DNA of 64,000 bases from positions 1-64,000 of the forward strand of contig JALFUR010000014.1 of assembly GCA_022784465.1 (NCBI GenBank), written 5' to 3'. Numbering within the stretch: the stretch's first letter is position 1; every line of letters begins with the position of its first letter. The notes under the pieces were generated by a model, which was not told the origin of the DNA, searched no databases, and saw only the letters and a list, made by a program, of their open reading frames with translations. Position numbers and translations under genes: made by a program. Below are positions 1-64,000 of the stretch, piece after piece. Origin of the DNA: Christensenella sp. Its GTDB lineage: Bacteria; Bacillota; Clostridia; Christensenellales; UBA3700.

Positions 1-2225
1 ATCTTTAAATATTGTCCATTAAATGCATTAAACACTTCTTCTGGCAATTCTATTATCTCATTAAATTCTTCATATGTATATAGCCCATATATGTTTATAT
101 CTTCTTCTATATTAATATATCTCATCGTATTTGCATCTATATCAAATATATTGGTAAATATTTCTGTATTACCCGGCATTGACAACATTCCATTTACGTA
201 ATAGCATAAATGTCCATATGTTACTGGCGAGTATACTCTTATATATTCTTCTTCTATATTGGCACTTATAAGTTGTAGATTTGTATTTCCTTTATTAAAA
301 TAATGTCCTATATAGTCCAAATAACTTTCTTCTGTAATATATACATATTTATTTAATGTCGCGTCAAAGAATCCGTGATCAGATATTACTTTAACTATTG
401 TTCCATCGCTAAATGTTAAGTTTATTACATTATATGTGTTTAATTCTTCGCTATCTATAAATAATATAGGCGCTGTAGAATAACATCCATTAAACATATC
501 CCATACTAGTAATGTCTCATTGCCTGTTAATTCCTCTACTCTTTTTGTTGTTCCATCAGCTAATGTTATTTGTGTTCCTTCTGAGATACATGAACCACTA
601 GATGAATTTACGTTCCATTTTGCATATAGCGTTCCATTTGGAGCTGAATACAAATCAGTATATGAAGTTCCAGAATAGTCTGAAGAAGTATACCATCCAT
701 CAAATGAATATCCACTTCTCGTTGGATTCGAAATTAGCCCTGCAGTATTTACATTTTGCAAGCTTGAGGAACTTTTATTAACAGATAATACTGAAGCTTT
801 ATCTGAAGTAAAAGTGCAATTATATATTGTAGGTATACCCGCATTCCATGAAGATTCTAATCCTGATGCGGTTTGCGATTTTTCTATATAAATCGTAGAA
901 ACATCTGTATCGTAAAACGCCCATGCTTCTATTTCTTGTATGTTTTCAGAAAGATATATTGTTCCATTTAGATTTGATGATTGAAAAGCTGAGAGCCCAA
1001 TATGAGTTAAAGAATTAGAAAATTCAAATCCATTTAAATAGCAATTATAAAATGCCGATTGTCCAATATAGGTTAACGATGATGTATCAAATGTAGACAA
1101 GTTTAATTTTGCTGGTCTAGTTGTTGCCAACGAATAATCCCCCACATATGTTATTCCGTTTGGCAAATACACTAAATAATCTGAACCCGCATAAAACACA
1201 CCTTCTTCTATTTGCGTAATTTTAGTATTCTGAGCAAAAATTGATGTAATATTTGTACAATTATAAAAACAATATTCTCCTATGCTTTCTATAGTATTCG
1301 GTAAAGTAATCATAGTAACTTGACTCTGATTTTGAAAAGCATAATCTCCCAAAGAGCATACTATTCTATCATTTAAATTACTAGGAATCGCAAAACTCCC
1401 TTCAACTTCTAATTTAACTCTTGTAATTTTTATTTTATCGCTATCTATATCTGCAGTTTCATATGCTACTTCTGTTTTCAACCCATCCATATTGCTCTCG
1501 GTTAATTCGTTTGTTTCACTAAATATTTTCATATGCCCAAAAGACACTTTATTCATTATTTTTTTAGCTAAATCCTCTTGCGATAAACTTCCAAAATTCA
1601 AGGCCAAATCACGCCCAATATTATTATACAAGTCCATTTCCAAGTCTAATTCATATAATGGATCCGTACTATCAGGTTCTGTTTCATGCGCATCTGCAAA
1701 TGCTTTTGCTAAATCAAAGCCTATCTCTTTCACCATCATAGCATTCCAACATGCATGCCTAAAAGCATCATGAGAGTTTCTCCAACCATTACTTGTGTAA
1801 TACTCTTGCGCTTTTGAAATTGCATAATTTTTACATTCATTTACTTTTATCGCTGCTATAGGATGTTGTAGTGCAAGATCTTGTTCTTCTTGAGTCAAGT
1901 CATTGAAATCATCATAATAACTTTTTGCATTATAATTGCTGTCTCTTCTCTGATTTCTAAGATACTCTGTTCTGCATTCTACATACATATTTTTTTTACA
2001 TTCAAAAGAAATACTTTCATCTTCAATAATATAGTTAATAGAATTATATATAGATAAATAATCTTCCCAATTAAGTCTATGTATTATTACATTAATTTCA
2101 TCTTTTTCGTTTTGAATTATTATATTGCAATTCTCTTCAGCGTATACTTTTTGTGAAATATTTATACACGAAAATCCTATGATTATAAATAAAAATAATA
2201 AAATGTTTGTTTTCAACCTTGTCAT
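1..2225 (-). CDS. Large secreted surface protein: HAxWN domain, BspA-type LRRs, InlB-type repeat, Hint domain (3' end beyond window)
   Basis: Reading the minus strand from the ATG at 2225, the frame stays open for 741 codons to the window edge, so the C-terminus is missing. AGAGGAG lies just upstream of the ATG. Residues 1-29 look like a signal peptide (KTN start, hydrophobic core, cleavage after VYA). Residues about 100-235 hold a helical domain with DAFRHACWN, FADAHE and MDLYNNIGR, which resembles the DUF6973 family as I remember it. Residues about 280-480 are BspA-like leucine-rich repeats (AFxN...LTxIG). Residues about 495-540 form one InlB/Listeria-Bacteroides-type repeat (FDGWYTS...LYAKWN). 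Cys546 opens a Hint/intein-like domain: CISEGT, then DGT..RVEEL, and later ISDHGFFD matching the usual TxxH block. This Cys would be the nucleophile for self-processing; the closing His-Asn block, if present, lies outside the window. The protein is probably exported and wall-exposed. Function is unknown. Confidence 0.85.
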   Translation of the reverse strand, partial: MTRLKTNILLFLFIIIGFSCINISQKVYAEENCNIIIQNEKDEINVIIHRLNWEDYLSIYNSINYIIEDESISFECKKNMYVECRTEYLRNQRRDSNYNAKSYYDDFNDLTQEEQDLALQHPIAAIKVNECKNYAISKAQEYYTSNGWRNSHDAFRHACWNAMMVKEIGFDLAKAFADAHETEPDSTDPLYELDLEMDLYNNIGRDLALNFGSLSQEDLAKKIMNKVSFGHMKIFSETNELTESNMDGLKTEVAYETADIDSDKIKITRVKLEVEGSFAIPSNLNDRIVCSLGDYAFQNQSQVTMITLPNTIESIGEYCFYNCTNITSIFAQNTKITQIEEGVFYAGSDYLVYLPNGITYVGDYSLATTRPAKLNLSTFDTSSLTYIGQSAFYNCYLNGFEFSNSLTHIGLSAFQSSNLNGTIYLSENIQEIEAWAFYDTDVSTIYIEKSQTASGLESSWNAGIPTIYNCTFTSDKASVLSVNKSSSSLQNVNTAGLISNPTRSGYSFDGWYTSSDYSGTSYTDLYSAPNGTLYAKWNVNSSSGSCISEGTQITLADGTTKRVEELTGNETLLVWDMFNGCYSTAPILFIDSEELNTYNVINLTFSDGTIVKVISDHGFFDATLNKYVYITEESYLDYIGHYFNKGNTNLQLISANIEEEYIRVYSPVTYGHLCYYVNGMLSMPGNTEIFTNIFDIDANTMRYINIEEDINIYGLYTYEEFNEIIELPEEVFNAFNGQYLK

Positions 2226-2278
2226 TTGTATCTCCTCTAGAAAATAATATTGTTTGTTTAATATGTACTTGTATAAAT

Positions 2279-2322
2279 ATTATATTAAACATGAAATATT
2301 TTGCGTGATACTCTTTGATACT
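2279..2322 (-). promoter_or_regulatory. Promoter with tandem AAAGTATCA-type operator for the Hint surface protein
   Basis: A minus-strand TATAAT lies at 2279-2284. Upstream, two copies of AGTATCA (TGATACT on the plus strand, 2306-2312 and 2316-2322) sit 10 bp apart, one helical turn. No good -35 hexamer is seen at the expected place, so the repeats occupy an activator-like position. The same pair occurs upstream of the XRE regulator gene at 4153-4172. The rest of 2226-2488 contains only this promoter, the gene's leader and the inverted repeat at 2413-2477. Confidence 0.55.
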
Positions 2323-2412
2323 TTTTAAAATAAGCACATATAAAATCCATAATAATTCATTTTAAAAACTTTGCTTTAAAAAAAATAAACCGAACAATAT
2401 ATTTATTCTAAT

Positions 2413-2477
2413 TTGAGCTTAACCCCAAAAGTTGGACTAAGAATAAACTTAGAAAAACTGGAGGGGGTAAGCTCAAT
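2413..2477. repeat. 65-bp imperfect inverted repeat, MITE-like or IS3-family end remnant
   Basis: The left arm TTGAGCTTAACCCC pairs with the right arm ending GGTAAGCTCAA. Nested inner arms AGTT/AACT and CTAAG/CTTAG continue the hairpin. The inner CCCCAAAAGTTGGACTAA resembles terminal repeats of IS3/IS150-type elements as remembered. It has no coding capacity. It lies just after the 125-aa gene and could alternatively act as a weak terminator, although no T-run follows. Confidence 0.45.
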
Positions 2478-2488
2478 TCTTTTTAAAA

Positions 2489-2866
2489 CTATTTTCTCTT
2501 ATATTTTTTAACTAATATTTCTTCAGTGTAGTTATTCTTATAATCCGCTGGATAATACACTGTTAAAATTTTTTCTTCTTCATTATATTCAAACTTTATT
2601 AATTCTTTATCGTTAGAAAAATATAAGCCATCATTTTTCTCGACTATTTCATATTGAGAATATAAGTAAGTACACTCTGAATCTATAATCCACCTATACT
2701 CACTGCTTGTTTCTATAATTGAATCATTTTCATATAAAGAATATACTCCATATGGGATTCCATTATTCTTTTTAAAAAAATTATTAGTAAATAATACTAT
2801 TAATGTCACAGATAATATAACAACAGTAATTAAAACTAGTAATTTAATAATTGTTTTTTGTTTCAT
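2489..2866 (-). CDS. Small membrane-anchored protein, unknown function
   Basis: This 125-residue protein has one N-terminal transmembrane helix (residues about 8-29) followed by a soluble, acidic and aromatic domain of about 95 residues that should face outward. There is no lipobox cysteine, so the helix probably stays as an anchor. AGGAG precedes the ATG. The start overlaps the end of the upstream 166-aa gene by 23 bp, indicating coupled translation in the XRE operon. I do not recognise a family; the beta-rich C-terminal half (LYFSNDKELIKFEY...ILTVYYP) suggests a small sandwich or barrel domain. Confidence 0.7.
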   Translation of the reverse strand: MKQKTIIKLLVLITVVILSVTLIVLFTNNFFKKNNGIPYGVYSLYENDSIIETSSEYRWIIDSECTYLYSQYEIVEKNDGLYFSNDKELIKFEYNEEEKILTVYYPADYKNNYTEEILVKKYKRK

Positions 2867-3344
2867 ATCTGTTTTTCTTCTCCTTTATTAAAACAAAAAT
2901 GATATATATTAAAACATCTAATAACATCACAATTAAAGAAACTAAATATTGGCTAATATAAATAGAAATATGTTCCGCAATCCTACTAAATGTTATGTTT
3001 TCCAAGATTCTATCAATTGTTAATATTCCAGGATAATGGTATAAAGTAACATAGTAATTAACACCAAATTTTATCGTATTAATAAAATATGGAAAAATAC
3101 GAACTAACGCAATTACATATATGGATAAATATAATATGAATGGAATTATAATATTTATTAAAGCTGTTTTATTATTTTTAAACAAATAAACGCCCAAGAT
3201 AATAAATGTTAATATAAGAAACATTTCTTCAATTGTAACAAACAAAACCGCGTGTCTTGTAATAACACAAACAATAAATTCTATTAAAGAAATAATTAAT
3301 ATACATACGTTCAAAAATATTCTATTTTTAATATCTTTCATCAT
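2844..3344 (-). CDS. Four-helix integral membrane protein, unknown function
   Basis: This 166-residue, very hydrophobic protein has four predicted membrane helices (about 8-28, 36-56, 62-84 and 128-152) and a basic C-terminal tail. It starts 3 bp after the XRE regulator gene with GAGGAA as ribosome binding site, and overlaps the next gene. Operon position suggests that it works with the membrane-bound regulator, for example as a sensor partner or immunity-type protein, but this is inference. No family recognised. Confidence 0.7.
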   Translation of the reverse strand: MMKDIKNRIFLNVCILIISLIEFIVCVITRHAVLFVTIEEMFLILTFIILGVYLFKNNKTALINIIIPFILYLSIYVIALVRIFPYFINTIKFGVNYYVTLYHYPGILTIDRILENITFSRIAEHISIYISQYLVSLIVMLLDVLIYIIFVLIKEKKNRYETKNNY

Positions 3345-3347
3345 AGA

Positions 3348-4109
3348 TTATTCCTCAAATTCAACAGTATACTCAAACAAATAGTTTGAATCATTTTTAG
3401 GATTAATATAATCTGTTCCCAATCTTATATACATGTATAAATTAAACGAAATATTTATAACATAGAATTTGTTTATATCATTTTTTAATGTATAAATAAA
3501 TGCTGTACTTTCTGAATCTAAATAATAACTACTTAGTTCGTCAGAATGTTTTAAAATGTATTTTTTATTTATATCATCAATGTCTGCTAAATAAAATATT
3601 TCGTCTACTTTTGGATTACATTGCAAATACATAAATACATAATTAGCATATTTTTCAAAATCAGATTGATCTTTATTATCATACATTATTTCTAATTTAC
3701 TTTTGTTAGAATACATTCCGTCATCGTAAATTATCATATCTTCAATCCCCCACTCTTTACGAACAGATCTTGAAAAAACATCTTTATTTTGCATTTCTCC
3801 ATGATAAAAATACATTAGTAAATAATAAACAATAATAATCAACAGCAAAACTGATATTGTCAAAATATTTAATATTGTTTTTTTCTTCGAAATTGTTTTG
3901 GATTGAGCTTCTATATCGGAATATCCGAATAAATCCTCTTCTTTACAATTATAAATAGCACAAATTCTATTTATATATTCACTTGTTGGCACAGCTCTTC
4001 CTTGTTCCCATTTGGCAATCAAAGAACGAGATACAAACAGTTGTTTTCCTGCCTCTTCTTGTGTCAAGCCATTTCTTATTCTTTGTTCTTTTAATTTTTC
4101 ATTTAACAT
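3348..4109 (-). CDS. Membrane-bound XRE-family transcriptional regulator
   Basis: Residues 5-60 form a Cro/CI-type helix-turn-helix (LKEQRIRNGLTQEEAGKQLFVSRSLIAKWEQGR), the hallmark of HTH_3 regulators. A linker leads to one transmembrane helix (about 78-100), then an extracytoplasmic domain of about 150 residues with no recognised family. This layout suggests a one-component regulator that senses something outside the membrane. The ATG has no Shine-Dalgarno sequence but a TATAAT lies 6 nt upstream, so the mRNA is probably leaderless. It heads an operon with two small membrane proteins. The tandem motif in its promoter recurs at the Hint surface-protein gene, the likely target. Confidence 0.85.
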   Translation of the reverse strand: MLNEKLKEQRIRNGLTQEEAGKQLFVSRSLIAKWEQGRAVPTSEYINRICAIYNCKEEDLFGYSDIEAQSKTISKKKTILNILTISVLLLIIIVYYLLMYFYHGEMQNKDVFSRSVRKEWGIEDMIIYDDGMYSNKSKLEIMYDNKDQSDFEKYANYVFMYLQCNPKVDEIFYLADIDDINKKYILKHSDELSSYYLDSESTAFIYTLKNDINKFYVINISFNLYMYIRLGTDYINPKNDSNYLFEYTVEFEE

Positions 4110-4115
4110 GTTTTT

Positions 4116-4172
4116 ATTATATCAAACAAAAAATTTTTACTATATTTTTTCATGATACTTTCGTGATACTTT
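4116..4172 (-). promoter_or_regulatory. Promoter of the XRE operon: extended -10 plus tandem AAAGTATCA motif
   Basis: On the minus strand TGATATAAT is an extended -10 (hexamer at 4116-4121), ending 6 nt before the ATG at 4109, which puts transcription start at about the A of ATG. Two TGATACT copies (plus-strand sense) at 4153-4159 and 4164-4170 are 11 bp apart. They share the flank TTTAAAAATAAG with the 2306-2334 copy. Likely autoregulatory operator. Confidence 0.6.
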
Positions 4173-4216
4173 AAAAATAAGTATTAAAATACTGCTTAAA
4201 ATGTAAAAAAAATTTA

Positions 4217-4936
4217 TTATTCTATTATATTATTAATAGATTTATTCAAATAATCTTGTAATATTTTTAATTTTTCTTCATCTAATGGAGATGTATTTTT
4301 AAGTGGATTTGTAATATTTAATTTTTCATATTTGAAAAATCCCATATCGTGAAATGCAAGTAATTCCCATTTTTTTACATTGCTAGACAATTTTATTGCT
4401 TCACAATATTTATCTATATCTTCTTTTGTGTCATTTATACCAGGGACAATAACAGTTCTTAGCCAGCATGACTTATTTGTTTCAACTAAATAGTTATAAA
4501 AGCGCATTGTCTTTGACATATCTTTACCTGTGTATTTCAAATATGTTTCATCGTTATAGAATTTTATATCAAGTATTACACTTGAAGAATTGTCTATTGC
4601 TTTTTTTACGCTATCAGTTAAATCAACACATCCAGAAGTATCTAAAACATAATTTATGTTTTCTTTTACTAAATGTTCATTAATTTCATTAATAAAATCA
4701 GCGCTAAGTAATGGTTCTCCACCCGAAAATGTTACACCGCCATTCTCCCCAAAATATGGTTTATATCTTTTAATCTTTTTAAATAATTCTTCTGCAGAAA
4801 AATCCTTACCTGCTCTAATCCAAGTATCTGGATTATGGCAATATACACATCGTAACGGACAACCCGTCAAATATACTGCATATCTAATGCCGTCTCCATC
4901 TAAAGCAGCTAAGGACTCAACAGAATGTATAATCAT
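4217..4936 (-). CDS. pflA: Pyruvate formate-lyase activating enzyme (radical SAM)
   Basis: This enzyme abstracts hydrogen from the glycyl-radical site of PflB using S-adenosylmethionine and a [4Fe-4S] cluster, in the cytoplasm. The cluster ligands are Cys26, Cys30 and Cys33 (GCPLRCVYCHNP), followed by the GGE motif (VTFSGGEPL) of SAM binding. The length, 239 residues, is normal for PflA (about 245). The ATG overlaps the pflB stop in TAATG and has no separate Shine-Dalgarno sequence, so it should be translationally coupled to pflB. Expression therefore follows the ZTP riboswitch upstream of pflB. Confidence 0.96.
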   Translation of the reverse strand: MIIHSVESLAALDGDGIRYAVYLTGCPLRCVYCHNPDTWIRAGKDFSAEELFKKIKRYKPYFGENGGVTFSGGEPLLSADFINEINEHLVKENINYVLDTSGCVDLTDSVKKAIDNSSSVILDIKFYNDETYLKYTGKDMSKTMRFYNYLVETNKSCWLRTVIVPGINDTKEDIDKYCEAIKLSSNVKKWELLAFHDMGFFKYEKLNITNPLKNTSPLDEEKLKILQDYLNKSINNIIE

Positions 4937-7161
4937 TAGAATTTAGAGTGGAAAGTTCTTGAAATAACTTCCTTCTTTTGCTCTAAAGACAACTTATTAA
5001 AGTTTACTGCATATCCACTTACCCTAATTGTTAAATTTGGATATTTTAGTGGATCATTCATAGCTTCAATTAATTTATCTCTATTTAATACATTAACATT
5101 TAAATGGTGTGCATCTTGTGCGAAATATCCATTTAAAATTCCAACTAATTTACCAATTTGATCTTTCTTCTCTTTTCCAAGAGTATTTGGAGTAATTGAG
5201 AATGTATTTGAAATACCATCTTGACAACAATCGTAACAAATTTTAGCAACTGAATTTAAACTAGCCAAAGCTCCTTCACTATCTCTTCCATGCATTGGAT
5301 TTGCTCCAGGAGCAAATGGTTCTCCAGCTTTTCTTCCATCTGGAGTAGCACCAGTTTTTTTACCATACATAACATTAGATGTGATTGTTAACAATGATAA
5401 TGTATGTTTTGCACCACGATAAGTTTTTGTCTTACATAATTCATTATAGAAAAATTCTGATACCCACTTTGCTATTTCATCAACTCTATCGTCATCATTT
5501 CCATATTTAGGAAAATCGCCTTCTCTCTTGAAATCAGAAATTATTCCTCTTTCGTCCTTTATTGGAGTTACTTTAGAATATTTAATAGCGCTTAAACTAT
5601 CTACCAAAACACTGAATCCAGAAATACCAAAGGCCATTAATCTTTCAACATTTGTATCGTGAAGCGACATCATTAATCTTTCATAAGCATATCTATCATG
5701 CATATAGTGGATTACATTCATTGTATTTACATATAATTTAGCCATCCATGAAGCATATGTTTTAAAAGCCTCAACAACATCATCATAATTTAGTACTTTT
5801 TCTTCAAATACTTTTCCTTCAGGAGCTACTTGTACACCATGAATTTCATCTTTACCGCCATTTAATGCCATTAATAGAACTTTTGCCAAATTGCATCTAG
5901 CACCAAAATATTGCATTTGTTTTCCAACTTTCATTGCAGATACGCAACAAGCTATAGCATAATCGTCTCCATATACTTCTCTCATTACATCGTCATTTTC
6001 ATATTGAATAGAGTCTGTATCAATTGAAACTTGAGCACAGAAACGTTTAAATGGTTCTGGCAATTTTTCTGACCATAATATTGTTATATTTGGTTCTGCA
6101 CTTGGTCCTAAATTATATAAAGTTTGTAACATTCTAAAACTTGTTTTAGTCAACAAAGCTCTACCATCTAAAGAAATACCTCCTTCTGATGTTGTTACCC
6201 ATGTTGGATCTCCTGCAAATAATTCGTTATATTCTTGAGTTCTTAAATGTCTTACAAGTCTCAATTTAACTACTAAATCGTCAATAAGTTCTTGAGCCTC
6301 AGATTCTGTCAATGTTCCTTCATTTAAATCTCTTTGAATATATACATCTAAAAATGTTGTGATTCTTCCTATACTGTTTGCGGCTCCATTTTGTTCTTTA
6401 ACAGCACCTAAATATCCAAAATATAACCATTGTATAGCTTCTTTTGCATTTTGAGCAGGTTTAGAAATGTCGCAACCATATTTTTCTGCTAATAATTTTA
6501 ATTGATTCATAAATGATATTTGTCTTGCTAAATCTTCAAGCATATGAATGTTTTCTTCACTCATATCATTTAATCCCAATTTATTCTTATCTTGTTTCTT
6601 TTGTTCAATAAGATAATCCATTCCATACAAAGCAATTCTTCTGTAATCTCCAATTATTCTTCCTCTACCATAAGCATCAGGAAGCCCTGTTAAAATGCCA
6701 CAGTGTCTTGCTTTTTTCATATCATCTGTATATGCGCTAAATACAGCATCATTATGAGTTGTTCTATATTTAAACTCATCTTTTACTTTATCGCTCATTT
6801 GATAGCCATAAGCTTTACAAGCTTGTTCAGCCATTCTTATTCCACCAAAAGGGCTTATTGCTCTTTTTAAAGGTGCATCTGTTTGTAAGCCTACAATAAT
6901 GTCATCTTCTTTAATAACATATCCTGGATCAAATGCTAAAATAGTTTGAACAGTCTCAGTATCTACGTCTAGTACTCCGCCTTTTTCATATTCTTCACGC
7001 AATAATTCTTGCAATCTATTTGAAACTCTTTTTGTTCTTTCTGTTGGACCTTGCAAAAAACTTGCATCCCCATCATAAGGAGTATAATTTAAATTAATAA
7101 AATCTCTTACATTAATTGAATTATTCCATTCCCCTTTAACAAAGCTTCTCCATGCTTCCAT
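4936..7161 (-). CDS. pflB: Pyruvate formate-lyase (formate C-acetyltransferase)
   Basis: PflB converts pyruvate and CoA to acetyl-CoA and formate under anaerobic conditions. The catalytic cysteine pair is visible as [11 protein letters not shown] at residues 405-406. The glycyl-radical site RVSGYAVNF lies 26 residues from the C-terminus, near Gly716. I place the start at the ATG at 7161 ([12 protein letters not shown]), not at 7197, because GGAGG lies 9 nt upstream and the result, 741 residues, fits the family (about 740-760). Transcription is governed by a ZTP riboswitch and terminator in the leader. pflA follows directly. Confidence 0.96.
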
Positions 7162-7181
7162 TTGCTTTTTCCTCCTATAAT

Positions 7182-7217
7182 AAAAAAATCTGGACACATA
7201 TATTATGTATGCCCAGA
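7182..7217 (-). terminator. Intrinsic terminator of the pflB riboswitch expression platform
   Basis: On the minus strand the stem TCTGGGCATACAT / ATGTGTCCAGA (with one bulge) is followed at once by seven Ts. Its 5' arm includes the CUGGGC that is the conserved 3' element of the riboswitch. Ligand binding should therefore prevent the terminator from forming, making an ON switch. Confidence 0.85.
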
Positions 7218-7281
7218 CGGTCGACTATCCATACTTGTGCTCCTTGTGGTAAACTCCACCTATCCGTCAGTAACACAAGCG
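7207..7281 (-). promoter_or_regulatory. ZTP riboswitch (pfl motif) upstream of pflB
   Basis: The minus-strand RNA shows the features of the pfl motif: an outer stem CUUGUG/CACAAG, UUACUGACGG in the junction, a hairpin AGGUGGAGUUUACCACA, AAGGAGC, then a variable linker and the conserved CCGUCUGGGCAU end. ZTP/ZMP riboswitches sense 10-formyl-THF shortage and turn on one-carbon and purine genes. The terminator at 7182-7217 overlaps the 3' conserved element. Known family associations include fhs, purH, glyA and pyruvate formate-lyase. Confidence 0.88.
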
Positions 7282-7399
7282 CTATTTGCTTCAATTAAAT
7301 ATTAGCATAAACTATTTAATTCTCCTAACATTTTTTATCAAATAAATATTTTTTTCATGTTGACATCTATCATTTCATGTTTCATAATAATTTTAATCA

Positions 7400-7521
7400 A
7401 TATTTCTTGAGGCGAGGTGTAATTCCTCACCGGTGGTATAGTCCACAAACGTTGTAAATTTTTTATGCAACGCCGAATTAGTGAAATTCTAATACCGACA
7501 GTATAGTCTGGATGAGAAAGG
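7400..7521 (+). promoter_or_regulatory. FMN riboswitch (RFN element) upstream of ribU
   Basis: The hallmark segments occur in order: GAGGCGAGGTGTAATTCCTC, ACCGGTGGTATAGTCCAC, a variable CGTTG...CAACG hairpin, CCGAATTAGTGAAATTCTAA, TACCGACAGTATAGTCTGGATGAGA. There is no T-rich terminator between the element and the gene. The P1 3' side (AGAAAGGA) is also the ribosome binding site, so control is probably by sequestering it when FMN is bound. Confidence 0.95.
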
Positions 7522-7531
7522 AATGAATATT

Positions 7532-8158
7532 ATGAAAGTATCACGTACTCGCTACATTTCTTGTGTAGCAATTCTATCAGCAATTTCAACAGTTTTAATG
7601 TATTTGGATTTTGCAATACCACAAATTATTCCTAATTTTGTAAAAATGGATTTTTCTGAACTACCTGCTCTATTAGCATCTTTTGCACTTGGGCCTGTTG
7701 CTGGAGTTTTAGTTTGTTTAGTTAAAAATCTATTTCATCTAATAGGAACAACAACAGGTGGCGTAGGAGAACTTGCAAACTTTTTAATTGGTGCATGTTT
7801 TGTCTTTACAGCCGGAATGATTTATAAATACAAAAAAACAAGATTAGGCGCTGTAATTGCAGCTATTGTAGGTTCAATTCTTATGGGCCTTACATCTTAT
7901 CCTATTAACTTGTTTATTACTTATCCATTCTATTACAACTTCTTGCCAAAAGAAGTAATAATATCTATGTATCAAGTATTGTTGCCTTCTGTTGATTCTA
8001 TTGAAAAAAGTTTAATTATCTTCAATACTCCATTTACAATTTTAAAAGGTCTATTAAATGCTATTTTAACATTTTTAATTTACAAGCCTTTATCTCCTAT
8101 TATCAAAGGATATAATAAAGTAGATAACAAAAAGGAAATTTTATCTAACGACAAATAA
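7532..8158 (+). CDS. ribU: Riboflavin ECF transporter S component
   Basis: RibU is the substrate-binding membrane subunit of an energy-coupling-factor transporter; it works with shared EcfA/A'/T subunits encoded elsewhere. The roughly 208-residue protein has about six hydrophobic helices and the family pattern ISAISTVLMYLDFAIPQIIPNFVKMDFSELPALLASFALGP near the N-terminus. The FMN riboswitch directly upstream strongly supports riboflavin as substrate. I chose the ATG at 7532 over the one at 7523 because AAAGGA sits 9 nt before it but only 1 nt before the earlier one. Confidence 0.93.
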   Translation: MKVSRTRYISCVAILSAISTVLMYLDFAIPQIIPNFVKMDFSELPALLASFALGPVAGVLVCLVKNLFHLIGTTTGGVGELANFLIGACFVFTAGMIYKYKKTRLGAVIAAIVGSILMGLTSYPINLFITYPFYYNFLPKEVIISMYQVLLPSVDSIEKSLIIFNTPFTILKGLLNAILTFLIYKPLSPIIKGYNKVDNKKEILSNDK

Positions 8159-8171
8159 GTTTGACAAAAAC

Positions 8172-8210
8172 AAAAAAAGCCCTCAAAGCGTAAAACCTTG
8201 AAGGCATTTT
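8172..8210 (-). terminator. Intrinsic terminator after the M20/membrane-protein operon, possibly bidirectional
   Basis: A hairpin with arms GCCCTCAA / TTGAAGGC is followed on the minus strand by seven Ts, closing the operon that ends at 8226. On the plus strand it is followed by a shorter ATTTT, so it may also stop ribU transcription. Confidence 0.8.
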
Positions 8211-8225
8211 GTTTGTATATTTATA

Positions 8226-8918
8226 TTATAGTTTTCCTTTTTTGTATAATATAGCAGTAAATACGCCGCTTACTACCATTCCTACAAGAATCATAACAGT
8301 TTGACCAAGACCTAAATTCAAGGCCTCTGTTATAACACAAATTATTACGCAAATAATAAACGGAATTAGAGCAACTTTTGCATATTTTGCCATACATGCT
8401 ATCATAAGTCCACCAAAGATTGCTGGAATGATATATGGCGATATTGGTTTTAATACATCTACTATTTGAGATTGGAAAATTGCAAGAGGAATTAATCCCA
8501 CAATTATTATTAAAGTAGTAACAATTGAACTTACAGCAATAGAAATTGTTGTAACAATCTCTTGCTCTTCAGATCCTGTTTCTGTTTTTGCAATGTTTTG
8601 TGCATTAATAGCACATGGCAATTTTAAATTTGAAACATTACCTGTAATGAAAGATAAATATTGTCCACCTGTTCCAAGTAATGGCGCATATGAAATAGCT
8701 TCAATAAAACCTACAATAAAATATGCTCCAACAACGCCCGGAAGAGCAGCTACAAAAACTTTCCAATTTGGCCAAGTTTTTGCTTGAATGAAATATAAAA
8801 CAGGAACAAGCATAATTAAAACTAATGCAATCCAAGTAAACAATCTTCCAATGTTATGCATTTGCTCATTATGCTCTTGTCTTGTTGATGCAACTTTTGT
8901 AAATAATTCTTTTTTCAT
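8226..8918 (-). CDS. Multi-pass membrane protein, partner of the adjacent membrane protein and M20 peptidase
   Basis: The 230-residue protein has about six predicted membrane helices and a conserved-looking block PGVVGAYFIVGFIEAISYAP around residues 60-80. GGAGG precedes the ATG. It begins 12 bp after the 245-residue membrane protein and both follow an M20 peptidase, so the two probably form a heteromeric membrane unit, possibly an importer for a peptide or modified amino acid that the peptidase hydrolyses. That role is inferred from context only. I know of similar uncharacterised gene pairs in Firmicutes but cannot name this family. Confidence 0.75.
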   Translation of the reverse strand: MKKELFTKVASTRQEHNEQMHNIGRLFTWIALVLIMLVPVLYFIQAKTWPNWKVFVAALPGVVGAYFIVGFIEAISYAPLLGTGGQYLSFITGNVSNLKLPCAINAQNIAKTETGSEEQEIVTTISIAVSSIVTTLIIIVGLIPLAIFQSQIVDVLKPISPYIIPAIFGGLMIACMAKYAKVALIPFIICVIICVITEALNLGLGQTVMILVGMVVSGVFTAILYKKGKL

Positions 8919-8930
8919 TCCCTACCTCCT

Positions 8931-9668
8931 TTACGCAAACAATGGAACACACGCATACGCTACTGCCATTGCTCCTAGCATTGAAATAGGTAAAGCATAA
9001 TTTTCAATCCACTTTTGTTTAAACACTTTAAGTACAACACCACATAGAGCCATCAAAACAATAGATGTACATAATGCAATAAGTGTTACTTCCCCATATG
9101 TAGTTATTCCAGCTTTATCTGTTATTGGATTATTAAAATTAAATATAGCTGTCACAATTATTGAAGATATCATACCTGAAAGCATACCTCCCATTAATGC
9201 TCCAGAAATACCATCCATAAGTTTTGAATTTTTTTCTTGTATTGAGGCAAGTTTTCCCTGATATTTTTTATATGCAATAGCATTAAAAATAGGTCCTGAT
9301 ACTATACCAAAAGTCATAAGCAATAATGAGGTTCCAATAAGTTGAATAGGATCAATACCTGCTCCCGCATTAAAAACTAATTGTTGAGCAAAAATCTCAT
9401 ATTGTAAAGCTCCAATAACACTTAATCTTATCCAAGCTATTCCCATGCCAACAAATGACATTAAGATTCCTACTCCTATAACAATAGGAATAGAAGGCAC
9501 AATTGAGAAGACTGCACTTGATGTAATTATCTTTTTTATAGTAGAGGTTTCCATTCCTATAGCTTTTGCTCTTTTTATTGATTTAATTAAAAATACAATA
9601 CTCATAACAAGCACAGCAAGGACAATTACTCCTCCTATAATCCAAACTATTGAAAATGTACTAGGCAT
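8931..9668 (-). CDS. Multi-pass membrane protein, DUF5058-like
   Basis: A 245-residue protein with about six membrane helices. The segment SIPIVIGVGILMSFVGMGIAWIR, then LSVIGALQYE, matches my memory of the DUF5058 family, membrane proteins found beside M20 peptidases; not verified. GGAGG lies close before the ATG. It sits 13 bp after the peptidase gene and 12 bp before the 230-residue membrane protein. A small-molecule transporter is plausible but unproven. Confidence 0.75.
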   Translation of the reverse strand: MPSTFSIVWIIGGVIVLAVLVMSIVFLIKSIKRAKAIGMETSTIKKIITSSAVFSIVPSIPIVIGVGILMSFVGMGIAWIRLSVIGALQYEIFAQQLVFNAGAGIDPIQLIGTSLLLMTFGIVSGPIFNAIAYKKYQGKLASIQEKNSKLMDGISGALMGGMLSGMISSIIVTAIFNFNNPITDKAGITTYGEVTLIALCTSIVLMALCGVVLKVFKQKWIENYALPISMLGAMAVAYACVPLFA

Positions 9669-9681
9669 TTTTTCCTCCTGC

Positions 9682-11133
9682 TTAACATTGCTTCAACAAA
9701 CGCAAATAAAACTCAACTGCGCGCTTTACAACATCAACTCTTATTTTTTCATTGTTACCATGAATTCCTGCTCTTTCTTCATTTGTTAAATCCGAAGCAG
9801 AAAAACGATATACTTTATCTGAAATTCTTCCATAATGTCTTGAGTCAGAACATGCAACCATTAAATATGGAATAACAATTGTATCCTTCCAAGTTGAAGC
9901 AATAGATGAAGCAACTTTATCATAAGCTTGGCAATCAACTTGAGACACTCTTGATGGATTCATTCCATTTATAACTCTTAATTTAACCGAATCGTCTTTT
10001 ATTGTTTTATTCAAATATTCAATCGCACTGTCAATAGTATCTCCTGGAATTAATCTTAAATTAGATACCATAGATGCTTGAGGCGGAATAACATTTTCTG
10101 CACTTGATCCTTTCATTTGAGTAAAAGCACAAGTTGTTCTTATAATAGCATTTATCTCTCCGCCCATTAGTTTTCCTGCTAGATTTAATGCTGGTTTAAA
10201 TAACCACATATTCGCAAATATCATTCTAACTGGGAAACTTGTGTATCTACCTAAACTATCAAATAGAAGTTTAACTGGTTCAGATATTTTCATCTTAAAT
10301 GGATGAGATTCAATTCTTGTACATGCTCTAGATAAAACTCCAACAGGAGTATGAGGTTTTGGAGAAGATGCATGTCCCCCTCTTGATTTAGTTGTATATT
10401 CAACATTAATCATGCCCTTTTCAGCAATACCAACAAGGGCGCAAGGTTCTTTAACTCCTGGAAAAACTCCTTCAACAACAGCACCACCTTCGTCTACAAC
10501 TAAAGCAAGATTTATTTTGTTTTCCTCAAAATAATCAACTATTTTAATTGCGCCTACTCCATTTACTTCTTCAGAACCAGAAAAAGCTAGATATATATCA
10601 TTTTCAGGAACAAATCCTTCTGCTATCAATTGATCTGCAGCAGACATAGCTCCATTAAAAGTAATCTTTGTATCAACAGTTCCTCTACCCCACATTTCTC
10701 CATTTATAATAACTGGGTCAAATGGATCTCTTTCCCATTCTTTCTCATTAACAGGAACAACATCATAATGTGCCATCATAACAGATGGATTATCATGACA
10801 TTTACCTTCCCACTTAAAAAGCAATCCTCTTCCTTCAAATTTTAAAAGAGAACATTGCTTATACACATTTGGATAAAGAGAAGGTAATAAATTTAAGAAT
10901 TTTTCAAATTCTTTATCGTCTTCAAGTTGTGAATCTCTATAAGAAATTGTTTTGCATTTAATTAATTCTTGCAAATTAGAAACAACCTTATCCTCGTCAA
11001 AACTTTCTTTATTTTCTTGAATAACAATTGTAGATTTTTTTGGTTTAAATAAAAGTGTTCTAATAATTACTACACCTATTAAACAAACTAATAGCACAGC
11101 TATTGCTATAAGAATATAAATAAAATACTCCAT
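9682..11133 (-). CDS. Membrane-anchored M20-family zinc peptidase (carboxypeptidase S / PM20D1-like)
   Basis: Zinc-site motifs of M20 enzymes are present in order: VMMAHYDVVPV (His and catalytic Asp), WGRGTVDTK (bridging Asp), AFSGSEEVNG (general base Glu and Glu ligand), VVDEGGAVV, and a C-terminal IHGNNEKIR (His ligand). The length, 483 residues, and an N-terminal membrane helix (about 5-27) match the carboxypeptidase S/PM20D1 branch, which cleaves dipeptides or N-acyl amino acids. GAGGAAG precedes the ATG. It heads an operon with two multi-pass membrane proteins, suggesting uptake linked to hydrolysis. Confidence 0.9.
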   Translation of the reverse strand: MEYFIYILIAIAVLLVCLIGVVIIRTLLFKPKKSTIVIQENKESFDEDKVVSNLQELIKCKTISYRDSQLEDDKEFEKFLNLLPSLYPNVYKQCSLLKFEGRGLLFKWEGKCHDNPSVMMAHYDVVPVNEKEWERDPFDPVIINGEMWGRGTVDTKITFNGAMSAADQLIAEGFVPENDIYLAFSGSEEVNGVGAIKIVDYFEENKINLALVVDEGGAVVEGVFPGVKEPCALVGIAEKGMINVEYTTKSRGGHASSPKPHTPVGVLSRACTRIESHPFKMKISEPVKLLFDSLGRYTSFPVRMIFANMWLFKPALNLAGKLMGGEINAIIRTTCAFTQMKGSSAENVIPPQASMVSNLRLIPGDTIDSAIEYLNKTIKDDSVKLRVINGMNPSRVSQVDCQAYDKVASSIASTWKDTIVIPYLMVACSDSRHYGRISDKVYRFSASDLTNEERAGIHGNNEKIRVDVVKRAVEFYLRLLKQC

Positions 11134-11215
11134 AACTTCCTCTTTTGATTAAATTTATACAAAACTAGTATAACCTATTTGTATGGCATAAGACCATATA
11201 TTTTTTTTATAATAT

Positions 11216-12508
11216 TTATATATTATTTATAATTTTTAAAATCATCTTAGGTTCCTGTATAGGTGCCTTTGCTATTTTAAAAGCATCTAATACGCACGCA
11301 TAGATTTGATCAATATCACCATTATTTATATATAATGTTGCTAATGATTCACCTTTATTAATCTTATTGTTAATATTTTTATTAATTTTTAATCCGCAAT
11401 ATAAATCTATAGAATCTGTGGTTTTTAATCTTCCTCCACCCATCAATTGAACAGAATGAGCAATTTTTATTGGGTCAATATCTACTACATACCCATCCTC
11501 ATTTGAAACAACTTCTAAAACTGTCTTTGCATTTATTAAATTAGAATCATCATCTATGTAAGAAACATCTCCGCCTTGATAAGCAATCATTTGCCTAAAT
11601 TTTTCTAAAGCTTGACCATTTTTTATTACTTCTATACATTTTTCTTTAGCATCCTTTACGCCCATACTCTCTAAAAGCACACTAGAAAGTGTAATGCTAA
11701 CTTCATACAAATTATTTATCTCACCTTTAAGAACTTTCAAAGCACCTAAAATTTCAAGTGAATTTCCAATATAATTATCCAAAGGATAATCCATATTAGT
11801 AACAACTGCAGTTATATTTTTGTCCATTTTCTTGCCAATTGCTACCATTCTTCTAGCAAGTTCAATTGCACTTGATTCATCTTTCATGAATGCGCCTCTT
11901 CCGCACTTTACATCTAAAACTATATTCTTTGCACCAGAGGCAAGTTTTTTACTCATAATAGATGAGGATATAAGCCCAATATTTGAAACTGTAGCTGTAA
12001 CATCTCTTAATGCATACAACTTTTTATCAGCTGGGCAAATATCTGCAGATTGTCCTACAATTGCAAGACCTATATTTTTTACTTGATCAAAAAACTCTTG
12101 TTTAGATAAACCAATTCTAAGTCCTTTTATAGATTCAAGCTTATCTAATGTGCCACCAGTATGACCAAGTCCCCTACCACTTGCCTTTGCACATTTATAT
12201 CCTAAAGCTGCAAGTATTGGAATAACAATAAAACTAGTAGAATCTCCAACACCCCCAGATGAATGCTTGTCAATTGACTTATCACCAAAACAAGACAAAT
12301 CTAATTTAGAGCCAGAATTTAGCATTGCTTGAGTAAGATAAGCACTTTCATCATCATTGAAACCTTTTAAACAAATTGCCATCAATAAGGCGCTCGTTTG
12401 GTAATCCTCAATTGTTCCTTTCATTAGATTATCTATCCAAAACTCAATTTGTTCTTTAGATAACTCTTTTCCTTCTTTTTTTGCTTCAATAATTTCAATA
12501 ATGTTCAT
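11216..12508 (-). CDS. pdp: Pyrimidine-nucleoside (thymidine) phosphorylase
   Basis: The enzyme phosphorolyses thymidine, deoxyuridine or uridine to the base and (deoxy)ribose-1-phosphate. The family signature KHSSGGVGDSTSF (phosphate site) and ASGRGLGHTGGTLDKLES are clear, and 430 residues is the typical length. The active-site motifs do not securely distinguish Pdp from DeoA; Firmicutes usually carry Pdp. It overlaps the upstream small gene by 4 bp (ATGA), so it is the last gene of the nadD-yqeK/rsfS operon. Confidence 0.93.
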   Translation of the reverse strand: MNIIEIIEAKKEGKELSKEQIEFWIDNLMKGTIEDYQTSALLMAICLKGFNDDESAYLTQAMLNSGSKLDLSCFGDKSIDKHSSGGVGDSTSFIVIPILAALGYKCAKASGRGLGHTGGTLDKLESIKGLRIGLSKQEFFDQVKNIGLAIVGQSADICPADKKLYALRDVTATVSNIGLISSSIMSKKLASGAKNIVLDVKCGRGAFMKDESSAIELARRMVAIGKKMDKNITAVVTNMDYPLDNYIGNSLEILGALKVLKGEINNLYEVSITLSSVLLESMGVKDAKEKCIEVIKNGQALEKFRQMIAYQGGDVSYIDDDSNLINAKTVLEVVSNEDGYVVDIDPIKIAHSVQLMGGGRLKTTDSIDLYCGLKINKNINNKINKGESLATLYINNGDIDQIYACVLDAFKIAKAPIQEPKMILKIINNI

Positions 12509-12819
12509 TTGATTCTACTTTTAGCAACTCCTATGATTTTTTCTACACTTTTTTCCTGTTTTCCTGATGCTTTTATTTTATAAAACAAATCTGCATCAAA
12601 AGTTATTAAAACTTCATTTATTTGTGAATGTTTATAAACAATGTTCTCTACATCTTTTACAAGTTTATTTTTTTCTTCTCTTGAATAGATTGGGTTTACA
12701 ACAAGTGCAATAAGCATTGTATAACCATTATCTAACTCTGCGACATCAACAACACTGTCTAGCCCTAATATTTCACTTTTTATTAAATCATTTGTTTTTT
12801 CAATTTCTACATATTCCAT
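12505..12819 (-). CDS. Small protein resembling the YhcN/YlaJ fold, unknown function
   Basis: The 104-residue product has an alpha-beta pattern: residues ILGLDSVVDVAELDNGYTMLIALVV, then a helix, then INEVLITFDADLFYKIKA. This resembles the soluble domain of YhcN/YlaJ sporulation lipoproteins, but there is no signal peptide or lipobox, so it would be cytoplasmic. I chose the ATG at 12819 over a TTG at 12837; neither has a clear ribosome binding site. The 4-bp overlap with pdp and position after rsfS put it inside the operon. Function is unknown. Confidence 0.65.
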   Translation of the reverse strand: MEYVEIEKTNDLIKSEILGLDSVVDVAELDNGYTMLIALVVNPIYSREEKNKLVKDVENIVYKHSQINEVLITFDADLFYKIKASGKQEKSVEKIIGVAKSRIK

Positions 12820-12842
12820 ACTATGTAGTATTAACAAAAAAA

Positions 12843-13196
12843 CTATTTTAAATTATATGATTCGATATTTTTTCCATCGTCCCATAAATCTTCTATTTCA
12901 TAAATTTTCCTTTGTTCTTGATGGAATATATGAACAATGACATCGCCATAGTCTACAACAGCCCATTTTCCATCTTGCTTTCCTTCCATTCTCAAAGGTT
13001 CAATTCCATATTTTTTAGACATTTCTTCATCAAGATTATCTGCCAACGATTTTACATGAGTAGTAGATCTTCCTGAACAAATTACAAAATAATCTGCAAT
13101 TATTGATTTGCCGTCTAAATTAATAGATTTAATATCTTCTGCCTTCTTTTCGTCAAGAACAGAACAAATTATGTTTAACATTTCTTTTGTTTCCAT
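12843..13196 (-). CDS. rsfS: Ribosomal silencing factor RsfS
   Basis: RsfS binds ribosomal protein L14 and blocks subunit joining in starved cells. The 117-residue length and the segments DYFVICSGRSTTHVKSLADNL and WAVVDYGDVIVHIFHQEQRKIYEIEDLW are characteristic. The ATG overlaps the nadD-yqeK stop (TAATG) with GGAG upstream. The order nadD-yqeK-rsfS is widely conserved in Firmicutes and supports the call. Confidence 0.96.
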   Translation of the reverse strand: METKEMLNIICSVLDEKKAEDIKSINLDGKSIIADYFVICSGRSTTHVKSLADNLDEEMSKKYGIEPLRMEGKQDGKWAVVDYGDVIVHIFHQEQRKIYEIEDLWDDGKNIESYNLK

Positions 13197-14314
13197 TAAA
13201 CTTCTCCCAAATAATACTTTGTAGCTTCAATAGTCAACGGATATATATCCTTTTTTATAGATTTTAAATATTCCCATTGATGCTTAATTATATTTTTAAA
13301 TCCGTCATCAAAATCTTTATCCATTTCTTCCCTTAAAGGAACTATAAATTCTTCTTCTCTTCCTGTTTCTAATAAATCCGCAGAATAGATTAGTTTTTCA
13401 AGTGTAGACATGCCCGCTCTTCCTGTTGTATGGTATCTTATGGCATTTAATATATCTTCGTCTATAACATTAAATTCCTTATTTGCAATATATGCGCCCA
13501 AGAATTGATGCTCAACAGGAGTTGAAATACAATCTTGAGGAATCATTGATTTATCCTTAAGATTATTTTCATACCAACCTTTAGCACAATCATGTAATAA
13601 TCCAGCAAGTAAAACTTTATCATTATCTAAATTTAATTTATGTTTTTCATTTAAGTATAAAGCATATTTTGCACATCCAAGTGAATGATAAAATCTATGC
13701 TCATTAATTATCTTACTCAACTTAGCTATATATGGTTGATAATCTAAATATAATCCTTCGTCTAATATATATTTTTGTACTTTTGGATCAATATTATCAA
13801 AAAAACCAAGCATAATATTGTATCTAATAAAAGTTGAAGAAATTGCAGTAGGCTCATATTCAAGAATTTTTATCTTTGCGCCTTTTGCTTCCCAAAAGCT
13901 CTTTGCTTCATTTAGTTTTGCTCTATCGTTTCCCCTATTAAATACCCATAGTGGACATTCTTTAATAATTAATTCTGGATTTTTCCATTTATGAAAATCA
14001 ATTAAACTATCTCCGCCCATAATAAAAACTACATCATCACCATATATCTTTTTCAATTTAGGAATTGTCTCAAAAGAATAATGCACCTCATCATCTCTAT
14101 TTTCCAAGTCGTCAATAATAACGTTTTTTATTCCTAATAGTGCAATGCAAAGCATATTACGTCTATGCTCAAATGATGTATAACATTTTTTATGTGGTGG
14201 ATTAGATGATGGCACAACAATAATCTCTTCAAGCCCAGCTTTTAGAGATTCTTTTATCATTGCAATATGCTCATTATGCGGAGGATTAAATGCCCCACCA
14301 AAAATTCCTTTCAT
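13196..14314 (-). CDS. nadD: NadD-YqeK fusion: nicotinate-nucleotide adenylyltransferase plus HD-domain hydrolase
   Basis: Residues 1-185 are NadD, which makes NaAD from NaMN and ATP: GIFGGAFNPPHNEH holds the (H/T)xGH-type nucleotidyl-transfer motif and ISSTFIRYNI the ISSTxIR motif. Residues about 195-372 are YqeK, an HD-domain hydrolase of the Ap4A-cleaving type (LLAGLLHDCAKGW, VEHQFLGAYIA). In most Firmicutes these are adjacent separate genes; here they form one 372-residue chain. There is no Shine-Dalgarno sequence. A canonical promoter ends 7 nt before the ATG, so translation is probably leaderless. It leads the operon with rsfS, the 104-aa gene and pdp. Confidence 0.95.
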   Translation of the reverse strand: MKGIFGGAFNPPHNEHIAMIKESLKAGLEEIIVVPSSNPPHKKCYTSFEHRRNMLCIALLGIKNVIIDDLENRDDEVHYSFETIPKLKKIYGDDVVFIMGGDSLIDFHKWKNPELIIKECPLWVFNRGNDRAKLNEAKSFWEAKGAKIKILEYEPTAISSTFIRYNIMLGFFDNIDPKVQKYILDEGLYLDYQPYIAKLSKIINEHRFYHSLGCAKYALYLNEKHKLNLDNDKVLLAGLLHDCAKGWYENNLKDKSMIPQDCISTPVEHQFLGAYIANKEFNVIDEDILNAIRYHTTGRAGMSTLEKLIYSADLLETGREEEFIVPLREEMDKDFDDGFKNIIKHQWEYLKSIKKDIYPLTIEATKYYLGEV

Positions 14315-14321
14315 ATAATAA

Positions 14322-14350
14322 ATTATATATTTTTATTAAAATATTATCAA
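14322..14350 (-). promoter_or_regulatory. Canonical promoter for leaderless nadD-yqeK transcript
   Basis: On the minus strand TTGATA (14345-14350), a 17-bp spacer and TATAAT (14322-14327) form a near-consensus sigma-A promoter. Seven nucleotides separate the -10 from the ATG at 14314, so the expected start site coincides with the start codon. Confidence 0.75.
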
Positions 14351-14385
14351 TAATTACAAATCTTACATTTTTTTGAGTAAAAATC

Positions 14386-15156
14386 ATGATTATAGGAAAT
14401 AATTATTGTATGTTTGGAAAGACAATAGATAGGACTTTGTTATGTTTTATATTTATATCACTTTTTGCAGTAATTATGTTTTTGCTTAAAGTGAATACTA
14501 TCTTAATCATATTTATGATTTCCTTTTTCTTGGTAATATATTTTATTTATCTTATAAAACATCATAAAAAAACAAAGTTATATTTATCGTATAAAGAGTT
14601 TATAATTCGAGCCATATTATTTGGACAAGATTATGTAAAAACTATTTTATCTGAGATAATATATCAAAATGCTAAATTTAAAGATTTTGATTCATATATT
14701 GAATTAGACAAAAAATATATATTTTTTAATTTAAAATTCTCTCCATTAAGCTTCGATGGGCTTGTCACTATATATAGACAAGCAAAAAATGCAGGTTTAG
14801 AAAAAATAATTATTATATCTGCAATAAAAGATAAAAAAGTACTTAATTTAATTAAGTATTTAGATATTGAAATCAAATTAATGGATTTACACCCTATTTA
14901 TAGAAAAATAAAAAAGAACGATATACTTTTAAAACAAAAAAGCAAAACAACACCTTTAAGTATTAGATATGTTTTGCTATCTTTCTTTAGGAAACAAAAT
15001 ATAAAATATTTTATTGTTTCTGCTTTATCTACTTTTATCTTAAGCTTTTTTACTTTATATAAGTCGTATTATATAGTACTTTCATTAATTGCTTTAGTAT
15101 TTGCAATTATAAATATTACAGTCAATATCTTATTTGAACAAAAAAACTATTTATAA
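14386..15156 (+). CDS. Membrane protein with internal soluble alpha/beta domain, unknown
   Basis: The 256-residue protein has two N-terminal helices (about 18-60) and two C-terminal helices (about 206-250) around a soluble domain (about 75-200). The domain contains DKKYIFFNLKFSP, VTIYRQAKNAGLEKIIIISA and LDIEIKLMDL, a layout that faintly recalls nuclease-fold domains such as the Mrr/restriction-endonuclease-like group, but no catalytic triad is secure. It is the only plus-strand gene between two long minus-strand operons, and its end overlaps yhbY by 6 bp convergently. The ribosome binding site is weak. Function unknown. Confidence 0.65.
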   Translation: MIIGNNYCMFGKTIDRTLLCFIFISLFAVIMFLLKVNTILIIFMISFFLVIYFIYLIKHHKKTKLYLSYKEFIIRAILFGQDYVKTILSEIIYQNAKFKDFDSYIELDKKYIFFNLKFSPLSFDGLVTIYRQAKNAGLEKIIIISAIKDKKVLNLIKYLDIEIKLMDLHPIYRKIKKNDILLKQKSKTTPLSIRYVLLSFFRKQNIKYFIVSALSTFILSFFTLYKSYYIVLSLIALVFAIINITVNILFEQKNYL

Positions 15157-15438
15157 AATATGTTTTATATTGTCCTTATTAGAAAATCTATATAAAGTTA
15201 TTTTTTGACCAAGTACTTGAACAACTTCGCTATTTGTATCTTGCGCTATATCTTGAGCAATATCCTTTGCTGAAAAATCCGAATTTTTCAAAACAACGAT
15301 TTTAATTAACTCTTTTGCTTCTAATTGTTCATCTATTGCTTGAATAACAGTTTCTGTTATTCCGTTTTTACCAATGTGTGATGTTGGTTGCATGTTCATT
15401 GCTATGCTTCTTAATGTAGCTCTTTCTTTACTATTCAT
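15151..15438 (-). CDS. yhbY: YhbY-family CRM-domain RNA-binding protein
   Basis: The 95-residue protein matches the CRM domain found with pre-50S ribosomal particles: LRSIAMNMQPTSHIGKNGIT contains the family's G-K-x-G (GKNG) loop, followed by ELIKIVVLKNS and VVQVLGQKITLYR. GGAG precedes the ATG. It starts 3 bp after obgE, another ribosome-assembly factor, so the pairing is functional as well as positional. It closes the long operon beginning with the P-type ATPase. Confidence 0.93.
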   Translation of the reverse strand: MNSKERATLRSIAMNMQPTSHIGKNGITETVIQAIDEQLEAKELIKIVVLKNSDFSAKDIAQDIAQDTNSEVVQVLGQKITLYRFSNKDNIKHIL

Positions 15439-15441
15439 TTT

Positions 15442-16698
15442 TTACTCCACAAAATCAAATTCTATATCGGCAATTCTAACAGTATCGCCCTCTTTGCAGC
15501 CTTCCGCTCTTAATGCAGCAAAAACTCCACGTTCTTTTAATGTATTTTGGAAATATCTATTAGATTCAAAATCATCAAGAACAACATTTCTAACAAGAGT
15601 ATCTACAAGTCCACCTAAAACTTCATAAATACCATATTCGTCTTTTACTATCATAAATGATGTTCTATCTTTTTCAGGTTTAAATACTTCTGGTTGAACA
15701 GGTTCTGTCTTTGGAAGGGTTTCTAGTTTTTTAGCAATTTCATCTATAAGATTATCTGTTCCCTTTTTTGAAATAGCACTAATTCTAACTACTTTTTGTC
15801 CTATTTTCTTTTCAAATTCATCAATATAAGACTCATCTTCTAAAATATCACATTTATTGCAACATACAATTTGAGGAACACTTGCTAAATATTTACTATA
15901 ATTTTTAAGTTCATTTTGAATAATTTGGTAATCTGAATATGGATCTCTTCCTTCGCATCCAGATATATCTACCATATGAACTATCAATCTTACACGTTCA
16001 ACGTGACGCAAAAAATTGTGTCCAAGTCCAGCTCCTTCAGCTGCTCCTTCAATAAGTCCTGGAATATCTGCCATAACAAATGAAGAATCATAATGTTTTA
16101 CAACACCTAAATTTGGAGATAGTGTTGTAAAGTGATAATTTGCAATTTTAGGTTTTGCTGCGGAAACCACACTTAAAAGTGTAGACTTTCCTACATTTGG
16201 AAAACCTACAAGACCTACATCGGCAATTGTCTTTAATTCTAAAGTCAATGCGATCTCTTGAGTCTTTTCTCCTTTTTGACAGAACTTAGGTGCTTTTCTT
16301 TGAGGAGTAGCAAATCTTGCATTTCCTTTTCCGCCAAGTCCACCTTCTTGCGCAACATATTTACTGTCTTTATAAAACATATCGGCAAGAACAAGACCTG
16401 TTTCTTTTTCCTTAATTAAAGTTCCTTGAGGTACTTTAATAATTAAATCTTTTCCGTTCTTACCTCTACAGTTTTTTGAGGAACCTTTTGTTCCTGGCTC
16501 TGCCCTAAAATGCTTTGCATATTGGAAATCAACTAATGTAGATGAGGATGGATCACAAACAAATATAATTGAACCACCATTACCGCCATCTCCGCCATCT
16601 GGACCTCCCATATCTACGTATTTTTCTGTATGGAAAGATACGACTCCATCTCCGCCATCGCCAGCTTTTATAAATATAGATGCAATATCTAAAAACAT
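15442..16698 (-). CDS. obgE: GTPase ObgE/CgtA, 50S subunit assembly
   Basis: Residues 1-158 form the glycine-rich Obg fold (GGDGGDGVVSFHTEKY...GGPDGGDGGNGGS). The G domain follows with GFPNVGKSTLL (G1), TTLSPNLGVV (switch I), DIPGLIEGA (G3), NKCD (G4) and SAIS (G5). A C-terminal OCT domain (about 340-418) with FMIVKDEYGIYEVLGG ends the protein. The 418-residue length is typical of the Firmicutes type. The ATG overlaps the nth stop codon. Confidence 0.97.
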   Translation of the reverse strand: MFLDIASIFIKAGDGGDGVVSFHTEKYVDMGGPDGGDGGNGGSIIFVCDPSSSTLVDFQYAKHFRAEPGTKGSSKNCRGKNGKDLIIKVPQGTLIKEKETGLVLADMFYKDSKYVAQEGGLGGKGNARFATPQRKAPKFCQKGEKTQEIALTLELKTIADVGLVGFPNVGKSTLLSVVSAAKPKIANYHFTTLSPNLGVVKHYDSSFVMADIPGLIEGAAEGAGLGHNFLRHVERVRLIVHMVDISGCEGRDPYSDYQIIQNELKNYSKYLASVPQIVCCNKCDILEDESYIDEFEKKIGQKVVRISAISKKGTDNLIDEIAKKLETLPKTEPVQPEVFKPEKDRTSFMIVKDEYGIYEVLGGLVDTLVRNVVLDDFESNRYFQNTLKERGVFAALRAEGCKEGDTVRIADIEFDFVE

Positions 16699-17336
16699 TA
16701 GTTTTTTCTCCTATAATAGTCGCAATATTCTTTTATTGTACAATTTTCACATTTTGGTGAACGAGCTGTACAAATATATCTTCCATGAAATATTAAAAGA
16801 TGATGAACTCTAGACCATTTATCTTTTGGAATAATTTCCATTAATCTTTCTTCAACTTTTAGTGGATTATTATTCTTAATAAATCCAATTCTATTTGCAA
16901 GTCTTTTTAAATGAGTATCTACCGCAATAGCTTGCCCATTAAATGCCACAGAATAAACCACATTTGCAGTTTTTCTACCAACACCTGAAAGCGTCATTAA
17001 TTGCTCAATTGTGGATGGAACTTCTCCATTGTATTCTTCCATTAATTGCTGAGCACATTTTTGTATATTTCTAGCTTTATTATGATAAAAACCACAAGGT
17101 TTTATAAGCATTTCAAGCTTCTCAATTGGCATTGTTGCATACTGCTGTGGCGTATTATATTCTTTAAAAACTTCTTTAGTTACTTCATTAACTCTTTTAT
17201 CCGTACATTGAGCAGATAATATTACAGCAACTAATAATTCAAAATTAGAGCTGTGATTTAATTCACAATGAGCATTTGGATGCATTTGCTCTAATCTAGA
17301 TATTATAGTGTCAATGTCAGATTTTGAGTATTTCAT
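16698..17336 (-). CDS. nth: Endonuclease III (DNA glycosylase/AP lyase)
   Basis: The enzyme removes oxidised pyrimidines from DNA. The helix-hairpin-helix LSGVGRKTANVVYSVAF holds the catalytic Lys and VDTHLKRLANR the catalytic Asp. The C-terminal iron-sulfur loop is C-x6-C-x2-C-x5-C (CTARSPKCENCTIKEYC). The 212-residue length is normal. The ATG overlaps the dapL stop, and its own stop overlaps the obgE start, a fully coupled arrangement. Confidence 0.97.
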   Translation of the reverse strand: MKYSKSDIDTIISRLEQMHPNAHCELNHSSNFELLVAVILSAQCTDKRVNEVTKEVFKEYNTPQQYATMPIEKLEMLIKPCGFYHNKARNIQKCAQQLMEEYNGEVPSTIEQLMTLSGVGRKTANVVYSVAFNGQAIAVDTHLKRLANRIGFIKNNNPLKVEERLMEIIPKDKWSRVHHLLIFHGRYICTARSPKCENCTIKEYCDYYRRKN

Positions 17337-18514
17337 TATAATAATTCCACAATACGCTTTACAGCTTCTATTGTATCGTCCCTGTCTCCAAATGCTGTTA
17401 ATCTAAAGAAACCTTCACCATTTTCACCAAATCCTGATCCTGGTGTTCCAACAACATTCTTCTCAAGTAGCAATTTATCGAAAAACTCCCATGATGTCAT
17501 ATTATTTGGCACTTTAAACCAAATATACGGAGAGTTATCTCCTCCAACGTGGTATACGCCCTTTTTCTCAAAAGCTTCTTTAATTATTTTTGCATTATCT
17601 CTGTAATATTGAAGATTTGCTTGAATTTGTTTTTCTCCTTCTTCGCTAAATACAGCAGCTGCTGCTTTTTGAATTATGTATGGAGTACCATTGAATTTTG
17701 TAGATTGTCTTCTATTCCATAATGCATTTGCAGAAATACCGCCGAAAACTAATTGCTTTGGCACAATTGAATAACCACAACGAGTACCAGTAAATCCTGC
17801 TGTTTTTGAGAATGAACAAATCTCAATTGCACAAGTTCTTGCCCCTTCAATTTCAAATATACTTCTTGGCAAAGCTTTATCTACTATAAATGCTTCATAT
17901 GCAGCATCAAATAAAATCAATGCATTATTTTTATTTGCATAATCAACCCATGCTTTTAATTCGTCTTTTGTATATACAGCTCCAGTTGGATTATTAGGTG
18001 AGCAAATATAAATAATATCTGATTTATAATTCTCATTAGGCATTGGCTTAAAGCCATTTTGCTCATTTCCTGAGCAAGTATCTATTTTTCTACCTGCCAT
18101 TATATTGCAATCAACATATGCTGGATATACAGGATCTGGAATTAATACTTTATTATCAGCATCCATGATGTCTAATAAGTTTCCTAAATCACTTTTTGCA
18201 CCATCAGATACTATAATTTCATCTATATCAAGTTCTACATTTCTTCTTGAATAATATTTCTTTATTTCTTCTCTTAAAAAATCATATCCAAGTTCAGGTC
18301 CATATCCTTTAAATGTTTCCTTTTTAGCCATATCTTCAACAGCTAAGTGCATTGCATCAATAACAGCTTTAGCAAGTGGCAATGTAACATCGCCAATGCT
18401 CAATTTATATACTTTTTTCCCAGGATTAGCTGCTTGAAATTCTCTTACTTTTCTAGCAACTGTTGAGAACAAGTAGCTATCTTTTAAATCTAAATAATGA
18501 GAATTTAGTTTCAT
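17336..18514 (-). CDS. dapL: LL-diaminopimelate aminotransferase
   Basis: DapL makes LL-diaminopimelate directly from tetrahydrodipicolinate, for lysine and peptidoglycan. The sequence shows the DapL N-terminus (LNSHYLDLKDSYLFS), IGDVTLPL, CSPNNPTGAVYT, and the PLP lysine in SFSKTAGFTGTRCGY. I start it at the ATG at 18514, with GGAG 10 nt upstream, giving 392 residues; a more upstream start at 18550 adds a non-conserved extension. It begins 4 bp after purA. Confidence 0.95.
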   Translation of the reverse strand: MKLNSHYLDLKDSYLFSTVARKVREFQAANPGKKVYKLSIGDVTLPLAKAVIDAMHLAVEDMAKKETFKGYGPELGYDFLREEIKKYYSRRNVELDIDEIIVSDGAKSDLGNLLDIMDADNKVLIPDPVYPAYVDCNIMAGRKIDTCSGNEQNGFKPMPNENYKSDIIYICSPNNPTGAVYTKDELKAWVDYANKNNALILFDAAYEAFIVDKALPRSIFEIEGARTCAIEICSFSKTAGFTGTRCGYSIVPKQLVFGGISANALWNRRQSTKFNGTPYIIQKAAAAVFSEEGEKQIQANLQYYRDNAKIIKEAFEKKGVYHVGGDNSPYIWFKVPNNMTSWEFFDKLLLEKNVVGTPGSGFGENGEGFFRLTAFGDRDDTIEAVKRIVELL

Positions 18515-18518
18515 AATA

Positions 18519-19790
18519 CTACATCTCCAAATATGCTTCTCTATCTGCACCTACGGATACGATCTTAATTGGACAGCCAACAGCTTTTTCAATGTATTTT
18601 ACATAATCATATGCAGCTTTTGGTAAATCTTCAGGTTTTCTGCAATTAGAAATATCGCATTTCCATCCTTCTAGATATTCATAAACTGGTGTTGCCTTCT
18701 TTAAAGCTTCTCCTCTTGGGAAATCTGTAGTAATTTGATCGCCAACTTTATATGCAACGCAAACTGGAATCTTATCCATATAAGATAAAACGTCCATTTT
18801 TGTTAAAGCTATATAATCAGCGCCTTGACACATTACGCCATATTTAGAAGCAACAACGTCAAATCCACCAACTCTTCTTGGTCTACCTGTTGCAGCACCA
18901 TATTCTCCACCAGCATCTCTTAATGCTTTTGCTTCATCGCCAAACATTTCTACTGTAAATGGTCCTTCACCAACGCAAGAAGAATAAGCCTTCATAATAC
19001 CAATAGTTTCATCTAATTTTAGATTTGGAACTCCAGCACCAATTGGAGCATAAGCAGCAATTGTATTAGATGAAGAAGTATATGGGTTAATACCAAAATC
19101 AATGTCTCTTAGTGCACCTAATTGTGCTTCAAACATAACATTTTTGCCAGCTTTAACTTGCTCATTTAGATATTTAGAAACATTGCAAACAAATGGCTTT
19201 AATCTATCTCCATAAGTTTTTAGATAATCCATTATTTCTTCTTTTGTTACTTTTTCATGTCCGTATCCTTTTTCAATTAAAAGGTTTTTCCATTCAAGTA
19301 AACTTTCTACTCTTTTTTCAAGAACATCTTCATCAAACAAATCACCCATTGTAATGATTTTCTTAGAGTATTTATCACTATAAACAGGAGCAATTCCTCT
19401 ACGTGTTGAACCAAACTTTGCATCACCTAATCTATCTTCTTCTAAGCAATCTAAAAGAACATGATAAGGCATTGTAATTACGGCTCTTTCACTGATTTTT
19501 AAATTATCTGGAGTAATCTTTACACCTCCAGCAATCAATTTATCCATTTCGCCGCATAAATGTTTCATATCGATAACCATTCCGTTACCCATAACATTAA
19601 CATTATCTTCTCTTAAAATTCCTGATGGAATTAAATTTAAGATAAACTTTCCTAAATGATTGATTACAGTGTGGCCTGCATTATTTCCACCTTGATAACG
19701 ACAAACAATATCGTAATCTTGTGAGATTAAATCAACCATTCTTCCTTTTCCTTCATCGCCCCAGTTAATTCCTACAATCGCTGTTAGCAT
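18519..19790 (-). CDS. purA: Adenylosuccinate synthetase
   Basis: PurA joins IMP and aspartate using GTP, the first step to AMP. The N-terminal P-loop-like motif GINWGDEGKGRMVDLI carries the catalytic Asp, GGNNAGHTV carries the catalytic His, and GAATGRPRRVGGFD and LTKMDVL follow as in the family. The 423-residue length is typical. AAGGAGA precedes the ATG. Its neighbours include guaA, so both branches from IMP sit in one transcriptional run. Confidence 0.97.
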   Translation of the reverse strand: MLTAIVGINWGDEGKGRMVDLISQDYDIVCRYQGGNNAGHTVINHLGKFILNLIPSGILREDNVNVMGNGMVIDMKHLCGEMDKLIAGGVKITPDNLKISERAVITMPYHVLLDCLEEDRLGDAKFGSTRRGIAPVYSDKYSKKIITMGDLFDEDVLEKRVESLLEWKNLLIEKGYGHEKVTKEEIMDYLKTYGDRLKPFVCNVSKYLNEQVKAGKNVMFEAQLGALRDIDFGINPYTSSSNTIAAYAPIGAGVPNLKLDETIGIMKAYSSCVGEGPFTVEMFGDEAKALRDAGGEYGAATGRPRRVGGFDVVASKYGVMCQGADYIALTKMDVLSYMDKIPVCVAYKVGDQITTDFPRGEALKKATPVYEYLEGWKCDISNCRKPEDLPKAAYDYVKYIEKAVGCPIKIVSVGADREAYLEM

Positions 19791-19823
19791 AAATATATTC
19801 TCCTTGAGTAATTATTTTTTATT

Positions 19824-20072
19824 TTATCCTTTTAAACCACGTGTTTGTCTATCCATATCTTCTACAACAATATCGTAAATTTCGCCAAGTGTAGAACAGT
19901 ATTTTAAAACGTCCCATGGTTCATCTGTATGGAAATGAATCTTAATTAGATTTTCATCTCCTGCTACAATTAAACTATTTCCATCTAAATCATTTTCAAA
20001 ATATTCAACAATATCCTCTTTGTTTAGATTTTCTCCATCAATTAAAAGTTGTGTATCATATTTAAAAATCAT
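19824..20072 (-). CDS. Stand-alone FakA/YloV C-terminal-like (Dak1_2) domain protein
   Basis: The 82-residue protein matches the C-terminal module of fatty-acid kinase FakA/YloV and related dihydroxyacetone-kinase-like proteins: DGNSLIVAGDENLIKIHFHTDEPWDVLKYCSTLGEI.. corresponds to the usual VVGDxxLIKVHVHTDxPG block, and DMDRQTRG to the closing NMxxQ segment. No kinase (DhaL) domain is attached. It lies between guaA and purA with short gaps. Its role is unknown; known for the family is only that this module occurs in FakA, which phosphorylates fatty acids. Confidence 0.8.
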   Translation of the reverse strand: MIFKYDTQLLIDGENLNKEDIVEYFENDLDGNSLIVAGDENLIKIHFHTDEPWDVLKYCSTLGEIYDIVVEDMDRQTRGLKG

Positions 20073-20097
20073 TTTTATTACCTCTACAATTTAAAAA

Positions 20098-21642
20098 TTA
20101 TTCAAATTCTATAGTTGCAGGTGGTTTAGAAGTAACATCATACATAACTCTATTTACATGTTTAACTTCATTTACAATTCTTGTAGATATTCTGCCTAAA
20201 ACATCATATGGGATCTCTGCCCAATCTGCTGTCATAAAATCTGATGTTGTAACAGCACGAAGCGCAATGGCATAATCATAAGTTCTACCATCTCCCATTA
20301 CTCCAACGCTTTGCATATTTGTTAATGCTGCAAAATATTGTCCTAATTGTTTATCTATACCTGCTTTTGCTATCTCTTCTCTATATATGTAATCTGCGTC
20401 TTGAACAATTTGAACTTTCTCTGCTGTTACTTCACCAATTATACGTATTCCAAGGCCTGGTCCTGGGAATGGTTGACGATAAACTAGATGTTGAGGAATT
20501 CCAAGTTCAAGTCCTACTTTTCTAACTTCATCTTTAAATAACAATCTCAATGGTTCAATTATTTCTTTAAAGTTTACAACAGAAGGAAGACCACCTACGT
20601 TGTGATGAGATTTAATTGTTGCACTCTTTCCAAGTCCAGATTCTATAACGTCTGGATAAATTGTTCCTTGTACTAAATAATCTACTGCTCCAATCTTTTT
20701 AGCTTCTTCTTCAAAAACTCTAATAAATTCTTCACCAATGATCTTTCTCTTCTTTTCTGGCTCTGTTACGCCCTTTAATTTTGCATAAAATCTTTCTTGA
20801 GCATTTACTCTAATAAAGTTTAATTTATATGGGCCTTTTGGACCAAATACAGCTTCAACTTCATCGCCTTCATTTTTTCTAAGTAATCCATGATCTACAA
20901 ACACACATGTTAATTGTTCTCCTACCGCCTTAGATAGCAATACTGCAGCAACAGAACTATCTACACCACCAGATAAAGCACATAGCACTTTTCCTTTTCC
21001 AACTTTATTTCTAATTTCTTCTATTGTAGTTTTAGCAAAAGAAGACATCTTCCATTCCCCTTTACATCCACATACATCATAGACAAATGAAGATAAAATC
21101 TTCATACCTTCTACAGAATGCATTACTTCTGGGTGGAATTGAACTGAATAAAGTTTTTTCTCTGCATTTTCAAAAGCAGCAACAGGACAAACATCAGTAT
21201 AAGCTGTAACAGTAAATCCTTGTGGAACTTCTTTTACATAATCTGTATGTGACATCCATGCAATTGTAGTTGTTGAATCGCAGTCTTTAAATAATAAAGA
21301 TGACTTGTTAATATTAACAAGTGTTTTTCCATATTCTGATGTTGGAGCATGATCAACTGTTCCGCCCAATGAATATGCCATAAATTGACAGCCATAACAG
21401 ATTCCTAAAATAGGATATCCAAGTTCAAAGATGGCTTTGTCTATAATTGGAGAATCATCTCCATATACACTATTTGGGCCTCCTGTAAAGATAATACCCA
21501 TAGGATTATATTCTTTTATCTTTTCTATAGGCATATTGTAAGGATGCACTTCGCAATATACATTACATTCTCTTACACGTCTGGCGATTAATTGATTATA
21601 TTGACCACCAAAATCCAATACTAAAACTTTCTCTTCTCTCAT
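20098..21642 (-). CDS. guaA: GMP synthase (glutamine-hydrolysing)
   Basis: GuaA aminates XMP to GMP. The N-terminal glutamine amidotransferase has [12 protein letters not shown] with the nucleophilic Cys and [10 protein letters not shown] with the catalytic His. The synthetase domain has the PP-loop [12 protein letters not shown], and the C-terminal dimerisation domain ends with [13 protein letters not shown]. The 514 residues are typical. GGAG precedes the ATG; the gene starts 12 bp after the P-type ATPase gene. Confidence 0.98.
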
Positions 21643-21654
21643 GTTTACTCCAAT

Positions 21655-24513
21655 CTATTTATTTTTAGATAAAAACGATTTAGCTTTATCTATATTTTTT
21701 ACAAAAAATGATTTTACTTCTTTTCCCAAATTCTTAACAGCTTCTATCTCCACTCTCATAAACAACATTACTGGGATTATGCATACAAGAGCAATGATTA
21801 ACTTTATGGTCATATTAGATGTTAAAGCAACTAAACTAAATAGCGTTGTTGTAAATGTTGTAGTAATTGCCCAAACAAACAACAACAAACAAATTGCAAT
21901 AAGGAATAATCTTTCTTTATTAAATGGTACACATACTTGAATTAAGACAATAAATGAAACTGTCGCATAAATATATGTTGCCATTGTAGCTACCTGGCTT
22001 GATACATTGTATCCAATATTGCTATAGGTATATGAGATTAAAAATACAAGTAACGATATAGCAAATCCGGCCGGCAATGCCTTTTTAAAGACTTTTCCTA
22101 AGAATCCTCCAGTAACTTTCTGATTATTAGGCTCTAGAGCCAAGAAGAATGAAGGGATTCCTACAAATAATGCACTTACAAGTGTTAAATGTATTGCTTC
22201 AAATGGATACTCTAAACTGAATATAATACATAGAATTGTCAATACAGCAGAGAATGTTGTCTTTACAAGGAATAAAGACGCAGCTCTTTCTATGTTATTT
22301 ATAACACGTCTTCCCTCACCTACAACACTTGGTAGTGATGCAAAATCACTATCTAACAAAACAAGTTGAGCAACAGCTCTTGATGCTTCTGCTCCTGCAG
22401 CCATAGCAATAGAACAATCTGCCTCTTTTAATGCCATTACATCGTTTACACCATCTCCAGTCATACCAACTGTATAACCTTTAGCTTTTAATGCTTGAAC
22501 AAGTTGTTTCTTTTGTTTTGGTGTAACACGACCAAAAATTGTATATTTATCGCAAGCCTCATAAATTTTCTCAGGAGTATCAAGTTCAACGGCATCTACA
22601 TATTTATCTGCTCCATCTAATCCTGCTCTTTCTGCAACTTTTGATACAGTAATAGGATTATCTCCTGAAATAACTTTTAAAGTTACGCCTTGCGTTGCAA
22701 AATATTCAAATGTTTGTTTTGCGTTTTCTCTTATTTTGTCGCTAAGAACAATCAAAGCAACAATATCTAAATTGTTTTCGTTTATACTTTCAGCAAGATT
22801 GTCTTTTGTTGTAACTAAAACTAAAACTCTATATCCTTGTTCTGCATACTTTTGACAATCTTCTTTTACTTCATCAAATCTGCTCTTTAAAACAAACTCT
22901 GGTGCACCAACAATGAATTTTCCATTTAGTCCAAAATCTACAGCTGACCATTTTCTTGCTGAAGAGAATGGAATAGTATTAACAATTGTATACTCATCTG
23001 TTTGTTTAAAATAATCTGCAAAAGCCTGGAATGTAGCATTAGTGGCACCTAATGCTTTAACCATATTCCCCATAATATTTTCAATGCTTCCGACACTATC
23101 TAATTTCATGTCGACACTCTCAACTTGCATTGATCCTTCAGTTATTGTTCCAGTTTTATCTAAACATAAAATATCTACACGAGCTAGAGTTTCAATTGAA
23201 TACAAATCTTGTACAAGCGTCTTTTTCTTTGCAAGTTTATATACACCTACAGCAAGCGCCATAGAAGTTAAAACCATCAATCCTTCTGGAATCATTCCTA
23301 TTATTGAACTAACAGTTTTTGTTACTGTTTGATTTAATGCGCCTTCACAAACTGCATAATTGTTAAAGAACATTAATATTCCAAGTGGGAAAATAAGGAT
23401 TGTTACAATTCTTATAATCCAGTTTATAGATTGCATCAATTTACTCTTTGTCTTTTTAAATTTCTTTGCTTCTGCAAGTAGCTTTGCAGAATAAGAATTT
23501 TCTCCAACAGCAGTTACCCTACATTTAACTTCGCCAGCTTGAATTGTTGAGCCAGAATACAATGGATCATTAACTTTCTTATGAATATCGTCCTGCTCAC
23601 CAGTAAGTAAAGATTCATTCGCATCACATTCTCCATCAACTACAATAGCATCAACCGGAACTTGTGAACCTTGCTTTAATACAATAATATCGTCTAAAAC
23701 AATCTTATCTACACCTAGTGATGTTCTATAAGCTTGTCCTAATTTGTTTCTTATAACATCAACACTTGGCGCTGTTAAAATAGCCATCTTTTCAAGTGTT
23801 ATTTTTGATCTTATTTCTTGGAATATTCCAACAAACATATTTGCAAAAACAATAAATAAAAATAGCGCATTTTTAACATTACCAAACATTAAAACTGCAC
23901 ATCCAAGGAAGAAATTGATCAAATTAAACAATGTTAAAACATTTGATCTAAAAATTGAAAAATAAGACTTAGTTACAATGTTTTGAGATGCATTAATGTA
24001 ACCTTTATCTATTCTCTCTTGCAATTGCTCTTCATTTAATCCAAGTTCAAAAGAAGGCTCAACTCTATTTAGAGGAGATTTTAAATAAGCTTTAGATAAT
24101 TTTCTTTTTTTAGGTTTTTGTAAAACTTCTTGCGCTTTTGCATCAGCTTCTTTTGTTTCTTCTTGATTTGAAATTTGTAGAACTTGTTTTAATTCTTCCA
24201 CTTTAGCTTGAATTTCTTCTTGTGTAATTTCTTGAGACACTTCTTGAGCTATTTCTTTTGTCTCGTCTTGCACTAAGACCTTTTTTTCTATTTGCTCTTC
24301 CACTTTAACTTGTGGCTCTATTTTTTCTTTAACTATAGCCTTTACATCATTACTCGCCTTTGGCTTAGATTTTACAGGCGCTTTTTTATTTGAATTAGAG
24401 TTTGCAGGCTCGTTTTTTGCTTTAGAAACATTCCTACTATTTTTTGTATCAATAGTAGTTAACATTGCACTTGATTGTACTTTCTTTTTGTTCTTAGTTT
24501 CCTTCTCAGCCAT
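21655..24513 (-). CDS. Cation-transporting P-type ATPase (CtpE-like) with long charged N-terminal extension
   Basis: P-type ATPase signatures are clear: SLLTGEQD (actuator), LCLDKTGTITEG (phosphorylated Asp), and MTGDGVNDVMALKEADCSIAM (hinge). The membrane motif IPEGL before the phosphorylation domain resembles the CtpE group, reported as calcium transporters in mycobacteria, so calcium is a candidate substrate but not proven. About eight to ten helices are expected, with four to six in the C-terminal third. Residues 1-135 are a low-complexity stretch rich in Lys, Glu, Ala and Asn with VEEQIEKKV-type heptads, unusual for the family. Total length is 952 residues. It leads the run to guaA and purA. 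Confidence 0.9.
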   Translation of the reverse strand: MAEKETKNKKKVQSSAMLTTIDTKNSRNVSKAKNEPANSNSNKKAPVKSKPKASNDVKAIVKEKIEPQVKVEEQIEKKVLVQDETKEIAQEVSQEITQEEIQAKVEELKQVLQISNQEETKEADAKAQEVLQKPKKRKLSKAYLKSPLNRVEPSFELGLNEEQLQERIDKGYINASQNIVTKSYFSIFRSNVLTLFNLINFFLGCAVLMFGNVKNALFLFIVFANMFVGIFQEIRSKITLEKMAILTAPSVDVIRNKLGQAYRTSLGVDKIVLDDIIVLKQGSQVPVDAIVVDGECDANESLLTGEQDDIHKKVNDPLYSGSTIQAGEVKCRVTAVGENSYSAKLLAEAKKFKKTKSKLMQSINWIIRIVTILIFPLGILMFFNNYAVCEGALNQTVTKTVSSIIGMIPEGLMVLTSMALAVGVYKLAKKKTLVQDLYSIETLARVDILCLDKTGTITEGSMQVESVDMKLDSVGSIENIMGNMVKALGATNATFQAFADYFKQTDEYTIVNTIPFSSARKWSAVDFGLNGKFIVGAPEFVLKSRFDEVKEDCQKYAEQGYRVLVLVTTKDNLAESINENNLDIVALIVLSDKIRENAKQTFEYFATQGVTLKVISGDNPITVSKVAERAGLDGADKYVDAVELDTPEKIYEACDKYTIFGRVTPKQKKQLVQALKAKGYTVGMTGDGVNDVMALKEADCSIAMAAGAEASRAVAQLVLLDSDFASLPSVVGEGRRVINNIERAASLFLVKTTFSAVLTILCIIFSLEYPFEAIHLTLVSALFVGIPSFFLALEPNNQKVTGGFLGKVFKKALPAGFAISLLVFLISYTYSNIGYNVSSQVATMATYIYATVSFIVLIQVCVPFNKERLFLIAICLLLFVWAITTTFTTTLFSLVALTSNMTIKLIIALVCIIPVMLFMRVEIEAVKNLGKEVKSFFVKNIDKAKSFLSKNK

Positions 24514-24551
24514 TTTTCAATAAAAATAATGCGCATATATTACGCATATAA

Positions 24552-24580
24552 ATATTAACATACACGCATTATAAAGTCAA
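24552..24580 (-). promoter_or_regulatory. Promoter for the P-type ATPase-guaA-purA run
   Basis: Minus-strand TTGACT (24575-24580), a 17-bp spacer and TAATAT (24552-24557) form a good sigma-A promoter about 38 nt before the ATG. The leader between has the near-repeats GCGCATATAT and GCGTATATG and no strong ribosome binding site. Confidence 0.6.
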
Positions 24581-24591
24581 AATAGATTTAA

Positions 24592-25020
24592 TTATAAAAT
24601 GAGTTCTTTTACAGCTTCAACGTATCCATCAAACCCTTTTCCTTTAATTTGATCAATACAAGCAGGCTTAATAACAGATATTTTTCTAAACTCTTCTCTG
24701 TTTTCTATGTCCGAAATATGAACCTCAATCGTTTTTATATTTACACTCTTAATTGCATCATATATTGCATAAGAATAATGAGTAAATGCACCTGGATTAA
24801 TTACGATTCCATCAAAATGATTAAAATAACAAGAATGTATACAATCTACAATTTCTCCTTCGTAATTTGATACACAAAACTCAAGAGATACGTCTAAATC
24901 TTTACATTCATCTTTAATATAATTTTGTAAATCTATATAAGTTTTTCCTCCATATATTTGAGGTTCTCTAATACCAAGCATACATAAATTTACTCCATTA
25001 ATTATCATTATTTTTTTCAT
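24592..25020 (-). CDS. aroQ: Type II 3-dehydroquinate dehydratase
   Basis: AroQ makes 3-dehydroshikimate in the shikimate pathway. NGVNLCMLGIREPQIYGG is the family's lid-region signature (usually NGPNLNLLGxREPxxYG) with the catalytic Tyr; NPGAFTHYSYAIYDAI and VEVHISDIENREEFRK-like segments carry the His and Arg residues. The 142-residue length fits. The start overlaps the aroE-aroK stop by 4 bp, so the three activities are made from one transcript. Confidence 0.95.
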   Translation of the reverse strand: MKKIMIINGVNLCMLGIREPQIYGGKTYIDLQNYIKDECKDLDVSLEFCVSNYEGEIVDCIHSCYFNHFDGIVINPGAFTHYSYAIYDAIKSVNIKTIEVHISDIENREEFRKISVIKPACIDQIKGKGFDGYVEAVKELIL

Positions 25021-26315
25021 TTTAATAACTCCAATATTTTTTCTAAATCTTTATCGATGTCTCCATAAGGCAAGATATAATCAGCAACATCAACATATAG
25101 TGGATATCTCTCATTATATAATCTTATAACATCTTCTTTAGATTGTACTCCTTGTCTATCCGTCAAATCAATATCCTTTAAGATATCATTTATTGGTCTA
25201 TCTCTTAAAATAACTACACCGCTTAGTTTTAAAGTCAAAACATTACGTTCTTTTAAAACAGTTCCGCATCCAAGAGCTACAACCTTGTTTTTCATTTGTG
25301 CTACTTTAATAATTGCCTTTTCTTCCCATTGTCTAAACAATTCTTCCCCGCCTTGTTCATACAATTGATTTACACTTAAACCTGACATTGACTTTATTAA
25401 ATCATCAAGTTCTATATATTTTCTCTTTGTTGCTTTAGCTATTTTTTTAGATAATTCTGTTTTACCACAACCCATCATGCCTACAATATAAATGTTCGCT
25501 TTACCTTTATTTTTCTCTATAGCGTTAACTTGTGCATATACCCTTTTTACAGCACTTTCCATATCAAAACCTTGCCAAAAGGATTCACTTCTCATTGCTT
25601 GGCAGATAAGCATATATAATCCACTTATACATTTTTTCCCGCACTTTACACCTGTTTGAAGTAATTTTGTAAATACTGGATTATACACTAAATCTATTAT
25701 GTATTCGTATTTTTCAATATCTTGTTTTGTCAATAAACACTCATTCACATTTGGGTACAGACCAATATTTGTAGCATTCACTAAAACGTCAGCTTGCAAA
25801 GCATGTAATTGATCATATCCAACAATTGTTGCGCCATCAATAACTTCGTCAACATTGCGCGAAACAACAGTTATTTTTTTAGTCATTTTTTTTAGAACAA
25901 ATATTGCACTTTTTGCAATACTGCCTGAGCCTAAAATTACAAAACTTTTCCCTCTAGCATTAAGATGGTGAATATCTAAAAGTCCTTTGAATCCTTCAAC
26001 GTCCGTGTTATATCCATACAATTTTCCATTGACGTTATTAATGGTATTTACATATCCAATATTTTTTGCGTTTTCTGAAATCTCATCCAAATATTTTATA
26101 ATTGGTTTTTTGTATGGAGCGGACACATTAATGCCTTTATACTGCATTAAAATACTTACGACATCTTCATATGACTGATTTTCCTTAATGTCGATAATAT
26201 CGTATGTTCCATCAATTGAATAAGCATCAAAAAATTGATTATGAACTTCTGGAGCGAGAGAATAATCTAAATTTTTGCCAATTATGCCATATTTGATTTT
26301 ATGCAAATCTCCCAT
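25017..26315 (-). CDS. aroE: AroE-AroK fusion: shikimate dehydrogenase plus shikimate kinase
   Basis: Residues 1-265 form shikimate dehydrogenase: YGIIGKNLDYSLAPEVHNQF (substrate site, SxS reduced to SLA), NVSAPYKKP with catalytic Lys, NTINNVNGKLYGYNTDVEGF, and the nucleotide loop LGSGSIAKSA. Residues about 270-432 form shikimate kinase: VGMMGCGKTELSKKIA is the P-loop, ELDDLI the shikimate Asp, ALGCGTVL the GGG-like motif, LRDRP the Arg. The start is the ATG at 26315 preceded by GGAGG; the open frame runs 32 codons further without support. The fusion catalyses consecutive pathway steps and is coupled to aroQ. Confidence 0.95.
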   Translation of the reverse strand: MGDLHKIKYGIIGKNLDYSLAPEVHNQFFDAYSIDGTYDIIDIKENQSYEDVVSILMQYKGINVSAPYKKPIIKYLDEISENAKNIGYVNTINNVNGKLYGYNTDVEGFKGLLDIHHLNARGKSFVILGSGSIAKSAIFVLKKMTKKITVVSRNVDEVIDGATIVGYDQLHALQADVLVNATNIGLYPNVNECLLTKQDIEKYEYIIDLVYNPVFTKLLQTGVKCGKKCISGLYMLICQAMRSESFWQGFDMESAVKRVYAQVNAIEKNKGKANIYIVGMMGCGKTELSKKIAKATKRKYIELDDLIKSMSGLSVNQLYEQGGEELFRQWEEKAIIKVAQMKNKVVALGCGTVLKERNVLTLKLSGVVILRDRPINDILKDIDLTDRQGVQSKEDVIRLYNERYPLYVDVADYILPYGDIDKDLEKILELLK

Positions 26316-26373
26316 TTGCGCCCCTCCTTCATACCATCTTATATAATACAATATTGAGGGGTTTTTATCAATT

Positions 26374-27723
26374 TCAATTTTGTTTTGAGTAGTCCTTTTT
26401 ATATACCACAATCATGGAAATCAAGTTATAAAGTAAGCCTATAACCCATGAGCAAACAGGAGCAAAAAATACCGCATCTAAGCCAAAAATATGATCAAAT
26501 AAATAAGAGAATATTATTCTAAATACAATGGCAATTACAGTAGAAAAGAAAAATATTTTCAAATATCCCATTCCTCTCATAAACGATTGATGCTGAACGA
26601 TTATAAAAGCAAGAACAAATCCAATTGACATCGCCCAAATAAACTTAGAGCCATACTCTAGAGCTGATGTAGATTCTTCTTGCATAAAAAGCGCTGCAAA
26701 CTGATCGGAAAAGACGCATCCAATAACGGAAAATATTCCTCCCATTATAAATACCATAATCCAGCTTGTTTTATATCCTTGAAAAATTCTCCCTATTTGT
26801 TTTGCTCCTAAATTTTGAGAATAATACGTAGTTAACGCATTTGCATAACCTCTAAATGGAGTTTGAAATAAAGCATTTATTTTTTCTGCTGCATTTACTC
26901 CTGCAATAACCTCGGTTCCATAAGAATTAAATAACCCTTGAACGCTAATTCTACCTATATATACAAATGTCTGCTGCAATGAAACTGCTGAAGAATAAGA
27001 TAAAATGCTCTTTGCAAGCTGCGTATCAAAAACAAAATCTTTTTTCCCAAGTTTTATAAGTTCCACTTTTTTATATGTGTAAATAATTACCATAATAGAA
27101 GCAATTATTTGAGCAAGAAGCGTAGCAAATGCAGCCCCTTGTATGCCCATATTAAATCCAAGAACAAACAACAAATCTAATACTGCATTAATAAATATGG
27201 ATACAATTAAAAAAACAAGCGGAACAAATGAGTCGCCAATTGATCTAATTGCATAGCAAAAAAAGTTATATAAAAAAGTAAAAATATTAGCAGCAAAGAT
27301 AATATAAAGATAATTTAAAGTATCTTTAAGTATTTCATTTGGAGTTTGCAATAAAATCAAAAAAGGTTTACATAAAGCAAAAGAAAATATAGAAACAACA
27401 ATCGTAAATGCAAGTCCTACAAATAATGCAGTTGAAACACTCTTTTTTAATTTTAGATAATCTTTTTCTCCAAAAAACCTGGAGAAAATAATGCCACTTC
27501 CAATGGTAAAACCTATTATCATAAACATGACTAGCGACATTATTGGAGAAGCAACTCCAATTGCAGCAAGTGCTTGAGTTGATACAAATTTTCCAACAAT
27601 AATACTATCAACAACATTGTAGAGTTGTTGAAATAAATCTCCTATTATAAAAAACAAGGAAAACTTTAAAATTGCGACAAAAGGCTTCTCATATAACAAA
27701 TAATTTGCTTTGCTATTTTCCAT
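26374..27723 (-). CDS. MATE-family multidrug/cation efflux protein
   Basis: The 449-residue protein has about twelve membrane helices in two related halves, typical of MATE antiporters. Family-like segments include PFVAILKFSLFFIIGDLFQQLYNVVDSIIVGKFV at the N-terminus and the equivalent STALEYG..GFVLAF in the second half. It exports cations or drugs in exchange for Na+ or H+ across the cytoplasmic membrane. It starts 1 bp after the DUF47 gene with no separate ribosome binding site, so it is probably coupled to the phosphate-transport genes; no functional reason is evident. Confidence 0.92.
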   Translation of the reverse strand: MENSKANYLLYEKPFVAILKFSLFFIIGDLFQQLYNVVDSIIVGKFVSTQALAAIGVASPIMSLVMFMIIGFTIGSGIIFSRFFGEKDYLKLKKSVSTALFVGLAFTIVVSIFSFALCKPFLILLQTPNEILKDTLNYLYIIFAANIFTFLYNFFCYAIRSIGDSFVPLVFLIVSIFINAVLDLLFVLGFNMGIQGAAFATLLAQIIASIMVIIYTYKKVELIKLGKKDFVFDTQLAKSILSYSSAVSLQQTFVYIGRISVQGLFNSYGTEVIAGVNAAEKINALFQTPFRGYANALTTYYSQNLGAKQIGRIFQGYKTSWIMVFIMGGIFSVIGCVFSDQFAALFMQEESTSALEYGSKFIWAMSIGFVLAFIIVQHQSFMRGMGYLKIFFFSTVIAIVFRIIFSYLFDHIFGLDAVFFAPVCSWVIGLLYNLISMIVVYKKDYSKQN

Positions 27724-27724
27724 A

Positions 27725-28324
27725 TTAAATATTGTTGATTATATCAAGAAGTGAATCCATAGCAACATCGGCAATGTCTGATGTAGTATTTAAGTGTCTA
27801 TATATTTCCCTATATTTAAAAACTTCTCTCCAATCATCTTTTTGGAATAAATTTGCAAGAGCATTTACACAGCTTTCTGCAACTTTATTTTCTAATCCTT
27901 TAACTAATATAGCCTCATCTTTTGCTATATTTTTATGCTTTTCCATATTTGCTATTGCTTTAGAAATATGATTAGTAATATCTAATAAAATACTGACCAT
28001 ATTACAAATATCGTCATTTGGCTCAATTTTAAACAATCTAAACTCATCAACAGTAGTTTTAGCATAGTCTAAAATCTCATCAATTTGTCTAGATAAATCA
28101 AATATATCATTTCTCTCAATAGGAGTAATTAAAGTGTTATTTATTTCGTCAATTACTATACGCCTTTTCATATCTCCTTCATCTTCTATTTCAATGACAA
28201 GATCTGCATATTTATCTTCTTTTGTTTTGCAAAAATCATATAGGGCTTTCATGCCCCTAGACATGCAATCACATTGAGTTAAAAGTAATTCATAGAAATT
28301 AACTGGTTTTCTAAATAAATTCAT
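27725..28324 (-). CDS. DUF47 (PhoU-like) phosphate-transport accessory protein
   Basis: The 199-residue all-helical protein begins with FYELLLTQCDCMSRGMKALYDFC and has VIEIEDEGDMKRRIVIDEIN and TPIERNDIFDLSRQIDEILDYAKTTVDEF, the latter being the DUF47 signature with metal-binding acidic and histidine residues. DUF47 proteins are encoded next to Pit permeases and are thought to modulate them. The Pit gene lies 9 bp upstream here. GGAGG precedes the ATG. Confidence 0.94.
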   Translation of the reverse strand: MNLFRKPVNFYELLLTQCDCMSRGMKALYDFCKTKEDKYADLVIEIEDEGDMKRRIVIDEINNTLITPIERNDIFDLSRQIDEILDYAKTTVDEFRLFKIEPNDDICNMVSILLDITNHISKAIANMEKHKNIAKDEAILVKGLENKVAESCVNALANLFQKDDWREVFKYREIYRHLNTTSDIADVAMDSLLDIINNI

Positions 28325-28333
28325 GCTGACCTC

Positions 28334-29368
28334 CTATATTAGTATTGCTTTTAATACAATACATATAACGTATCCAAGTAATAGTGAAGCTGGAAATGTA
28401 ATAATCCAACTTATAAATATTTTTTTCGCTCTAATCCATCTTACAGATGTAAAATTCTCTGCTGCTCCAACACCCATAATTGTAGATGAAACAACTTGTG
28501 TTGTTGCTATTGGCAAACCTAAAAAAGTTGCAAAAAACGATATTATTAAGGTAGATAATTGAGCAACGAAAGATTGAACATTACTCAATCTATGGATTTT
28601 ATACCCTACCATTGATATCAACTTCTCTCCTCCAAAGAATAATCCTAGACACTGCAAAACAGAAAATACGATTATTATCCACCAAGAGAATTGATATGTA
28701 TCAAATGACACTGCATTATTTGAACATAGTACAGCTGCAAGCAAATATATTCCTAAAGATTTTTGTATGTTATTAGCCGCTATTGATATAGATAACAATA
28801 CTACATTTATTCTTTGCATTACCTTAAAGCCTTTTTTCATAGCTCTAGGCCAACTTTGACATATAAATACAAATAAAAGTTGCATTAAATACCCGACAAT
28901 AATGCCTAAAATTGGAGCCAAAAATACCATTAATATAACTTTTATGCCAACGCTATTCCAATCGACAGCATTTATCCCGAACATGGCTATTCCTGCACCA
29001 ACAATTCCTCCTAGAAGAATATGTGACACTGAATTTGGAACGGATAAAATTGTTGAAATTACAGCCCAAATTAATGCTCCAAGCATTGCGGATAATAAAA
29101 ATATAAATCCTTGAGTTTGGTTTATAGTCAAATAAGAATCAGTATAAATCAAACTACCTACAGTTCTTGCAACTGAATCGCTTTTCATAAGCAACACGAT
29201 TATTATAGGAGCAACAAACATAGACAAAGCGGATGTTATAAGAGCAGATCTAGGCTTTAAAGCATTTGTCGCAATAGAAGAAGCAATGGCACTAGTTCCA
29301 TCAACATAGCCCATATAAAAAGTAAATAAACCCGCTAAAATAGATATTGTAACGATATATCCAACCAC
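28334..29368 (-). CDS. pit: Inorganic phosphate transporter, PiT family
   Basis: The 344-residue permease has about ten helices and the two duplicated PiT motifs: YVDGTSAIASSIATNAL near the N-terminus (usually GxNDxANxxGT) and GLPIATTQVVSSTIMGVGA near the C-terminus (usually PISTTHxxxxxIxGVG). It takes up metal-phosphate with cation symport. The start is a GTG preceded by GAGGTC. DUF47 lies directly downstream, a standard pairing. Confidence 0.93.
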   Translation of the reverse strand: MVGYIVTISILAGLFTFYMGYVDGTSAIASSIATNALKPRSALITSALSMFVAPIIIVLLMKSDSVARTVGSLIYTDSYLTINQTQGFIFLLSAMLGALIWAVISTILSVPNSVSHILLGGIVGAGIAMFGINAVDWNSVGIKVILMVFLAPILGIIVGYLMQLLFVFICQSWPRAMKKGFKVMQRINVVLLSISIAANNIQKSLGIYLLAAVLCSNNAVSFDTYQFSWWIIIVFSVLQCLGLFFGGEKLISMVGYKIHRLSNVQSFVAQLSTLIISFFATFLGLPIATTQVVSSTIMGVGAAENFTSVRWIRAKKIFISWIITFPASLLLGYVICIVLKAILI

Positions 29369-29452
29369 TTTGACCTCTTTATTTTATTATATTCTTAAAA
29401 CTTCTAAAAGCAATATACAAAAAAACGAATTATATGCAAAAAATGGGATATA

Positions 29453-29491
29453 CAAAAAGGCTGTCACAAAATCCGAAGAATTTGTAACAGC
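29453..29491 (-). terminator. Terminator after pgi
   Basis: On the minus strand the arms GCTGTTACAAATT and ATTTTGTGACAGC flank a short loop and are followed by CTTTTTG. It lies about 30 bp after the pgi stop. It separates pgi from the Pit operon promoter region. Confidence 0.85.
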
Positions 29492-29519
29492 ACATTTTAT
29501 TAACTAAATTGGTTTTATA

Positions 29520-30935
29520 TTAGCAAAGATATTTTGTTTGTTTTTGAGGAGCATTAGCAAGTTCAGCTCTCTTTTCATCGTAACCAGGACGACCAAGTAA
29601 AGCATATGTTGCATTCTTGCCTTCTTCAACTCCAGGTTGATTAAATGTATCGATGTTCATCATAGCACCAGCATAAGCTGTTTGTAACATAAACATATAC
29701 ATTAATTGTCCAAGAGTGAACTCATTTAAAACTGGCAACATAATTGTATAATTTTGTTTTCCAGCTTTTGTAATAGCGTATTCTGTTGCCTTTCTTTCTG
29801 CTTGGATCAATTCATTCATTGTATGTCCGCATAAGAAATTAACATTTGGGAATTCCTCGCATCCATTTGGAATTTTAACTTCTGTTCTATAATTTTCAAC
29901 GCCAATGAAAGTAATAACTTTATCAAAAGGTCCTGCTGTATATAATTGAACTTGAGAATGTTGATCTGTAACTCCTAAAGATTTTACTGGAGTTTGACCT
30001 TTATTACATGGAGTTCCATCTAATTCTACATTTTTACCTAATGATTCTGCCCATAATTGACAATACCAGTCAGCGATGTATTTCAAGCCATCAGCATATG
30101 GCATCATTACGCCTATATTTTTACCTTCATTCATAGCAATTACTTGTAAAGTTGCAAGAATTAAAGCTGGATTCTTCTTTAAAGAAGGGGTATTACATAA
30201 TTCATCCATATATCTTGCGCCGGCAAGTAATCCCTTAATATCAATTCCTGTTACTGCAGCTGCAAGTAATCCTACTGGACAAAGTTCTGAGAATCTTCCG
30301 CCTACTCCATCTGGAATGTAGAATGTTTTATAACCTTCAGCCTTAGCAATTTTGATCAAGTTACCTGTAGCAACTGAAGTTGTAGCAATAATTTGATCTT
30401 TAGCTTTATCGCCTAAAGCTTGTTTTAACATGTTGTTAATGATTAGATATTGAGTCATTGTTTCTGAAGTAGAACCTGACTTTGTAATAACATTGAACAT
30501 TGTTTTATTAATATCGATAACATCAAGTAATGCTGCCATTCTTTCAGGATCAACGTTATCTTCAACATAGAATTTTGGACCCTTTCTCTTTCTCTTTGGC
30601 AAATCATTGTAATGTAAATGATTACAAGCTTGGAATGCAGCTATAGGACCTAAAGCTGAACCACCAATTCCAAGTACTACAAAATATTCATATTTTTTTC
30701 TAATATCATGAGCTGTAGCTAATATATCTTCAACTATAGCATCTTGATTATAAGGAAGGTCTGTCCATCCCATCATATTTTTGCCTTTTCCTGCTTCTAC
30801 TGCTTCAAATGCTGCTTGAGCATCTTGAGCCATTGAATAAAAAGTTGTATCAGAGATACCCTTATCTCCAAGAACGCTTTCCATCATATTATTGTAATCA
30901 ATTTTTATTCTTAAAGCTTTTTTGTTATAACGCAT
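29520..30935 (-). CDS. pgi: Glucose-6-phosphate isomerase
   Basis: Pgi interconverts glucose-6-phosphate and fructose-6-phosphate. Motifs include GIGGSALGPIAAFQA, VITKSGSTSETMTQY (phosphate site), GGRFSELCPVGLLAAAV and a C-terminal NQPGVEEGKNATYALLG. The start is the ATG at 30935 with GGAGG 5 nt upstream, giving 471 residues; the frame extends 15 codons further without support. The TIM-barrel gene ends 20 bp upstream, so both are probably cotranscribed. Confidence 0.96.
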   Translation of the reverse strand: MRYNKKALRIKIDYNNMMESVLGDKGISDTTFYSMAQDAQAAFEAVEAGKGKNMMGWTDLPYNQDAIVEDILATAHDIRKKYEYFVVLGIGGSALGPIAAFQACNHLHYNDLPKRKRKGPKFYVEDNVDPERMAALLDVIDINKTMFNVITKSGSTSETMTQYLIINNMLKQALGDKAKDQIIATTSVATGNLIKIAKAEGYKTFYIPDGVGGRFSELCPVGLLAAAVTGIDIKGLLAGARYMDELCNTPSLKKNPALILATLQVIAMNEGKNIGVMMPYADGLKYIADWYCQLWAESLGKNVELDGTPCNKGQTPVKSLGVTDQHSQVQLYTAGPFDKVITFIGVENYRTEVKIPNGCEEFPNVNFLCGHTMNELIQAERKATEYAITKAGKQNYTIMLPVLNEFTLGQLMYMFMLQTAYAGAMMNIDTFNQPGVEEGKNATYALLGRPGYDEKRAELANAPQKQTKYLC

Positions 30936-30955
30936 AAATGCCTCCAAAAATTTGT

Positions 30956-31798
30956 TTATTTTTCTGCTTTTTGTAAACAAGATTTCAAGTATTCAAAACT
31001 CTCTTTTAATTCTTGATCATCTTTGTAGTTATTTGTATACACTTCCATAATAACAGCACCGTCAAAATCATAACTTTTCAATAATTTGAATAACTCTACA
31101 AAATCAACTATTCCTTTACCTGGAAGTGCTGTTGTACCGTCACTATTATAATCACAAACATGAACAGTTTCAAGTGTATTTCCCATTACTTTTAAATAAT
31201 CTTTATAATCGACAACCTTAGGCTGTTTTATTGACATATTAGACTGCATTGCTTGCTTTATATCAAGCACTGTTCCAATTTCATTAACATATGGTCTAAT
31301 CTTATCTAAAAAGTCTGGAGTATGGTAATAAGTCCAATGAACATTTTCATAACAAAGCTTAATGCCATATTCTTGAGCAATATCATATAAAGTATTAAAT
31401 CTATGCCCTATTTTTTCATAGTCTAAATTATATTTAACTGCTCTTTTTAATATCGTAGCTCCATGCAAAGTATAATATTTTGCACCAAGTCTTTCTCCAA
31501 CATGCAATATTCTTCTAAAAGTTTCAATTGCATCTTGATGTGCTCTTCCTGTACTTAAACCAAAAAGTTCAGGTTCAAATTGATTAGTTAAAGAATGAAT
31601 TGAATGAATTTTAATTGGATGAATTTTACAAGCTTGCTCAATTTTTTTCTCAAATAAATCTGCGTAGTTATCTGTATATTCAGATCTAGATTGAAAAAAC
31701 AACTCGAAAACATCAGCGCCAAGAGTAGCGATACGTTCAAAAGTATCCTCTGTATAATATCTTGGAAAATATGAAGCTGTCGATATCCCTAATTTCAT
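30956..31798 (-). CDS. TIM-barrel sugar phosphate isomerase/epimerase-like protein
   Basis: The roughly 280-residue protein matches the AP endonuclease family 2 / xylose isomerase-like TIM barrel: MKLGISTASYF (strand 1), YTLHGATI, KLCYENVHW, GTVLDIKQA, and DGAVIMEVYTN with the usual Glu, His and Asp metal ligands. Substrate cannot be told. I prefer the ATG at 31798 because TATAAT ends 6 nt before it and no Shine-Dalgarno sequence exists; the in-frame ATG at 31804 would lie upstream of the predicted transcript. Cotranscribed with pgi. Confidence 0.88.
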   Translation of the reverse strand: MKLGISTASYFPRYYTEDTFERIATLGADVFELFFQSRSEYTDNYADLFEKKIEQACKIHPIKIHSIHSLTNQFEPELFGLSTGRAHQDAIETFRRILHVGERLGAKYYTLHGATILKRAVKYNLDYEKIGHRFNTLYDIAQEYGIKLCYENVHWTYYHTPDFLDKIRPYVNEIGTVLDIKQAMQSNMSIKQPKVVDYKDYLKVMGNTLETVHVCDYNSDGTTALPGKGIVDFVELFKLLKSYDFDGAVIMEVYTNNYKDDQELKESFEYLKSCLQKAEK

Positions 31799-31804
31799 AG
31801 GCAT

Positions 31805-31813
31805 ATTATAACA
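31805..31813 (-). promoter_or_regulatory. Extended -10 promoter giving a leaderless transcript for the TIM-barrel gene
   Basis: Minus-strand TGTTATAAT (hexamer 31805-31810) is an extended -10. Its downstream end is 6 nt from the ATG at 31798, the same geometry as at the XRE gene. No convincing -35 is seen. Confidence 0.55.
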
Positions 31814-31959
31814 CGAAAAAAAATTATTGAAATAATTATAAAACTAAAAAAAATAAATTTTTGTTGAAATTGAAGCATTTATCTTAAAAAAACATTCTCT
31901 ATTTTAGGTAGAAATAAGAAAATCCAAAGTATATAATAAATATATATAGAATACATTTG

Positions 31960-31994
31960 TTTTGTTTGATAAACAAAAAGAGATATGATAATAT
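31960..31994 (+). promoter_or_regulatory. MMPL promoter with palindromic operator over the -35
   Basis: TTTTGTTT-GAT-AAACAAAA (31960-31978) is a perfect inverted repeat with 8-bp arms. It overlaps a -35 TTGATA (31966-31971), followed 17 bp later by TAATAT (31989-31994). This is the arrangement of a repressor-controlled promoter, as is common for drug or lipid exporters. The rest of 31799-32026 holds nothing else I can name. Confidence 0.55.
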
Positions 31995-32026
31995 TGTTTT
32001 ATAAATAACAACGGAGTATATGCACA

Positions 32027-34825
32027 ATGAAAAATAAAAAATTAGATATGGGGAAAATACTTACAAAGTTTTCAGAAAATCTTATAAAGAATAAATGGAT
32101 TGTTATTGGCGTATTTATTGTACTTATTATCGCCAGTTTTATAGGCTCATCTTTTGTTGAGAAAGAAAGTGATGTAATATCTTATCTTGATGATGATACT
32201 GTAACCATTCAAGGATTAACGTATCTACAAGAAAATTTTAATATTATGGGTGATTTCTCAATGGGAATCTCCTATACTTCTGAAGATCAAGTAAGAGCAA
32301 TAATTAATTTAATTACTAATTGTGAACATAAAGAATACATAAATAAAGTTGTATGGTTTGGTGCTTTTGATGACATTCCTAGATTAGGTACTATTGTTGG
32401 AGATGCAAAAGCGGAAACAATTGCAGCTGAATTAAAAAGCAAATTTATTATTTCTACTCCACTTGATGATGGAACTACAGTTCATACATACTTAATAAAT
32501 ATCTACTTTACAACTCCAAATTCTGCAGATGAGACAATTGCATCTATTGATGAAATTGAAGAAATACTTACAAACTATTTTTCTACAAATATTGCAGATA
32601 ATACATTAGAAAAATCAGATATAAGTGTTAGCGATTGCTATTATTTTTCTGGATCTTCACAAAACTCTAGAGCAATATTAAAATCTTCAATTGGCGATAT
32701 GCCAAAATTCGTTATCGCTGCTATAATTGCGGTATTTGTAATTTTGCTATTAACAACAAGAAGTTATTTAGAACCAGTAATTTTCCTTGCTACATTGGGA
32801 ATATCCATCATTTTAAATATGGGAACCAATATTATTGCGGGAATTCCAATGGGTAGAATTTCTTCAATTACCGCTTCTTGTGCAACTATATTACAACTTG
32901 CGGTTGCTATGGACTATGCAATTTTCTTAATGCATACATATTATGAAGAATTAAGAACAACTCCAAATCCAAAAGTTGCAATGATTCAAGCTCTTCCAAA
33001 AACAATTGTATCAGTTGTTGCTTCATCATTAACTACAGTTGGTGGCTTTGTTGCCCTATTCTTCATGAAATTTGGAATTGGATACGATTTAGGCTTTGTT
33101 CTTGCAAAAGGCGTTATTTTATCTTTAATAACTGTTATTTGCTTACAACCTATAATTATTTTATTAACAGATAAACTAATACATAAGACAGAACATAAAT
33201 GGTCTATTACGCCAAGATTAAAGAGCGTTTCAAAAGTTATTACCAAAAAAGGTGTTGCTATACCAATAATTGTTGTTTGTATTGCAGTTTTAATTCCTGC
33301 ATGTATTTTACAAGGAAAAGTAGATTTGACATATATTACAATAAATGAAGTAAATGAAAATCCAAATTTACCAGAACAAATATTGTCTGATTCTTCTAAC
33401 CAATTAATAGTACTTACACCTTATAAATATGAAAATAATACATCTACTATTAATGGCTATGCAAACCAATACGATTTCATTAATAAAGTATATCAAATTG
33501 GATATAAATCAATTGATGAATACGACAGTACAAAAAAATATTATTATCAAGATGATAAAGGAAAGATGCAAGAAATTGCAGCATTTTCAAGTGAAGCAGC
33601 ATTCTTCTCATTTAAAGATGCACATGAATTATATCTAAAAAGAGCAGATAACACATATTATGTTTCAGACGACTACTATGGAACAGAAACTTATTACATA
33701 AAAGATGGAGATAATTATGAAGTGTTTAATGTAGCTTCAGAAAATGCATATTTTTCTTATGTAAATGCAAATCCTGTATTTGAAAGAGATACAAATTACT
33801 CCCCTATTTCAGATATATTCTCTGTATGCACCATACTAGATAAAAACGATTTAGGCAAAGTTGAAAGTAGTTCATTCGTAAGAAATATTGTTTATCCATT
33901 ATTAATGACAAACTTTGTTTCTAATGCAACTCATATAGAAAATAAAAAAGAAGTTGCTTTTACAGATACAGAAGAGCTTCATTATATTTTGTACACAATA
34001 ACCGTTGATGCTCCAAAGGAAAATGAATATAGTTACAATACAGTTGAAGCAATACAAAAAATCGCTAGTGAAACATTTGGTGATATTGGCGAATTAAAGA
34101 TGACTGGAAACCTTGTCGCTTCAAAGGAATTAAGTGAAGTAACTCCTTCAGATTATACACTTGTAAGTGTTCTATCTGTACTTATCATATTCTTAATCTT
34201 GTTATTTACATTCAAATCTCCTCTTCTTGCTGTAATTCTTGTTATGGTTATTGAGACAGGTATTTGGGCAAATCTATCTGTTACATATCTAATGGGCCAA
34301 AACCTACATTTCATGGCATATTTAATCGTTACAGCTATTGCCCTTGGAGCAACTGTAGATTATGCTATATTGCTAACAAGTAAATATTTAGAAGAAAAGA
34401 AGAATGGCATGACAGCACAAGCATCTATTAGAAATGCAATCTATAGAGCTGCCCCTGGTGTATTAACATCTGGTTCAATTTTCTTTGTTGCATGTCTAGC
34501 CGTACAACTAATATCTACAAATTTGATTGTAAAACAAATTACTGCACTACTTGCAAGAAATGCAGCAATAAGCGCATTCCTAGTATTTACATTCTTGCCT
34601 GCTATTTTATCTATTAAGGAAAGAATTGCAAAATACATAAGCATTAAGCGTGGTAAAGGCGACCCAGACGAAGGAAAATCTACAGAAAGCATTTATTCTG
34701 TATCTTCAAAAAAACTTGAAGAATTTGCCGTAGAACACGGAATAGAAAATGAAGCAGTTTTAGAAAATAAAACTGAAGAACAAGTTGTAGATTCTGTTGA
34801 AGATACTGCTACTCCTAAAGAATAA
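32027..34825 (+). CDS. MMPL/RND-family membrane transporter
   Basis: The 932-residue protein has the MMPL layout: helix 1 (about 24-42), a large extracytoplasmic domain, a helix block (about 228-385) with ITASCATILQLAVAMDYAIFLMH (the family's DY motif for proton coupling), then helix 7, a second extracytoplasmic domain and a second helix block (about 708-865) with ALGATVDYAILLTS. A Glu-rich cytoplasmic tail of about 60 residues ends it. Such proteins export lipids or hydrophobic compounds driven by protons. It is monocistronic with a palindromic operator upstream. Confidence 0.93.
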   Translation: MKNKKLDMGKILTKFSENLIKNKWIVIGVFIVLIIASFIGSSFVEKESDVISYLDDDTVTIQGLTYLQENFNIMGDFSMGISYTSEDQVRAIINLITNCEHKEYINKVVWFGAFDDIPRLGTIVGDAKAETIAAELKSKFIISTPLDDGTTVHTYLINIYFTTPNSADETIASIDEIEEILTNYFSTNIADNTLEKSDISVSDCYYFSGSSQNSRAILKSSIGDMPKFVIAAIIAVFVILLLTTRSYLEPVIFLATLGISIILNMGTNIIAGIPMGRISSITASCATILQLAVAMDYAIFLMHTYYEELRTTPNPKVAMIQALPKTIVSVVASSLTTVGGFVALFFMKFGIGYDLGFVLAKGVILSLITVICLQPIIILLTDKLIHKTEHKWSITPRLKSVSKVITKKGVAIPIIVVCIAVLIPACILQGKVDLTYITINEVNENPNLPEQILSDSSNQLIVLTPYKYENNTSTINGYANQYDFINKVYQIGYKSIDEYDSTKKYYYQDDKGKMQEIAAFSSEAAFFSFKDAHELYLKRADNTYYVSDDYYGTETYYIKDGDNYEVFNVASENAYFSYVNANPVFERDTNYSPISDIFSVCTILDKNDLGKVESSSFVRNIVYPLLMTNFVSNATHIENKKEVAFTDTEELHYILYTITVDAPKENEYSYNTVEAIQKIASETFGDIGELKMTGNLVASKELSEVTPSDYTLVSVLSVLIIFLILLFTFKSPLLAVILVMVIETGIWANLSVTYLMGQNLHFMAYLIVTAIALGATVDYAILLTSKYLEEKKNGMTAQASIRNAIYRAAPGVLTSGSIFFVACLAVQLISTNLIVKQITALLARNAAISAFLVFTFLPAILSIKERIAKYISIKRGKGDPDEGKSTESIYSVSSKKLEEFAVEHGIENEAVLENKTEEQVVDSVEDTATPKE

Positions 34826-34838
34826 TTAATAAAACAAA

Positions 34839-35450
34839 TTAGATAGCATCTTGATCTTCTTCTGATTGAGATGCTATTTTTTTGCTTTGTTTTGCAGATT
34901 TTGCTTTTGCCACTTTTTTCTTAATAATTTTCTTTGTAGTATTAACTCCAATTTTTGTAGTTAATGAAGCAGTTTTAAACATCAGTTTAAATACTGTGAA
35001 AACTAATTGAATTATTGACAAAATATAAGCCATAGTTTGTTTAAATCCATGAACATCAGATATTTTAGTTGCAGCAACGGCTGAAGCTAAAATAATTACC
35101 GAAACCAAAATATTCATTAATTTAATAATCTTTTTAAAATATCCTAAATATACTGAAGCTTTGTTTATTCTTCCCTTAGCTGTCTTTACTGAGGAAGAAA
35201 TAATTGCAGAAATAATTAATATTAAAGCATAAGCAATAACAGCTACAACTAGCATATATGAAATAACATTTTTCAACATCATTTCATTGTCAAAACCATA
35301 TTCTTTTATAGTTGAATAAGAATAAAATGCATAATATAAAAATGATACTATTGTTGTAATTATATAAATTACATTAAAAAATCTATTAATCTTATCTTTA
35401 AAAGTCTTTTTTCTAGGTTTTTGTTCTTGAATAGCTGTTTCTTGTTCCAT
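34839..35450 (-). CDS. Membrane protein with basic C-terminus, unknown function
   Basis: From the ATG at 35450 (AAGGAGA upstream) the protein is 203 residues long with four helices (about 24-46, 60-82, 100-125 and 130-155) and a lysine-rich tail (TTKKIIKKKVAKAKSAKQSKK). It is convergent with the MMPL gene, and its last 15 codons overlap that gene's terminator. I do not recognise a family; a partner of the MMPL exporter is possible from proximity only. Confidence 0.65.
   Translation of the reverse strand: MEQETAIQEQKPRKKTFKDKINRFFNVIYIITTIVSFLYYAFYSYSTIKEYGFDNEMMLKNVISYMLVVAVIAYALILIISAIISSSVKTAKGRINKASVYLGYFKKIIKLMNILVSVIILASAVAATKISDVHGFKQTMAYILSIIQLVFTVFKLMFKTASLTTKIGVNTTKKIIKKKVAKAKSAKQSKKIASQSEEDQDAI
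34844..34883 (+). terminator. MMPL terminator embedded in the convergent gene
   Basis: TAGCATCT / AGATGCTA form a perfect 8-bp stem followed by seven Ts on the plus strand. The element lies inside the C-terminal coding region of the minus-strand gene at 34839-35450. Confidence 0.8.
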
Positions 35451-35566
35451 GATATTTCTCCTTGGTAAATAAATCAGTTTAGAATATATCAAAAGAATTT
35501 ATAAATAGTCAATGTATAATTTGATATTTTTTGGATAATAATTTAAGTACTCAAAGGAGGTAGCAC

Positions 35567-35713
35567 ATGAGAAACACTGTAAATACTGGTGAAAAGCCAG
35601 GATCTGGTTGTTATGTTTGTACAAATTGTGGCACAGACATTTGTCTTGGAACCAACGACAAAATGCCACCATGCCCAAGTTGTAGCAACACTTCATTTAC
35701 AAAGAAAAACTAA
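35567..35713 (+). CDS. 48-residue zinc-ribbon / rubredoxin-like protein
   Basis: AAAGGAGG sits 7 nt before an ATG opening a 48-codon frame. The product contains CYVCTNCGTDICLG and PPCPSCSNTSF, two CxxC knuckles of a zinc ribbon, and begins NTVNTGEKPGSG, like small rubredoxin/zinc-ribbon proteins of Clostridia. A possible -10 TATAAT lies at 35515-35520. Metal is probably Zn or Fe; function unknown. Confidence 0.85.
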   Translation: MRNTVNTGEKPGSGCYVCTNCGTDICLGTNDKMPPCPSCSNTSFTKKN

Positions 35714-35714
35714 G

Positions 35715-35742
35715 AAAAAAAAGGTGGGAAAACCCACCTTTA
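35715..35742. terminator. Bidirectional terminator between the zinc-ribbon gene and yerC
   Basis: AAAGGTGGG-AAAA-CCCACCTTT is a perfect hairpin. On the minus strand eight Ts follow, closing the amino-acid ABC/yerC operon. On the plus strand only TTTAG follows the stem. Confidence 0.88.
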
Positions 35743-35750
35743 GATACATA

Positions 35751-36008
35751 TCATTTTAAAAACTTTTTATAACCTTTCCCATGTTTTAGTGCTGTAGAAA
35801 CCCTAGATAAAGTTGTATTAGATATTCCCGTCTTTTCTATTATTTGAACGTATGTATATCCTTCTTTAAGAAGTTTTGCAGCCTGTAAACGTTGGGCCAT
35901 ATTATTTAGTTCATTATAAGTAACTAAATCTGCAAAGAAATTTTCACAATCTTCTTGAGATGAAAGTTGTAAAATAACGTCATATAATTCTTTTACTTCT
36001 TTATTCAT
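35751..36008 (-). CDS. YerC/YecD-type TrpR-family repressor
   Basis: The 85-residue protein is all helical and contains the TrpR-like helix-turn-helix NMAQRLQAAKLLKEGYTYVQIIEKTGISNTTLSRVSTALKHG. Family members are DNA-binding repressors related to TrpR. It overlaps the ABC ATPase gene by 8 bp and ends the amino-acid transporter operon. A palindrome in the operon promoter (38458-38477) is its most likely operator. The co-regulating amino acid is unknown. Confidence 0.9.
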   Translation of the reverse strand: MNKEVKELYDVILQLSSQEDCENFFADLVTYNELNNMAQRLQAAKLLKEGYTYVQIIEKTGISNTTLSRVSTALKHGKGYKKFLK

Positions 36009-36903
36009 TTTTATCTCCGTTTACTGAGATATCATCAAAAATATCTTCCCTAGATTTTGACAAGAAAGAGATCGTTTTCTCGCTTTTTGGATTATCAAAG
36101 ATTTCGGATGGAGTGCCCATTTCCTCAACAATTCCATTAGCCATAAAAATGATTTTATCTGATACATTTTTAGCAAAATCCATTTCATGAGTAACAATAA
36201 TCATTGTACAATCAGTTGAATATTTCAATTCTTTTATTACTTTAAGAACTTCGCCTGTTAATTCTGGATCAAGCGCTGATGTTGGTTCATCAAAACACAA
36301 TATTCTAGGTTTTAATGCCAATGCTCTTGCAATTGCTACTCTTTGTTGTTGCCCACCAGACAATTCACAAGGATAGTTATTCATCTTGTCGGAAAGACCA
36401 ACTCTATTTAAAATATCTATTGCATTTTGTTTAATATCTTCTGTTAGTTTTCTTTTAATAAAAGAAAGTTCTTGAGAAATTAACTTTTTTCTTTCAAAGA
36501 ATGATTTATCCTTATATTTTTCTAACAATTCTTTTTTCTTGTACTTAAGCACCTCTGGTATATTTTCATTTGGCGCTAGCATAACGTTTTGCAGTGCAGT
36601 ATATTGAGGAAACAAATTGAATTGTTGAAAAACCATTCCCCAATTTAATCTTTTTGTTCGAATATCATTATAAGATTCATTCTTTATTGTAAGCGCGTCA
36701 AAAATTACATCACCATTTAAAGATATAGTTCCCTCATCTGCTGTTTCAAGATAATTCAAACATCTAAGCAATGTCGTTTTTCCAGAGCCAGATGAACCTA
36801 TAATAGATAAAACTTGACCTTGATCTAAATCAAAATCTATCCCCTTTAGCACTTCCGTTTTATTAAAGCTTTTTCTAATATTTCTTACTTCTAAATATGC
36901 CAT
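36001..36903 (-). CDS. Polar amino-acid ABC transporter ATPase with extra internal segment
   Basis: The 300-residue ATPase has Walker A GSSGSGKTTLLRCL, Q-loop MVFQQFNLFPQYTALQNV, signature LSGGQQQRVAIARAL, Walker B ILCFDEPTSALDPE and the switch His (VTHEM), as in GlnQ/HisP-type proteins. Typical members have about 245 residues. About 40 extra, highly charged residues (around 112-155, with ELLEKYKDKSFFERKKLISQ) lie between the Q-loop and the signature, plus a C-terminal tail. AAGGTG precedes the ATG. It works with the permease directly upstream. Confidence 0.95.
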   Translation of the reverse strand: MAYLEVRNIRKSFNKTEVLKGIDFDLDQGQVLSIIGSSGSGKTTLLRCLNYLETADEGTISLNGDVIFDALTIKNESYNDIRTKRLNWGMVFQQFNLFPQYTALQNVMLAPNENIPEVLKYKKKELLEKYKDKSFFERKKLISQELSFIKRKLTEDIKQNAIDILNRVGLSDKMNNYPCELSGGQQQRVAIARALALKPRILCFDEPTSALDPELTGEVLKVIKELKYSTDCTMIIVTHEMDFAKNVSDKIIFMANGIVEEMGTPSEIFDNPKSEKTISFLSKSREDIFDDISVNGDKNE

Positions 36904-36905
36904 AC

Positions 36906-37595
36906 CTACACCTTAAAATACGAAAGTTTCTTTTCTAAGAAATTGAATGCTATTGTTAATACACCTACAAATATTAAATAGAAAGCGCCAGCATAGAATA
37001 GTGGCCAAATAATAGCTTTTGCCATCAATTTTTCTGCAGCACATATTAATTCTACAACCATTACTACACGAGCTAAAGAAGTATCTTTAACAAGAGTTAT
37101 AATTTCATTACTCATAGGAGGAACAATTCTTTTTATTACTTGTAATAAAACAATTTTTCTAAAAATTGTACTTTTAGACATGCCAAGAACTTGTCCTGCC
37201 TCATATTGGCCTTGAGAAATACTTTGAATTCCGCCTCTATAAATAACACTAAAATAGCAAGCATAGTTAATTGCAAATGCAATTAAAACCGCTAAAAATC
37301 TACCAATATCATTAACTCCAAAATTTAAAGTAAAGTACAAATCTACTTGAGAAAAGATTTGAAATCCCATAAATCCTGGAACATAATAAATAACAAAGAT
37401 TTGGAGCATAAGAGGAACTCCCCTTATGATCCAAACAAATACATCAACAATTATCTTTAATGGCTTGAATTTACTCATTGAGCCAAAGCATATAAGCAAT
37501 CCAAGAGGTAATGACAATAATAATGTCAAAACGAATAGTAGGCAAGTTAATCCAAAGCCATTTAATAGATATAGTGTAACATCACTAAAAGACAT
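36906..37595 (-). CDS. Polar amino-acid ABC transporter permease
   Basis: The 229-residue protein has the HEQRO-type permease pattern: GLTCLLFVLTLLLSLPLGLLICFG, IRGVPLMLQIFVIYY, and the ATPase-contacting EAA loop YEAGQVLGMSKSTIFRKIVLLQ. About five helices are expected. It probably forms a homodimer with two ATPase subunits. It lies between the binding-protein and ATPase genes. Substrate is a polar amino acid, not further resolvable. Confidence 0.94.
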   Translation of the reverse strand: MSFSDVTLYLLNGFGLTCLLFVLTLLLSLPLGLLICFGSMSKFKPLKIIVDVFVWIIRGVPLMLQIFVIYYVPGFMGFQIFSQVDLYFTLNFGVNDIGRFLAVLIAFAINYACYFSVIYRGGIQSISQGQYEAGQVLGMSKSTIFRKIVLLQVIKRIVPPMSNEIITLVKDTSLARVVMVVELICAAEKLMAKAIIWPLFYAGAFYLIFVGVLTIAFNFLEKKLSYFKV

Positions 37596-37605
37596 AATTT
37601 AATTA

Positions 37606-38421
37606 TTACTTTTGTGAAGAATAGTCTGTAATTACTGAATTTTGCAAATTATATTTTGTAGCTAATTCTGTCAAATAACCAGATTCACCTAATTTTTCTA
37701 ATTCAGCATTTACTTTAGCTGTTAAATCGCTACCCTTTTTGAAACCAACAGCATATTGTTCACCTTCAAGTTTAATTGAATCAGCAATTGCTAATGATGC
37801 AAAGTCTCCACTACCTACCATTGCTTTAGCCATTAAAATATCAATAACAGCAAAACTTGCAGAACCAGCTAAAACTTCTTGAAGAGCAGTTCTTTGTGAA
37901 GTTGCTTCTTTAACATCAGCAACACCTGCAAAATCTGAAGCTGCAGCAAAACCAGCAGAACCTGCTTCAGCAACACCGATTTTTTCCACAAAAGAAGTAT
38001 CTACACTTGTATATGAATCTTTATCAGCAGCTTTTACAACAATACATTGTTGATTGATCATGTAATCATAAGAAAAATCAACAGAATCGCTTCTTGGAAC
38101 TTCAACACCATTGATTTCATCAGAACCATTAGATGTAAATCCATTCCAGATACATTGAATTGTTCCAGCTTCTAATTCTGTATATTTTTGTTCCCATTGA
38201 ATTTCCTTGAAAACTACCTTATATCCTAATTCTTCAAATACTTTAATAGCAAGTTCTGTATCAAAACCTGTCCAATTGCCACTTGCGTCTTTGTAGTTCA
38301 TTGGTTCATAATCTGTAATACCAACAACTATAACTTCTTCATTATTTTTACAAGCAAATAATGAAACTGCGCATGAAATAGCTAAAATAACTACTAATAA
38401 ACATACTAAAATCTTTTTCAT
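37606..38421 (-). CDS. Amino-acid ABC transporter substrate-binding lipoprotein
   Basis: From the ATG at 38421 (GGAGA upstream) the protein has 271 residues. A lipoprotein signal ends at VSLFAC, whose Cys would be lipidated. The SBP_bac_3 pattern follows: VVGITDYEPMNYKDASGNWTG, DTELAIKVFEELGYKV, and DYMINQQCIVV. A start 9 codons upstream is open but lacks support. It heads an operon with permease, ATPase and yerC. Confidence 0.94.
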   Translation of the reverse strand: MKKILVCLLVVILAISCAVSLFACKNNEEVIVVGITDYEPMNYKDASGNWTGFDTELAIKVFEELGYKVVFKEIQWEQKYTELEAGTIQCIWNGFTSNGSDEINGVEVPRSDSVDFSYDYMINQQCIVVKAADKDSYTSVDTSFVEKIGVAEAGSAGFAAASDFAGVADVKEATSQRTALQEVLAGSASFAVIDILMAKAMVGSGDFASLAIADSIKLEGEQYAVGFKKGSDLTAKVNAELEKLGESGYLTELATKYNLQNSVITDYSSQK

Positions 38422-38453
38422 AATCATTTCTCCAAAAAAATTTTTCATATATA

Positions 38454-38482
38454 ACTATACTCCATCACAATAGAGTAGTAAA
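38454..38482 (-). promoter_or_regulatory. ABC operon promoter with palindrome, putative YerC operator
   Basis: Minus-strand TTTACT (38477-38482), a 17-bp spacer and TATAGT (38454-38459) form the promoter. The spacer is filled by the palindrome TACTCCAT-CACA-ATAGAGTA (38458-38477, one mismatch between 8-bp arms). A repressor bound there would block RNA polymerase. The TrpR-like regulator encoded at the operon end is the natural candidate. Confidence 0.6.
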
Positions 38483-38500
38483 GTGTTTTTATATAAAAAA

Positions 38501-39634
38501 TTAAATAAATTTTAAAACAATACTATTCATTGTATTTAAATACTCATCTTTAATAGAAATATTGTTATTATTAATATTTAAATATTTTAAACAATCTTCT
38601 ATTTCATTAGCGTATTTTTTTGAAAAATCAATATTAAACTTTTCTTGAAATTCATTTAAATCAATGCCCTTTGCTGTTCTTAATGCAAGCATTATATATT
38701 CTTTTTCTAAATCTTCATCACTTAGATTTTCTTCCTCAAGATACGCAAGTTTATCTATCTCTATACTTTTATAATAATCATCAAAACTAGATGGATTATA
38801 AAAACGCTTATTACCCATTAACGAATGAGACGATATACCAAGTCCTAAATAATCTTTAAGTTCCCAGTATCTTGAATTGTGCTTTGACTCAAAACCATCT
38901 TTAGCAAAATTAGAAACCTCATATCTATTAAAGCCTTTCTTTTTCAATAGCATAGAAGCATAGTCAAATAGATCAACTTTTTCATCATCTGAAGCAACAG
39001 TTATAACTCCTTCTTTAACAAGTTTATCAAGTTTAGTTCCTTCTTCAACACTTAACATATAAGTAGATATATGATTGACATTTTCGTATTTAGTTACTGT
39101 ATCAATAAATGAAAAAATATCTTCTTTGCTCTGCCCAGGAAGACCCAACATCAAATCAACAGAAATATTCAAATTATAGGAATTACATAAATTTAATGCA
39201 TTTATAGCTTCACTTGCATTATGAAGCCTTCCAACAGAGGATAAAGTAGCATCATTTAGAGATTGTATTCCAATAGATATCCTATTAAAACCCATGTTTT
39301 TTAAATCTAAAATCAAATTTTCGGATATAGAATTTGGATTTGCCTCAAATGTCATTTCCCCTTTAAAATTTGGCCATATTAGAAATAATTCTTCTAAAAT
39401 ACTTCTAAAATAATCACTTTTTAATAATGATGGGGTCCCACCACCGAAATATAACGTGTCTAAATTGTAGTTTTTTAAATTAAAAATTTTGTCAGAAAGA
39501 CCAAGCTCTCTCTTTACTGCATTTACATATCTAAGCATATTTGTATCACTACAATTAGTCGATGATACAAAATCGCAATAATAGCATCTTTGTCTACAAA
39601 ATGGAATATGGACATAAACGGACAAATTTTTCAT
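38501..39634 (-). CDS. hemW: HemW-like radical SAM protein
   Basis: The 377-residue protein has the radical SAM cluster motif CRQRCYYCDF near residue 12, GGGTPSLL, FEANPNS, and SIGIQSLNDATLSSVGR, all typical of HemW (formerly called oxygen-independent coproporphyrinogen oxidase-like). HemW is known as a heme chaperone; true HemN activity is unlikely. It starts 4 bp after lepA, a conserved neighbour in Firmicutes. Confidence 0.94.
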   Translation of the reverse strand: MKNLSVYVHIPFCRQRCYYCDFVSSTNCSDTNMLRYVNAVKRELGLSDKIFNLKNYNLDTLYFGGGTPSLLKSDYFRSILEELFLIWPNFKGEMTFEANPNSISENLILDLKNMGFNRISIGIQSLNDATLSSVGRLHNASEAINALNLCNSYNLNISVDLMLGLPGQSKEDIFSFIDTVTKYENVNHISTYMLSVEEGTKLDKLVKEGVITVASDDEKVDLFDYASMLLKKKGFNRYEVSNFAKDGFESKHNSRYWELKDYLGLGISSHSLMGNKRFYNPSSFDDYYKSIEIDKLAYLEEENLSDEDLEKEYIMLALRTAKGIDLNEFQEKFNIDFSKKYANEIEDCLKYLNINNNNISIKDEYLNTMNSIVLKFI

Positions 39635-39638
39635 TCTC

Positions 39639-41447
39639 TTAATTGTCGCTATCTAATTTTAATATTGTTAAGAAGGCTTCACTTGGAAGTTCAACTGATC
39701 CAAATTGACGCATTCTCTTTTTACCTTCTTTTTGTTTTTCTAACAATTTTTTCTTACGTGTAACATCTCCGCCATAGCATTTTGCTAGAACATCTTTTCT
39801 TACAGCTTTAACAGTTTCTCTTGCTATAACTTTTCCACCTACCGCAGCTTGAATTGGAACTTCAAATAGTTGTCTTGGAATTACATCTTTTAACTTCTCT
39901 GCTATTCTTCTTCCTCTATCATATGCCCTATCTTTGTGAACAATAATAGATAGCGCATCACAAATTTCACCATTTAATAAAATATCTAATTTTACTAAAT
40001 CACTTTTTTGATATCCTTTTATTTCGTAGTCAAAAGAAGCATATCCTTTTGTTCTAGATTTTAATGTGTCAAAAAAGTCATAAACAATTTCATTTAATGG
40101 AATCTCATATTCTATAGACACTCTTGTAGTATCTAGATATGTCATGTTTATAAATATTCCCCTTTTGTTTTGACATAGCTCCATAATAGGACCAACATAT
40201 TCAGGAGGCGAAAGTAGTGTTGCTTTTACTATAGGCTCTTCCATATGGTCAATTTCGCTATTAGGTGGCAACATTGTTGGATTAGAAACAACAACGACCT
40301 CTCCATTTGTTTTTATTACGTTATATTTAACAGAAGGTGCAGTTGTAATTAAATCTAGATCAAATTCCCTTTCTAGTCTTTCTTGGATAATATCCATATG
40401 CAAAAGACCTAAAAAGCCGCATCTAAATCCAAATCCAAGAGCTGTAGACACTTCAGGTTCATACATAAGCGAAGCATCATTTAATTTTAATTTTTCTAAA
40501 GCATCTTTTAAATCATCATATTTATTTCCATCAATTGGATAAATACCACTAAATACCATTGGTTGAACTTCTTTAAAGCCATCAAGAGGCTTCAAACAAG
40601 GATTATTAGCCAAAGTAATCGTATCTCCAACTTTTGTATCTGAAACATTTTTAATAGACGCACAAATATATCCAACATCACCTGCACACAATTCATCAAG
40701 CGGAGTTGGCTTAGGAGTATAGATGCCTACTTCTGTAACATCATATTCTTTTTTAGTTGCAACCATCTTGATTTTATCGCCAACTTTGACTTTACCATCA
40801 AAAATACGAACTATTGATATAGCTCCTTTATATGCATCATAATAAGAATCAAATATTAGCGCCTTTAATGGTGCGTTTTCATCTCCTGTTGGTGGTGGTA
40901 ACAAATGAATAACTTGTTCTAAAAGTTTATCTATTCCTGTACATAATTTTGCAGAAACTAACGGAGCATCCGAAGCGTCTAGACCAATTACATCTTCTAT
41001 TTCTTTTTTTACCTCATCTGGTCTTGCTGATGGCAAATCGATTTTATTTATAACTGGCAAAATCTCCAAATCATTATCTAAAGCCAAATATACATTAGTT
41101 AAAGTTTGAGCTTCTATTCCTTGCGATGCATCAACAATTAAAACTGCGCCATCACAAGCTTTTAAAGATCTAGAAACTTCATAAGTAAAATCTACGTGTC
41201 CTGGAGTATCTATTAAATTAAATAAATAAGTTTCACCTTCGTATTTGTATTGCATAGTAACAGGAGTCAATTTAATCGTAATGCCTCTTTCTCTTTCAAG
41301 TTCCATGCTATCTAAAAGTTGTGCTTGAGCATCACGCGCCGAAACAGTGTCAGTAACAGCCATAATACAATCTGCTAAAGTACTTTTACCATGGTCAATA
41401 TGCGCTACAATACAAAAATTTCTTATTTTAGATTTATCAAAAAACAT
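39639..41447 (-). CDS. lepA: Elongation factor 4 (LepA)
   Basis: LepA is a ribosome-binding GTPase related to EF-G. Motifs are [14 protein letters not shown] (G1), [13 protein letters not shown] (G2), DTPGHVDF (G3) and NKIDLP (G4), with LepA-specific C-terminal segments [19 protein letters not shown] and [22 protein letters not shown]. The 602-residue length is typical. AGGAG precedes the ATG. hemW follows in the same operon. Confidence 0.98.
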
Positions 41448-41501
41448 AAAATGCTCCTACTAGAAAAAATTATAATCAAATCGATATAAAAATACAACAT
41501 T

Positions 41502-41535
41502 TATATCATTAGTGATATAATATTACTTGCGAGGT
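41502..41535 (+). promoter_or_regulatory. Promoter and palindrome upstream of the LUD gene
   Basis: TATATCA-TTAG-TGATATA (41502-41519) is a perfect 7-bp-arm inverted repeat. Its right arm merges into the extended -10 TGATATAAT (hexamer 41516-41521). GAGGT at 41531-41535 is the ribosome binding site for the ATG at 41543. A regulator binding the palindrome would cover the -10. Confidence 0.55.
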
Positions 41536-41542
41536 ATTTTTT

Positions 41543-42154
41543 ATGATTTACTCAGAGCTAATTAATAATTTGAAAAAAAATGGCTTCATTCCATATTTCT
41601 TTGAAACAAAGGAAGAAGCGAAGAATTTTATATTAGATCTAATACCACCAAATGATTCAATCGGAATGGGTGGCTCAATGACTACAAAAGCATTAGATCT
41701 TGGAGCTAGTTTCGTAAAAAGAGGCAACGTAGTTAATTCCCATGCGCTTTGCGATCCTAGCAAACAAAACATGGTTTATCAACTTGCAGCAGCATCTACT
41801 TGGTATGTTTCTTCTACTAATGCCATTACTGAATCTGGCGAATTAGTCAATATAGATGGTTCTGCAAATAGAGTATCATCTCTTGCTTTTGGCCCAAAAA
41901 ACATCGTTTATGTTTTAGGAGTAAACAAAATAACTAAAAATATTGACGAAGCGATAAAAAGGATTCGAACTATATCTGCACCTTTAAATTGTAAACGATT
42001 AAACAAAACTACACCTTGTGTAACTAATATTGGAACTTGTGATGATTGTCCTTCTTCTGATTGCATTTGCAATGTAACCACTATAATGCATCACCCAACA
42101 AGACATCAAAATAAAGTTTATATAATTATCATAAATGAGGAGCTTGGCTATTAA
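41543..42154 (+). CDS. LUD-domain protein (LutC/YkgG-like)
   Basis: The 203-residue protein has the LUD domain pattern: LIPPNDSIGMGGSMTTKALDLG near the N-terminus and SSLAFGPKNIVYVLGVNKI in the middle. A C-terminal cysteine cluster (TPCVTNIGTCDDCPSSDCIC) suggests a metal or Fe-S site. LUD proteins such as LutC take part in lactate oxidation with Fe-S partners, but no lutA/lutB is nearby, so the role here is open. The GDPD gene follows 1 bp later. Confidence 0.9.
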   Translation: MIYSELINNLKKNGFIPYFFETKEEAKNFILDLIPPNDSIGMGGSMTTKALDLGASFVKRGNVVNSHALCDPSKQNMVYQLAAASTWYVSSTNAITESGELVNIDGSANRVSSLAFGPKNIVYVLGVNKITKNIDEAIKRIRTISAPLNCKRLNKTTPCVTNIGTCDDCPSSDCICNVTTIMHHPTRHQNKVYIIIINEELGY

Positions 42155-42155
42155 T

Positions 42156-42902
42156 ATGGAAAAAAATACATCTTGGCTTACAGAAAAACCAGTAGCCCAT
42201 CGTGGACTACATGACAACATAACAATCCCGGAAAATTCTTTGGCAGCTTATAAAAATGCTGTAGAACATGGATATCCAATTGAATTTGATATCCACTTAA
42301 CAAATGATAACAAACTTGTTTTGCACCATGATTCTACTCTTTTAAGAACATGCGGCATGAAAGCAAGAATAAAGAATATCGACACAAATAATTTGGAAAA
42401 ATACAAATTATTTAAAACAGATGAACACATACCAACTTTTGATCAAATACTTGAAGTTGTCGATGGCAAAGTAGGTCTTATTATAGAAATTAAAAAGACA
42501 TCAAGACCAGCAACTGTTTGCAAACTAGTTATGGAAAGATTAAAAACATATAAAGGCAATTACTGCATAGAAAGCTTTGACTTAAATGTAGTAAATTATA
42601 TGCATAGACACTATCCTGAAGTAATTTTAGGACAATTATATGATTATATTCCATGGCAAAGATTTGCTGCTTTATCTGCACTTCAACATTTAAAAGTAGA
42701 CTTTATGGCGGTTTGCATATTAAATGGCGAATATAAGCGATATATGAATATTAAGAAAAATCATCCTAATTTGCTTTTTATCGCATGGACTGTAAGAACA
42801 AAAGAACAACAGGAACTAGCAAAACGAATCTATCACAACTACATATTTGAATGTAATATAAAAAATCCTTCGTATATTGAAATGCCAACTATCACAAAAT
42901 AA
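42156..42902 (+). CDS. Glycerophosphodiester phosphodiesterase
   Basis: The enzyme splits glycerophosphodiesters to glycerol-3-phosphate and an alcohol. The GDPD pattern is clear: PVAHRGLHDNITIPENSLAAYKNAVEHG (catalytic His, Arg and Glu) and EFDIHLTNDNKLVLHHDSTL (Glu-x-Asp and second His). Length is 248 residues, no signal peptide. I start it at the ATG at 42156; an in-frame ATG at 42135 overlaps the LUD gene and its codons form the likely GAGGAG ribosome binding site. Confidence 0.93.
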   Translation: MEKNTSWLTEKPVAHRGLHDNITIPENSLAAYKNAVEHGYPIEFDIHLTNDNKLVLHHDSTLLRTCGMKARIKNIDTNNLEKYKLFKTDEHIPTFDQILEVVDGKVGLIIEIKKTSRPATVCKLVMERLKTYKGNYCIESFDLNVVNYMHRHYPEVILGQLYDYIPWQRFAALSALQHLKVDFMAVCILNGEYKRYMNIKKNHPNLLFIAWTVRTKEQQELAKRIYHNYIFECNIKNPSYIEMPTITK

Positions 42903-42917
42903 CCTTAGGAGGTTGAA

Positions 42918-43052
42918 ATGAAAGTTGGAACAGTGATTGGATTTACAATTGGAGTTTCTTTAGCATATTTCCTTGCTACTAAATTAAGAGGAAATATAAA
43001 GGAACAAGGAAAACAAATGATAAAAGAAAAAATTGATCAAATTTTATCGTAA
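42918..43052 (+). CDS. 44-residue single-helix membrane protein
   Basis: TAGGAGG lies 6 nt before an ATG opening a 44-codon frame. The product, beginning MKVGTVIGFTIGVSLAYFLATKL and continuing with an amphipathic KQMIKEKIDQIL tail, looks like a tiny YtxH-type membrane protein. It follows the GDPD gene by 15 bp and precedes a terminator, so it ends that operon. Confidence 0.75.
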   Translation: MKVGTVIGFTIGVSLAYFLATKLRGNIKEQGKQMIKEKIDQILS

Positions 43053-43061
43053 ATTAATCTA

Positions 43062-43099
43062 AAAAAAACTGGCTGAAATCAACTCAACCAGTTTTTTAT
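43062..43099. terminator. Bidirectional terminator
   Basis: AAAACTGGCTGA / TCAACCAGTTTTTT form a hairpin with A-run on one side and T-run on the other, so it can stop both the LUD/GDPD operon (plus) and the iscR operon (minus). Its right end overlaps the stop region of the 177-aa gene. Confidence 0.88.
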
Positions 43100-43629
43100 T
43101 TTCTTGCAACATATTCTTGTTTTAAAAACCTATGATATGAAACAAACCCAAATTCAAAATGTATACAATAAACATATTTGTTTATTTTATCGTCATTAAA
43201 ATATATAGCATATTCATATTCTTCACTATCATTTTCAATTTCGCATGTATAATCTGAAGAATATTTTTCAAATACTTTTTTTATTAATTCAATATTCGTC
43301 ATAGGATTTTTAATCTCATCTATAAAATCTTTTAAAAAGTCATTTGAAATATTTTCGTTAATATATTTCATTGCCTCTTTAGGCACAACAATGCTTAATC
43401 TTCCATCTTTTATATCTTTTACATCCCATATTCCGGTGATATTTTTATGCTCTTTGGATATATCAACAATTCCTTCGATCAATTTAGATGTGTCCAAATT
43501 TTGACCAATTATGCGTTTTAGAGATTCAATTGGATAATAAAGTTCAAAATCAGAAAAAGAATATCCCAATTTTATTTGGGATTCTTTTGCTATATCGATT
43601 ATATTTTCATAGATTAAATTAAAACACAT
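43096..43629 (-). CDS. DUF3877-like hypothetical protein
   Basis: The 177-residue soluble, acidic protein begins NLIYENIIDIAKESQIKLGYSFSDFELYYPIESLKRIIG, which resembles my memory of DUF3877, a family restricted to Clostridia. It starts 3 bp after iscU, so it is the last gene of the iscR-iscS-iscU operon. No catalytic motif is visible. A link to Fe-S metabolism is only contextual. Confidence 0.75.
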   Translation of the reverse strand: MCFNLIYENIIDIAKESQIKLGYSFSDFELYYPIESLKRIIGQNLDTSKLIEGIVDISKEHKNITGIWDVKDIKDGRLSIVVPKEAMKYINENISNDFLKDFIDEIKNPMTNIELIKKVFEKYSSDYTCEIENDSEEYEYAIYFNDDKINKYVYCIHFEFGFVSYHRFLKQEYVARK

Positions 43630-43631
43630 AC

Positions 43632-44009
43632 TTATTTATTCTTTTTAGATAGATAATCTTCTACGCATGCTTTAATTGCTTCTTCTGCAAGAACAGAACA
43701 ATGCATTTTTTGAGCAGGAAGACCTCCTAGCGATTCTACAACTGCTTTGTTAGATAATTCTAACGCTTCTTGTACAGTTTTACCTTTTACTAGAGTTGTT
43801 GCTCTTGAAGAAGTTGCTTGAGCTGCAGCGCAACCAAACGTTCTAAAAGCAACTCTTTCAATAATATCTGTTTCTGGATTAATATACATAGTCATTTCCA
43901 TAATATCTCCACAAGCAGCATTACCTATTTTTGAATAAGCGTTATGATCTTCTATATATCCTACATTTTGTAAATTTTGAAATTCTTTCATTACTTGTTC
44001 ATTATACAT
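43632..44009 (-). CDS. iscU: Fe-S cluster scaffold IscU/NifU-like
   Basis: The 125-residue scaffold has the three conserved cysteines: NAACGDIMEM (with the key Asp after Gly), FGCAAAQATSS, and KMHCSVLAEEAI. The order matches the NifU N-terminal type of Clostridia. Clusters are built here from sulfur supplied by IscS, encoded directly upstream. A clear GGAGG lies before the ATG. Confidence 0.96.
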   Translation of the reverse strand: MYNEQVMKEFQNLQNVGYIEDHNAYSKIGNAACGDIMEMTMYINPETDIIERVAFRTFGCAAAQATSSRATTLVKGKTVQEALELSNKAVVESLGGLPAQKMHCSVLAEEAIKACVEDYLSKKNK

Positions 44010-44021
44010 TTGTTCAACCTC

Positions 44022-45206
44022 CTAATAATTCTTACTTACCATTTCGTCGTAAATTGGAGACATTGCTCTCAATTTTTCTACAGTCTTAACTAAAACATCA
44101 GCAACATAATCTGCTTGTTCTAAAGTATTTATTTTTCCAAATGAAAATCTTATTGAACCATGAGCCACTTCCATTGGAACTCCAATTGATAATAATACAT
44201 AGCTTGGCTCTAATGATCCAGAAGAACAAGCACTGCCAGAACTTACAGCAACACCAGCTAAATCCAAATGGAATAAGATTCCTTCTCCTTCAATTCCTAC
44301 AAACGAGAAGTTTGCATTTCCTGCAAGTCTTAATGAAGGATCTTTTGCTCCATTGTAATAGATATGAGGAATCTCATTAATTACTCTTTGAACAAAATGA
44401 TTTCTAATTGCTTGTATCTTTTCATTATTTTTTTCCATATCTTTTACTGCTTTTTCTATAGCAGCACCACATCCTACAATACCAGGAGTATTTAGTGTTG
44501 ATGCTCTTAAATTTCTTTCTTGTTCACCACCATCTAAAAATCTTTGTATCTTTAGTCCGTTTTTCTTATATAAAACACCAACGCCCTTTGGTCCATAGAA
44601 TTTATGCGCAGACAATGACAACATATCTACATTCATTGCTTTTACATCGATAGGAATATTACCAACAGCTTGTACCGCATCTGTATGGAAAGCAATACCA
44701 TGCTTTTTAGCAAGCTCTCCTATTTGAGCAATTGGTTCTATTGTTCCAATTTCATTATTTGCAGTCATTATAGAAATCAAAATAGTTTTATCCGTTATAG
44801 CATCTTCTATGTCTTTTAAAGAAACAAAACCTTCTTTGTCTACTTTTAAGTAAGTTACTTCAAAACCATACTTTTCAAGTTTTTTGCATGTTTGAATTAC
44901 TGCTGGATGCTCAATTACAGATGTAATTATATGATTACCTTTATCTTTATGAGCAAGCGCATATCCTTTAATTGCCATATTATCGGATTCAGAACCACCT
45001 GAAGTGAAATAAATTTCACTACTTTTACAACCTATTGCCTTTGCAACTTTTTCCCTTGCTTCATCAATAGCTTTAAGCGCATCTCTACCATAAAAATGTT
45101 GAGATGAACCATTACCAAAAACCTCTGTAAAATAAGGCATCATTTCTGTTAATACATCTTTATCTACATATGTTGTTGCTGCATGATCTAAATAAATCTT
45201 TTCCAT
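44022..45206 (-). CDS. iscS: Cysteine desulfurase
   Basis: The PLP enzyme takes sulfur from cysteine for Fe-S clusters and tRNA thiolation. The PLP lysine lies in SLSAHKFYGPKGVG, the His in HTDAVQAVGNI, and the mobile catalytic Cys in SSGSACSSGSLEPSYVL. The N-terminus IYLDHAATTYV is the family start. The 394-residue length fits the NifS/IscS group I. It lies between iscR and iscU. Confidence 0.97.
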   Translation of the reverse strand: MEKIYLDHAATTYVDKDVLTEMMPYFTEVFGNGSSQHFYGRDALKAIDEAREKVAKAIGCKSSEIYFTSGGSESDNMAIKGYALAHKDKGNHIITSVIEHPAVIQTCKKLEKYGFEVTYLKVDKEGFVSLKDIEDAITDKTILISIMTANNEIGTIEPIAQIGELAKKHGIAFHTDAVQAVGNIPIDVKAMNVDMLSLSAHKFYGPKGVGVLYKKNGLKIQRFLDGGEQERNLRASTLNTPGIVGCGAAIEKAVKDMEKNNEKIQAIRNHFVQRVINEIPHIYYNGAKDPSLRLAGNANFSFVGIEGEGILFHLDLAGVAVSSGSACSSGSLEPSYVLLSIGVPMEVAHGSIRFSFGKINTLEQADYVADVLVKTVEKLRAMSPIYDEMVSKNY

Positions 45207-45217
45207 ATTCTTGTCCT

Positions 45218-45616
45218 TTATTTTTTTATAATACTTGTAAGAGTCATTGTATCTAAGAAATTATTGATTTCTTGGTATAATTTATCCCAAACGTCATGTG
45301 TATGACACTTTGCTTTATTTGGGCATTCATTTCCTTCTGCCAAACAGTCTGCAATAACTAAACCGTCTTCTAGAGTCCTAAGTATCGCTCCAACAGAAAT
45401 TTCATCAGGATTCTCTATATAGTATCCCCCTAAAACTCCTCTTGTAGCCTTAACAAGATCAGATTTTCTCAATGCCATAATTATTTGCTCAATATATTTG
45501 TCTGAAGATTCAACCGCATTAGAAATAACAGAAAGCGGCATAGCTCCTTCTCCAATATGTTCAGCCAAAAAGCACATTACTTTTAAACCATATCTTGCTT
45601 TGCTAGATAATTTCAT
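45218..45616 (-). CDS. iscR: Rrf2-family regulator, IscR-like with three cysteines
   Basis: The 132-residue winged-helix protein starts LSSKARYGLKVMCFLAEH and has KSDLVKATRGVLGGYYI, standard for Rrf2. The cluster-binding cysteines C-x6-C-x5-C (DCLAEGNECPNKAKCH) suggest an Fe-S sensor. It leads the iscS-iscU operon and should regulate it in response to cluster supply. The promoter carries repeated ACTCCTA sites. Confidence 0.94.
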   Translation of the reverse strand: MKLSSKARYGLKVMCFLAEHIGEGAMPLSVISNAVESSDKYIEQIIMALRKSDLVKATRGVLGGYYIENPDEISVGAILRTLEDGLVIADCLAEGNECPNKAKCHTHDVWDKLYQEINNFLDTMTLTSIIKK

Positions 45617-45621
45617 TAAAA

Positions 45622-45675
45622 AACTCCTACTAATTTACTAGGAGTTATTATACTATTAAAAATAATAGGAGTCAA
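45622..45675 (-). promoter_or_regulatory. iscR promoter with ACTCCTA operator repeats
   Basis: Minus-strand TTGACT (45670-45675), 17 bp, TATAAT (45647-45652) is a near-perfect promoter. ACTCCTA occurs overlapping the -35, again just after the -10, and inverted as TAGGAGT, the last two forming a perfect 8-bp-arm palindrome AACTCCTA...TAGGAGTT (45622-45646). The inverted copy contains the GGAG ribosome binding site. This suits autoregulation by the Rrf2 protein at both initiation and, by RNA hairpin, translation. Confidence 0.75.
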
Positions 45676-45705
45676 TTTGTTTAATTAATATAATTACATT
45701 TTATT

Positions 45706-46680
45706 TTATACTTGATTCATTGCATTTGATAAATATATCTTATATTCATCTATAAGTGATGATGGACCTACTATTTTTAAATCTTGGCCTAAAGAAAAAC
45801 ACCATGCAAAAAATGAAGCAGACATTATTACATTAGACTCTAATTGATACCAATCTTCATTAATTTGTTTAACTGATGGCTTAACAAATTTATCATAAAC
45901 CTGATTAGAAATGTTTCTATGAAATTGAATAGTTACAGGCTCTTCTTTGCCCCAATACATTGAAAATGCTTTTTTTCTTATATCGTTAATATTAATATTG
46001 TCTCTTTTAGCTTTTTCTTCTGTAACAACAACATTGTCCATTCTATCTATTCTAAAGATTGTTGCATCTTCATGATTATCACTTAATGCAATCAAATAAT
46101 AATAGTCTTCATTAATAAAAATATCTATTGGTGTATATACATATTCTTTTCCATTATTACGTATAACTCTTTCTCCCTTTGGAGATCTTTCAAAATACAA
46201 AAAAGATATTTTCTTCTTTTTAACAATAGCTTCAAAAATATTATTAATTGCATAATATATCTTTTCATTATTGTTTTTCTTTATATTAATGCTTTTTATG
46301 GTTTTCATAAGAATCTCACTTTTATGAGACCCTGCTAAAGACAACACTTTATTTGTCAATTCTTTTGATTTTTTTTCAGTCAAAAATCTCGCTGCATTAA
46401 TAGAATCTATTAAAATTTTTAATTCTACATCGGAAAATTCAAATGGTTCAGAAATAAAATACATGTTTGATCTACCTCTTGTAGACAAAACTTCGTATCC
46501 ATATTCATTCAATTGATTTATATCGTCATACAATACTTTTCTATCACAAGATATACCTTTTTCTTTTAGTTTATCAATCAATTGATAAGTAGATAAAGGA
46601 TGATCCTCGTCAGTTTCTCTTCTTAAAATGTCGTATAACAATAAAAGCTTAATCTTGTAATTTGAATTCTGATTTTTCAT
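45706..46680 (-). CDS. HTH/WYL-domain transcriptional regulator
   Basis: From the ATG at 46680 (AGAGGAA upstream) the protein has 324 residues. An N-terminal winged helix (LLLLYDILRRETDEDHPLSTYQLIDKLKEKG...DRKVLYDDINQLNEYGYEV) is followed by a WYL ligand domain (GKEYVYTPIDIFINEDYYYLIALSD, IFRIDRMDNV). WYL regulators often sense nucleic-acid or nucleotide ligands, including in defence loci, but this gene is monocistronic among housekeeping genes. Effector and targets are unknown. Confidence 0.92.
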   Translation of the reverse strand: MKNQNSNYKIKLLLLYDILRRETDEDHPLSTYQLIDKLKEKGISCDRKVLYDDINQLNEYGYEVLSTRGRSNMYFISEPFEFSDVELKILIDSINAARFLTEKKSKELTNKVLSLAGSHKSEILMKTIKSINIKKNNNEKIYYAINNIFEAIVKKKKISFLYFERSPKGERVIRNNGKEYVYTPIDIFINEDYYYLIALSDNHEDATIFRIDRMDNVVVTEEKAKRDNININDIRKKAFSMYWGKEEPVTIQFHRNISNQVYDKFVKPSVKQINEDWYQLESNVIMSASFFAWCFSLGQDLKIVGPSSLIDEYKIYLSNAMNQV

Positions 46681-46788
46681 TTGTTTTTTCCTCTTTTTTT
46701 CTTTAATAATAGTATATCTCAATTCTTTTTTCAATGTTAGCCTGTCCTAAAAATAGGACTTGTGGAAATGCAATCAGATTCAAATAAT

Positions 46789-47568
46789 TTATATTTTTAT
46801 TGTTTTATAACTATATCCATCTACTTTCTTAACGCTCAAACATGGGGCTCCTGCTGCAGTTAAAAGAACATGATCTGCAGAATATAATTCATCTAAATAA
46901 TATTCTCTTTCTTGTATTTCATATCCTTTTATTTTCATTTTTTTTATAAGATGTTTTCTGCTTACACCAGGAAGTATTAAGTTGTCTAATGGTGCAGTTA
47001 TAAATTTGTTTCCCTTTATAATGTGGACATTAGAATGAGAACATTCTGTTATTCTTCCATTTCTATGAAAAATAACTTCGTATACATTTTTGTCTTTTGC
47101 TTCTTTAGCTGCCATAACTGCTGGAATTAGATTTAAAGTTTTTAAGTCACAATGCAAAAATCTCGTGTCTTCTTTTGTAATACATTCTACATCTATATTA
47201 GATATAATCTTTTTTTCGTTAATCATTATAAGCAAATTGCCTTTCATATTATCGCAATAGGCATGTTCTCTTATTCCACTTCCCCTTGACATTTGAAAAT
47301 ATATCTGCAAATCTCCACAATCAAGCATCTTTACAAGATTTAAAATAATATCTTTTAAACTATCTTGATTTATAGGTGGATTTATTTTCATTTTTGCAAT
47401 GTTTTCATAAAATCTGTCTATGTGTTCTTCTAATAATATAACTTGATAATTAACTGCATATGCAACATCATATACACCATCACCAAAATATACAGCCCTA
47501 TCTAACATGGGTATTTCCATTTCTTCTAATTCGCCAATTTTTCCATTATAATAACCTAGACTCTTCAT
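46789..47568 (-). CDS. PLP aminotransferase class IV (D-alanine/branched-chain aminotransferase-like)
   Basis: The 259-residue enzyme shows MLDRAVYFGDGVYDVAYAVN (class IV N-terminal signature), the PLP lysine in DLKTLNLIPAVMAAKEAKDKN and ECSHSNVHIIKG with ILPGVSRKHLI near the C-terminus. The family includes D-amino-acid transaminase, branched-chain aminotransferase and aminodeoxychorismate lyase; the GDGVYD and KTLN motifs favour a D-amino-acid transaminase. GGAGG precedes the ATG. Confidence 0.88.
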   Translation of the reverse strand: MKSLGYYNGKIGELEEMEIPMLDRAVYFGDGVYDVAYAVNYQVILLEEHIDRFYENIAKMKINPPINQDSLKDIILNLVKMLDCGDLQIYFQMSRGSGIREHAYCDNMKGNLLIMINEKKIISNIDVECITKEDTRFLHCDLKTLNLIPAVMAAKEAKDKNVYEVIFHRNGRITECSHSNVHIIKGNKFITAPLDNLILPGVSRKHLIKKMKIKGYEIQEREYYLDELYSADHVLLTAAGAPCLSVKKVDGYSYKTIKI

Positions 47569-47652
47569 TCAAAATCCTCCAAATTATATATATGAAAAAA
47601 TGAAATATAAAATATCTTAAAGTGATTTAAAACAAGTATATAAATCTAAAAT

Positions 47653-48981
47653 CTATTCTTTAGACTGATTTACGTTTCTATTAATCTTGTTCCATTTTGG
47701 TTTTGTAAATGCGCCAATACACATAGTTAAACAATATATAACAGTAAATGCTGGGAATAACAACACTCCTGGTATTAACTCTCTTCTAGTTTTTGCTCCC
47801 ATTTTCTTATAATCAAGTAGAACAAGCAAAAAGCCTTGACCTAATCCACATAACAAGAACAAACAACAAACGGCAAAAGCTACAATTGTAAGAACAGATT
47901 TTAATCCCATTATTTGCCCAATTGGTAAATTGAAAAACAAAGCAGTAGCTTCTTGTGTCCAACATCCATTGACACCTAAATAAATAGCTGAATATATATA
48001 AAAGGCTGGAAGCCATGTACACAATAAAATACATATTATATTGAACATATATGTTAAAATTTGTTCTAGAAATGAAAATCTAAGTTTAGATATACTCTTC
48101 CATAAGAATAGCGGTGTATATTTGCCAAGTAATCTTATATTTCCAGACGCAATTCTTTTATTTCTATTAAATGTATCAGTAAAATTAGAAGGTAAATCTT
48201 CATAAACAATAGCATCCTCTACAAAATGACATTTTTCGCCTTCAAGCATACGCTTAAAATTAAATTCTGTATCCTCTGTTATTGAAGTTGTATCATATCC
48301 GCCAATTCTTTCAATTATATCAAAAGCAATCAAAGAACCTGGGCCATTAACATGAGCATCTATTCCCAATCTCTCCCTTGCTCTAGAAGAAAAACGTGAA
48401 TCAAATGTATAATATAAACCACATGCTTGCGTAAAATAGTTTTGTGTCATATTTATTCCAGATTCATATGGCCTAGCAATACGCACTCCACTATTATAAG
48501 CATCATTCATTAAACTTAAAAATTCATCATTACAATGATTATCCGCATCAAATCTAATAGAAAAATCATAGTGAATGCCAGTTTTTATTATTTCTTCATA
48601 AGCATGCTTTAAAGCATAAGCTACAATATGTTTTGATGGATCTTCATCATTTAATTCAAATACAACAGCACCAGCTTTCTCTGCCTCTTCTTTTGTATTA
48701 TCTGTACAATTGTGAGCAACAACATAAACATCAAACATTTCTCTTGGATATGTTTGCTTATCTATTAAATCTTTTACCGTGTTATAAATAACATCAGCTT
48801 CATTATGAGCAGGAATTACTACACAAATCTTAGATTTTTTATCTGATTTTGGGAATGTTTTCTTAGGCAAGAAAAACAACAACATATATATCATCTGCAA
48901 AATAAATGGAATTCCAATGAAATATAGTATTACATTGTTAATATTGTTTAAAACTATAAATAATTGTTGCGCCCAACTCAT
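47653..48981 (-). CDS. Membrane glycosyltransferase family 2
   Basis: The 442-residue protein has one N-terminal helix (about 15-38), a GT2 catalytic domain with VVIPAHNEADVIYNTV, RFDADNHC (DxD metal site), TEDTEFNFKRMLEG (catalytic Asp) and NRNKRIASGN, then about three to four C-terminal helices (about 295-425). This layout is shared with processive and non-processive membrane GT2 enzymes that build surface polysaccharide or glycolipid. It appears monocistronic. Substrate unknown. Confidence 0.9.
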   Translation of the reverse strand: MSWAQQLFIVLNNINNVILYFIGIPFILQMIYMLLFFLPKKTFPKSDKKSKICVVIPAHNEADVIYNTVKDLIDKQTYPREMFDVYVVAHNCTDNTKEEAEKAGAVVFELNDEDPSKHIVAYALKHAYEEIIKTGIHYDFSIRFDADNHCNDEFLSLMNDAYNSGVRIARPYESGINMTQNYFTQACGLYYTFDSRFSSRARERLGIDAHVNGPGSLIAFDIIERIGGYDTTSITEDTEFNFKRMLEGEKCHFVEDAIVYEDLPSNFTDTFNRNKRIASGNIRLLGKYTPLFLWKSISKLRFSFLEQILTYMFNIICILLCTWLPAFYIYSAIYLGVNGCWTQEATALFFNLPIGQIMGLKSVLTIVAFAVCCLFLLCGLGQGFLLVLLDYKKMGAKTRRELIPGVLLFPAFTVIYCLTMCIGAFTKPKWNKINRNVNQSKE

Positions 48982-49084
48982 ACCACTTTAATATTATCAT
49001 ATGAACTAGCAAAACAAAACCATATTTAGACAAAATATGAAATAATAAGACTTTTATGGCAAAAAATCCCAATATTAATCTATT

Positions 49085-49106
49085 TAGTATAGTAACTACT
49101 ATACTA
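49085..49106. repeat. Perfect 10-bp-arm palindrome
   Basis: TAGTATAGTA-AC-TACTATACTA abuts the stop codon of the truncated ATPase remnant at 49104. It may mark the deletion end point that removed the rest of the gene, or be an operator. The rest of 48982-49437 holds only the remnant and repeat copy A. Confidence 0.5.
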
Positions 49107-49253
49107 GATGATGTATAAAATATTATTTAAATTGTAAAAAATATCAAATAATAAGTATGATTTACCACATCTCCTAATTTCGGTAACAACTTTTATCATA
49201 CCATTATTCATCCTATCGATTATCTTTTGTAAATAATCATTTCTAGCAATCAT
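49104..49253 (-). pseudogene. Truncated AAA/DUF4143 ATPase remnant
   Basis: A GGAGAG ribosome binding site and ATG at 49253 open a 49-codon frame reading MIARNDYLQKIIDR...VVTEIRRCGKSYLLFDIF, then a stop. This is the start and Walker A of the ATPase type intact at 51004-52311 (TGIRRCGKSYLLKEIF). Everything after the P-loop is missing, and the expected Gly is Glu. It is therefore a decayed third copy in this locus. Confidence 0.8.
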
Positions 49254-49330
49254 ATTTCTCTCCAAACTAAAATTTTTGCAAGTTCTTGCACTTTTATAAT
49301 TTTGATGATTTCAATATAATTGAGATTTGT

Positions 49331-49380
49331 TATCCCTAACGGGTTTGATACTTTTATCAAACCAATTAAGAATTTTTTAT
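49331..49380 (+). repeat. Dispersed hairpin repeat, copy A
   Basis: TATCCCTAACGGG is followed by GGTTTGATA / TATCAAACC (9-bp perfect stem with 4-nt loop) and a T-rich end. Copies B (50751-50800) and C (52375-52414) share the CTAACGGGYTT core and the hairpin. It lies 58 bp after the stop of the minus-strand ATPase. Confidence 0.75.
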
Positions 49381-49437
49381 CTAATGTCTAAGTATTTATA
49401 AAGCTAGGACTTTTATACTAAGATATTGCATAATTTT

Positions 49438-50658
49438 TTAAGATAAAAATAAATCCTTTTTATGAGTCAAAAAATCTATAATATTTAAATGCGTAATTCC
49501 GTTTCTAGACATATCAATTGTATCAAGGCTTAAAACATATTTAGGAGATGCATCTTTAATCGGTGAAAAAGCACTGAATTCTCTAGCTATTGTTTCCTCG
49601 CTTTCCATTACATACGCAACTTGAATAAAACACTTCCTACCATTCTTAATTACAACAAAATCAACTTCTCCTTTATACGTTTTACCAATATATACTTCAT
49701 AGCCTCTAGATAGCAATTCAACACAGATTAAGTTTTCTAAAAATCTTCCACGGTCATAATTGTTTGAGTTAGATTTTATAATTCTCATTCCATTATCAAT
49801 TGCGTAATATTTTGGATTAGATCTAAGAATTTGTTTGCCAGAAATATTGTATCGATATATAGGTTTTATCAAAAATGATTTTTCCATCCTATCAAGATAA
49901 TTATATATTGATTTTATTGAACAGTACTCTACCCCACCATTATTAGATTTTAAATAATTATAGATTGATTCTGGATTAAACTCATTTCCAGCGTTTAGTA
50001 AAACATACGATGCTATTCTATTGAATTTTATCTTTTCTATTTCTGCATCTCTTGAAAATATATCTTTTTCACAAATATTGTTATACAATTCATTTAAATA
50101 AGATTTGACATCATCCTTCGATTCTAAATTAAATCTAAAGGGATATCCTCCTAACTCTAAAAAGTCTGCAAAGTTATTAATTAATTGATTCCCTAATTCT
50201 TTTTTATATTGTTCGCTTTCTTCGAAGCAAAAAGGATAAATATTAAATTCAATTATCCTTCCCGTAAGTAATGTAGATATTTCAGATGACAACATTTTGG
50301 AATTTGAACCAGTAATAAATATAGAGCAATCAAATGATACTCTAAAAGAATTTATAGCTTTTTCAAATTCTGATACATGTTGAATTTCATCAAAAAAAAG
50401 ATATTGTTTATTTGTCCCTTTGTGTTCTTTTACATATGTATTTAGTTTCTTATAATCAGATATTTCTTCAAAATCCAGATTTTCAAAGTTCATGTAGAGT
50501 ATATCTTGTTCGTTGACACCTTTTTCCTTAAGTTCATTAATAATTAACTCTAGCACTTTTGATTTGCCAGCTCTTCTAGAACCTACTAACACTTTAATAA
50601 TATCTAAATCATAAAAAGGACGTATTTTTTCTAAACACCTTTCTCTTTTAAGTAACAT
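49438..50658 (-). CDS. AAA ATPase with DUF4143 C-terminal domain (first copy)
   Basis: From the ATG at 50658 (GAGGTG 6 nt upstream) the protein has 406 residues. Walker A is VLVGSRRAGKSKVLELI, Walker B QYLFFDEIQHV, sensor FITGSNSKMLSSE. A winged-helix region and a DUF4143 nuclease-like domain with VELLSRGYEVYIGKTYKGEVDFVV (the E...E-V-D-F pattern of restriction-endonuclease folds) follow. Such ATPases are common, horizontally variable and of unknown role. A GTG three codons earlier is open but less likely. Flanked by repeat copies A and B. Confidence 0.9.
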   Translation of the reverse strand: MLLKRERCLEKIRPFYDLDIIKVLVGSRRAGKSKVLELIINELKEKGVNEQDILYMNFENLDFEEISDYKKLNTYVKEHKGTNKQYLFFDEIQHVSEFEKAINSFRVSFDCSIFITGSNSKMLSSEISTLLTGRIIEFNIYPFCFEESEQYKKELGNQLINNFADFLELGGYPFRFNLESKDDVKSYLNELYNNICEKDIFSRDAEIEKIKFNRIASYVLLNAGNEFNPESIYNYLKSNNGGVEYCSIKSIYNYLDRMEKSFLIKPIYRYNISGKQILRSNPKYYAIDNGMRIIKSNSNNYDRGRFLENLICVELLSRGYEVYIGKTYKGEVDFVVIKNGRKCFIQVAYVMESEETIAREFSAFSPIKDASPKYVLSLDTIDMSRNGITHLNIIDFLTHKKDLFLS

Positions 50659-50750
50659 TGCAATCACCTCATTTGTATTATATCAACATTTTTCAAAAAT
50701 TGCAAAAATTTTTATTTTTTGTAAAAAAACATATTGTACGATCTTTTATT

Positions 50751-50800
50751 TATCCCTAACGGGCTTAATACTTAGATGAAACCTATTAGGGCTTTTTATA
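50751..50800 (+). repeat. Dispersed hairpin repeat, copy B
   Basis: It begins with the same TATCCCTAACGGG as copy A; the inner hairpin has drifted (GGGCTTAATACTTAGATGAAACC) but CCCTAA/TTAGGG arms and a CTTTTTA end remain. It separates the two divergent ATPase genes. Confidence 0.65.
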
Positions 50801-50890
50801 AATAATAGATTTTCTTTGCTTTTCACTTTGCGTTCTTTAGTAAATATAGATATTTTTAATATTATTTTTAGAAAATTTTTTTATTATTCT

Positions 50891-50925
50891 AAAAAAACAT
50901 AGAATTCTATGAAAAAAGAGATTTG
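50891..50925 (+). repeat. 35-bp direct repeat with EcoRI-centred palindrome, copy 1
   Basis: Contains the 14-bp palindrome CATAGAATTCTATG (50898-50911) between A-runs. It differs from copy 2 at one base (GAGA instead of GAGG), which destroys the ribosome binding site seen in copy 2. No open reading frame follows; a terminator does. Confidence 0.85.
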
Positions 50926-50949
50926 CCAATTGACGTTGGCACTTTTTTT
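50924..50949 (+). terminator. Terminator between the two direct repeats
   Basis: TGCCAA-TTGACG-TTGGCA is a 6-bp stem followed by a C and seven Ts. Its right arm doubles as the -35 of the downstream promoter. It looks like the end of a gene that is no longer present, or an attenuator. Confidence 0.65.
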
Positions 50950-50964
50950 ATGTTAATATATAAT
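50936..50964 (+). promoter_or_regulatory. Promoter of the second ATPase gene
   Basis: TTGGCA (50936-50941), a 17-bp spacer and TATAAT (50959-50964) form a promoter whose start site would fall near 50971, at the beginning of direct-repeat copy 2. The palindrome in that copy would then cover about +3 to +17 and could act as operator or RNA hairpin. Confidence 0.65.
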
Positions 50965-50966
50965 CG

Positions 50967-51001
50967 AAAAAAACATAGAATTCTATGAAAAAAGAGGTTT
51001 G
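50967..51001 (+). repeat. 35-bp direct repeat with EcoRI-centred palindrome, copy 2
   Basis: Identical to copy 1 at 34 of 35 positions, palindrome at 50974-50987. Its end, GAGGTTTG, provides the ribosome binding site for the ATG at 51004. Confidence 0.85.
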
Positions 51002-51003
51002 TT

Positions 51004-52311
51004 ATGATTGAAAGAAATCAATATTTATCAAAATTAATATCTGCAAAAAATAATGGTTTTCCAAAAATCATTACTGGCATTAGAAGATGCGGTAAATCCT
51101 ATTTATTAAAAGAAATCTTTAAAAAGCACCTTATTGAAACCGGAGTGTCAGAGAATCAGATTATTATAATAGATTTAGATGAGCTAAAAAACGCTAAATA
51201 TAGAAACCCAATTGAATTAGATAAATATATTAGAGAGCATTGCAATAAAGACACAATGAATTATGTGTTTATTGATGAATTGCAACTAGTTTCTTCTATC
51301 ATAAATCCAATCTATACTGAGGGAAAATATGTAATTGCAAAAAAAGAAGACAAAGATATTATTACTTTTGTTGACGTAATATTAGGCCTTTCGAGAGAAA
51401 AATATATAGATATTTATGCTACAGGATCGAATTCTAAAATGTTATCCAGTGACATTATTACTGAATTTAGAGATAAAGCTACAAATATTACATTAACTCC
51501 TTTATCATTTGAAGAATTTTGTAATTACAAAAATAGTTCCTCTTCTGACACTATATTTGAATATATGAGATATGGTGGTATGCCACTAGCTGTTTTAAAA
51601 GAAGGCGAACAAAAGAAAGAATATCTAAAAAATTTATTTGAGACGACTTACTTCAAAGATATACTTGAGCACAATAATTTAAAAAAAAGCGAAGCATTAG
51701 ATTCTCTATGTAATATTATTAGTGAAGAAACCGGGCAACTTTTCAATAGCACGAGAATCGCTAATATATATAAAAACACTACAAGAAGCAAGATAGATAA
51801 AGATACTGTAGAGCAATATATAAATTATTTTATTGATTCATTTATAATTAAAGAAGTAAGAAGATTCGACGTTAAAGGAAATAATGAAATCGGTGCTCTT
51901 AGAAAATATTATTTTGTAGATAATGGTCTAAGAAATGCAAGATTGAATTTCGCTTATGAAGACGAAGGACAAATGATTGAAAACATGATATACAATGAAT
52001 TGATTTATAATGGTTATACGGTCAATGTCGGGTCTTTTGAAAAATATGAAAAAGATAAAAACGGAAAAAGCATTAGAAAATGCTATGAAATTGATTTTAT
52101 TGCTAAAAAGGGATCAAAAAAATATTATATTCAAGTCAGCAGTGATATTTCTTCATTAGAAACCAAAACAAGAGAAATTAGACCATTTATTGCACTAAAT
52201 GATTCTTTTCAAAAAATTATCGTAATAAATAGACCACTTGAAGAATCTTTAGATAACAATGGATTTGTTATCATTGGTATCGCAGATTTTCTATTAAGAT
52301 TTATTAAATAA
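51004..52311 (+). CDS. AAA ATPase with DUF4143 C-terminal domain (second copy)
   Basis: The 435-residue protein has Walker A IITGIRRCGKSYLLKEIF, Walker B YVFIDELQLV, sensor YATGSNSKMLSSDI, then a helical/winged region and a DUF4143-type domain ending with EIDFIAKKGSKKYYIQVS (the E-x-D...Q pattern of the nuclease fold). It is only distantly similar to the first copy; the decayed remnant at 49104-49253 is closer to it. It is flanked by repeats B and C, lies beside tRNA-Thr, and has its own promoter and terminator, so it behaves as a self-contained cassette. Confidence 0.92.
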   Translation: MIERNQYLSKLISAKNNGFPKIITGIRRCGKSYLLKEIFKKHLIETGVSENQIIIIDLDELKNAKYRNPIELDKYIREHCNKDTMNYVFIDELQLVSSIINPIYTEGKYVIAKKEDKDIITFVDVILGLSREKYIDIYATGSNSKMLSSDIITEFRDKATNITLTPLSFEEFCNYKNSSSSDTIFEYMRYGGMPLAVLKEGEQKKEYLKNLFETTYFKDILEHNNLKKSEALDSLCNIISEETGQLFNSTRIANIYKNTTRSKIDKDTVEQYINYFIDSFIIKEVRRFDVKGNNEIGALRKYYFVDNGLRNARLNFAYEDEGQMIENMIYNELIYNGYTVNVGSFEKYEKDKNGKSIRKCYEIDFIAKKGSKKYYIQVSSDISSLETKTREIRPFIALNDSFQKIIVINRPLEESLDNNGFVIIGIADFLLRFIK

Positions 52312-52316
52312 AATCA

Positions 52317-52364
52317 AAAAGCTAGACTCGTTTAGGTATTAACCTATTTGTGTCTAGCTTTTAT
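52317..52364 (+). terminator. Terminator of the second ATPase gene
   Basis: AAAAGCTAGAC / GTCTAGCTTTT form a perfect outer stem with a nested AGGT/ACCT hairpin in the loop, ending in TTTTAT. Confidence 0.88.
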
Positions 52365-52374
52365 ATAAATATAT

Positions 52375-52414
52375 AATTTCTAACGGGCTTGATAATTGTA
52401 TCAAACCATTTTTA
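52375..52414 (+). repeat. Dispersed hairpin repeat, copy C, abutting tRNA-Thr
   Basis: CTAACGGGCTTGATAATTGTATCAAACC repeats the core of copy A; GGTTTGATA-type arms remain (GCTTGATA / TATCAAACC) followed by ATTTTTA. It ends directly at the CCA end of the tRNA gene and may serve as the transcription terminator for asnS-tRNA on the minus strand. Confidence 0.7.
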
Positions 52415-52490
52415 TGGAGCTGGCGACGAGATTTGAACTCGTGACCTAATGATTACGAATCATTTGCGCTACCAACTGTGCCACGCCAGC
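52415..52490 (-). tRNA. tRNA-Thr (anticodon CGT)
   Basis: The minus-strand cloverleaf is complete over 76 nt: acceptor GCTGGCG/CGCCAGC, D-arm GCAC...GTAGC, anticodon stem AATGA/TCATT around TTCGTAA (anticodon CGT, reading ACG), T-arm ACGAG-TTCAAAT-CTCGT, discriminator T and an encoded CCA. It starts 8 nt after the asnS stop codon. Confidence 0.97.
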
Positions 52491-52498
52491 ACCAACTA

Positions 52499-53890
52499 TT
52501 AAAACTCTGCAGTTCCTGTTGTTCTTGGGAATGGAATTACGTCTCTTATGTTTTGCATTCCTGTCAAATACATAATTAATCTTTCAAATCCCAAACCAAA
52601 TCCTGCATGCTTTACACCACCATATTTACGAAGGTCTAAATACCACCAGTAATCTTCTTCTTTTAGTCCTAGTTCTTTCATTCTATCTAAAAGTAGATCT
52701 AATCTTTCTTCTCTTTGGCTTCCTCCGCAAATTTCGCCTACCGCTGGAACCAATAAATCTGCAGCAGCAACAGTCTTTCCATCATCATTTAATCTCATAT
52801 AAAAGGCCTTGATTTCCTTTGGATAATCTGTAACAAAAGTAGGCTTTTTAAATACTTGTTCTGTCAAATATCTTTCGTGCTCTGTTTGTAAATCAGCACC
52901 CCAATATACAGGGAATTGGAATTCATCTTTATGTTTTTCAAGAATCTCTACTGCTTCAGTATAAGAAATTCTAGCAAAATCTGATGAAACAATATGTTTT
53001 AATCTATCGATTAATCCTTTATCTACGAAATTGTTAAAGAATGCAAGTTCTTCTGGACATTTTTCAAGAACATCATTAATTACATACTTAATCATGTCTT
53101 CTTGTAAATCCATATCGTCATGCAAATCAGCAAAAGCTATCTCTGGCTCAACCATCCAAAACTCTGCAGCATGTCTATTTGTATAACTTCTTTCTGCTCT
53201 AAATGTTGGACCAAATGTATATACATTTCTAAAAGCTAAAGCGTAGCATTCTGCACTTAATTGTCCAGATACTGTCAAGTTTACACTCTTGCCAAAGAAA
53301 TCCTTTGTAAAATCAATTTTGCCCTCTTCTGTTTTTGGTAAATCATTTAAATCTAATGTTGTTACTCTAAACATATCTCCAGCGCCTTCACAATCTGAGC
53401 CTGTAATTAATGGAGTATTTACATATACAAAATCTCTAGAAGCAAAGAATGCATGCAAAGCTTGAGCTGCAACACTTCTAACTCTAAATACAGCTTGGAA
53501 AGTATTCGCTCTTGGTCTTAAATGAGCAATTTCCCTTAAATATTCTAGAGAATGTCTTTTCTTTTGCAATGGATAATCTGGTGTTGATGTTCCTTCAACA
53601 AAAACTGCTGTTCCTCTTATTTCAAAAGGTTGCTTCATTTCTGGTGTTACAACAACTTCACCTTGAACTTTAAGTCCTGCACCAACGTTTTGAGAAATTA
53701 TTGTCTTATAATTTTCATATGTTGCATCTAATACAACTTGTGTTGTTTTAAAGTAAGTACCATCACTAATTTCAATAAAAGCAAAATTCTTGCTATCACG
53801 AATAGTTCTAACCCATCCATATACCTCAACTTGCTTTCCTGAATAATTGTTATAGTTCCTATTTAGTTCTTTTAAAGATATCTTTTCCAT
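52499..53890 (-). CDS. asnS: Asparaginyl-tRNA synthetase
   Basis: This class IIb enzyme charges tRNA-Asn. The N-terminal OB fold ([26 protein letters not shown]) binds the anticodon; motif 2 is [21 protein letters not shown], motif 3 [15 protein letters not shown]. The AsnS-specific end is [15 protein letters not shown]. From the ATG at 53890 (GAGGAAA upstream) the length is 463. The tRNA-Thr gene lies 8 nt downstream on the same strand. Confidence 0.96.
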
Positions 53891-53921
53891 ATATGTTTTC
53901 CTCATAAAATAATGCGTAATC

Positions 53922-53951
53922 ATTATAAATCTTTAATATAAAATATGTAAA
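53922..53951 (-). promoter_or_regulatory. asnS promoter
   Basis: Minus-strand TTTACA (53946-53951), an 18-bp spacer and TATAAT (53922-53927) lie about 30 nt before the start codon. No T-box leader precedes asnS. From here to 54068 I see nothing further. Confidence 0.65.
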
Positions 53952-54068
53952 GAAAAATATGACCCATCAAGGCTTTCATCTTGTTATGCTACAATGACTC
54001 AATACAATTTGTTTTTACTACTGGAATTTGCATTTACAAAAAACAAATGTAAAATTTTTAAACAGATA

Positions 54069-54098
54069 TTGAAAAAGCCTATTGAATATTTATATAAT
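54069..54098 (+). promoter_or_regulatory. Promoter of the structured RNA gene
   Basis: TTGAAA (54069-54074), an 18-bp spacer and TATAAT (54093-54098) place the start near 54105, 2 nt before the first base pair of the long closing stem. Confidence 0.7.
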
Positions 54099-54104
54099 AT
54101 AAGT

Positions 54105-54268
54105 GACCTTATGGGTGCACATGTACCGCCAATTATATTATCGGGACATAGAAGTAAAATAGCAGCTGGCGTGCCCTATTCTCAAATTGCCTAGGGATTA
54201 CAAAAACTATTTTCAGTGGACCCACCCTGCACAAACCGCGGGTTTATCGTCACTCATAAGGATTTTTT
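54105..54268 (+). ncRNA. Structured small RNA, about 164 nt, family unknown
   Basis: This stretch has a promoter in front, no convincing coding frame and an intrinsic terminator at its end. An 11-bp closing stem joins 54107-54117 (CCTTATGGGTG) to 54251-54261 (CACTCATAAGG, one G-U) and is followed at once by a six-T run. Inside are CGCCA/TGGCG (54127-54131/54167-54171), AAAATAG/CTATTTT (54156-54162/54207-54213), CCCTA/TAGGG (54174-54178/54192-54196) and AAACC/GGTTT (54233-54237/54241-54245). The first two cross each other, giving a pseudoknot. It does not show tmRNA, SRP, RNase P or T-box signatures. 6S RNA or raiA-type RNA are candidates that I cannot confirm by eye. Neighbours are on the opposite strand. 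Confidence 0.78.
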
Positions 54269-55220
54269 AAAGAGAAAAATTATCGTCCTCAATTACTGCA
54301 TCTCTATATTTAAGTTTTGGATCTACTACAGTTTGTTCATCAATGTAGTATTTTTTTCCTTTTAAATTATAGAATTCTACATTGTCCATTATTTGCATTA
54401 CAAGCCATGAAATTGCATAATTAATAATAATTCCTACTCCTGCTGTGAATATCGAAACAAGGAACGATGTCATTACAAAACATAGATAAACAACATAATA
54501 TTCTGCAAAGAACTTCAAAAAATTTCCTTTTAAATGATTAAAATTATTTTTTAATGCCTCAATAGGAGTGCATCCTTCAATTACTAAATATGGAATCCAA
54601 TATACAAACAATGCCCTTCTTAATGCTAATACTCCATATGCTAGCAAGAAGAATACAAATAAGCCTAAATATGCAGATACTTTTCCAAATAGCAAAGCTA
54701 TAATAAATGTTAACGAGAACATTATAAAATAATATGCAATTACAATCGCTGCATATATTAAAGCAAATCTAAAACTCTTTTTCATATTATAGATATAGTT
54801 TGATGTAAATCCAAACTTACTATTTGATGACATAAATGAATACAAAATGTCACCTACCGTATAATATGCCATATAGTAAAACACTGCGAAAATAAATATT
54901 ATTAACAATAAGAATACAACAGAAAAAATAATATTAATATCCCATTTATCTGAAATTGCTGGAACCTTTTTTATTGAGTCAACAAGTGCATCATATGATT
55001 CACTTGTATCTTCGCCTTTAAGTAACGATTTTATATAATCTGATGCATTATCAACAAGATTCAATTCTTCTATATCATTTCTCAATCCATTTAATACTGG
55101 CAAGAAAAACGCGCTGCTTATAATTGCCAAAACAAATGAAAGAATTAATAAAAATATTATCATCTTAAATACAAGGTTAAATTTTGTAAACAAAATACTT
55201 GCAACATTCTTTACTTTCAT
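54267..55220 (-). CDS. Polytopic membrane protein, unknown function
   Basis: The 317-residue protein has about six membrane helices (first at about 18-42) and a short acidic C-terminal tail with VDPKLKYRDAVIEDD. The segment WIPYLVIEGCTPIEALKNNFNHLKGNFLKFFAEYYVV is the kind of loop found in DUF975-like or glycerophosphodiesterase-membrane-domain proteins, but I cannot assign it. It starts 1 bp after a similar 288-residue membrane protein and is last in the valS operon. Confidence 0.75.
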   Translation of the reverse strand: MKVKNVASILFTKFNLVFKMIIFLLILSFVLAIISSAFFLPVLNGLRNDIEELNLVDNASDYIKSLLKGEDTSESYDALVDSIKKVPAISDKWDINIIFSVVFLLLIIFIFAVFYYMAYYTVGDILYSFMSSNSKFGFTSNYIYNMKKSFRFALIYAAIVIAYYFIMFSLTFIIALLFGKVSAYLGLFVFFLLAYGVLALRRALFVYWIPYLVIEGCTPIEALKNNFNHLKGNFLKFFAEYYVVYLCFVMTSFLVSIFTAGVGIIINYAISWLVMQIMDNVEFYNLKGKKYYIDEQTVVDPKLKYRDAVIEDDNFSL

Positions 55221-55221
55221 G

Positions 55222-56088
55222 TTAAATCCTCCATTTATTTTCTTGATTTAAATCTTCTCTTTCTATGTCATTTAAATCAAAGAATATTACATACATTATT
55301 GTTATGTAATATACAAAACTAAAGAAGAAGAATATGAAATTGAAAACGTATCTAATTATAGTTAATGCAATATGATTAAACTCAATATCTAAACTAGCAA
55401 ATATAATTACAGGTATATAACTAATTATAAGTGGTATTATCAAATTAAGGAAAATCTTTCCAATATTATTAGATACCATTCTCATACTTTCTGGTATCGA
55501 TCTAAATAGACCTTGTCTTCTCATTGTCATATTTGGCAAAACACAAGAAAACCAAGCTAAAATGTACATAGCTAAAACAAGCGATAAACCACCAACTAAT
55601 AAAATAAGTACAATTACTGCTGACGGCTGAGTGGTTACCCTTAAAATCAATGACATAAACACGCTCATTGCAAATGCATATATTTCTAAAGCAATATATA
55701 CTGCAATAACACTCTTTATTGTCGCAAACATGTTTTCGTTAGTTCTTTTTAAAATTCCTCTAAAACCAGGATAAACGGTTTTACCATATTTCATTCTGTT
55801 TTGAATCTTTCCAATATATGAACTAAAAATAAAAATTGTGGAAATTGTAAGTAAGATAATAAAAACTACATACTCCCACCTATTCCATTGAGATGAATCA
55901 TTTATTGAAGTAAAAATATCCCAAAAGTTTGCATTATTAAAATCCCCTAAATGAGCAATAATATAATCAAATGCGCTTGTAGGCAAAATAAAAATTGAAT
56001 ATATTATTGCCGGAATTAATGCATGAGAACAAACGCCTTTCCAATTCTTTTTTATAAACTTAAATGCACCTTTTGCATATTTAAACAT
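55222..56088 (-). CDS. Polytopic membrane protein, unknown function
   Basis: The 288-residue protein has about six membrane helices; the N-terminus FKYAKGAFKFIKKNWKGV is basic and amphipathic, and SIPESMRMVSNNIGKIFLNL resembles the loop before the fifth helix of the neighbouring membrane protein (EALKNNFNHLKGNFLKFF). The two may be diverged partners forming a complex. It lies 2 bp after the HAD phosphatase gene. Function unknown. Confidence 0.75.
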   Translation of the reverse strand: MFKYAKGAFKFIKKNWKGVCSHALIPAIIYSIFILPTSAFDYIIAHLGDFNNANFWDIFTSINDSSQWNRWEYVVFIILLTISTIFIFSSYIGKIQNRMKYGKTVYPGFRGILKRTNENMFATIKSVIAVYIALEIYAFAMSVFMSLILRVTTQPSAVIVLILLVGGLSLVLAMYILAWFSCVLPNMTMRRQGLFRSIPESMRMVSNNIGKIFLNLIIPLIISYIPVIIFASLDIEFNHIALTIIRYVFNFIFFFFSFVYYITIMYVIFFDLNDIEREDLNQENKWRI

Positions 56089-56090
56089 AA

Positions 56091-56732
56091 TTATTCCTCA
56101 ATGTATTTTTCTACTTCATATGGATCTTTAGCTCTAAACACGACATTTTTATTTTTTATCTTATCGTAATCGCCAAAGCCCCATAAACATAATATGCAAT
56201 CCATGTTTAACTCTTCTGCTCCTTCAACATCGAATCGAGTATCTCCAATCATTACACACTCATCTATCGAACAATTAAGTTGTTGAATTGCATATTCAAG
56301 CACTTCTCTTTTAGTTTCTCTTTTATTATAACATAGGCCAGATACAAAATCTATGTACTTGTCTACACCAAATCTTTGCAACAAATGAACAGCTTCTTCA
56401 TGCTTTTTACAAGAAGCAACACACACCTTATAACCCTTATTATGCAAACTCTCAAAAGTCTCTTTTATGCCGTCATACAAGGTTGTCTTGTAAATTGCTC
56501 CGGTCGAAACATATTGATCCCTATAATACTCAACTGCCTCATATGCTTTTTCAGTTCCCATATATGAAGCAAAAGTTTCACTAATTGGAGGTCCAATATA
56601 TTTTCTATACATTGATGGATCAACATCTAATCCATAATGATCAAATGTGGCTTTTAATACCTCAGCAACACCTTCATATGTGTTGGATATTGTGCCATCA
56701 AAATCGTAAAACAAATATTTATATTTTCCCAT
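56091..56732 (-). CDS. HAD-family hydrolase, phosphoglycolate phosphatase-like
   Basis: The 213-residue enzyme has motif I YDFDGTISNTYEG (nucleophile Asp), motif II in VCVASCKKHEEAV, Lys in KRETKREVLEYA and motif III MIGDTRFDVEGAEEL. The cap between motifs I and II is the helical C1 type of phosphoglycolate phosphatases and related enzymes; substrate cannot be assigned. It starts 1 bp after valS. Confidence 0.9.
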   Translation of the reverse strand: MGKYKYLFYDFDGTISNTYEGVAEVLKATFDHYGLDVDPSMYRKYIGPPISETFASYMGTEKAYEAVEYYRDQYVSTGAIYKTTLYDGIKETFESLHNKGYKVCVASCKKHEEAVHLLQRFGVDKYIDFVSGLCYNKRETKREVLEYAIQQLNCSIDECVMIGDTRFDVEGAEELNMDCILCLWGFGDYDKIKNKNVVFRAKDPYEVEKYIEE

Positions 56733-56733
56733 A

Positions 56734-59349
56734 TTACATTGATTCTATTTGTGCTACTAATTTTTCTTTTTTATCTAAATAATCTCTCAATTTATTCTCT
56801 TCTTTTTCAATTAAAGGCTTAGGTGCTTTTGCTACAAAGCCAGGGTTAGATAACATTCCTTGACTTCTCTTAATTTCACTTTCAACCACCTTCAATTCTG
56901 CTTGCAATCTAGCTTTTTCTGCTTGTAAATCAACAAGTTCTCCAAGAGGAACAATAACTTCTCCATATGAACCAAACATAGATACCATATTCTTATCTAA
57001 TGCAGATTTATCTTGAATAAATGTTACCTCATTAACACCAGCAAGCTTTTGAATAAATGCTACATTCTTTGCTTTTAGAGTTGAGTTCATCAAATAAATA
57101 GCAACTTTTTTAGAAGGAGCAACATTTCTTTCTGCCTTCATGTTTCTAATTGTTTTGATTAAGTCCATAACCTTCTCAAACTCTTTTCTTTCTTTAGCAA
57201 AAGCATATTTTTTATTTGCTTCTGGCCAAGCAGAGATAACGATGCTTCCTTTAGTTGTTGGCAAATATTTGTAGATCTCTTCAGTTATAAATGGTGTGAA
57301 TGGATGCATAAGTTTTAAAATGTTTTCCAAAACATATAACAATACAGCAACCGTATTTGCTTTTGCTTCTTTATCTTCACCGTATAATGTAGTTTTACTT
57401 AATTCAATATACCAATCGCAGAAATCACTCCATACGAAATCATATAATTTTGCACTTGCAAGACCTATTTCATATTTGTTTATATTCTTAGTAACTTCTT
57501 TTATTGTTGTATTTAACTTAGATAAAATCCATTTGTCTGAATCATTTAATCTAAATTCACCCATCTTAGATGGTTTAATTCCCTCTGCATTCATTAATAC
57601 GAATCTTGAAGCATTCCAAATCTTATTCATAAAGTTAGATGCACTTTCTGTTTTCTCATCAATATATCTTGTGTCTCCACCAGGAGCAATACCTTGAGTT
57701 AGAGAATATCTCAATGAGTCAGCACCATATTTATCTATGATTTCAAGAGGATCGATTCCATTTCCTGCAGATTTACTCATCTTCTTTCCGTATTTATCTC
57801 TTACGATTCCGTGAATAAGAACTTCTGGGAATGGAACTTCTCCCATATGCTCTATTCCTGAGAAAATCATTCTTGCTACCCAGAAGAAAATAATATCGTA
57901 TGCAGTAACTAACAATGAGTTTGGATAGAAATATTTCAAATCTTCTGTCTTATCTGGATATCCAAGTGTTGAGAATGGCCACAAAGCAGACGAAAACCAT
58001 GTATCTAAAACATCCTCATCTTGCTTAATATTTGTGCTTCCGCACTTACTGCATTTGCATGGAGCAGTTTCTTCAACCATCATCTCACCACAATCTTGGC
58101 AGTAATATGCCGGAATTCTATGACCCCACCATAATTGTCTAGAAATACACCAATCTTTAATGTTTTCCATCCAATTGTAATAAACCTTTGTGAAACGAGC
58201 AGGTATAAACTCTGTCTTTTTCTCTCTAACAGCTTTAATAGCTGGTTTAGCAAGAGGTTCCATTTTAACAAACCATTGCTTAGAAACAATTGGCTCAACT
58301 GTAGAATGACATCTATAGCATTGACCAACATTGTGATTATAATCTTCAATGCTAACCATATATCCTTGATCTGATAAATCTTTACAAACTACATCTCTAG
58401 CAGCTTCTCTACTCAAGCCATTGTATTTTCCAGTTTTTTCATTTAATGAACCATCATCGTTCATAACTCTTATAACTTCCAAATTATGTCTCAATCCAAC
58501 TTCAAAGTCGTTAGGATCATGCGCTGGAGTAATTTTTACGCATCCAGAACCAAAGTCCATTTCAACATATTCGTCAGAAATTATAGGAATTTCTCTATCT
58601 GTTAAAGGCAATTTAAGCATTTTGCCTATCATGTCTTTATATCTATCATCTTTAGGGTTAACAGCAACAGCTGTATCTCCAAATAGAGTTTCAGGTCTTG
58701 TTGTTGCAACAATTATCTCTCCACTTCCATCTACAAGAGGATATCTAATATTCCATAAATGTGATGGTTGTTCTTCATATTCTACCTCAGCATCAGATAA
58801 TGCTGTTTTACAACATGGACACCAGTTTATTATTCTAGCTCCTTTATAAATCAAGCCTTTATTGTATAATTTAACAAAAACATTTTTTACAGCCTTTGAA
58901 CATCTTTCATCCATTGTGAAAGCTTCTCTTGTCCAATCGCAAGAAGAACCTAATCTTTTTAGTTGTTCTACAATTCTTCCACCATATTGTTTTTTCCAAG
59001 CCCATGCTCTTTCCAAAAAGCCGTCTCTACCAATATCTTCTTTCTTAATACCTTCTTCCTTCATCTTTTCTACAATTTTAACTTCTGTAGCAATAGATGC
59101 ATGGTCAGTTCCTGGTAACCATAAAGTAGAAAAACCTTGCATTCTCTTAAATCTAACAATAACATCTTGTATTGTGTTGTTTAATGCATGGCCCATATGT
59201 AATTGTCCTGTTATATTTGGTGGCGGAATTACAATAGTAAAAGGCTCCTTTTTCTTATCTACTTTAGCTGTGAATACTCCACTTTGAACCCATTCATTAT
59301 ATAATTGGTTCTCAAATTTTTGTGGATTATAACTTTTTTCCATTTCCAT
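56734..59349 (-). CDS. valS: Valyl-tRNA synthetase
   Basis: The class I enzyme has the HIGH-type motif GQLHMGHALNNTIQD, KMSKSAGNGIDP, and editing-domain TTRPETLFGDTAVAVNP. A zinc-ribbon insertion (CQDCGEMM...CKCSKCG) and the C-terminal coiled coil (DLQAEKARLQAELKVVESEIKR) are present. Total length is 871, normal. GGAG precedes the first ATG. No T-box leader is visible; it is cotranscribed with upstream pgsA-like and small membrane genes. Confidence 0.97.
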   Translation of the reverse strand: MEMEKSYNPQKFENQLYNEWVQSGVFTAKVDKKKEPFTIVIPPPNITGQLHMGHALNNTIQDVIVRFKRMQGFSTLWLPGTDHASIATEVKIVEKMKEEGIKKEDIGRDGFLERAWAWKKQYGGRIVEQLKRLGSSCDWTREAFTMDERCSKAVKNVFVKLYNKGLIYKGARIINWCPCCKTALSDAEVEYEEQPSHLWNIRYPLVDGSGEIIVATTRPETLFGDTAVAVNPKDDRYKDMIGKMLKLPLTDREIPIISDEYVEMDFGSGCVKITPAHDPNDFEVGLRHNLEVIRVMNDDGSLNEKTGKYNGLSREAARDVVCKDLSDQGYMVSIEDYNHNVGQCYRCHSTVEPIVSKQWFVKMEPLAKPAIKAVREKKTEFIPARFTKVYYNWMENIKDWCISRQLWWGHRIPAYYCQDCGEMMVEETAPCKCSKCGSTNIKQDEDVLDTWFSSALWPFSTLGYPDKTEDLKYFYPNSLLVTAYDIIFFWVARMIFSGIEHMGEVPFPEVLIHGIVRDKYGKKMSKSAGNGIDPLEIIDKYGADSLRYSLTQGIAPGGDTRYIDEKTESASNFMNKIWNASRFVLMNAEGIKPSKMGEFRLNDSDKWILSKLNTTIKEVTKNINKYEIGLASAKLYDFVWSDFCDWYIELSKTTLYGEDKEAKANTVAVLLYVLENILKLMHPFTPFITEEIYKYLPTTKGSIVISAWPEANKKYAFAKERKEFEKVMDLIKTIRNMKAERNVAPSKKVAIYLMNSTLKAKNVAFIQKLAGVNEVTFIQDKSALDKNMVSMFGSYGEVIVPLGELVDLQAEKARLQAELKVVESEIKRSQGMLSNPGFVAKAPKPLIEKEENKLRDYLDKKEKLVAQIESM

Positions 59350-59377
59350 AATCTATACTCCAATCTAATTTTTTCTA

Positions 59378-59602
59378 TTATAGTGTTAATACTGCAACTA
59401 AGCACCCTACTATTGCTAATCCTAATGCTATAAACTTTATAGTAATTGTCAAAGTTTCAACATTTTTTGAGTACTTTGCTGCTATTTTTTGCGATATATT
59501 ATTTGCAAATATCAAGACAAGAACTGATATGACAATTATTATTAAACCAACAATTACACCTGGTTCTTGTATTCTTTGTGGGTTGAATTCAATCCAATCC
59601 AT
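59378..59602 (-). CDS. Small two-helix membrane protein
   Basis: The 74-residue protein has two hydrophobic helices (about 15-33 and 51-73) joined by a basic loop (SQKIAAKYSKN). It starts 2 bp after the pgsA-like gene and lies 28 bp before valS. The conserved operon position suggests a real gene. No family recognised. Confidence 0.75.
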   Translation of the reverse strand: MDWIEFNPQRIQEPGVIVGLIIIVISVLVLIFANNISQKIAAKYSKNVETLTITIKFIALGLAIVGCLVAVLTL

Positions 59603-59604
59603 AA

Positions 59605-60315
59605 TTAATTATTTTCTTCTTTAGATATTGGATTTCCTTGATCATCCAATGTATCTAAAATTCCGCTTTCTCTTAATTTTGTAAGCTGATTGTTATAAAT
59701 GATTGTATATTGTGTAGCTGCATATATTTGTACAAAACAACAAACAAATAAATAAACCATATCAACATAATAAGCTATACCACCCTTTCCTAATAAAATC
59801 TCAGGAAAATCAAATAAGCCTAAAAAGTTTGGAACATATAATCCAAAAGTCAATATTAGACCAGCAAAATTCATTGCCGCTCCTGCCTTTCCAACTTTAT
59901 TAGCTTTTTGCTCAACTTGTCTTTTAGATTTTTTCATAAAGTATTTTAATACTCCGCCCATATAAATTTCTTTGAATATTAAAATGCCAGCAAAAATCCA
60001 TACAAACCATGTGTTTACAGCAATTGCTAAAAGCAAAATAGTAAAGCCCTGCAACAACTTATCTGCAATTGGATCAATTATCTTTCCTATGTCTGTAACC
60101 ATATTATATTTTCTTGCAATGTGTCCATCTACAATGTCTGTAATTTCAGCAAGAATGAAAATTATAAAAGCTACAAAATGATAAATACCTCTTGTGTCTG
60201 TGGCTTTATTAACAATACTTGCTATCATCATCCAAATAAAGAATGGAAGTGCAAGCAATCTTAAATAAGTTAAAATATTTGGAATAGTAAATATATCTTT
60301 TTTTTCAAACTTCAT
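59605..60315 (-). CDS. pgsA: CDP-alcohol phosphatidyltransferase (PgsA-like)
   Basis: The 236-residue membrane enzyme has the CDP-alcohol signature DIVDGHIARKYNMVTDIGKIIDPIADK (D-x2-DG-x2-AR-x8-G-x3-D-x3-D), after an N-terminal TIPNILTYLRLLALPFF. It most likely makes phosphatidylglycerol phosphate from CDP-diacylglycerol and glycerol-3-phosphate; other alcohols cannot be excluded. The start is the ATG at 60315 with GAGGT upstream. It heads the operon to valS. Confidence 0.9.
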   Translation of the reverse strand: MKFEKKDIFTIPNILTYLRLLALPFFIWMMIASIVNKATDTRGIYHFVAFIIFILAEITDIVDGHIARKYNMVTDIGKIIDPIADKLLQGFTILLLAIAVNTWFVWIFAGILIFKEIYMGGVLKYFMKKSKRQVEQKANKVGKAGAAMNFAGLILTFGLYVPNFLGLFDFPEILLGKGGIAYYVDMVYLFVCCFVQIYAATQYTIIYNNQLTKLRESGILDTLDDQGNPISKEENN

Positions 60316-60519
60316 AAAACTACCTCTTTTCAAATATCTTTAAGATTTTAACACACACGCAATTATATATACAAGTAAAATAAGCGCATATATATTATAA
60401 AAAAACATAGCCTAACTTTTGCCATTTAAATGTCAATTGAAAAATAATCTTTTTTCCCTTTTTATTCTCATTAACTTTTTTTATAAAAAAATCATATCGA
60501 TATACTAAGGGGAGGTTTT

Positions 60520-61515
60520 ATGCTAAAAAAGACAAAAATACTAATTATTTCGGCTGTTTTACTTGTACTTTTTTGCTCTAGTTTATGCTTGTTTGGTTGC
60601 GAAAAAAAGCAAGATTCTAACACGATAAAACTTATAGAAGTAACACATTCAGTTTTCTATGCTCCTTTATATGTAGCTATGGAAAATGGATACTTTGAAG
60701 AAGAAGGTTTAGATATTTCTTTAACAAATGGTGGAGGTGCAGACAACTGCATGACTGCCCTATTAACAAATACTGCTGATATTGGTTTAATGGGTCCCGA
60801 AGCCGCTATATACGTTTTAAAAGAAGGAAAAGTAAATTATCCAAAAATATTTGCTCAATTAACAAAGAAAGATGGCTCATTTTTAATGAGTAGAAAAATA
60901 GAGTCTGCCTTTAAGTGGACAGATCTTGAAAATAAGGAAATAATTGGCGGAAGAAAAGGCGGAGTACCTGCACTAACTGTCGAATATTGTCTTAGTAAAA
61001 ATGGACTAATAAATGGCAAAAATGTAACCATCAATTACAGCATTGAATACGATTTAATTGGATCTGCTTTTACAAGCGGAACTGGCGATTATTGCACTAT
61101 GTTTGAACCGGCAGCAACTAATATGGAGAAAGCTAATCAAGGATATATTGTAGCCTCTGTTGGCGAGGAAGCTGGCGAATATCCTTATACTGCATTTATG
61201 GCTCTTAGCGATTATATGAAAAACAATTCAAGTAAGATTTATGCATTTACACGAGCCATAGTAAAAGGCATGGATTTTGTCCAACAAAACGACTCTAATA
61301 CAATTGCTCAAAGCATTATTTCGCAATTTGATGGAACAACTATTGAAGTGTTAACAAGTGCCATTGAATCATATAAAAAGATTGATGCTTATTGCTCAAC
61401 TCCAAGAATGAAAGAAGAAGATTTTGATAAACTTCAAGACAGAATTATTGAAGGAAAAATTCTAAGTGAAAAAGTATCTTTTGATCAACTTGTGGATAAT
61501 TCATATATAGGTTAA
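60520..61515 (+). CDS. ABC transporter substrate-binding lipoprotein, NMT1/THI5-like
   Basis: The 331-residue protein has a lipoprotein signal ending LCLFGC (lipidated Cys about residue 27). The mature part begins IKLIEVTHSVFYAPLYVAMENGYFEEEGLDI, the hallmark of NMT1/SsuA/TauA-type binding proteins, then NTADIGLMGPEAAIYV. Candidate ligands are pyrimidine precursors, sulfonates or similar; no riboswitch precedes it. AAGGGGAGG lies before the ATG. ATPase and permease follow. Confidence 0.92.
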   Translation: MLKKTKILIISAVLLVLFCSSLCLFGCEKKQDSNTIKLIEVTHSVFYAPLYVAMENGYFEEEGLDISLTNGGGADNCMTALLTNTADIGLMGPEAAIYVLKEGKVNYPKIFAQLTKKDGSFLMSRKIESAFKWTDLENKEIIGGRKGGVPALTVEYCLSKNGLINGKNVTINYSIEYDLIGSAFTSGTGDYCTMFEPAATNMEKANQGYIVASVGEEAGEYPYTAFMALSDYMKNNSSKIYAFTRAIVKGMDFVQQNDSNTIAQSIISQFDGTTIEVLTSAIESYKKIDAYCSTPRMKEEDFDKLQDRIIEGKILSEKVSFDQLVDNSYIG

Positions 61516-61517
61516 AT

Positions 61518-62276
61518 ATGGAAATAGCTTCTTTATATAATGTGTCATACGCTTATCATACAAAAAGTAATGAAACTCTTGCCTTGAAAGACTTAAATGT
61601 TAAGATTTTTGACAATGAAATTGTCGGAATCATTGGCCCAAGTGGTTGTGGCAAAAGTACGATTTTATCTCTATTTTCTGGACTAATATGTCCAGAGAAT
61701 GGAAAAGTGTACACTCAAGATAAATTAAATGAAAATTTCACAGGTTATATGCTCCAAAAAGATGAACTTTTCCCATGGAGAAATGTAATTTCGAACATAA
61801 TGATTGGCTGTGAAATTAAAAAAGAAAAAGACAAATCTTACGCCTATGAATTACTAAAAAAATATAATTTGATTGATTTTGCAAAATCTTTTCCAAATGA
61901 ACTTTCTGGTGGAATGAGGCAAAGAGTTGCTTTAATCCGAACTCTTGTTTTAAAGCCTTCTCTTCTTTTGCTTGACGAGCCATTTTCAGCACTTGATTAT
62001 CAAACAAGATTAGATTTAGTAGAAGACGTTTACTTCATGATAAAACAGGAGAAAAAAAGCGCAGTTTTTGTAACTCATGATATACAAGAAGCGATTTCTT
62101 TATGCGATAAAATATATGTTTTATCAAATAGACCAGCTCATGTAATTAAGGAATTAAACTTAGATGAAATAAACAATTTAAGCCCTCTAAAAAGACGAGA
62201 AACAAAACAGTTTCATTATTACTTTGATATTATCTATGAATGTTTAAAAAACACAATGGAGAAACAAAATGAATAA
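61518..62276 (+). CDS. NitT/TauT-type ABC transporter ATPase
   Basis: The 252-residue ATPase has Walker A IGPSGCGKSTILSLFSG, Q-loop YMLQKDELFPWRNV (typical of SsuB/TauB/NrtD), signature NELSGGMRQRVALIRTL, Walker B LLLLDEPFSALD and H-loop VFVTHDIQEA. It begins 2 bp after the binding-protein gene and overlaps the permease gene by 8 bp. Confidence 0.95.
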   Translation: MEIASLYNVSYAYHTKSNETLALKDLNVKIFDNEIVGIIGPSGCGKSTILSLFSGLICPENGKVYTQDKLNENFTGYMLQKDELFPWRNVISNIMIGCEIKKEKDKSYAYELLKKYNLIDFAKSFPNELSGGMRQRVALIRTLVLKPSLLLLDEPFSALDYQTRLDLVEDVYFMIKQEKKSAVFVTHDIQEAISLCDKIYVLSNRPAHVIKELNLDEINNLSPLKRRETKQFHYYFDIIYECLKNTMEKQNE

Positions 62277-63078
62277 TATCTCAAAAAACCATTTAATTTA
62301 TTTAAAAAAGCAAAAAATAAAAGCAATAACAATCAATTTTTTTAGAGTGTTTTTGCTTGTTGCTTTTGTCTTTATCTGGGAAATTCTTGCAAAGTATAAC
62401 ATTATAGATTCCTTTATAACTTCATCTCCTTCAAGGATTGTAAAAACCTTAAAAGAATTATTTGTTTCATCAAATATGGCATATCACACATATGTCACAT
62501 TATATGAAACCGTTTTATCTTTTGCTTTATCTATGCTTTTTGGTTTATCTATAGCGATACTTTTGTGGTGGTTTAATATTTTAAATAAAATTTTAGAACC
62601 ACATTTAGTTGTCATTAGTGCCCTTCCTAAGATTGCATTAGGTCCAGTAATTATTTTATGGGTTGGTGCAAATCAAAAAGCTATTATAGTTATGGCGCTA
62701 CTTATAACAATTGTTGTAACAATCATGGATATACTTAGTGGCTTTATGAAAGTAGAAGAATCCAAAATAAAATTACTTAAAGCTATGCATGCTACTAAAC
62801 TGCAAATTCTAATTAAACTTATTTTGCCAAGCAATATTCCTGTCATTGTAGATTGTATGAAAATAAATGTAGGATTATGTTGGGTTGGTACTATTATGGG
62901 AGAATATCTTGTTTCATCAAAGGGCCTTGGCTATTTAATTGTTTATGGAAAACAAACTTTTAAATTAGACCTTGTAATGACATCAACAATTCTTCTATGT
63001 CTTATGGCTGCAATAATGTATTTTTCTGTTGAAATCCTTAACAAAATCATTAGAAGAAAATATTCTTTTGACAATTAA
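62269..63078 (+). CDS. NitT/TauT-type ABC transporter permease
   Basis: The 269-residue permease has about six helices, the family N-terminal FVFIWEILAKYNIIDSFITSSPSRIVKTLKEL and the SsuC-type core SALPKIALGPVIILWVGAN. ATPase-coupling loop KVEESKIKLLKAMHATKLQILIKLILPSNIP. It overlaps the ATPase gene by 8 bp. Its last 84 bp overlap antisense with the convergent YkvI-like gene. Confidence 0.94.
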   Translation: MNNISKNHLIYLKKQKIKAITINFFRVFLLVAFVFIWEILAKYNIIDSFITSSPSRIVKTLKELFVSSNMAYHTYVTLYETVLSFALSMLFGLSIAILLWWFNILNKILEPHLVVISALPKIALGPVIILWVGANQKAIIVMALLITIVVTIMDILSGFMKVEESKIKLLKAMHATKLQILIKLILPSNIPVIVDCMKINVGLCWVGTIMGEYLVSSKGLGYLIVYGKQTFKLDLVMTSTILLCLMAAIMYFSVEILNKIIRRKYSFDN

Positions 63079-63951
63079 TACTAGATTATAAACTATATAA
63101 ACACACCCCATATAACCTAATATGGGGTATATAATACTTGAAAATCCTTTATAATCTGGCTCGTGAAAAACTAAAGATAACACCACAAAAAAACCAATAC
63201 ATATTTTAGCATTTAAAATATTCTTAGTGTTTTCGTATACAACATGCGCGCTTGATATAAGCGTTGTCACTATTGCAAAATAAACACATATTCCATAGAT
63301 AGCATCAAGTTTATATTCTTTAGCAAAGCTAAGAACAGGAAGCGCTGAATCCTTATAAACTATTGCTATTTTATAGACAAGATAAAACAAAGCTATAAAC
63401 ATAATAACAATATATATTGAGGATAATAATTTATCTTTTAGTGACATTTTTTCTTCTTTTGTAACCACCGCTCCTCCAAGCAAAGAATTCATCCCAACAT
63501 ATTTTATAGAATTTAAAACTCTCACTCCTTCACACTTTATACTTGGAGCCTTTATTGCCATAAAAATAAACAAAACTACAATTATTGGAATAAGAACTAG
63601 ATTTATATTTTTTATCTTCTCTACACCAAATAAGGCAACAATAGATACACCTATTCCTGTTAAAATACTTGTTATTTTAGGTAAAGACAATTCTGCTTCT
63701 AAATTATTTATAGATGTAAGCATACATACAAAGGTTAAAATAGATGCAATAATAGCCATCAAATTTACAACAAAATTGTTTTTTGGAACAAGCATAAAAA
63801 GCATACAAACAAGTGCTAGTAAAACAGCTGCAAGAACCATAGAAGCAAAAGAATCAGGATAAAAAAATAGAACCAATTCCCGTCCACTAGCAAAGCCAGC
63901 GCCAATAATTGATCCTACATATATACAAGCAATTTTTAAATGTTTTATCAC
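62995..63951 (-). CDS. YkvI-like membrane protein
   Basis: The 318-residue protein has about nine to ten helices and starts IACIYVGSIIGAGFASGRELVLFF, the family's N-terminal signature of the APC-superfamily-like YkvI group. Role unknown; amino-acid-type transport is a guess from the superfamily. The start is uncertain: the GTG at 63951 has no ribosome binding site and directly abuts a TATAAT on the minus strand. The C-terminus extends 84 bp into the convergent ABC permease gene. Confidence 0.8.
   Translation of the reverse strand: MIKHLKIACIYVGSIIGAGFASGRELVLFFYPDSFASMVLAAVLLALVCMLFMLVPKNNFVVNLMAIIASILTFVCMLTSINNLEAELSLPKITSILTGIGVSIVALFGVEKIKNINLVLIPIIVVLFIFMAIKAPSIKCEGVRVLNSIKYVGMNSLLGGAVVTKEEKMSLKDKLLSSIYIVIMFIALFYLVYKIAIVYKDSALPVLSFAKEYKLDAIYGICVYFAIVTTLISSAHVVYENTKNILNAKICIGFFVVLSLVFHEPDYKGFSSIIYPILGYMGCVYIVYNLVLIVKRIFSSNDFVKDFNRKIHYCSHKT
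63106..63127. terminator. Hairpin after the NitT/TauT operon, inside the convergent gene
   Basis: CCCCATAT-AACCTA-ATATGGGG is a perfect 8-bp stem 28 bp after the permease stop. No strong T-run follows on either strand, so termination is uncertain. On the minus strand it encodes part of the YkvI-like protein (PILGYMG). Confidence 0.4.
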
Positions 63952-64000
63952 ATTATAAAATATGCTTAAAAATTTTGTTATTCACTTAAAAATTCACTTA

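Follow-up and report, generated by a model that had tools for sequence, protein, structure and literature searches.

By imitating an open promoter, 6S RNA sequesters RNA polymerase. The strands around its central bubble have mutually exclusive partners, being able to pair in P2, in a 3′ hairpin or in the central bubble collapse helix, and the free 6S-1 RNA of Bacillus subtilis (bsrA) already has the hairpin on the 3′ side of its bubble (PMC8876501). The pRNAs of known 6S RNAs start next to an adenine and carry GG at positions 4/5 or 5/6 (PMC8414754). Ms1 of Actinobacteria is ~300 nt long, has extra terminal hairpins and binds core RNA polymerase (PMC9130861).

The window analysed here, 64,000 nucleotides of a Christensenella sp. 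contig (JALFUR010000014.1), contains a gene whose product is very probably the 6S (SsrS) RNA of this Christensenellales bacterium, in a divergent form that scores under the Rfam cut-off (Table 1). With the 6S/SsrS RNAs of RF00013 it shares architecture, single copy, an own promoter and size range, as well as the GGGA...ACCCACC(C)UGC...GCGGGUU blocks around the central bubble. It differs from them in its closing stem, which is shorter and of replaced sequence, in its length of ~164 nt versus 187 model positions, and in its score. Compared with the described features of B. subtilis 6S-1 RNA, the small hairpin on the 3′ side of the bubble and a predicted G-initiated pRNA are common to both, whereas the neighbours asnS and a membrane-protein gene are those of the clade studied here. 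A literature search on 6S RNA together with Christensenella, in a limited collection, found no paper.

Table 1. Features of the putative 6S RNA locus and its flanking genes (window coordinates)
Feature	Position	Strand	Remarks
asnS	52499-53923	-	neighbour of the RNA gene
Promoter, sigma-70/A type, TTGAAA-18-TATAAT	54069-54098	+	11/12 consensus matches
Predicted 6S RNA gene (ssrS), ~164 nt	54105-54268	+	ends inferred from sequence; identity from covariance-model searches
P1 closing stem, 5′ strand CCUUAUGGGUG	54107-54117	+	closing stem here in 19/19 family sequences tested
Predicted pRNA 5′-GGCGGUACAUGUGC	54117-54130	-	start opposite C54130; from sequence hallmarks
P2, 5′ strand UGUACC	54122-54127	+	partner GGUUUA 54241-54246, one U-U mismatch; aligned to RF00013 positions 37-42 with 145-150
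Central bubble, 5′ side, A/U-rich, GCCAAUUAUAUUAUC	54128-54142	+	alignment to RF00013
Apical arm P3, 5′ strand GGGACAU	54143-54149	+	partner GUGGACCC 54216-54223, A-A mismatch and one bulged G; 91% of cells paired
Apical arm P4, 5′ strand AAAAUAG	54156-54162	+	partner 54207-54213; double changes in 6/7 pairs
Apical P5, 5′ strand CCCUA	54174-54178	+	partner 54192-54196; double changes in 3/5 pairs
Hairpin on 3′ side of central bubble, ACCC(U)GC/GCGGGU	54224-54243	+	invariant in family
P1 closing stem, 3′ strand CACUCAUAAGG	54251-54261	+	pairs perfectly over 11 bp with 5′ strand
T-run TTTTTT, probable 3′ end	54263-54268	+	directly after closing stem and one A
Membrane-type protein, unnamed	54267-55220	-	neighbour of the RNA gene; convergent
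Second membrane-type protein	55222-56088	-	adjacent to the 54267-55220 gene

The gene and its neighbourhood

The initial annotation had described a gene for a structured RNA that has a promoter of its own, a closing stem ending in a T-run and no credible reading frame and stands between two minus-strand genes. All of these features were recovered in our analysis. The promoter and the 11-bp closing stem lie as listed in Table 1, and the TATAATAT box upstream of the RNA is also present in three relatives (L005-L007). From the sequence, the 5′ end of the RNA was placed 7 nt downstream of the -10 box. Only one mechanical 66-aa open reading frame overlaps the RNA, and indels separate the relatives. 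The stop codon of the convergent membrane-protein gene overlaps the T-run. In five relatives (L002, L003 and L005-L007), a terminator-like hairpin stands separately, further downstream of the RNA. At 54251-54268 in the window the T-run abuts the closing stem directly, so that this terminator was apparently lost or merged.

The RNA is single-copy in its own genome as judged by BLAST, which also found relatives in three of the four other members of the genus and matched, more weakly, a second genus of the family. In a pattern scan of named genomes, these relatives fell in Christensenella sp./Christensenellaceae, one of them bearing the label UBA3700. The gene order valS, HAD hydrolase, two membrane proteins, RNA and asnS is conserved in four genera (52499-59349 in the window; loci L123-L126, L128 and L129), and the asnS neighbourhood of the RNA is retained in a fifth genus. 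Within the family, four genera keep both membrane-protein genes beside the 6S gene. Neither of their products gave a Pfam match at E≤0.001; in the one encoded next to the RNA, the C-terminal motif YY.D.Q.V.DP...Y.DAV is common across genera.

Reciprocal covariance-model searches

A standard scan of the genome gave no RF00013 match, and an Rfam search of the stretch containing the RNA returned no family at or above threshold; weak matches to SNORA26, mir-357 and SmY in the stretch were rejected as chance. In the cmscan check proposed in the initial annotation, run on the bare 171-base stretch, 6S was the sole family of 4227 at E≤10, but with 12.5 bits it remained below the RF00013 gathering score of 46.4 bits, a threshold curated for searching rather than a biological property of the RNA itself. 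The alignment spans model positions 37-150. The 12.5-bit score alone proves nothing; together with the reciprocal searches described below it shows the correspondence of parts.

For the first of these searches, a covariance model (R1) was built from the RNA of the window and six relatives (seven sequences). R1 found one full-length locus in 37 of the 46 genomes of the family (Christensenellales, UBA3700 group, as judged by public matches) and further matches in many families of the order. Nine distant R1 loci in other families were matched by RF00013 above its cut-off, at the same coordinates and end to end (L061, 71.1 bits; L052, 68.5; L062, 66.7; L058, 64.4; L054, 64.2; L063, 61.4; L057, 59.2; L056, 56.8; L060, 56.3). 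Three more R1 loci, including one of the window's own family (L039), were matched by RF00013 below the cut-off. Within the family, RF00013 gave sub-threshold matches in 28 of 46 genomes. R1 and RF00013 coincided in all 25 family genomes matched by both, among them two with direct BLAST relatives of the RNA (G008 and G013); the other three of the 28 belong to one genus (g6) that R1 missed. Across the order, 194 of 297 genomes have a 6S gene by RF00013, and full-length R1 matches fall on these loci, among the matches with listed RF00013 coordinates. Weak partial R1 matches of 38-60 nt in the order (G142, G157 and a second match of G314) look like chance, those in G142 and G157 because they are located away from the RF00013 locus.

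The reverse search used a 6S model (R2) made from 34 loci. To avoid circularity, only loci found by RF00013 were included, and the window's genus and a further genus (g5) were left out. Across all 1.59 Mb of the genome, the best R2 match was the RNA, with 36.0 bits (E 8.6e-6), the runner-up reaching 15.4 bits; the relatives of genus g5 scored 58-59 bits. The model also matched ssrS of E. coli K-12 end to end (locus positions 284-468 versus 284-466 annotated, E 0.021).

Since R1 loci are RF00013 matches above cut-off at the same places and R2 finds the RNA of the window, we conclude homology to 6S. The initial annotation had taken the RNA as apparently undescribed, and as a new ncRNA class if it were neither 6S nor raiA RNA. 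The lack of an Rfam family at threshold, the conserved sequence blocks and the covarying helices would agree with a new, clade-specific class of structured RNA without an assigned function, but relatives of the RNA are RF00013 members over the cut-off and a model made from 6S loci recovers it, so that we consider a new class most improbable. 6S had also been named there as a candidate, and this suggestion is borne out by the reciprocal models. The second candidate, raiA RNA (RF03072), has a similar size and occurs in the same order, where 36 of 101 sampled genomes exceed the raiA cut-off. However, the raiA model matched neither the window's genome nor the genomes of its family (f1) listed in this sample. 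The raiA sequences of the order have no evident similarity to the RNA and share none of its motifs, and genomes such as G026 and G037 carry raiA and 6S at separate places. No relative showed an RF03072 match at this locus. The probability that the RNA is raiA is therefore vanishingly small.

Secondary structure and covariation

The folding energy of the single sequence was at chance level (z = -0.93), 33 of 200 shuffles folding equally well. Because this energy is unremarkable, the helices drawn in the initial annotation needed comparative evidence, and compensatory changes in homologues had been named there as a check. In 19 relatives, changes on both sides were observed in 15 pairs, compared to 9.6 ± 1.5 in shuffles, of which 0/500 reached 15. 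The covariation score was 0.219 versus 0.05-0.12 with the helices slid. Of the four further helices that had been proposed, two of them crossing, the existence of further helices is supported in the apical arm, where they covary across relatives, while the pseudoknot is not: every helix of the RNA of at least 5 bp with at least two G-C pairs (20 helices) was scored on 19 sequences, and no helix crossing the nested set was supported by compensatory change. Compensatory changes were few or absent in crossing helices such as GUGCA 54115-54119/UGCAC 54228-54232, whose formation competes with that of P1 or the 3′ hairpin. They probably represent central-bubble pairings of 6S that exclude one another, and such alternative partners are a likely source of the apparent crossing in the hand-drawn fold, whose helices had not been named.

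The RNA has the rod shape of 6S, with a closing stem, a large central bubble and an interrupted apical arm with a terminal loop, as seen in its alignment to RF00013 positions 37-150, in the closing stem of the family sequences and in the covarying arm helices. The sequence of P1 varies between genera, and in the window it is without the GUGUUCG.../ACGGCAC blocks of the Rfam consensus. The 3′ central-bubble hairpin can form in 19/19 family sequences, its invariant sequence placing it outside the covariation evidence. A motif resembling this hairpin, ACCCACCUGC..GCGGGUU, occurs in 6S RNAs of the order, and the blocks GCUGGCGYGCC, GGAUUACAAAAA and ACCCACC(C)UGC are conserved among the relatives.

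Proposed function and annotation of 6S RNA in the family

The predicted pRNA start agrees with the signature of known 6S RNAs. C54130 followed by A54131 gives 5′-GGCGG..., placing GG at pRNA positions 4/5. As an open-promoter mimic, the RNA would bind the housekeeping sigma-A RNA polymerase holoenzyme and hold it back when nutrients are low. Once NTPs return, the polymerase would copy a short pRNA from the 5′ side of the bubble, with the predicted start at C54130. This pRNA would open P2 and refold the bubble, and the enzyme would be released. We infer this mechanism from established 6S biology; observed are a conserved single-copy gene, its promoter, and 6S homology and shape.

The RNA might instead be a 6S descendant of shifted function which, like Ms1, acts on core RNA polymerase and not on the sigma-A holoenzyme. 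Ms1 provides a precedent (PMC9130861) and has the same 6S-like shape, and the drift from the Rfam consensus is strong, mainly in the closing stem. On the other hand, length, central bubble, 3′ hairpin and pRNA-start features remain canonical, whereas Ms1 is far longer and carries its additional hairpins. We regard an Ms1-like function of this RNA as highly unlikely. For the UBA3700 group, a change of polymerase partner or release mechanism in the 6S-derived RNA, of which the rebuilt closing stem would be a sign, has a slim chance of being correct.

For the RNA read as 6S, the biology itself is as expected, and the practical gain concerns automatic annotation, which misses it. The strong drift of 6S in this family of gut bacteria is the reason why a standard Rfam search overlooks the RNA of the window. 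By the Rfam cut-off alone, 6S RNA seems absent from the whole family (0/46 genomes). R1 and RF00013 together recover it in 40 of 46 genomes (37 by R1 and the three of genus g6 by RF00013). Including UBA3700-group sequences in the RF00013 seed would close this annotation gap.

Elsewhere in the window, a ZMP/ZTP riboswitch (7204-7284, minus strand) and an FMN riboswitch (7399-7527, plus strand), both above their Rfam cut-offs, stand back to back on opposite strands, ~115 bases apart.
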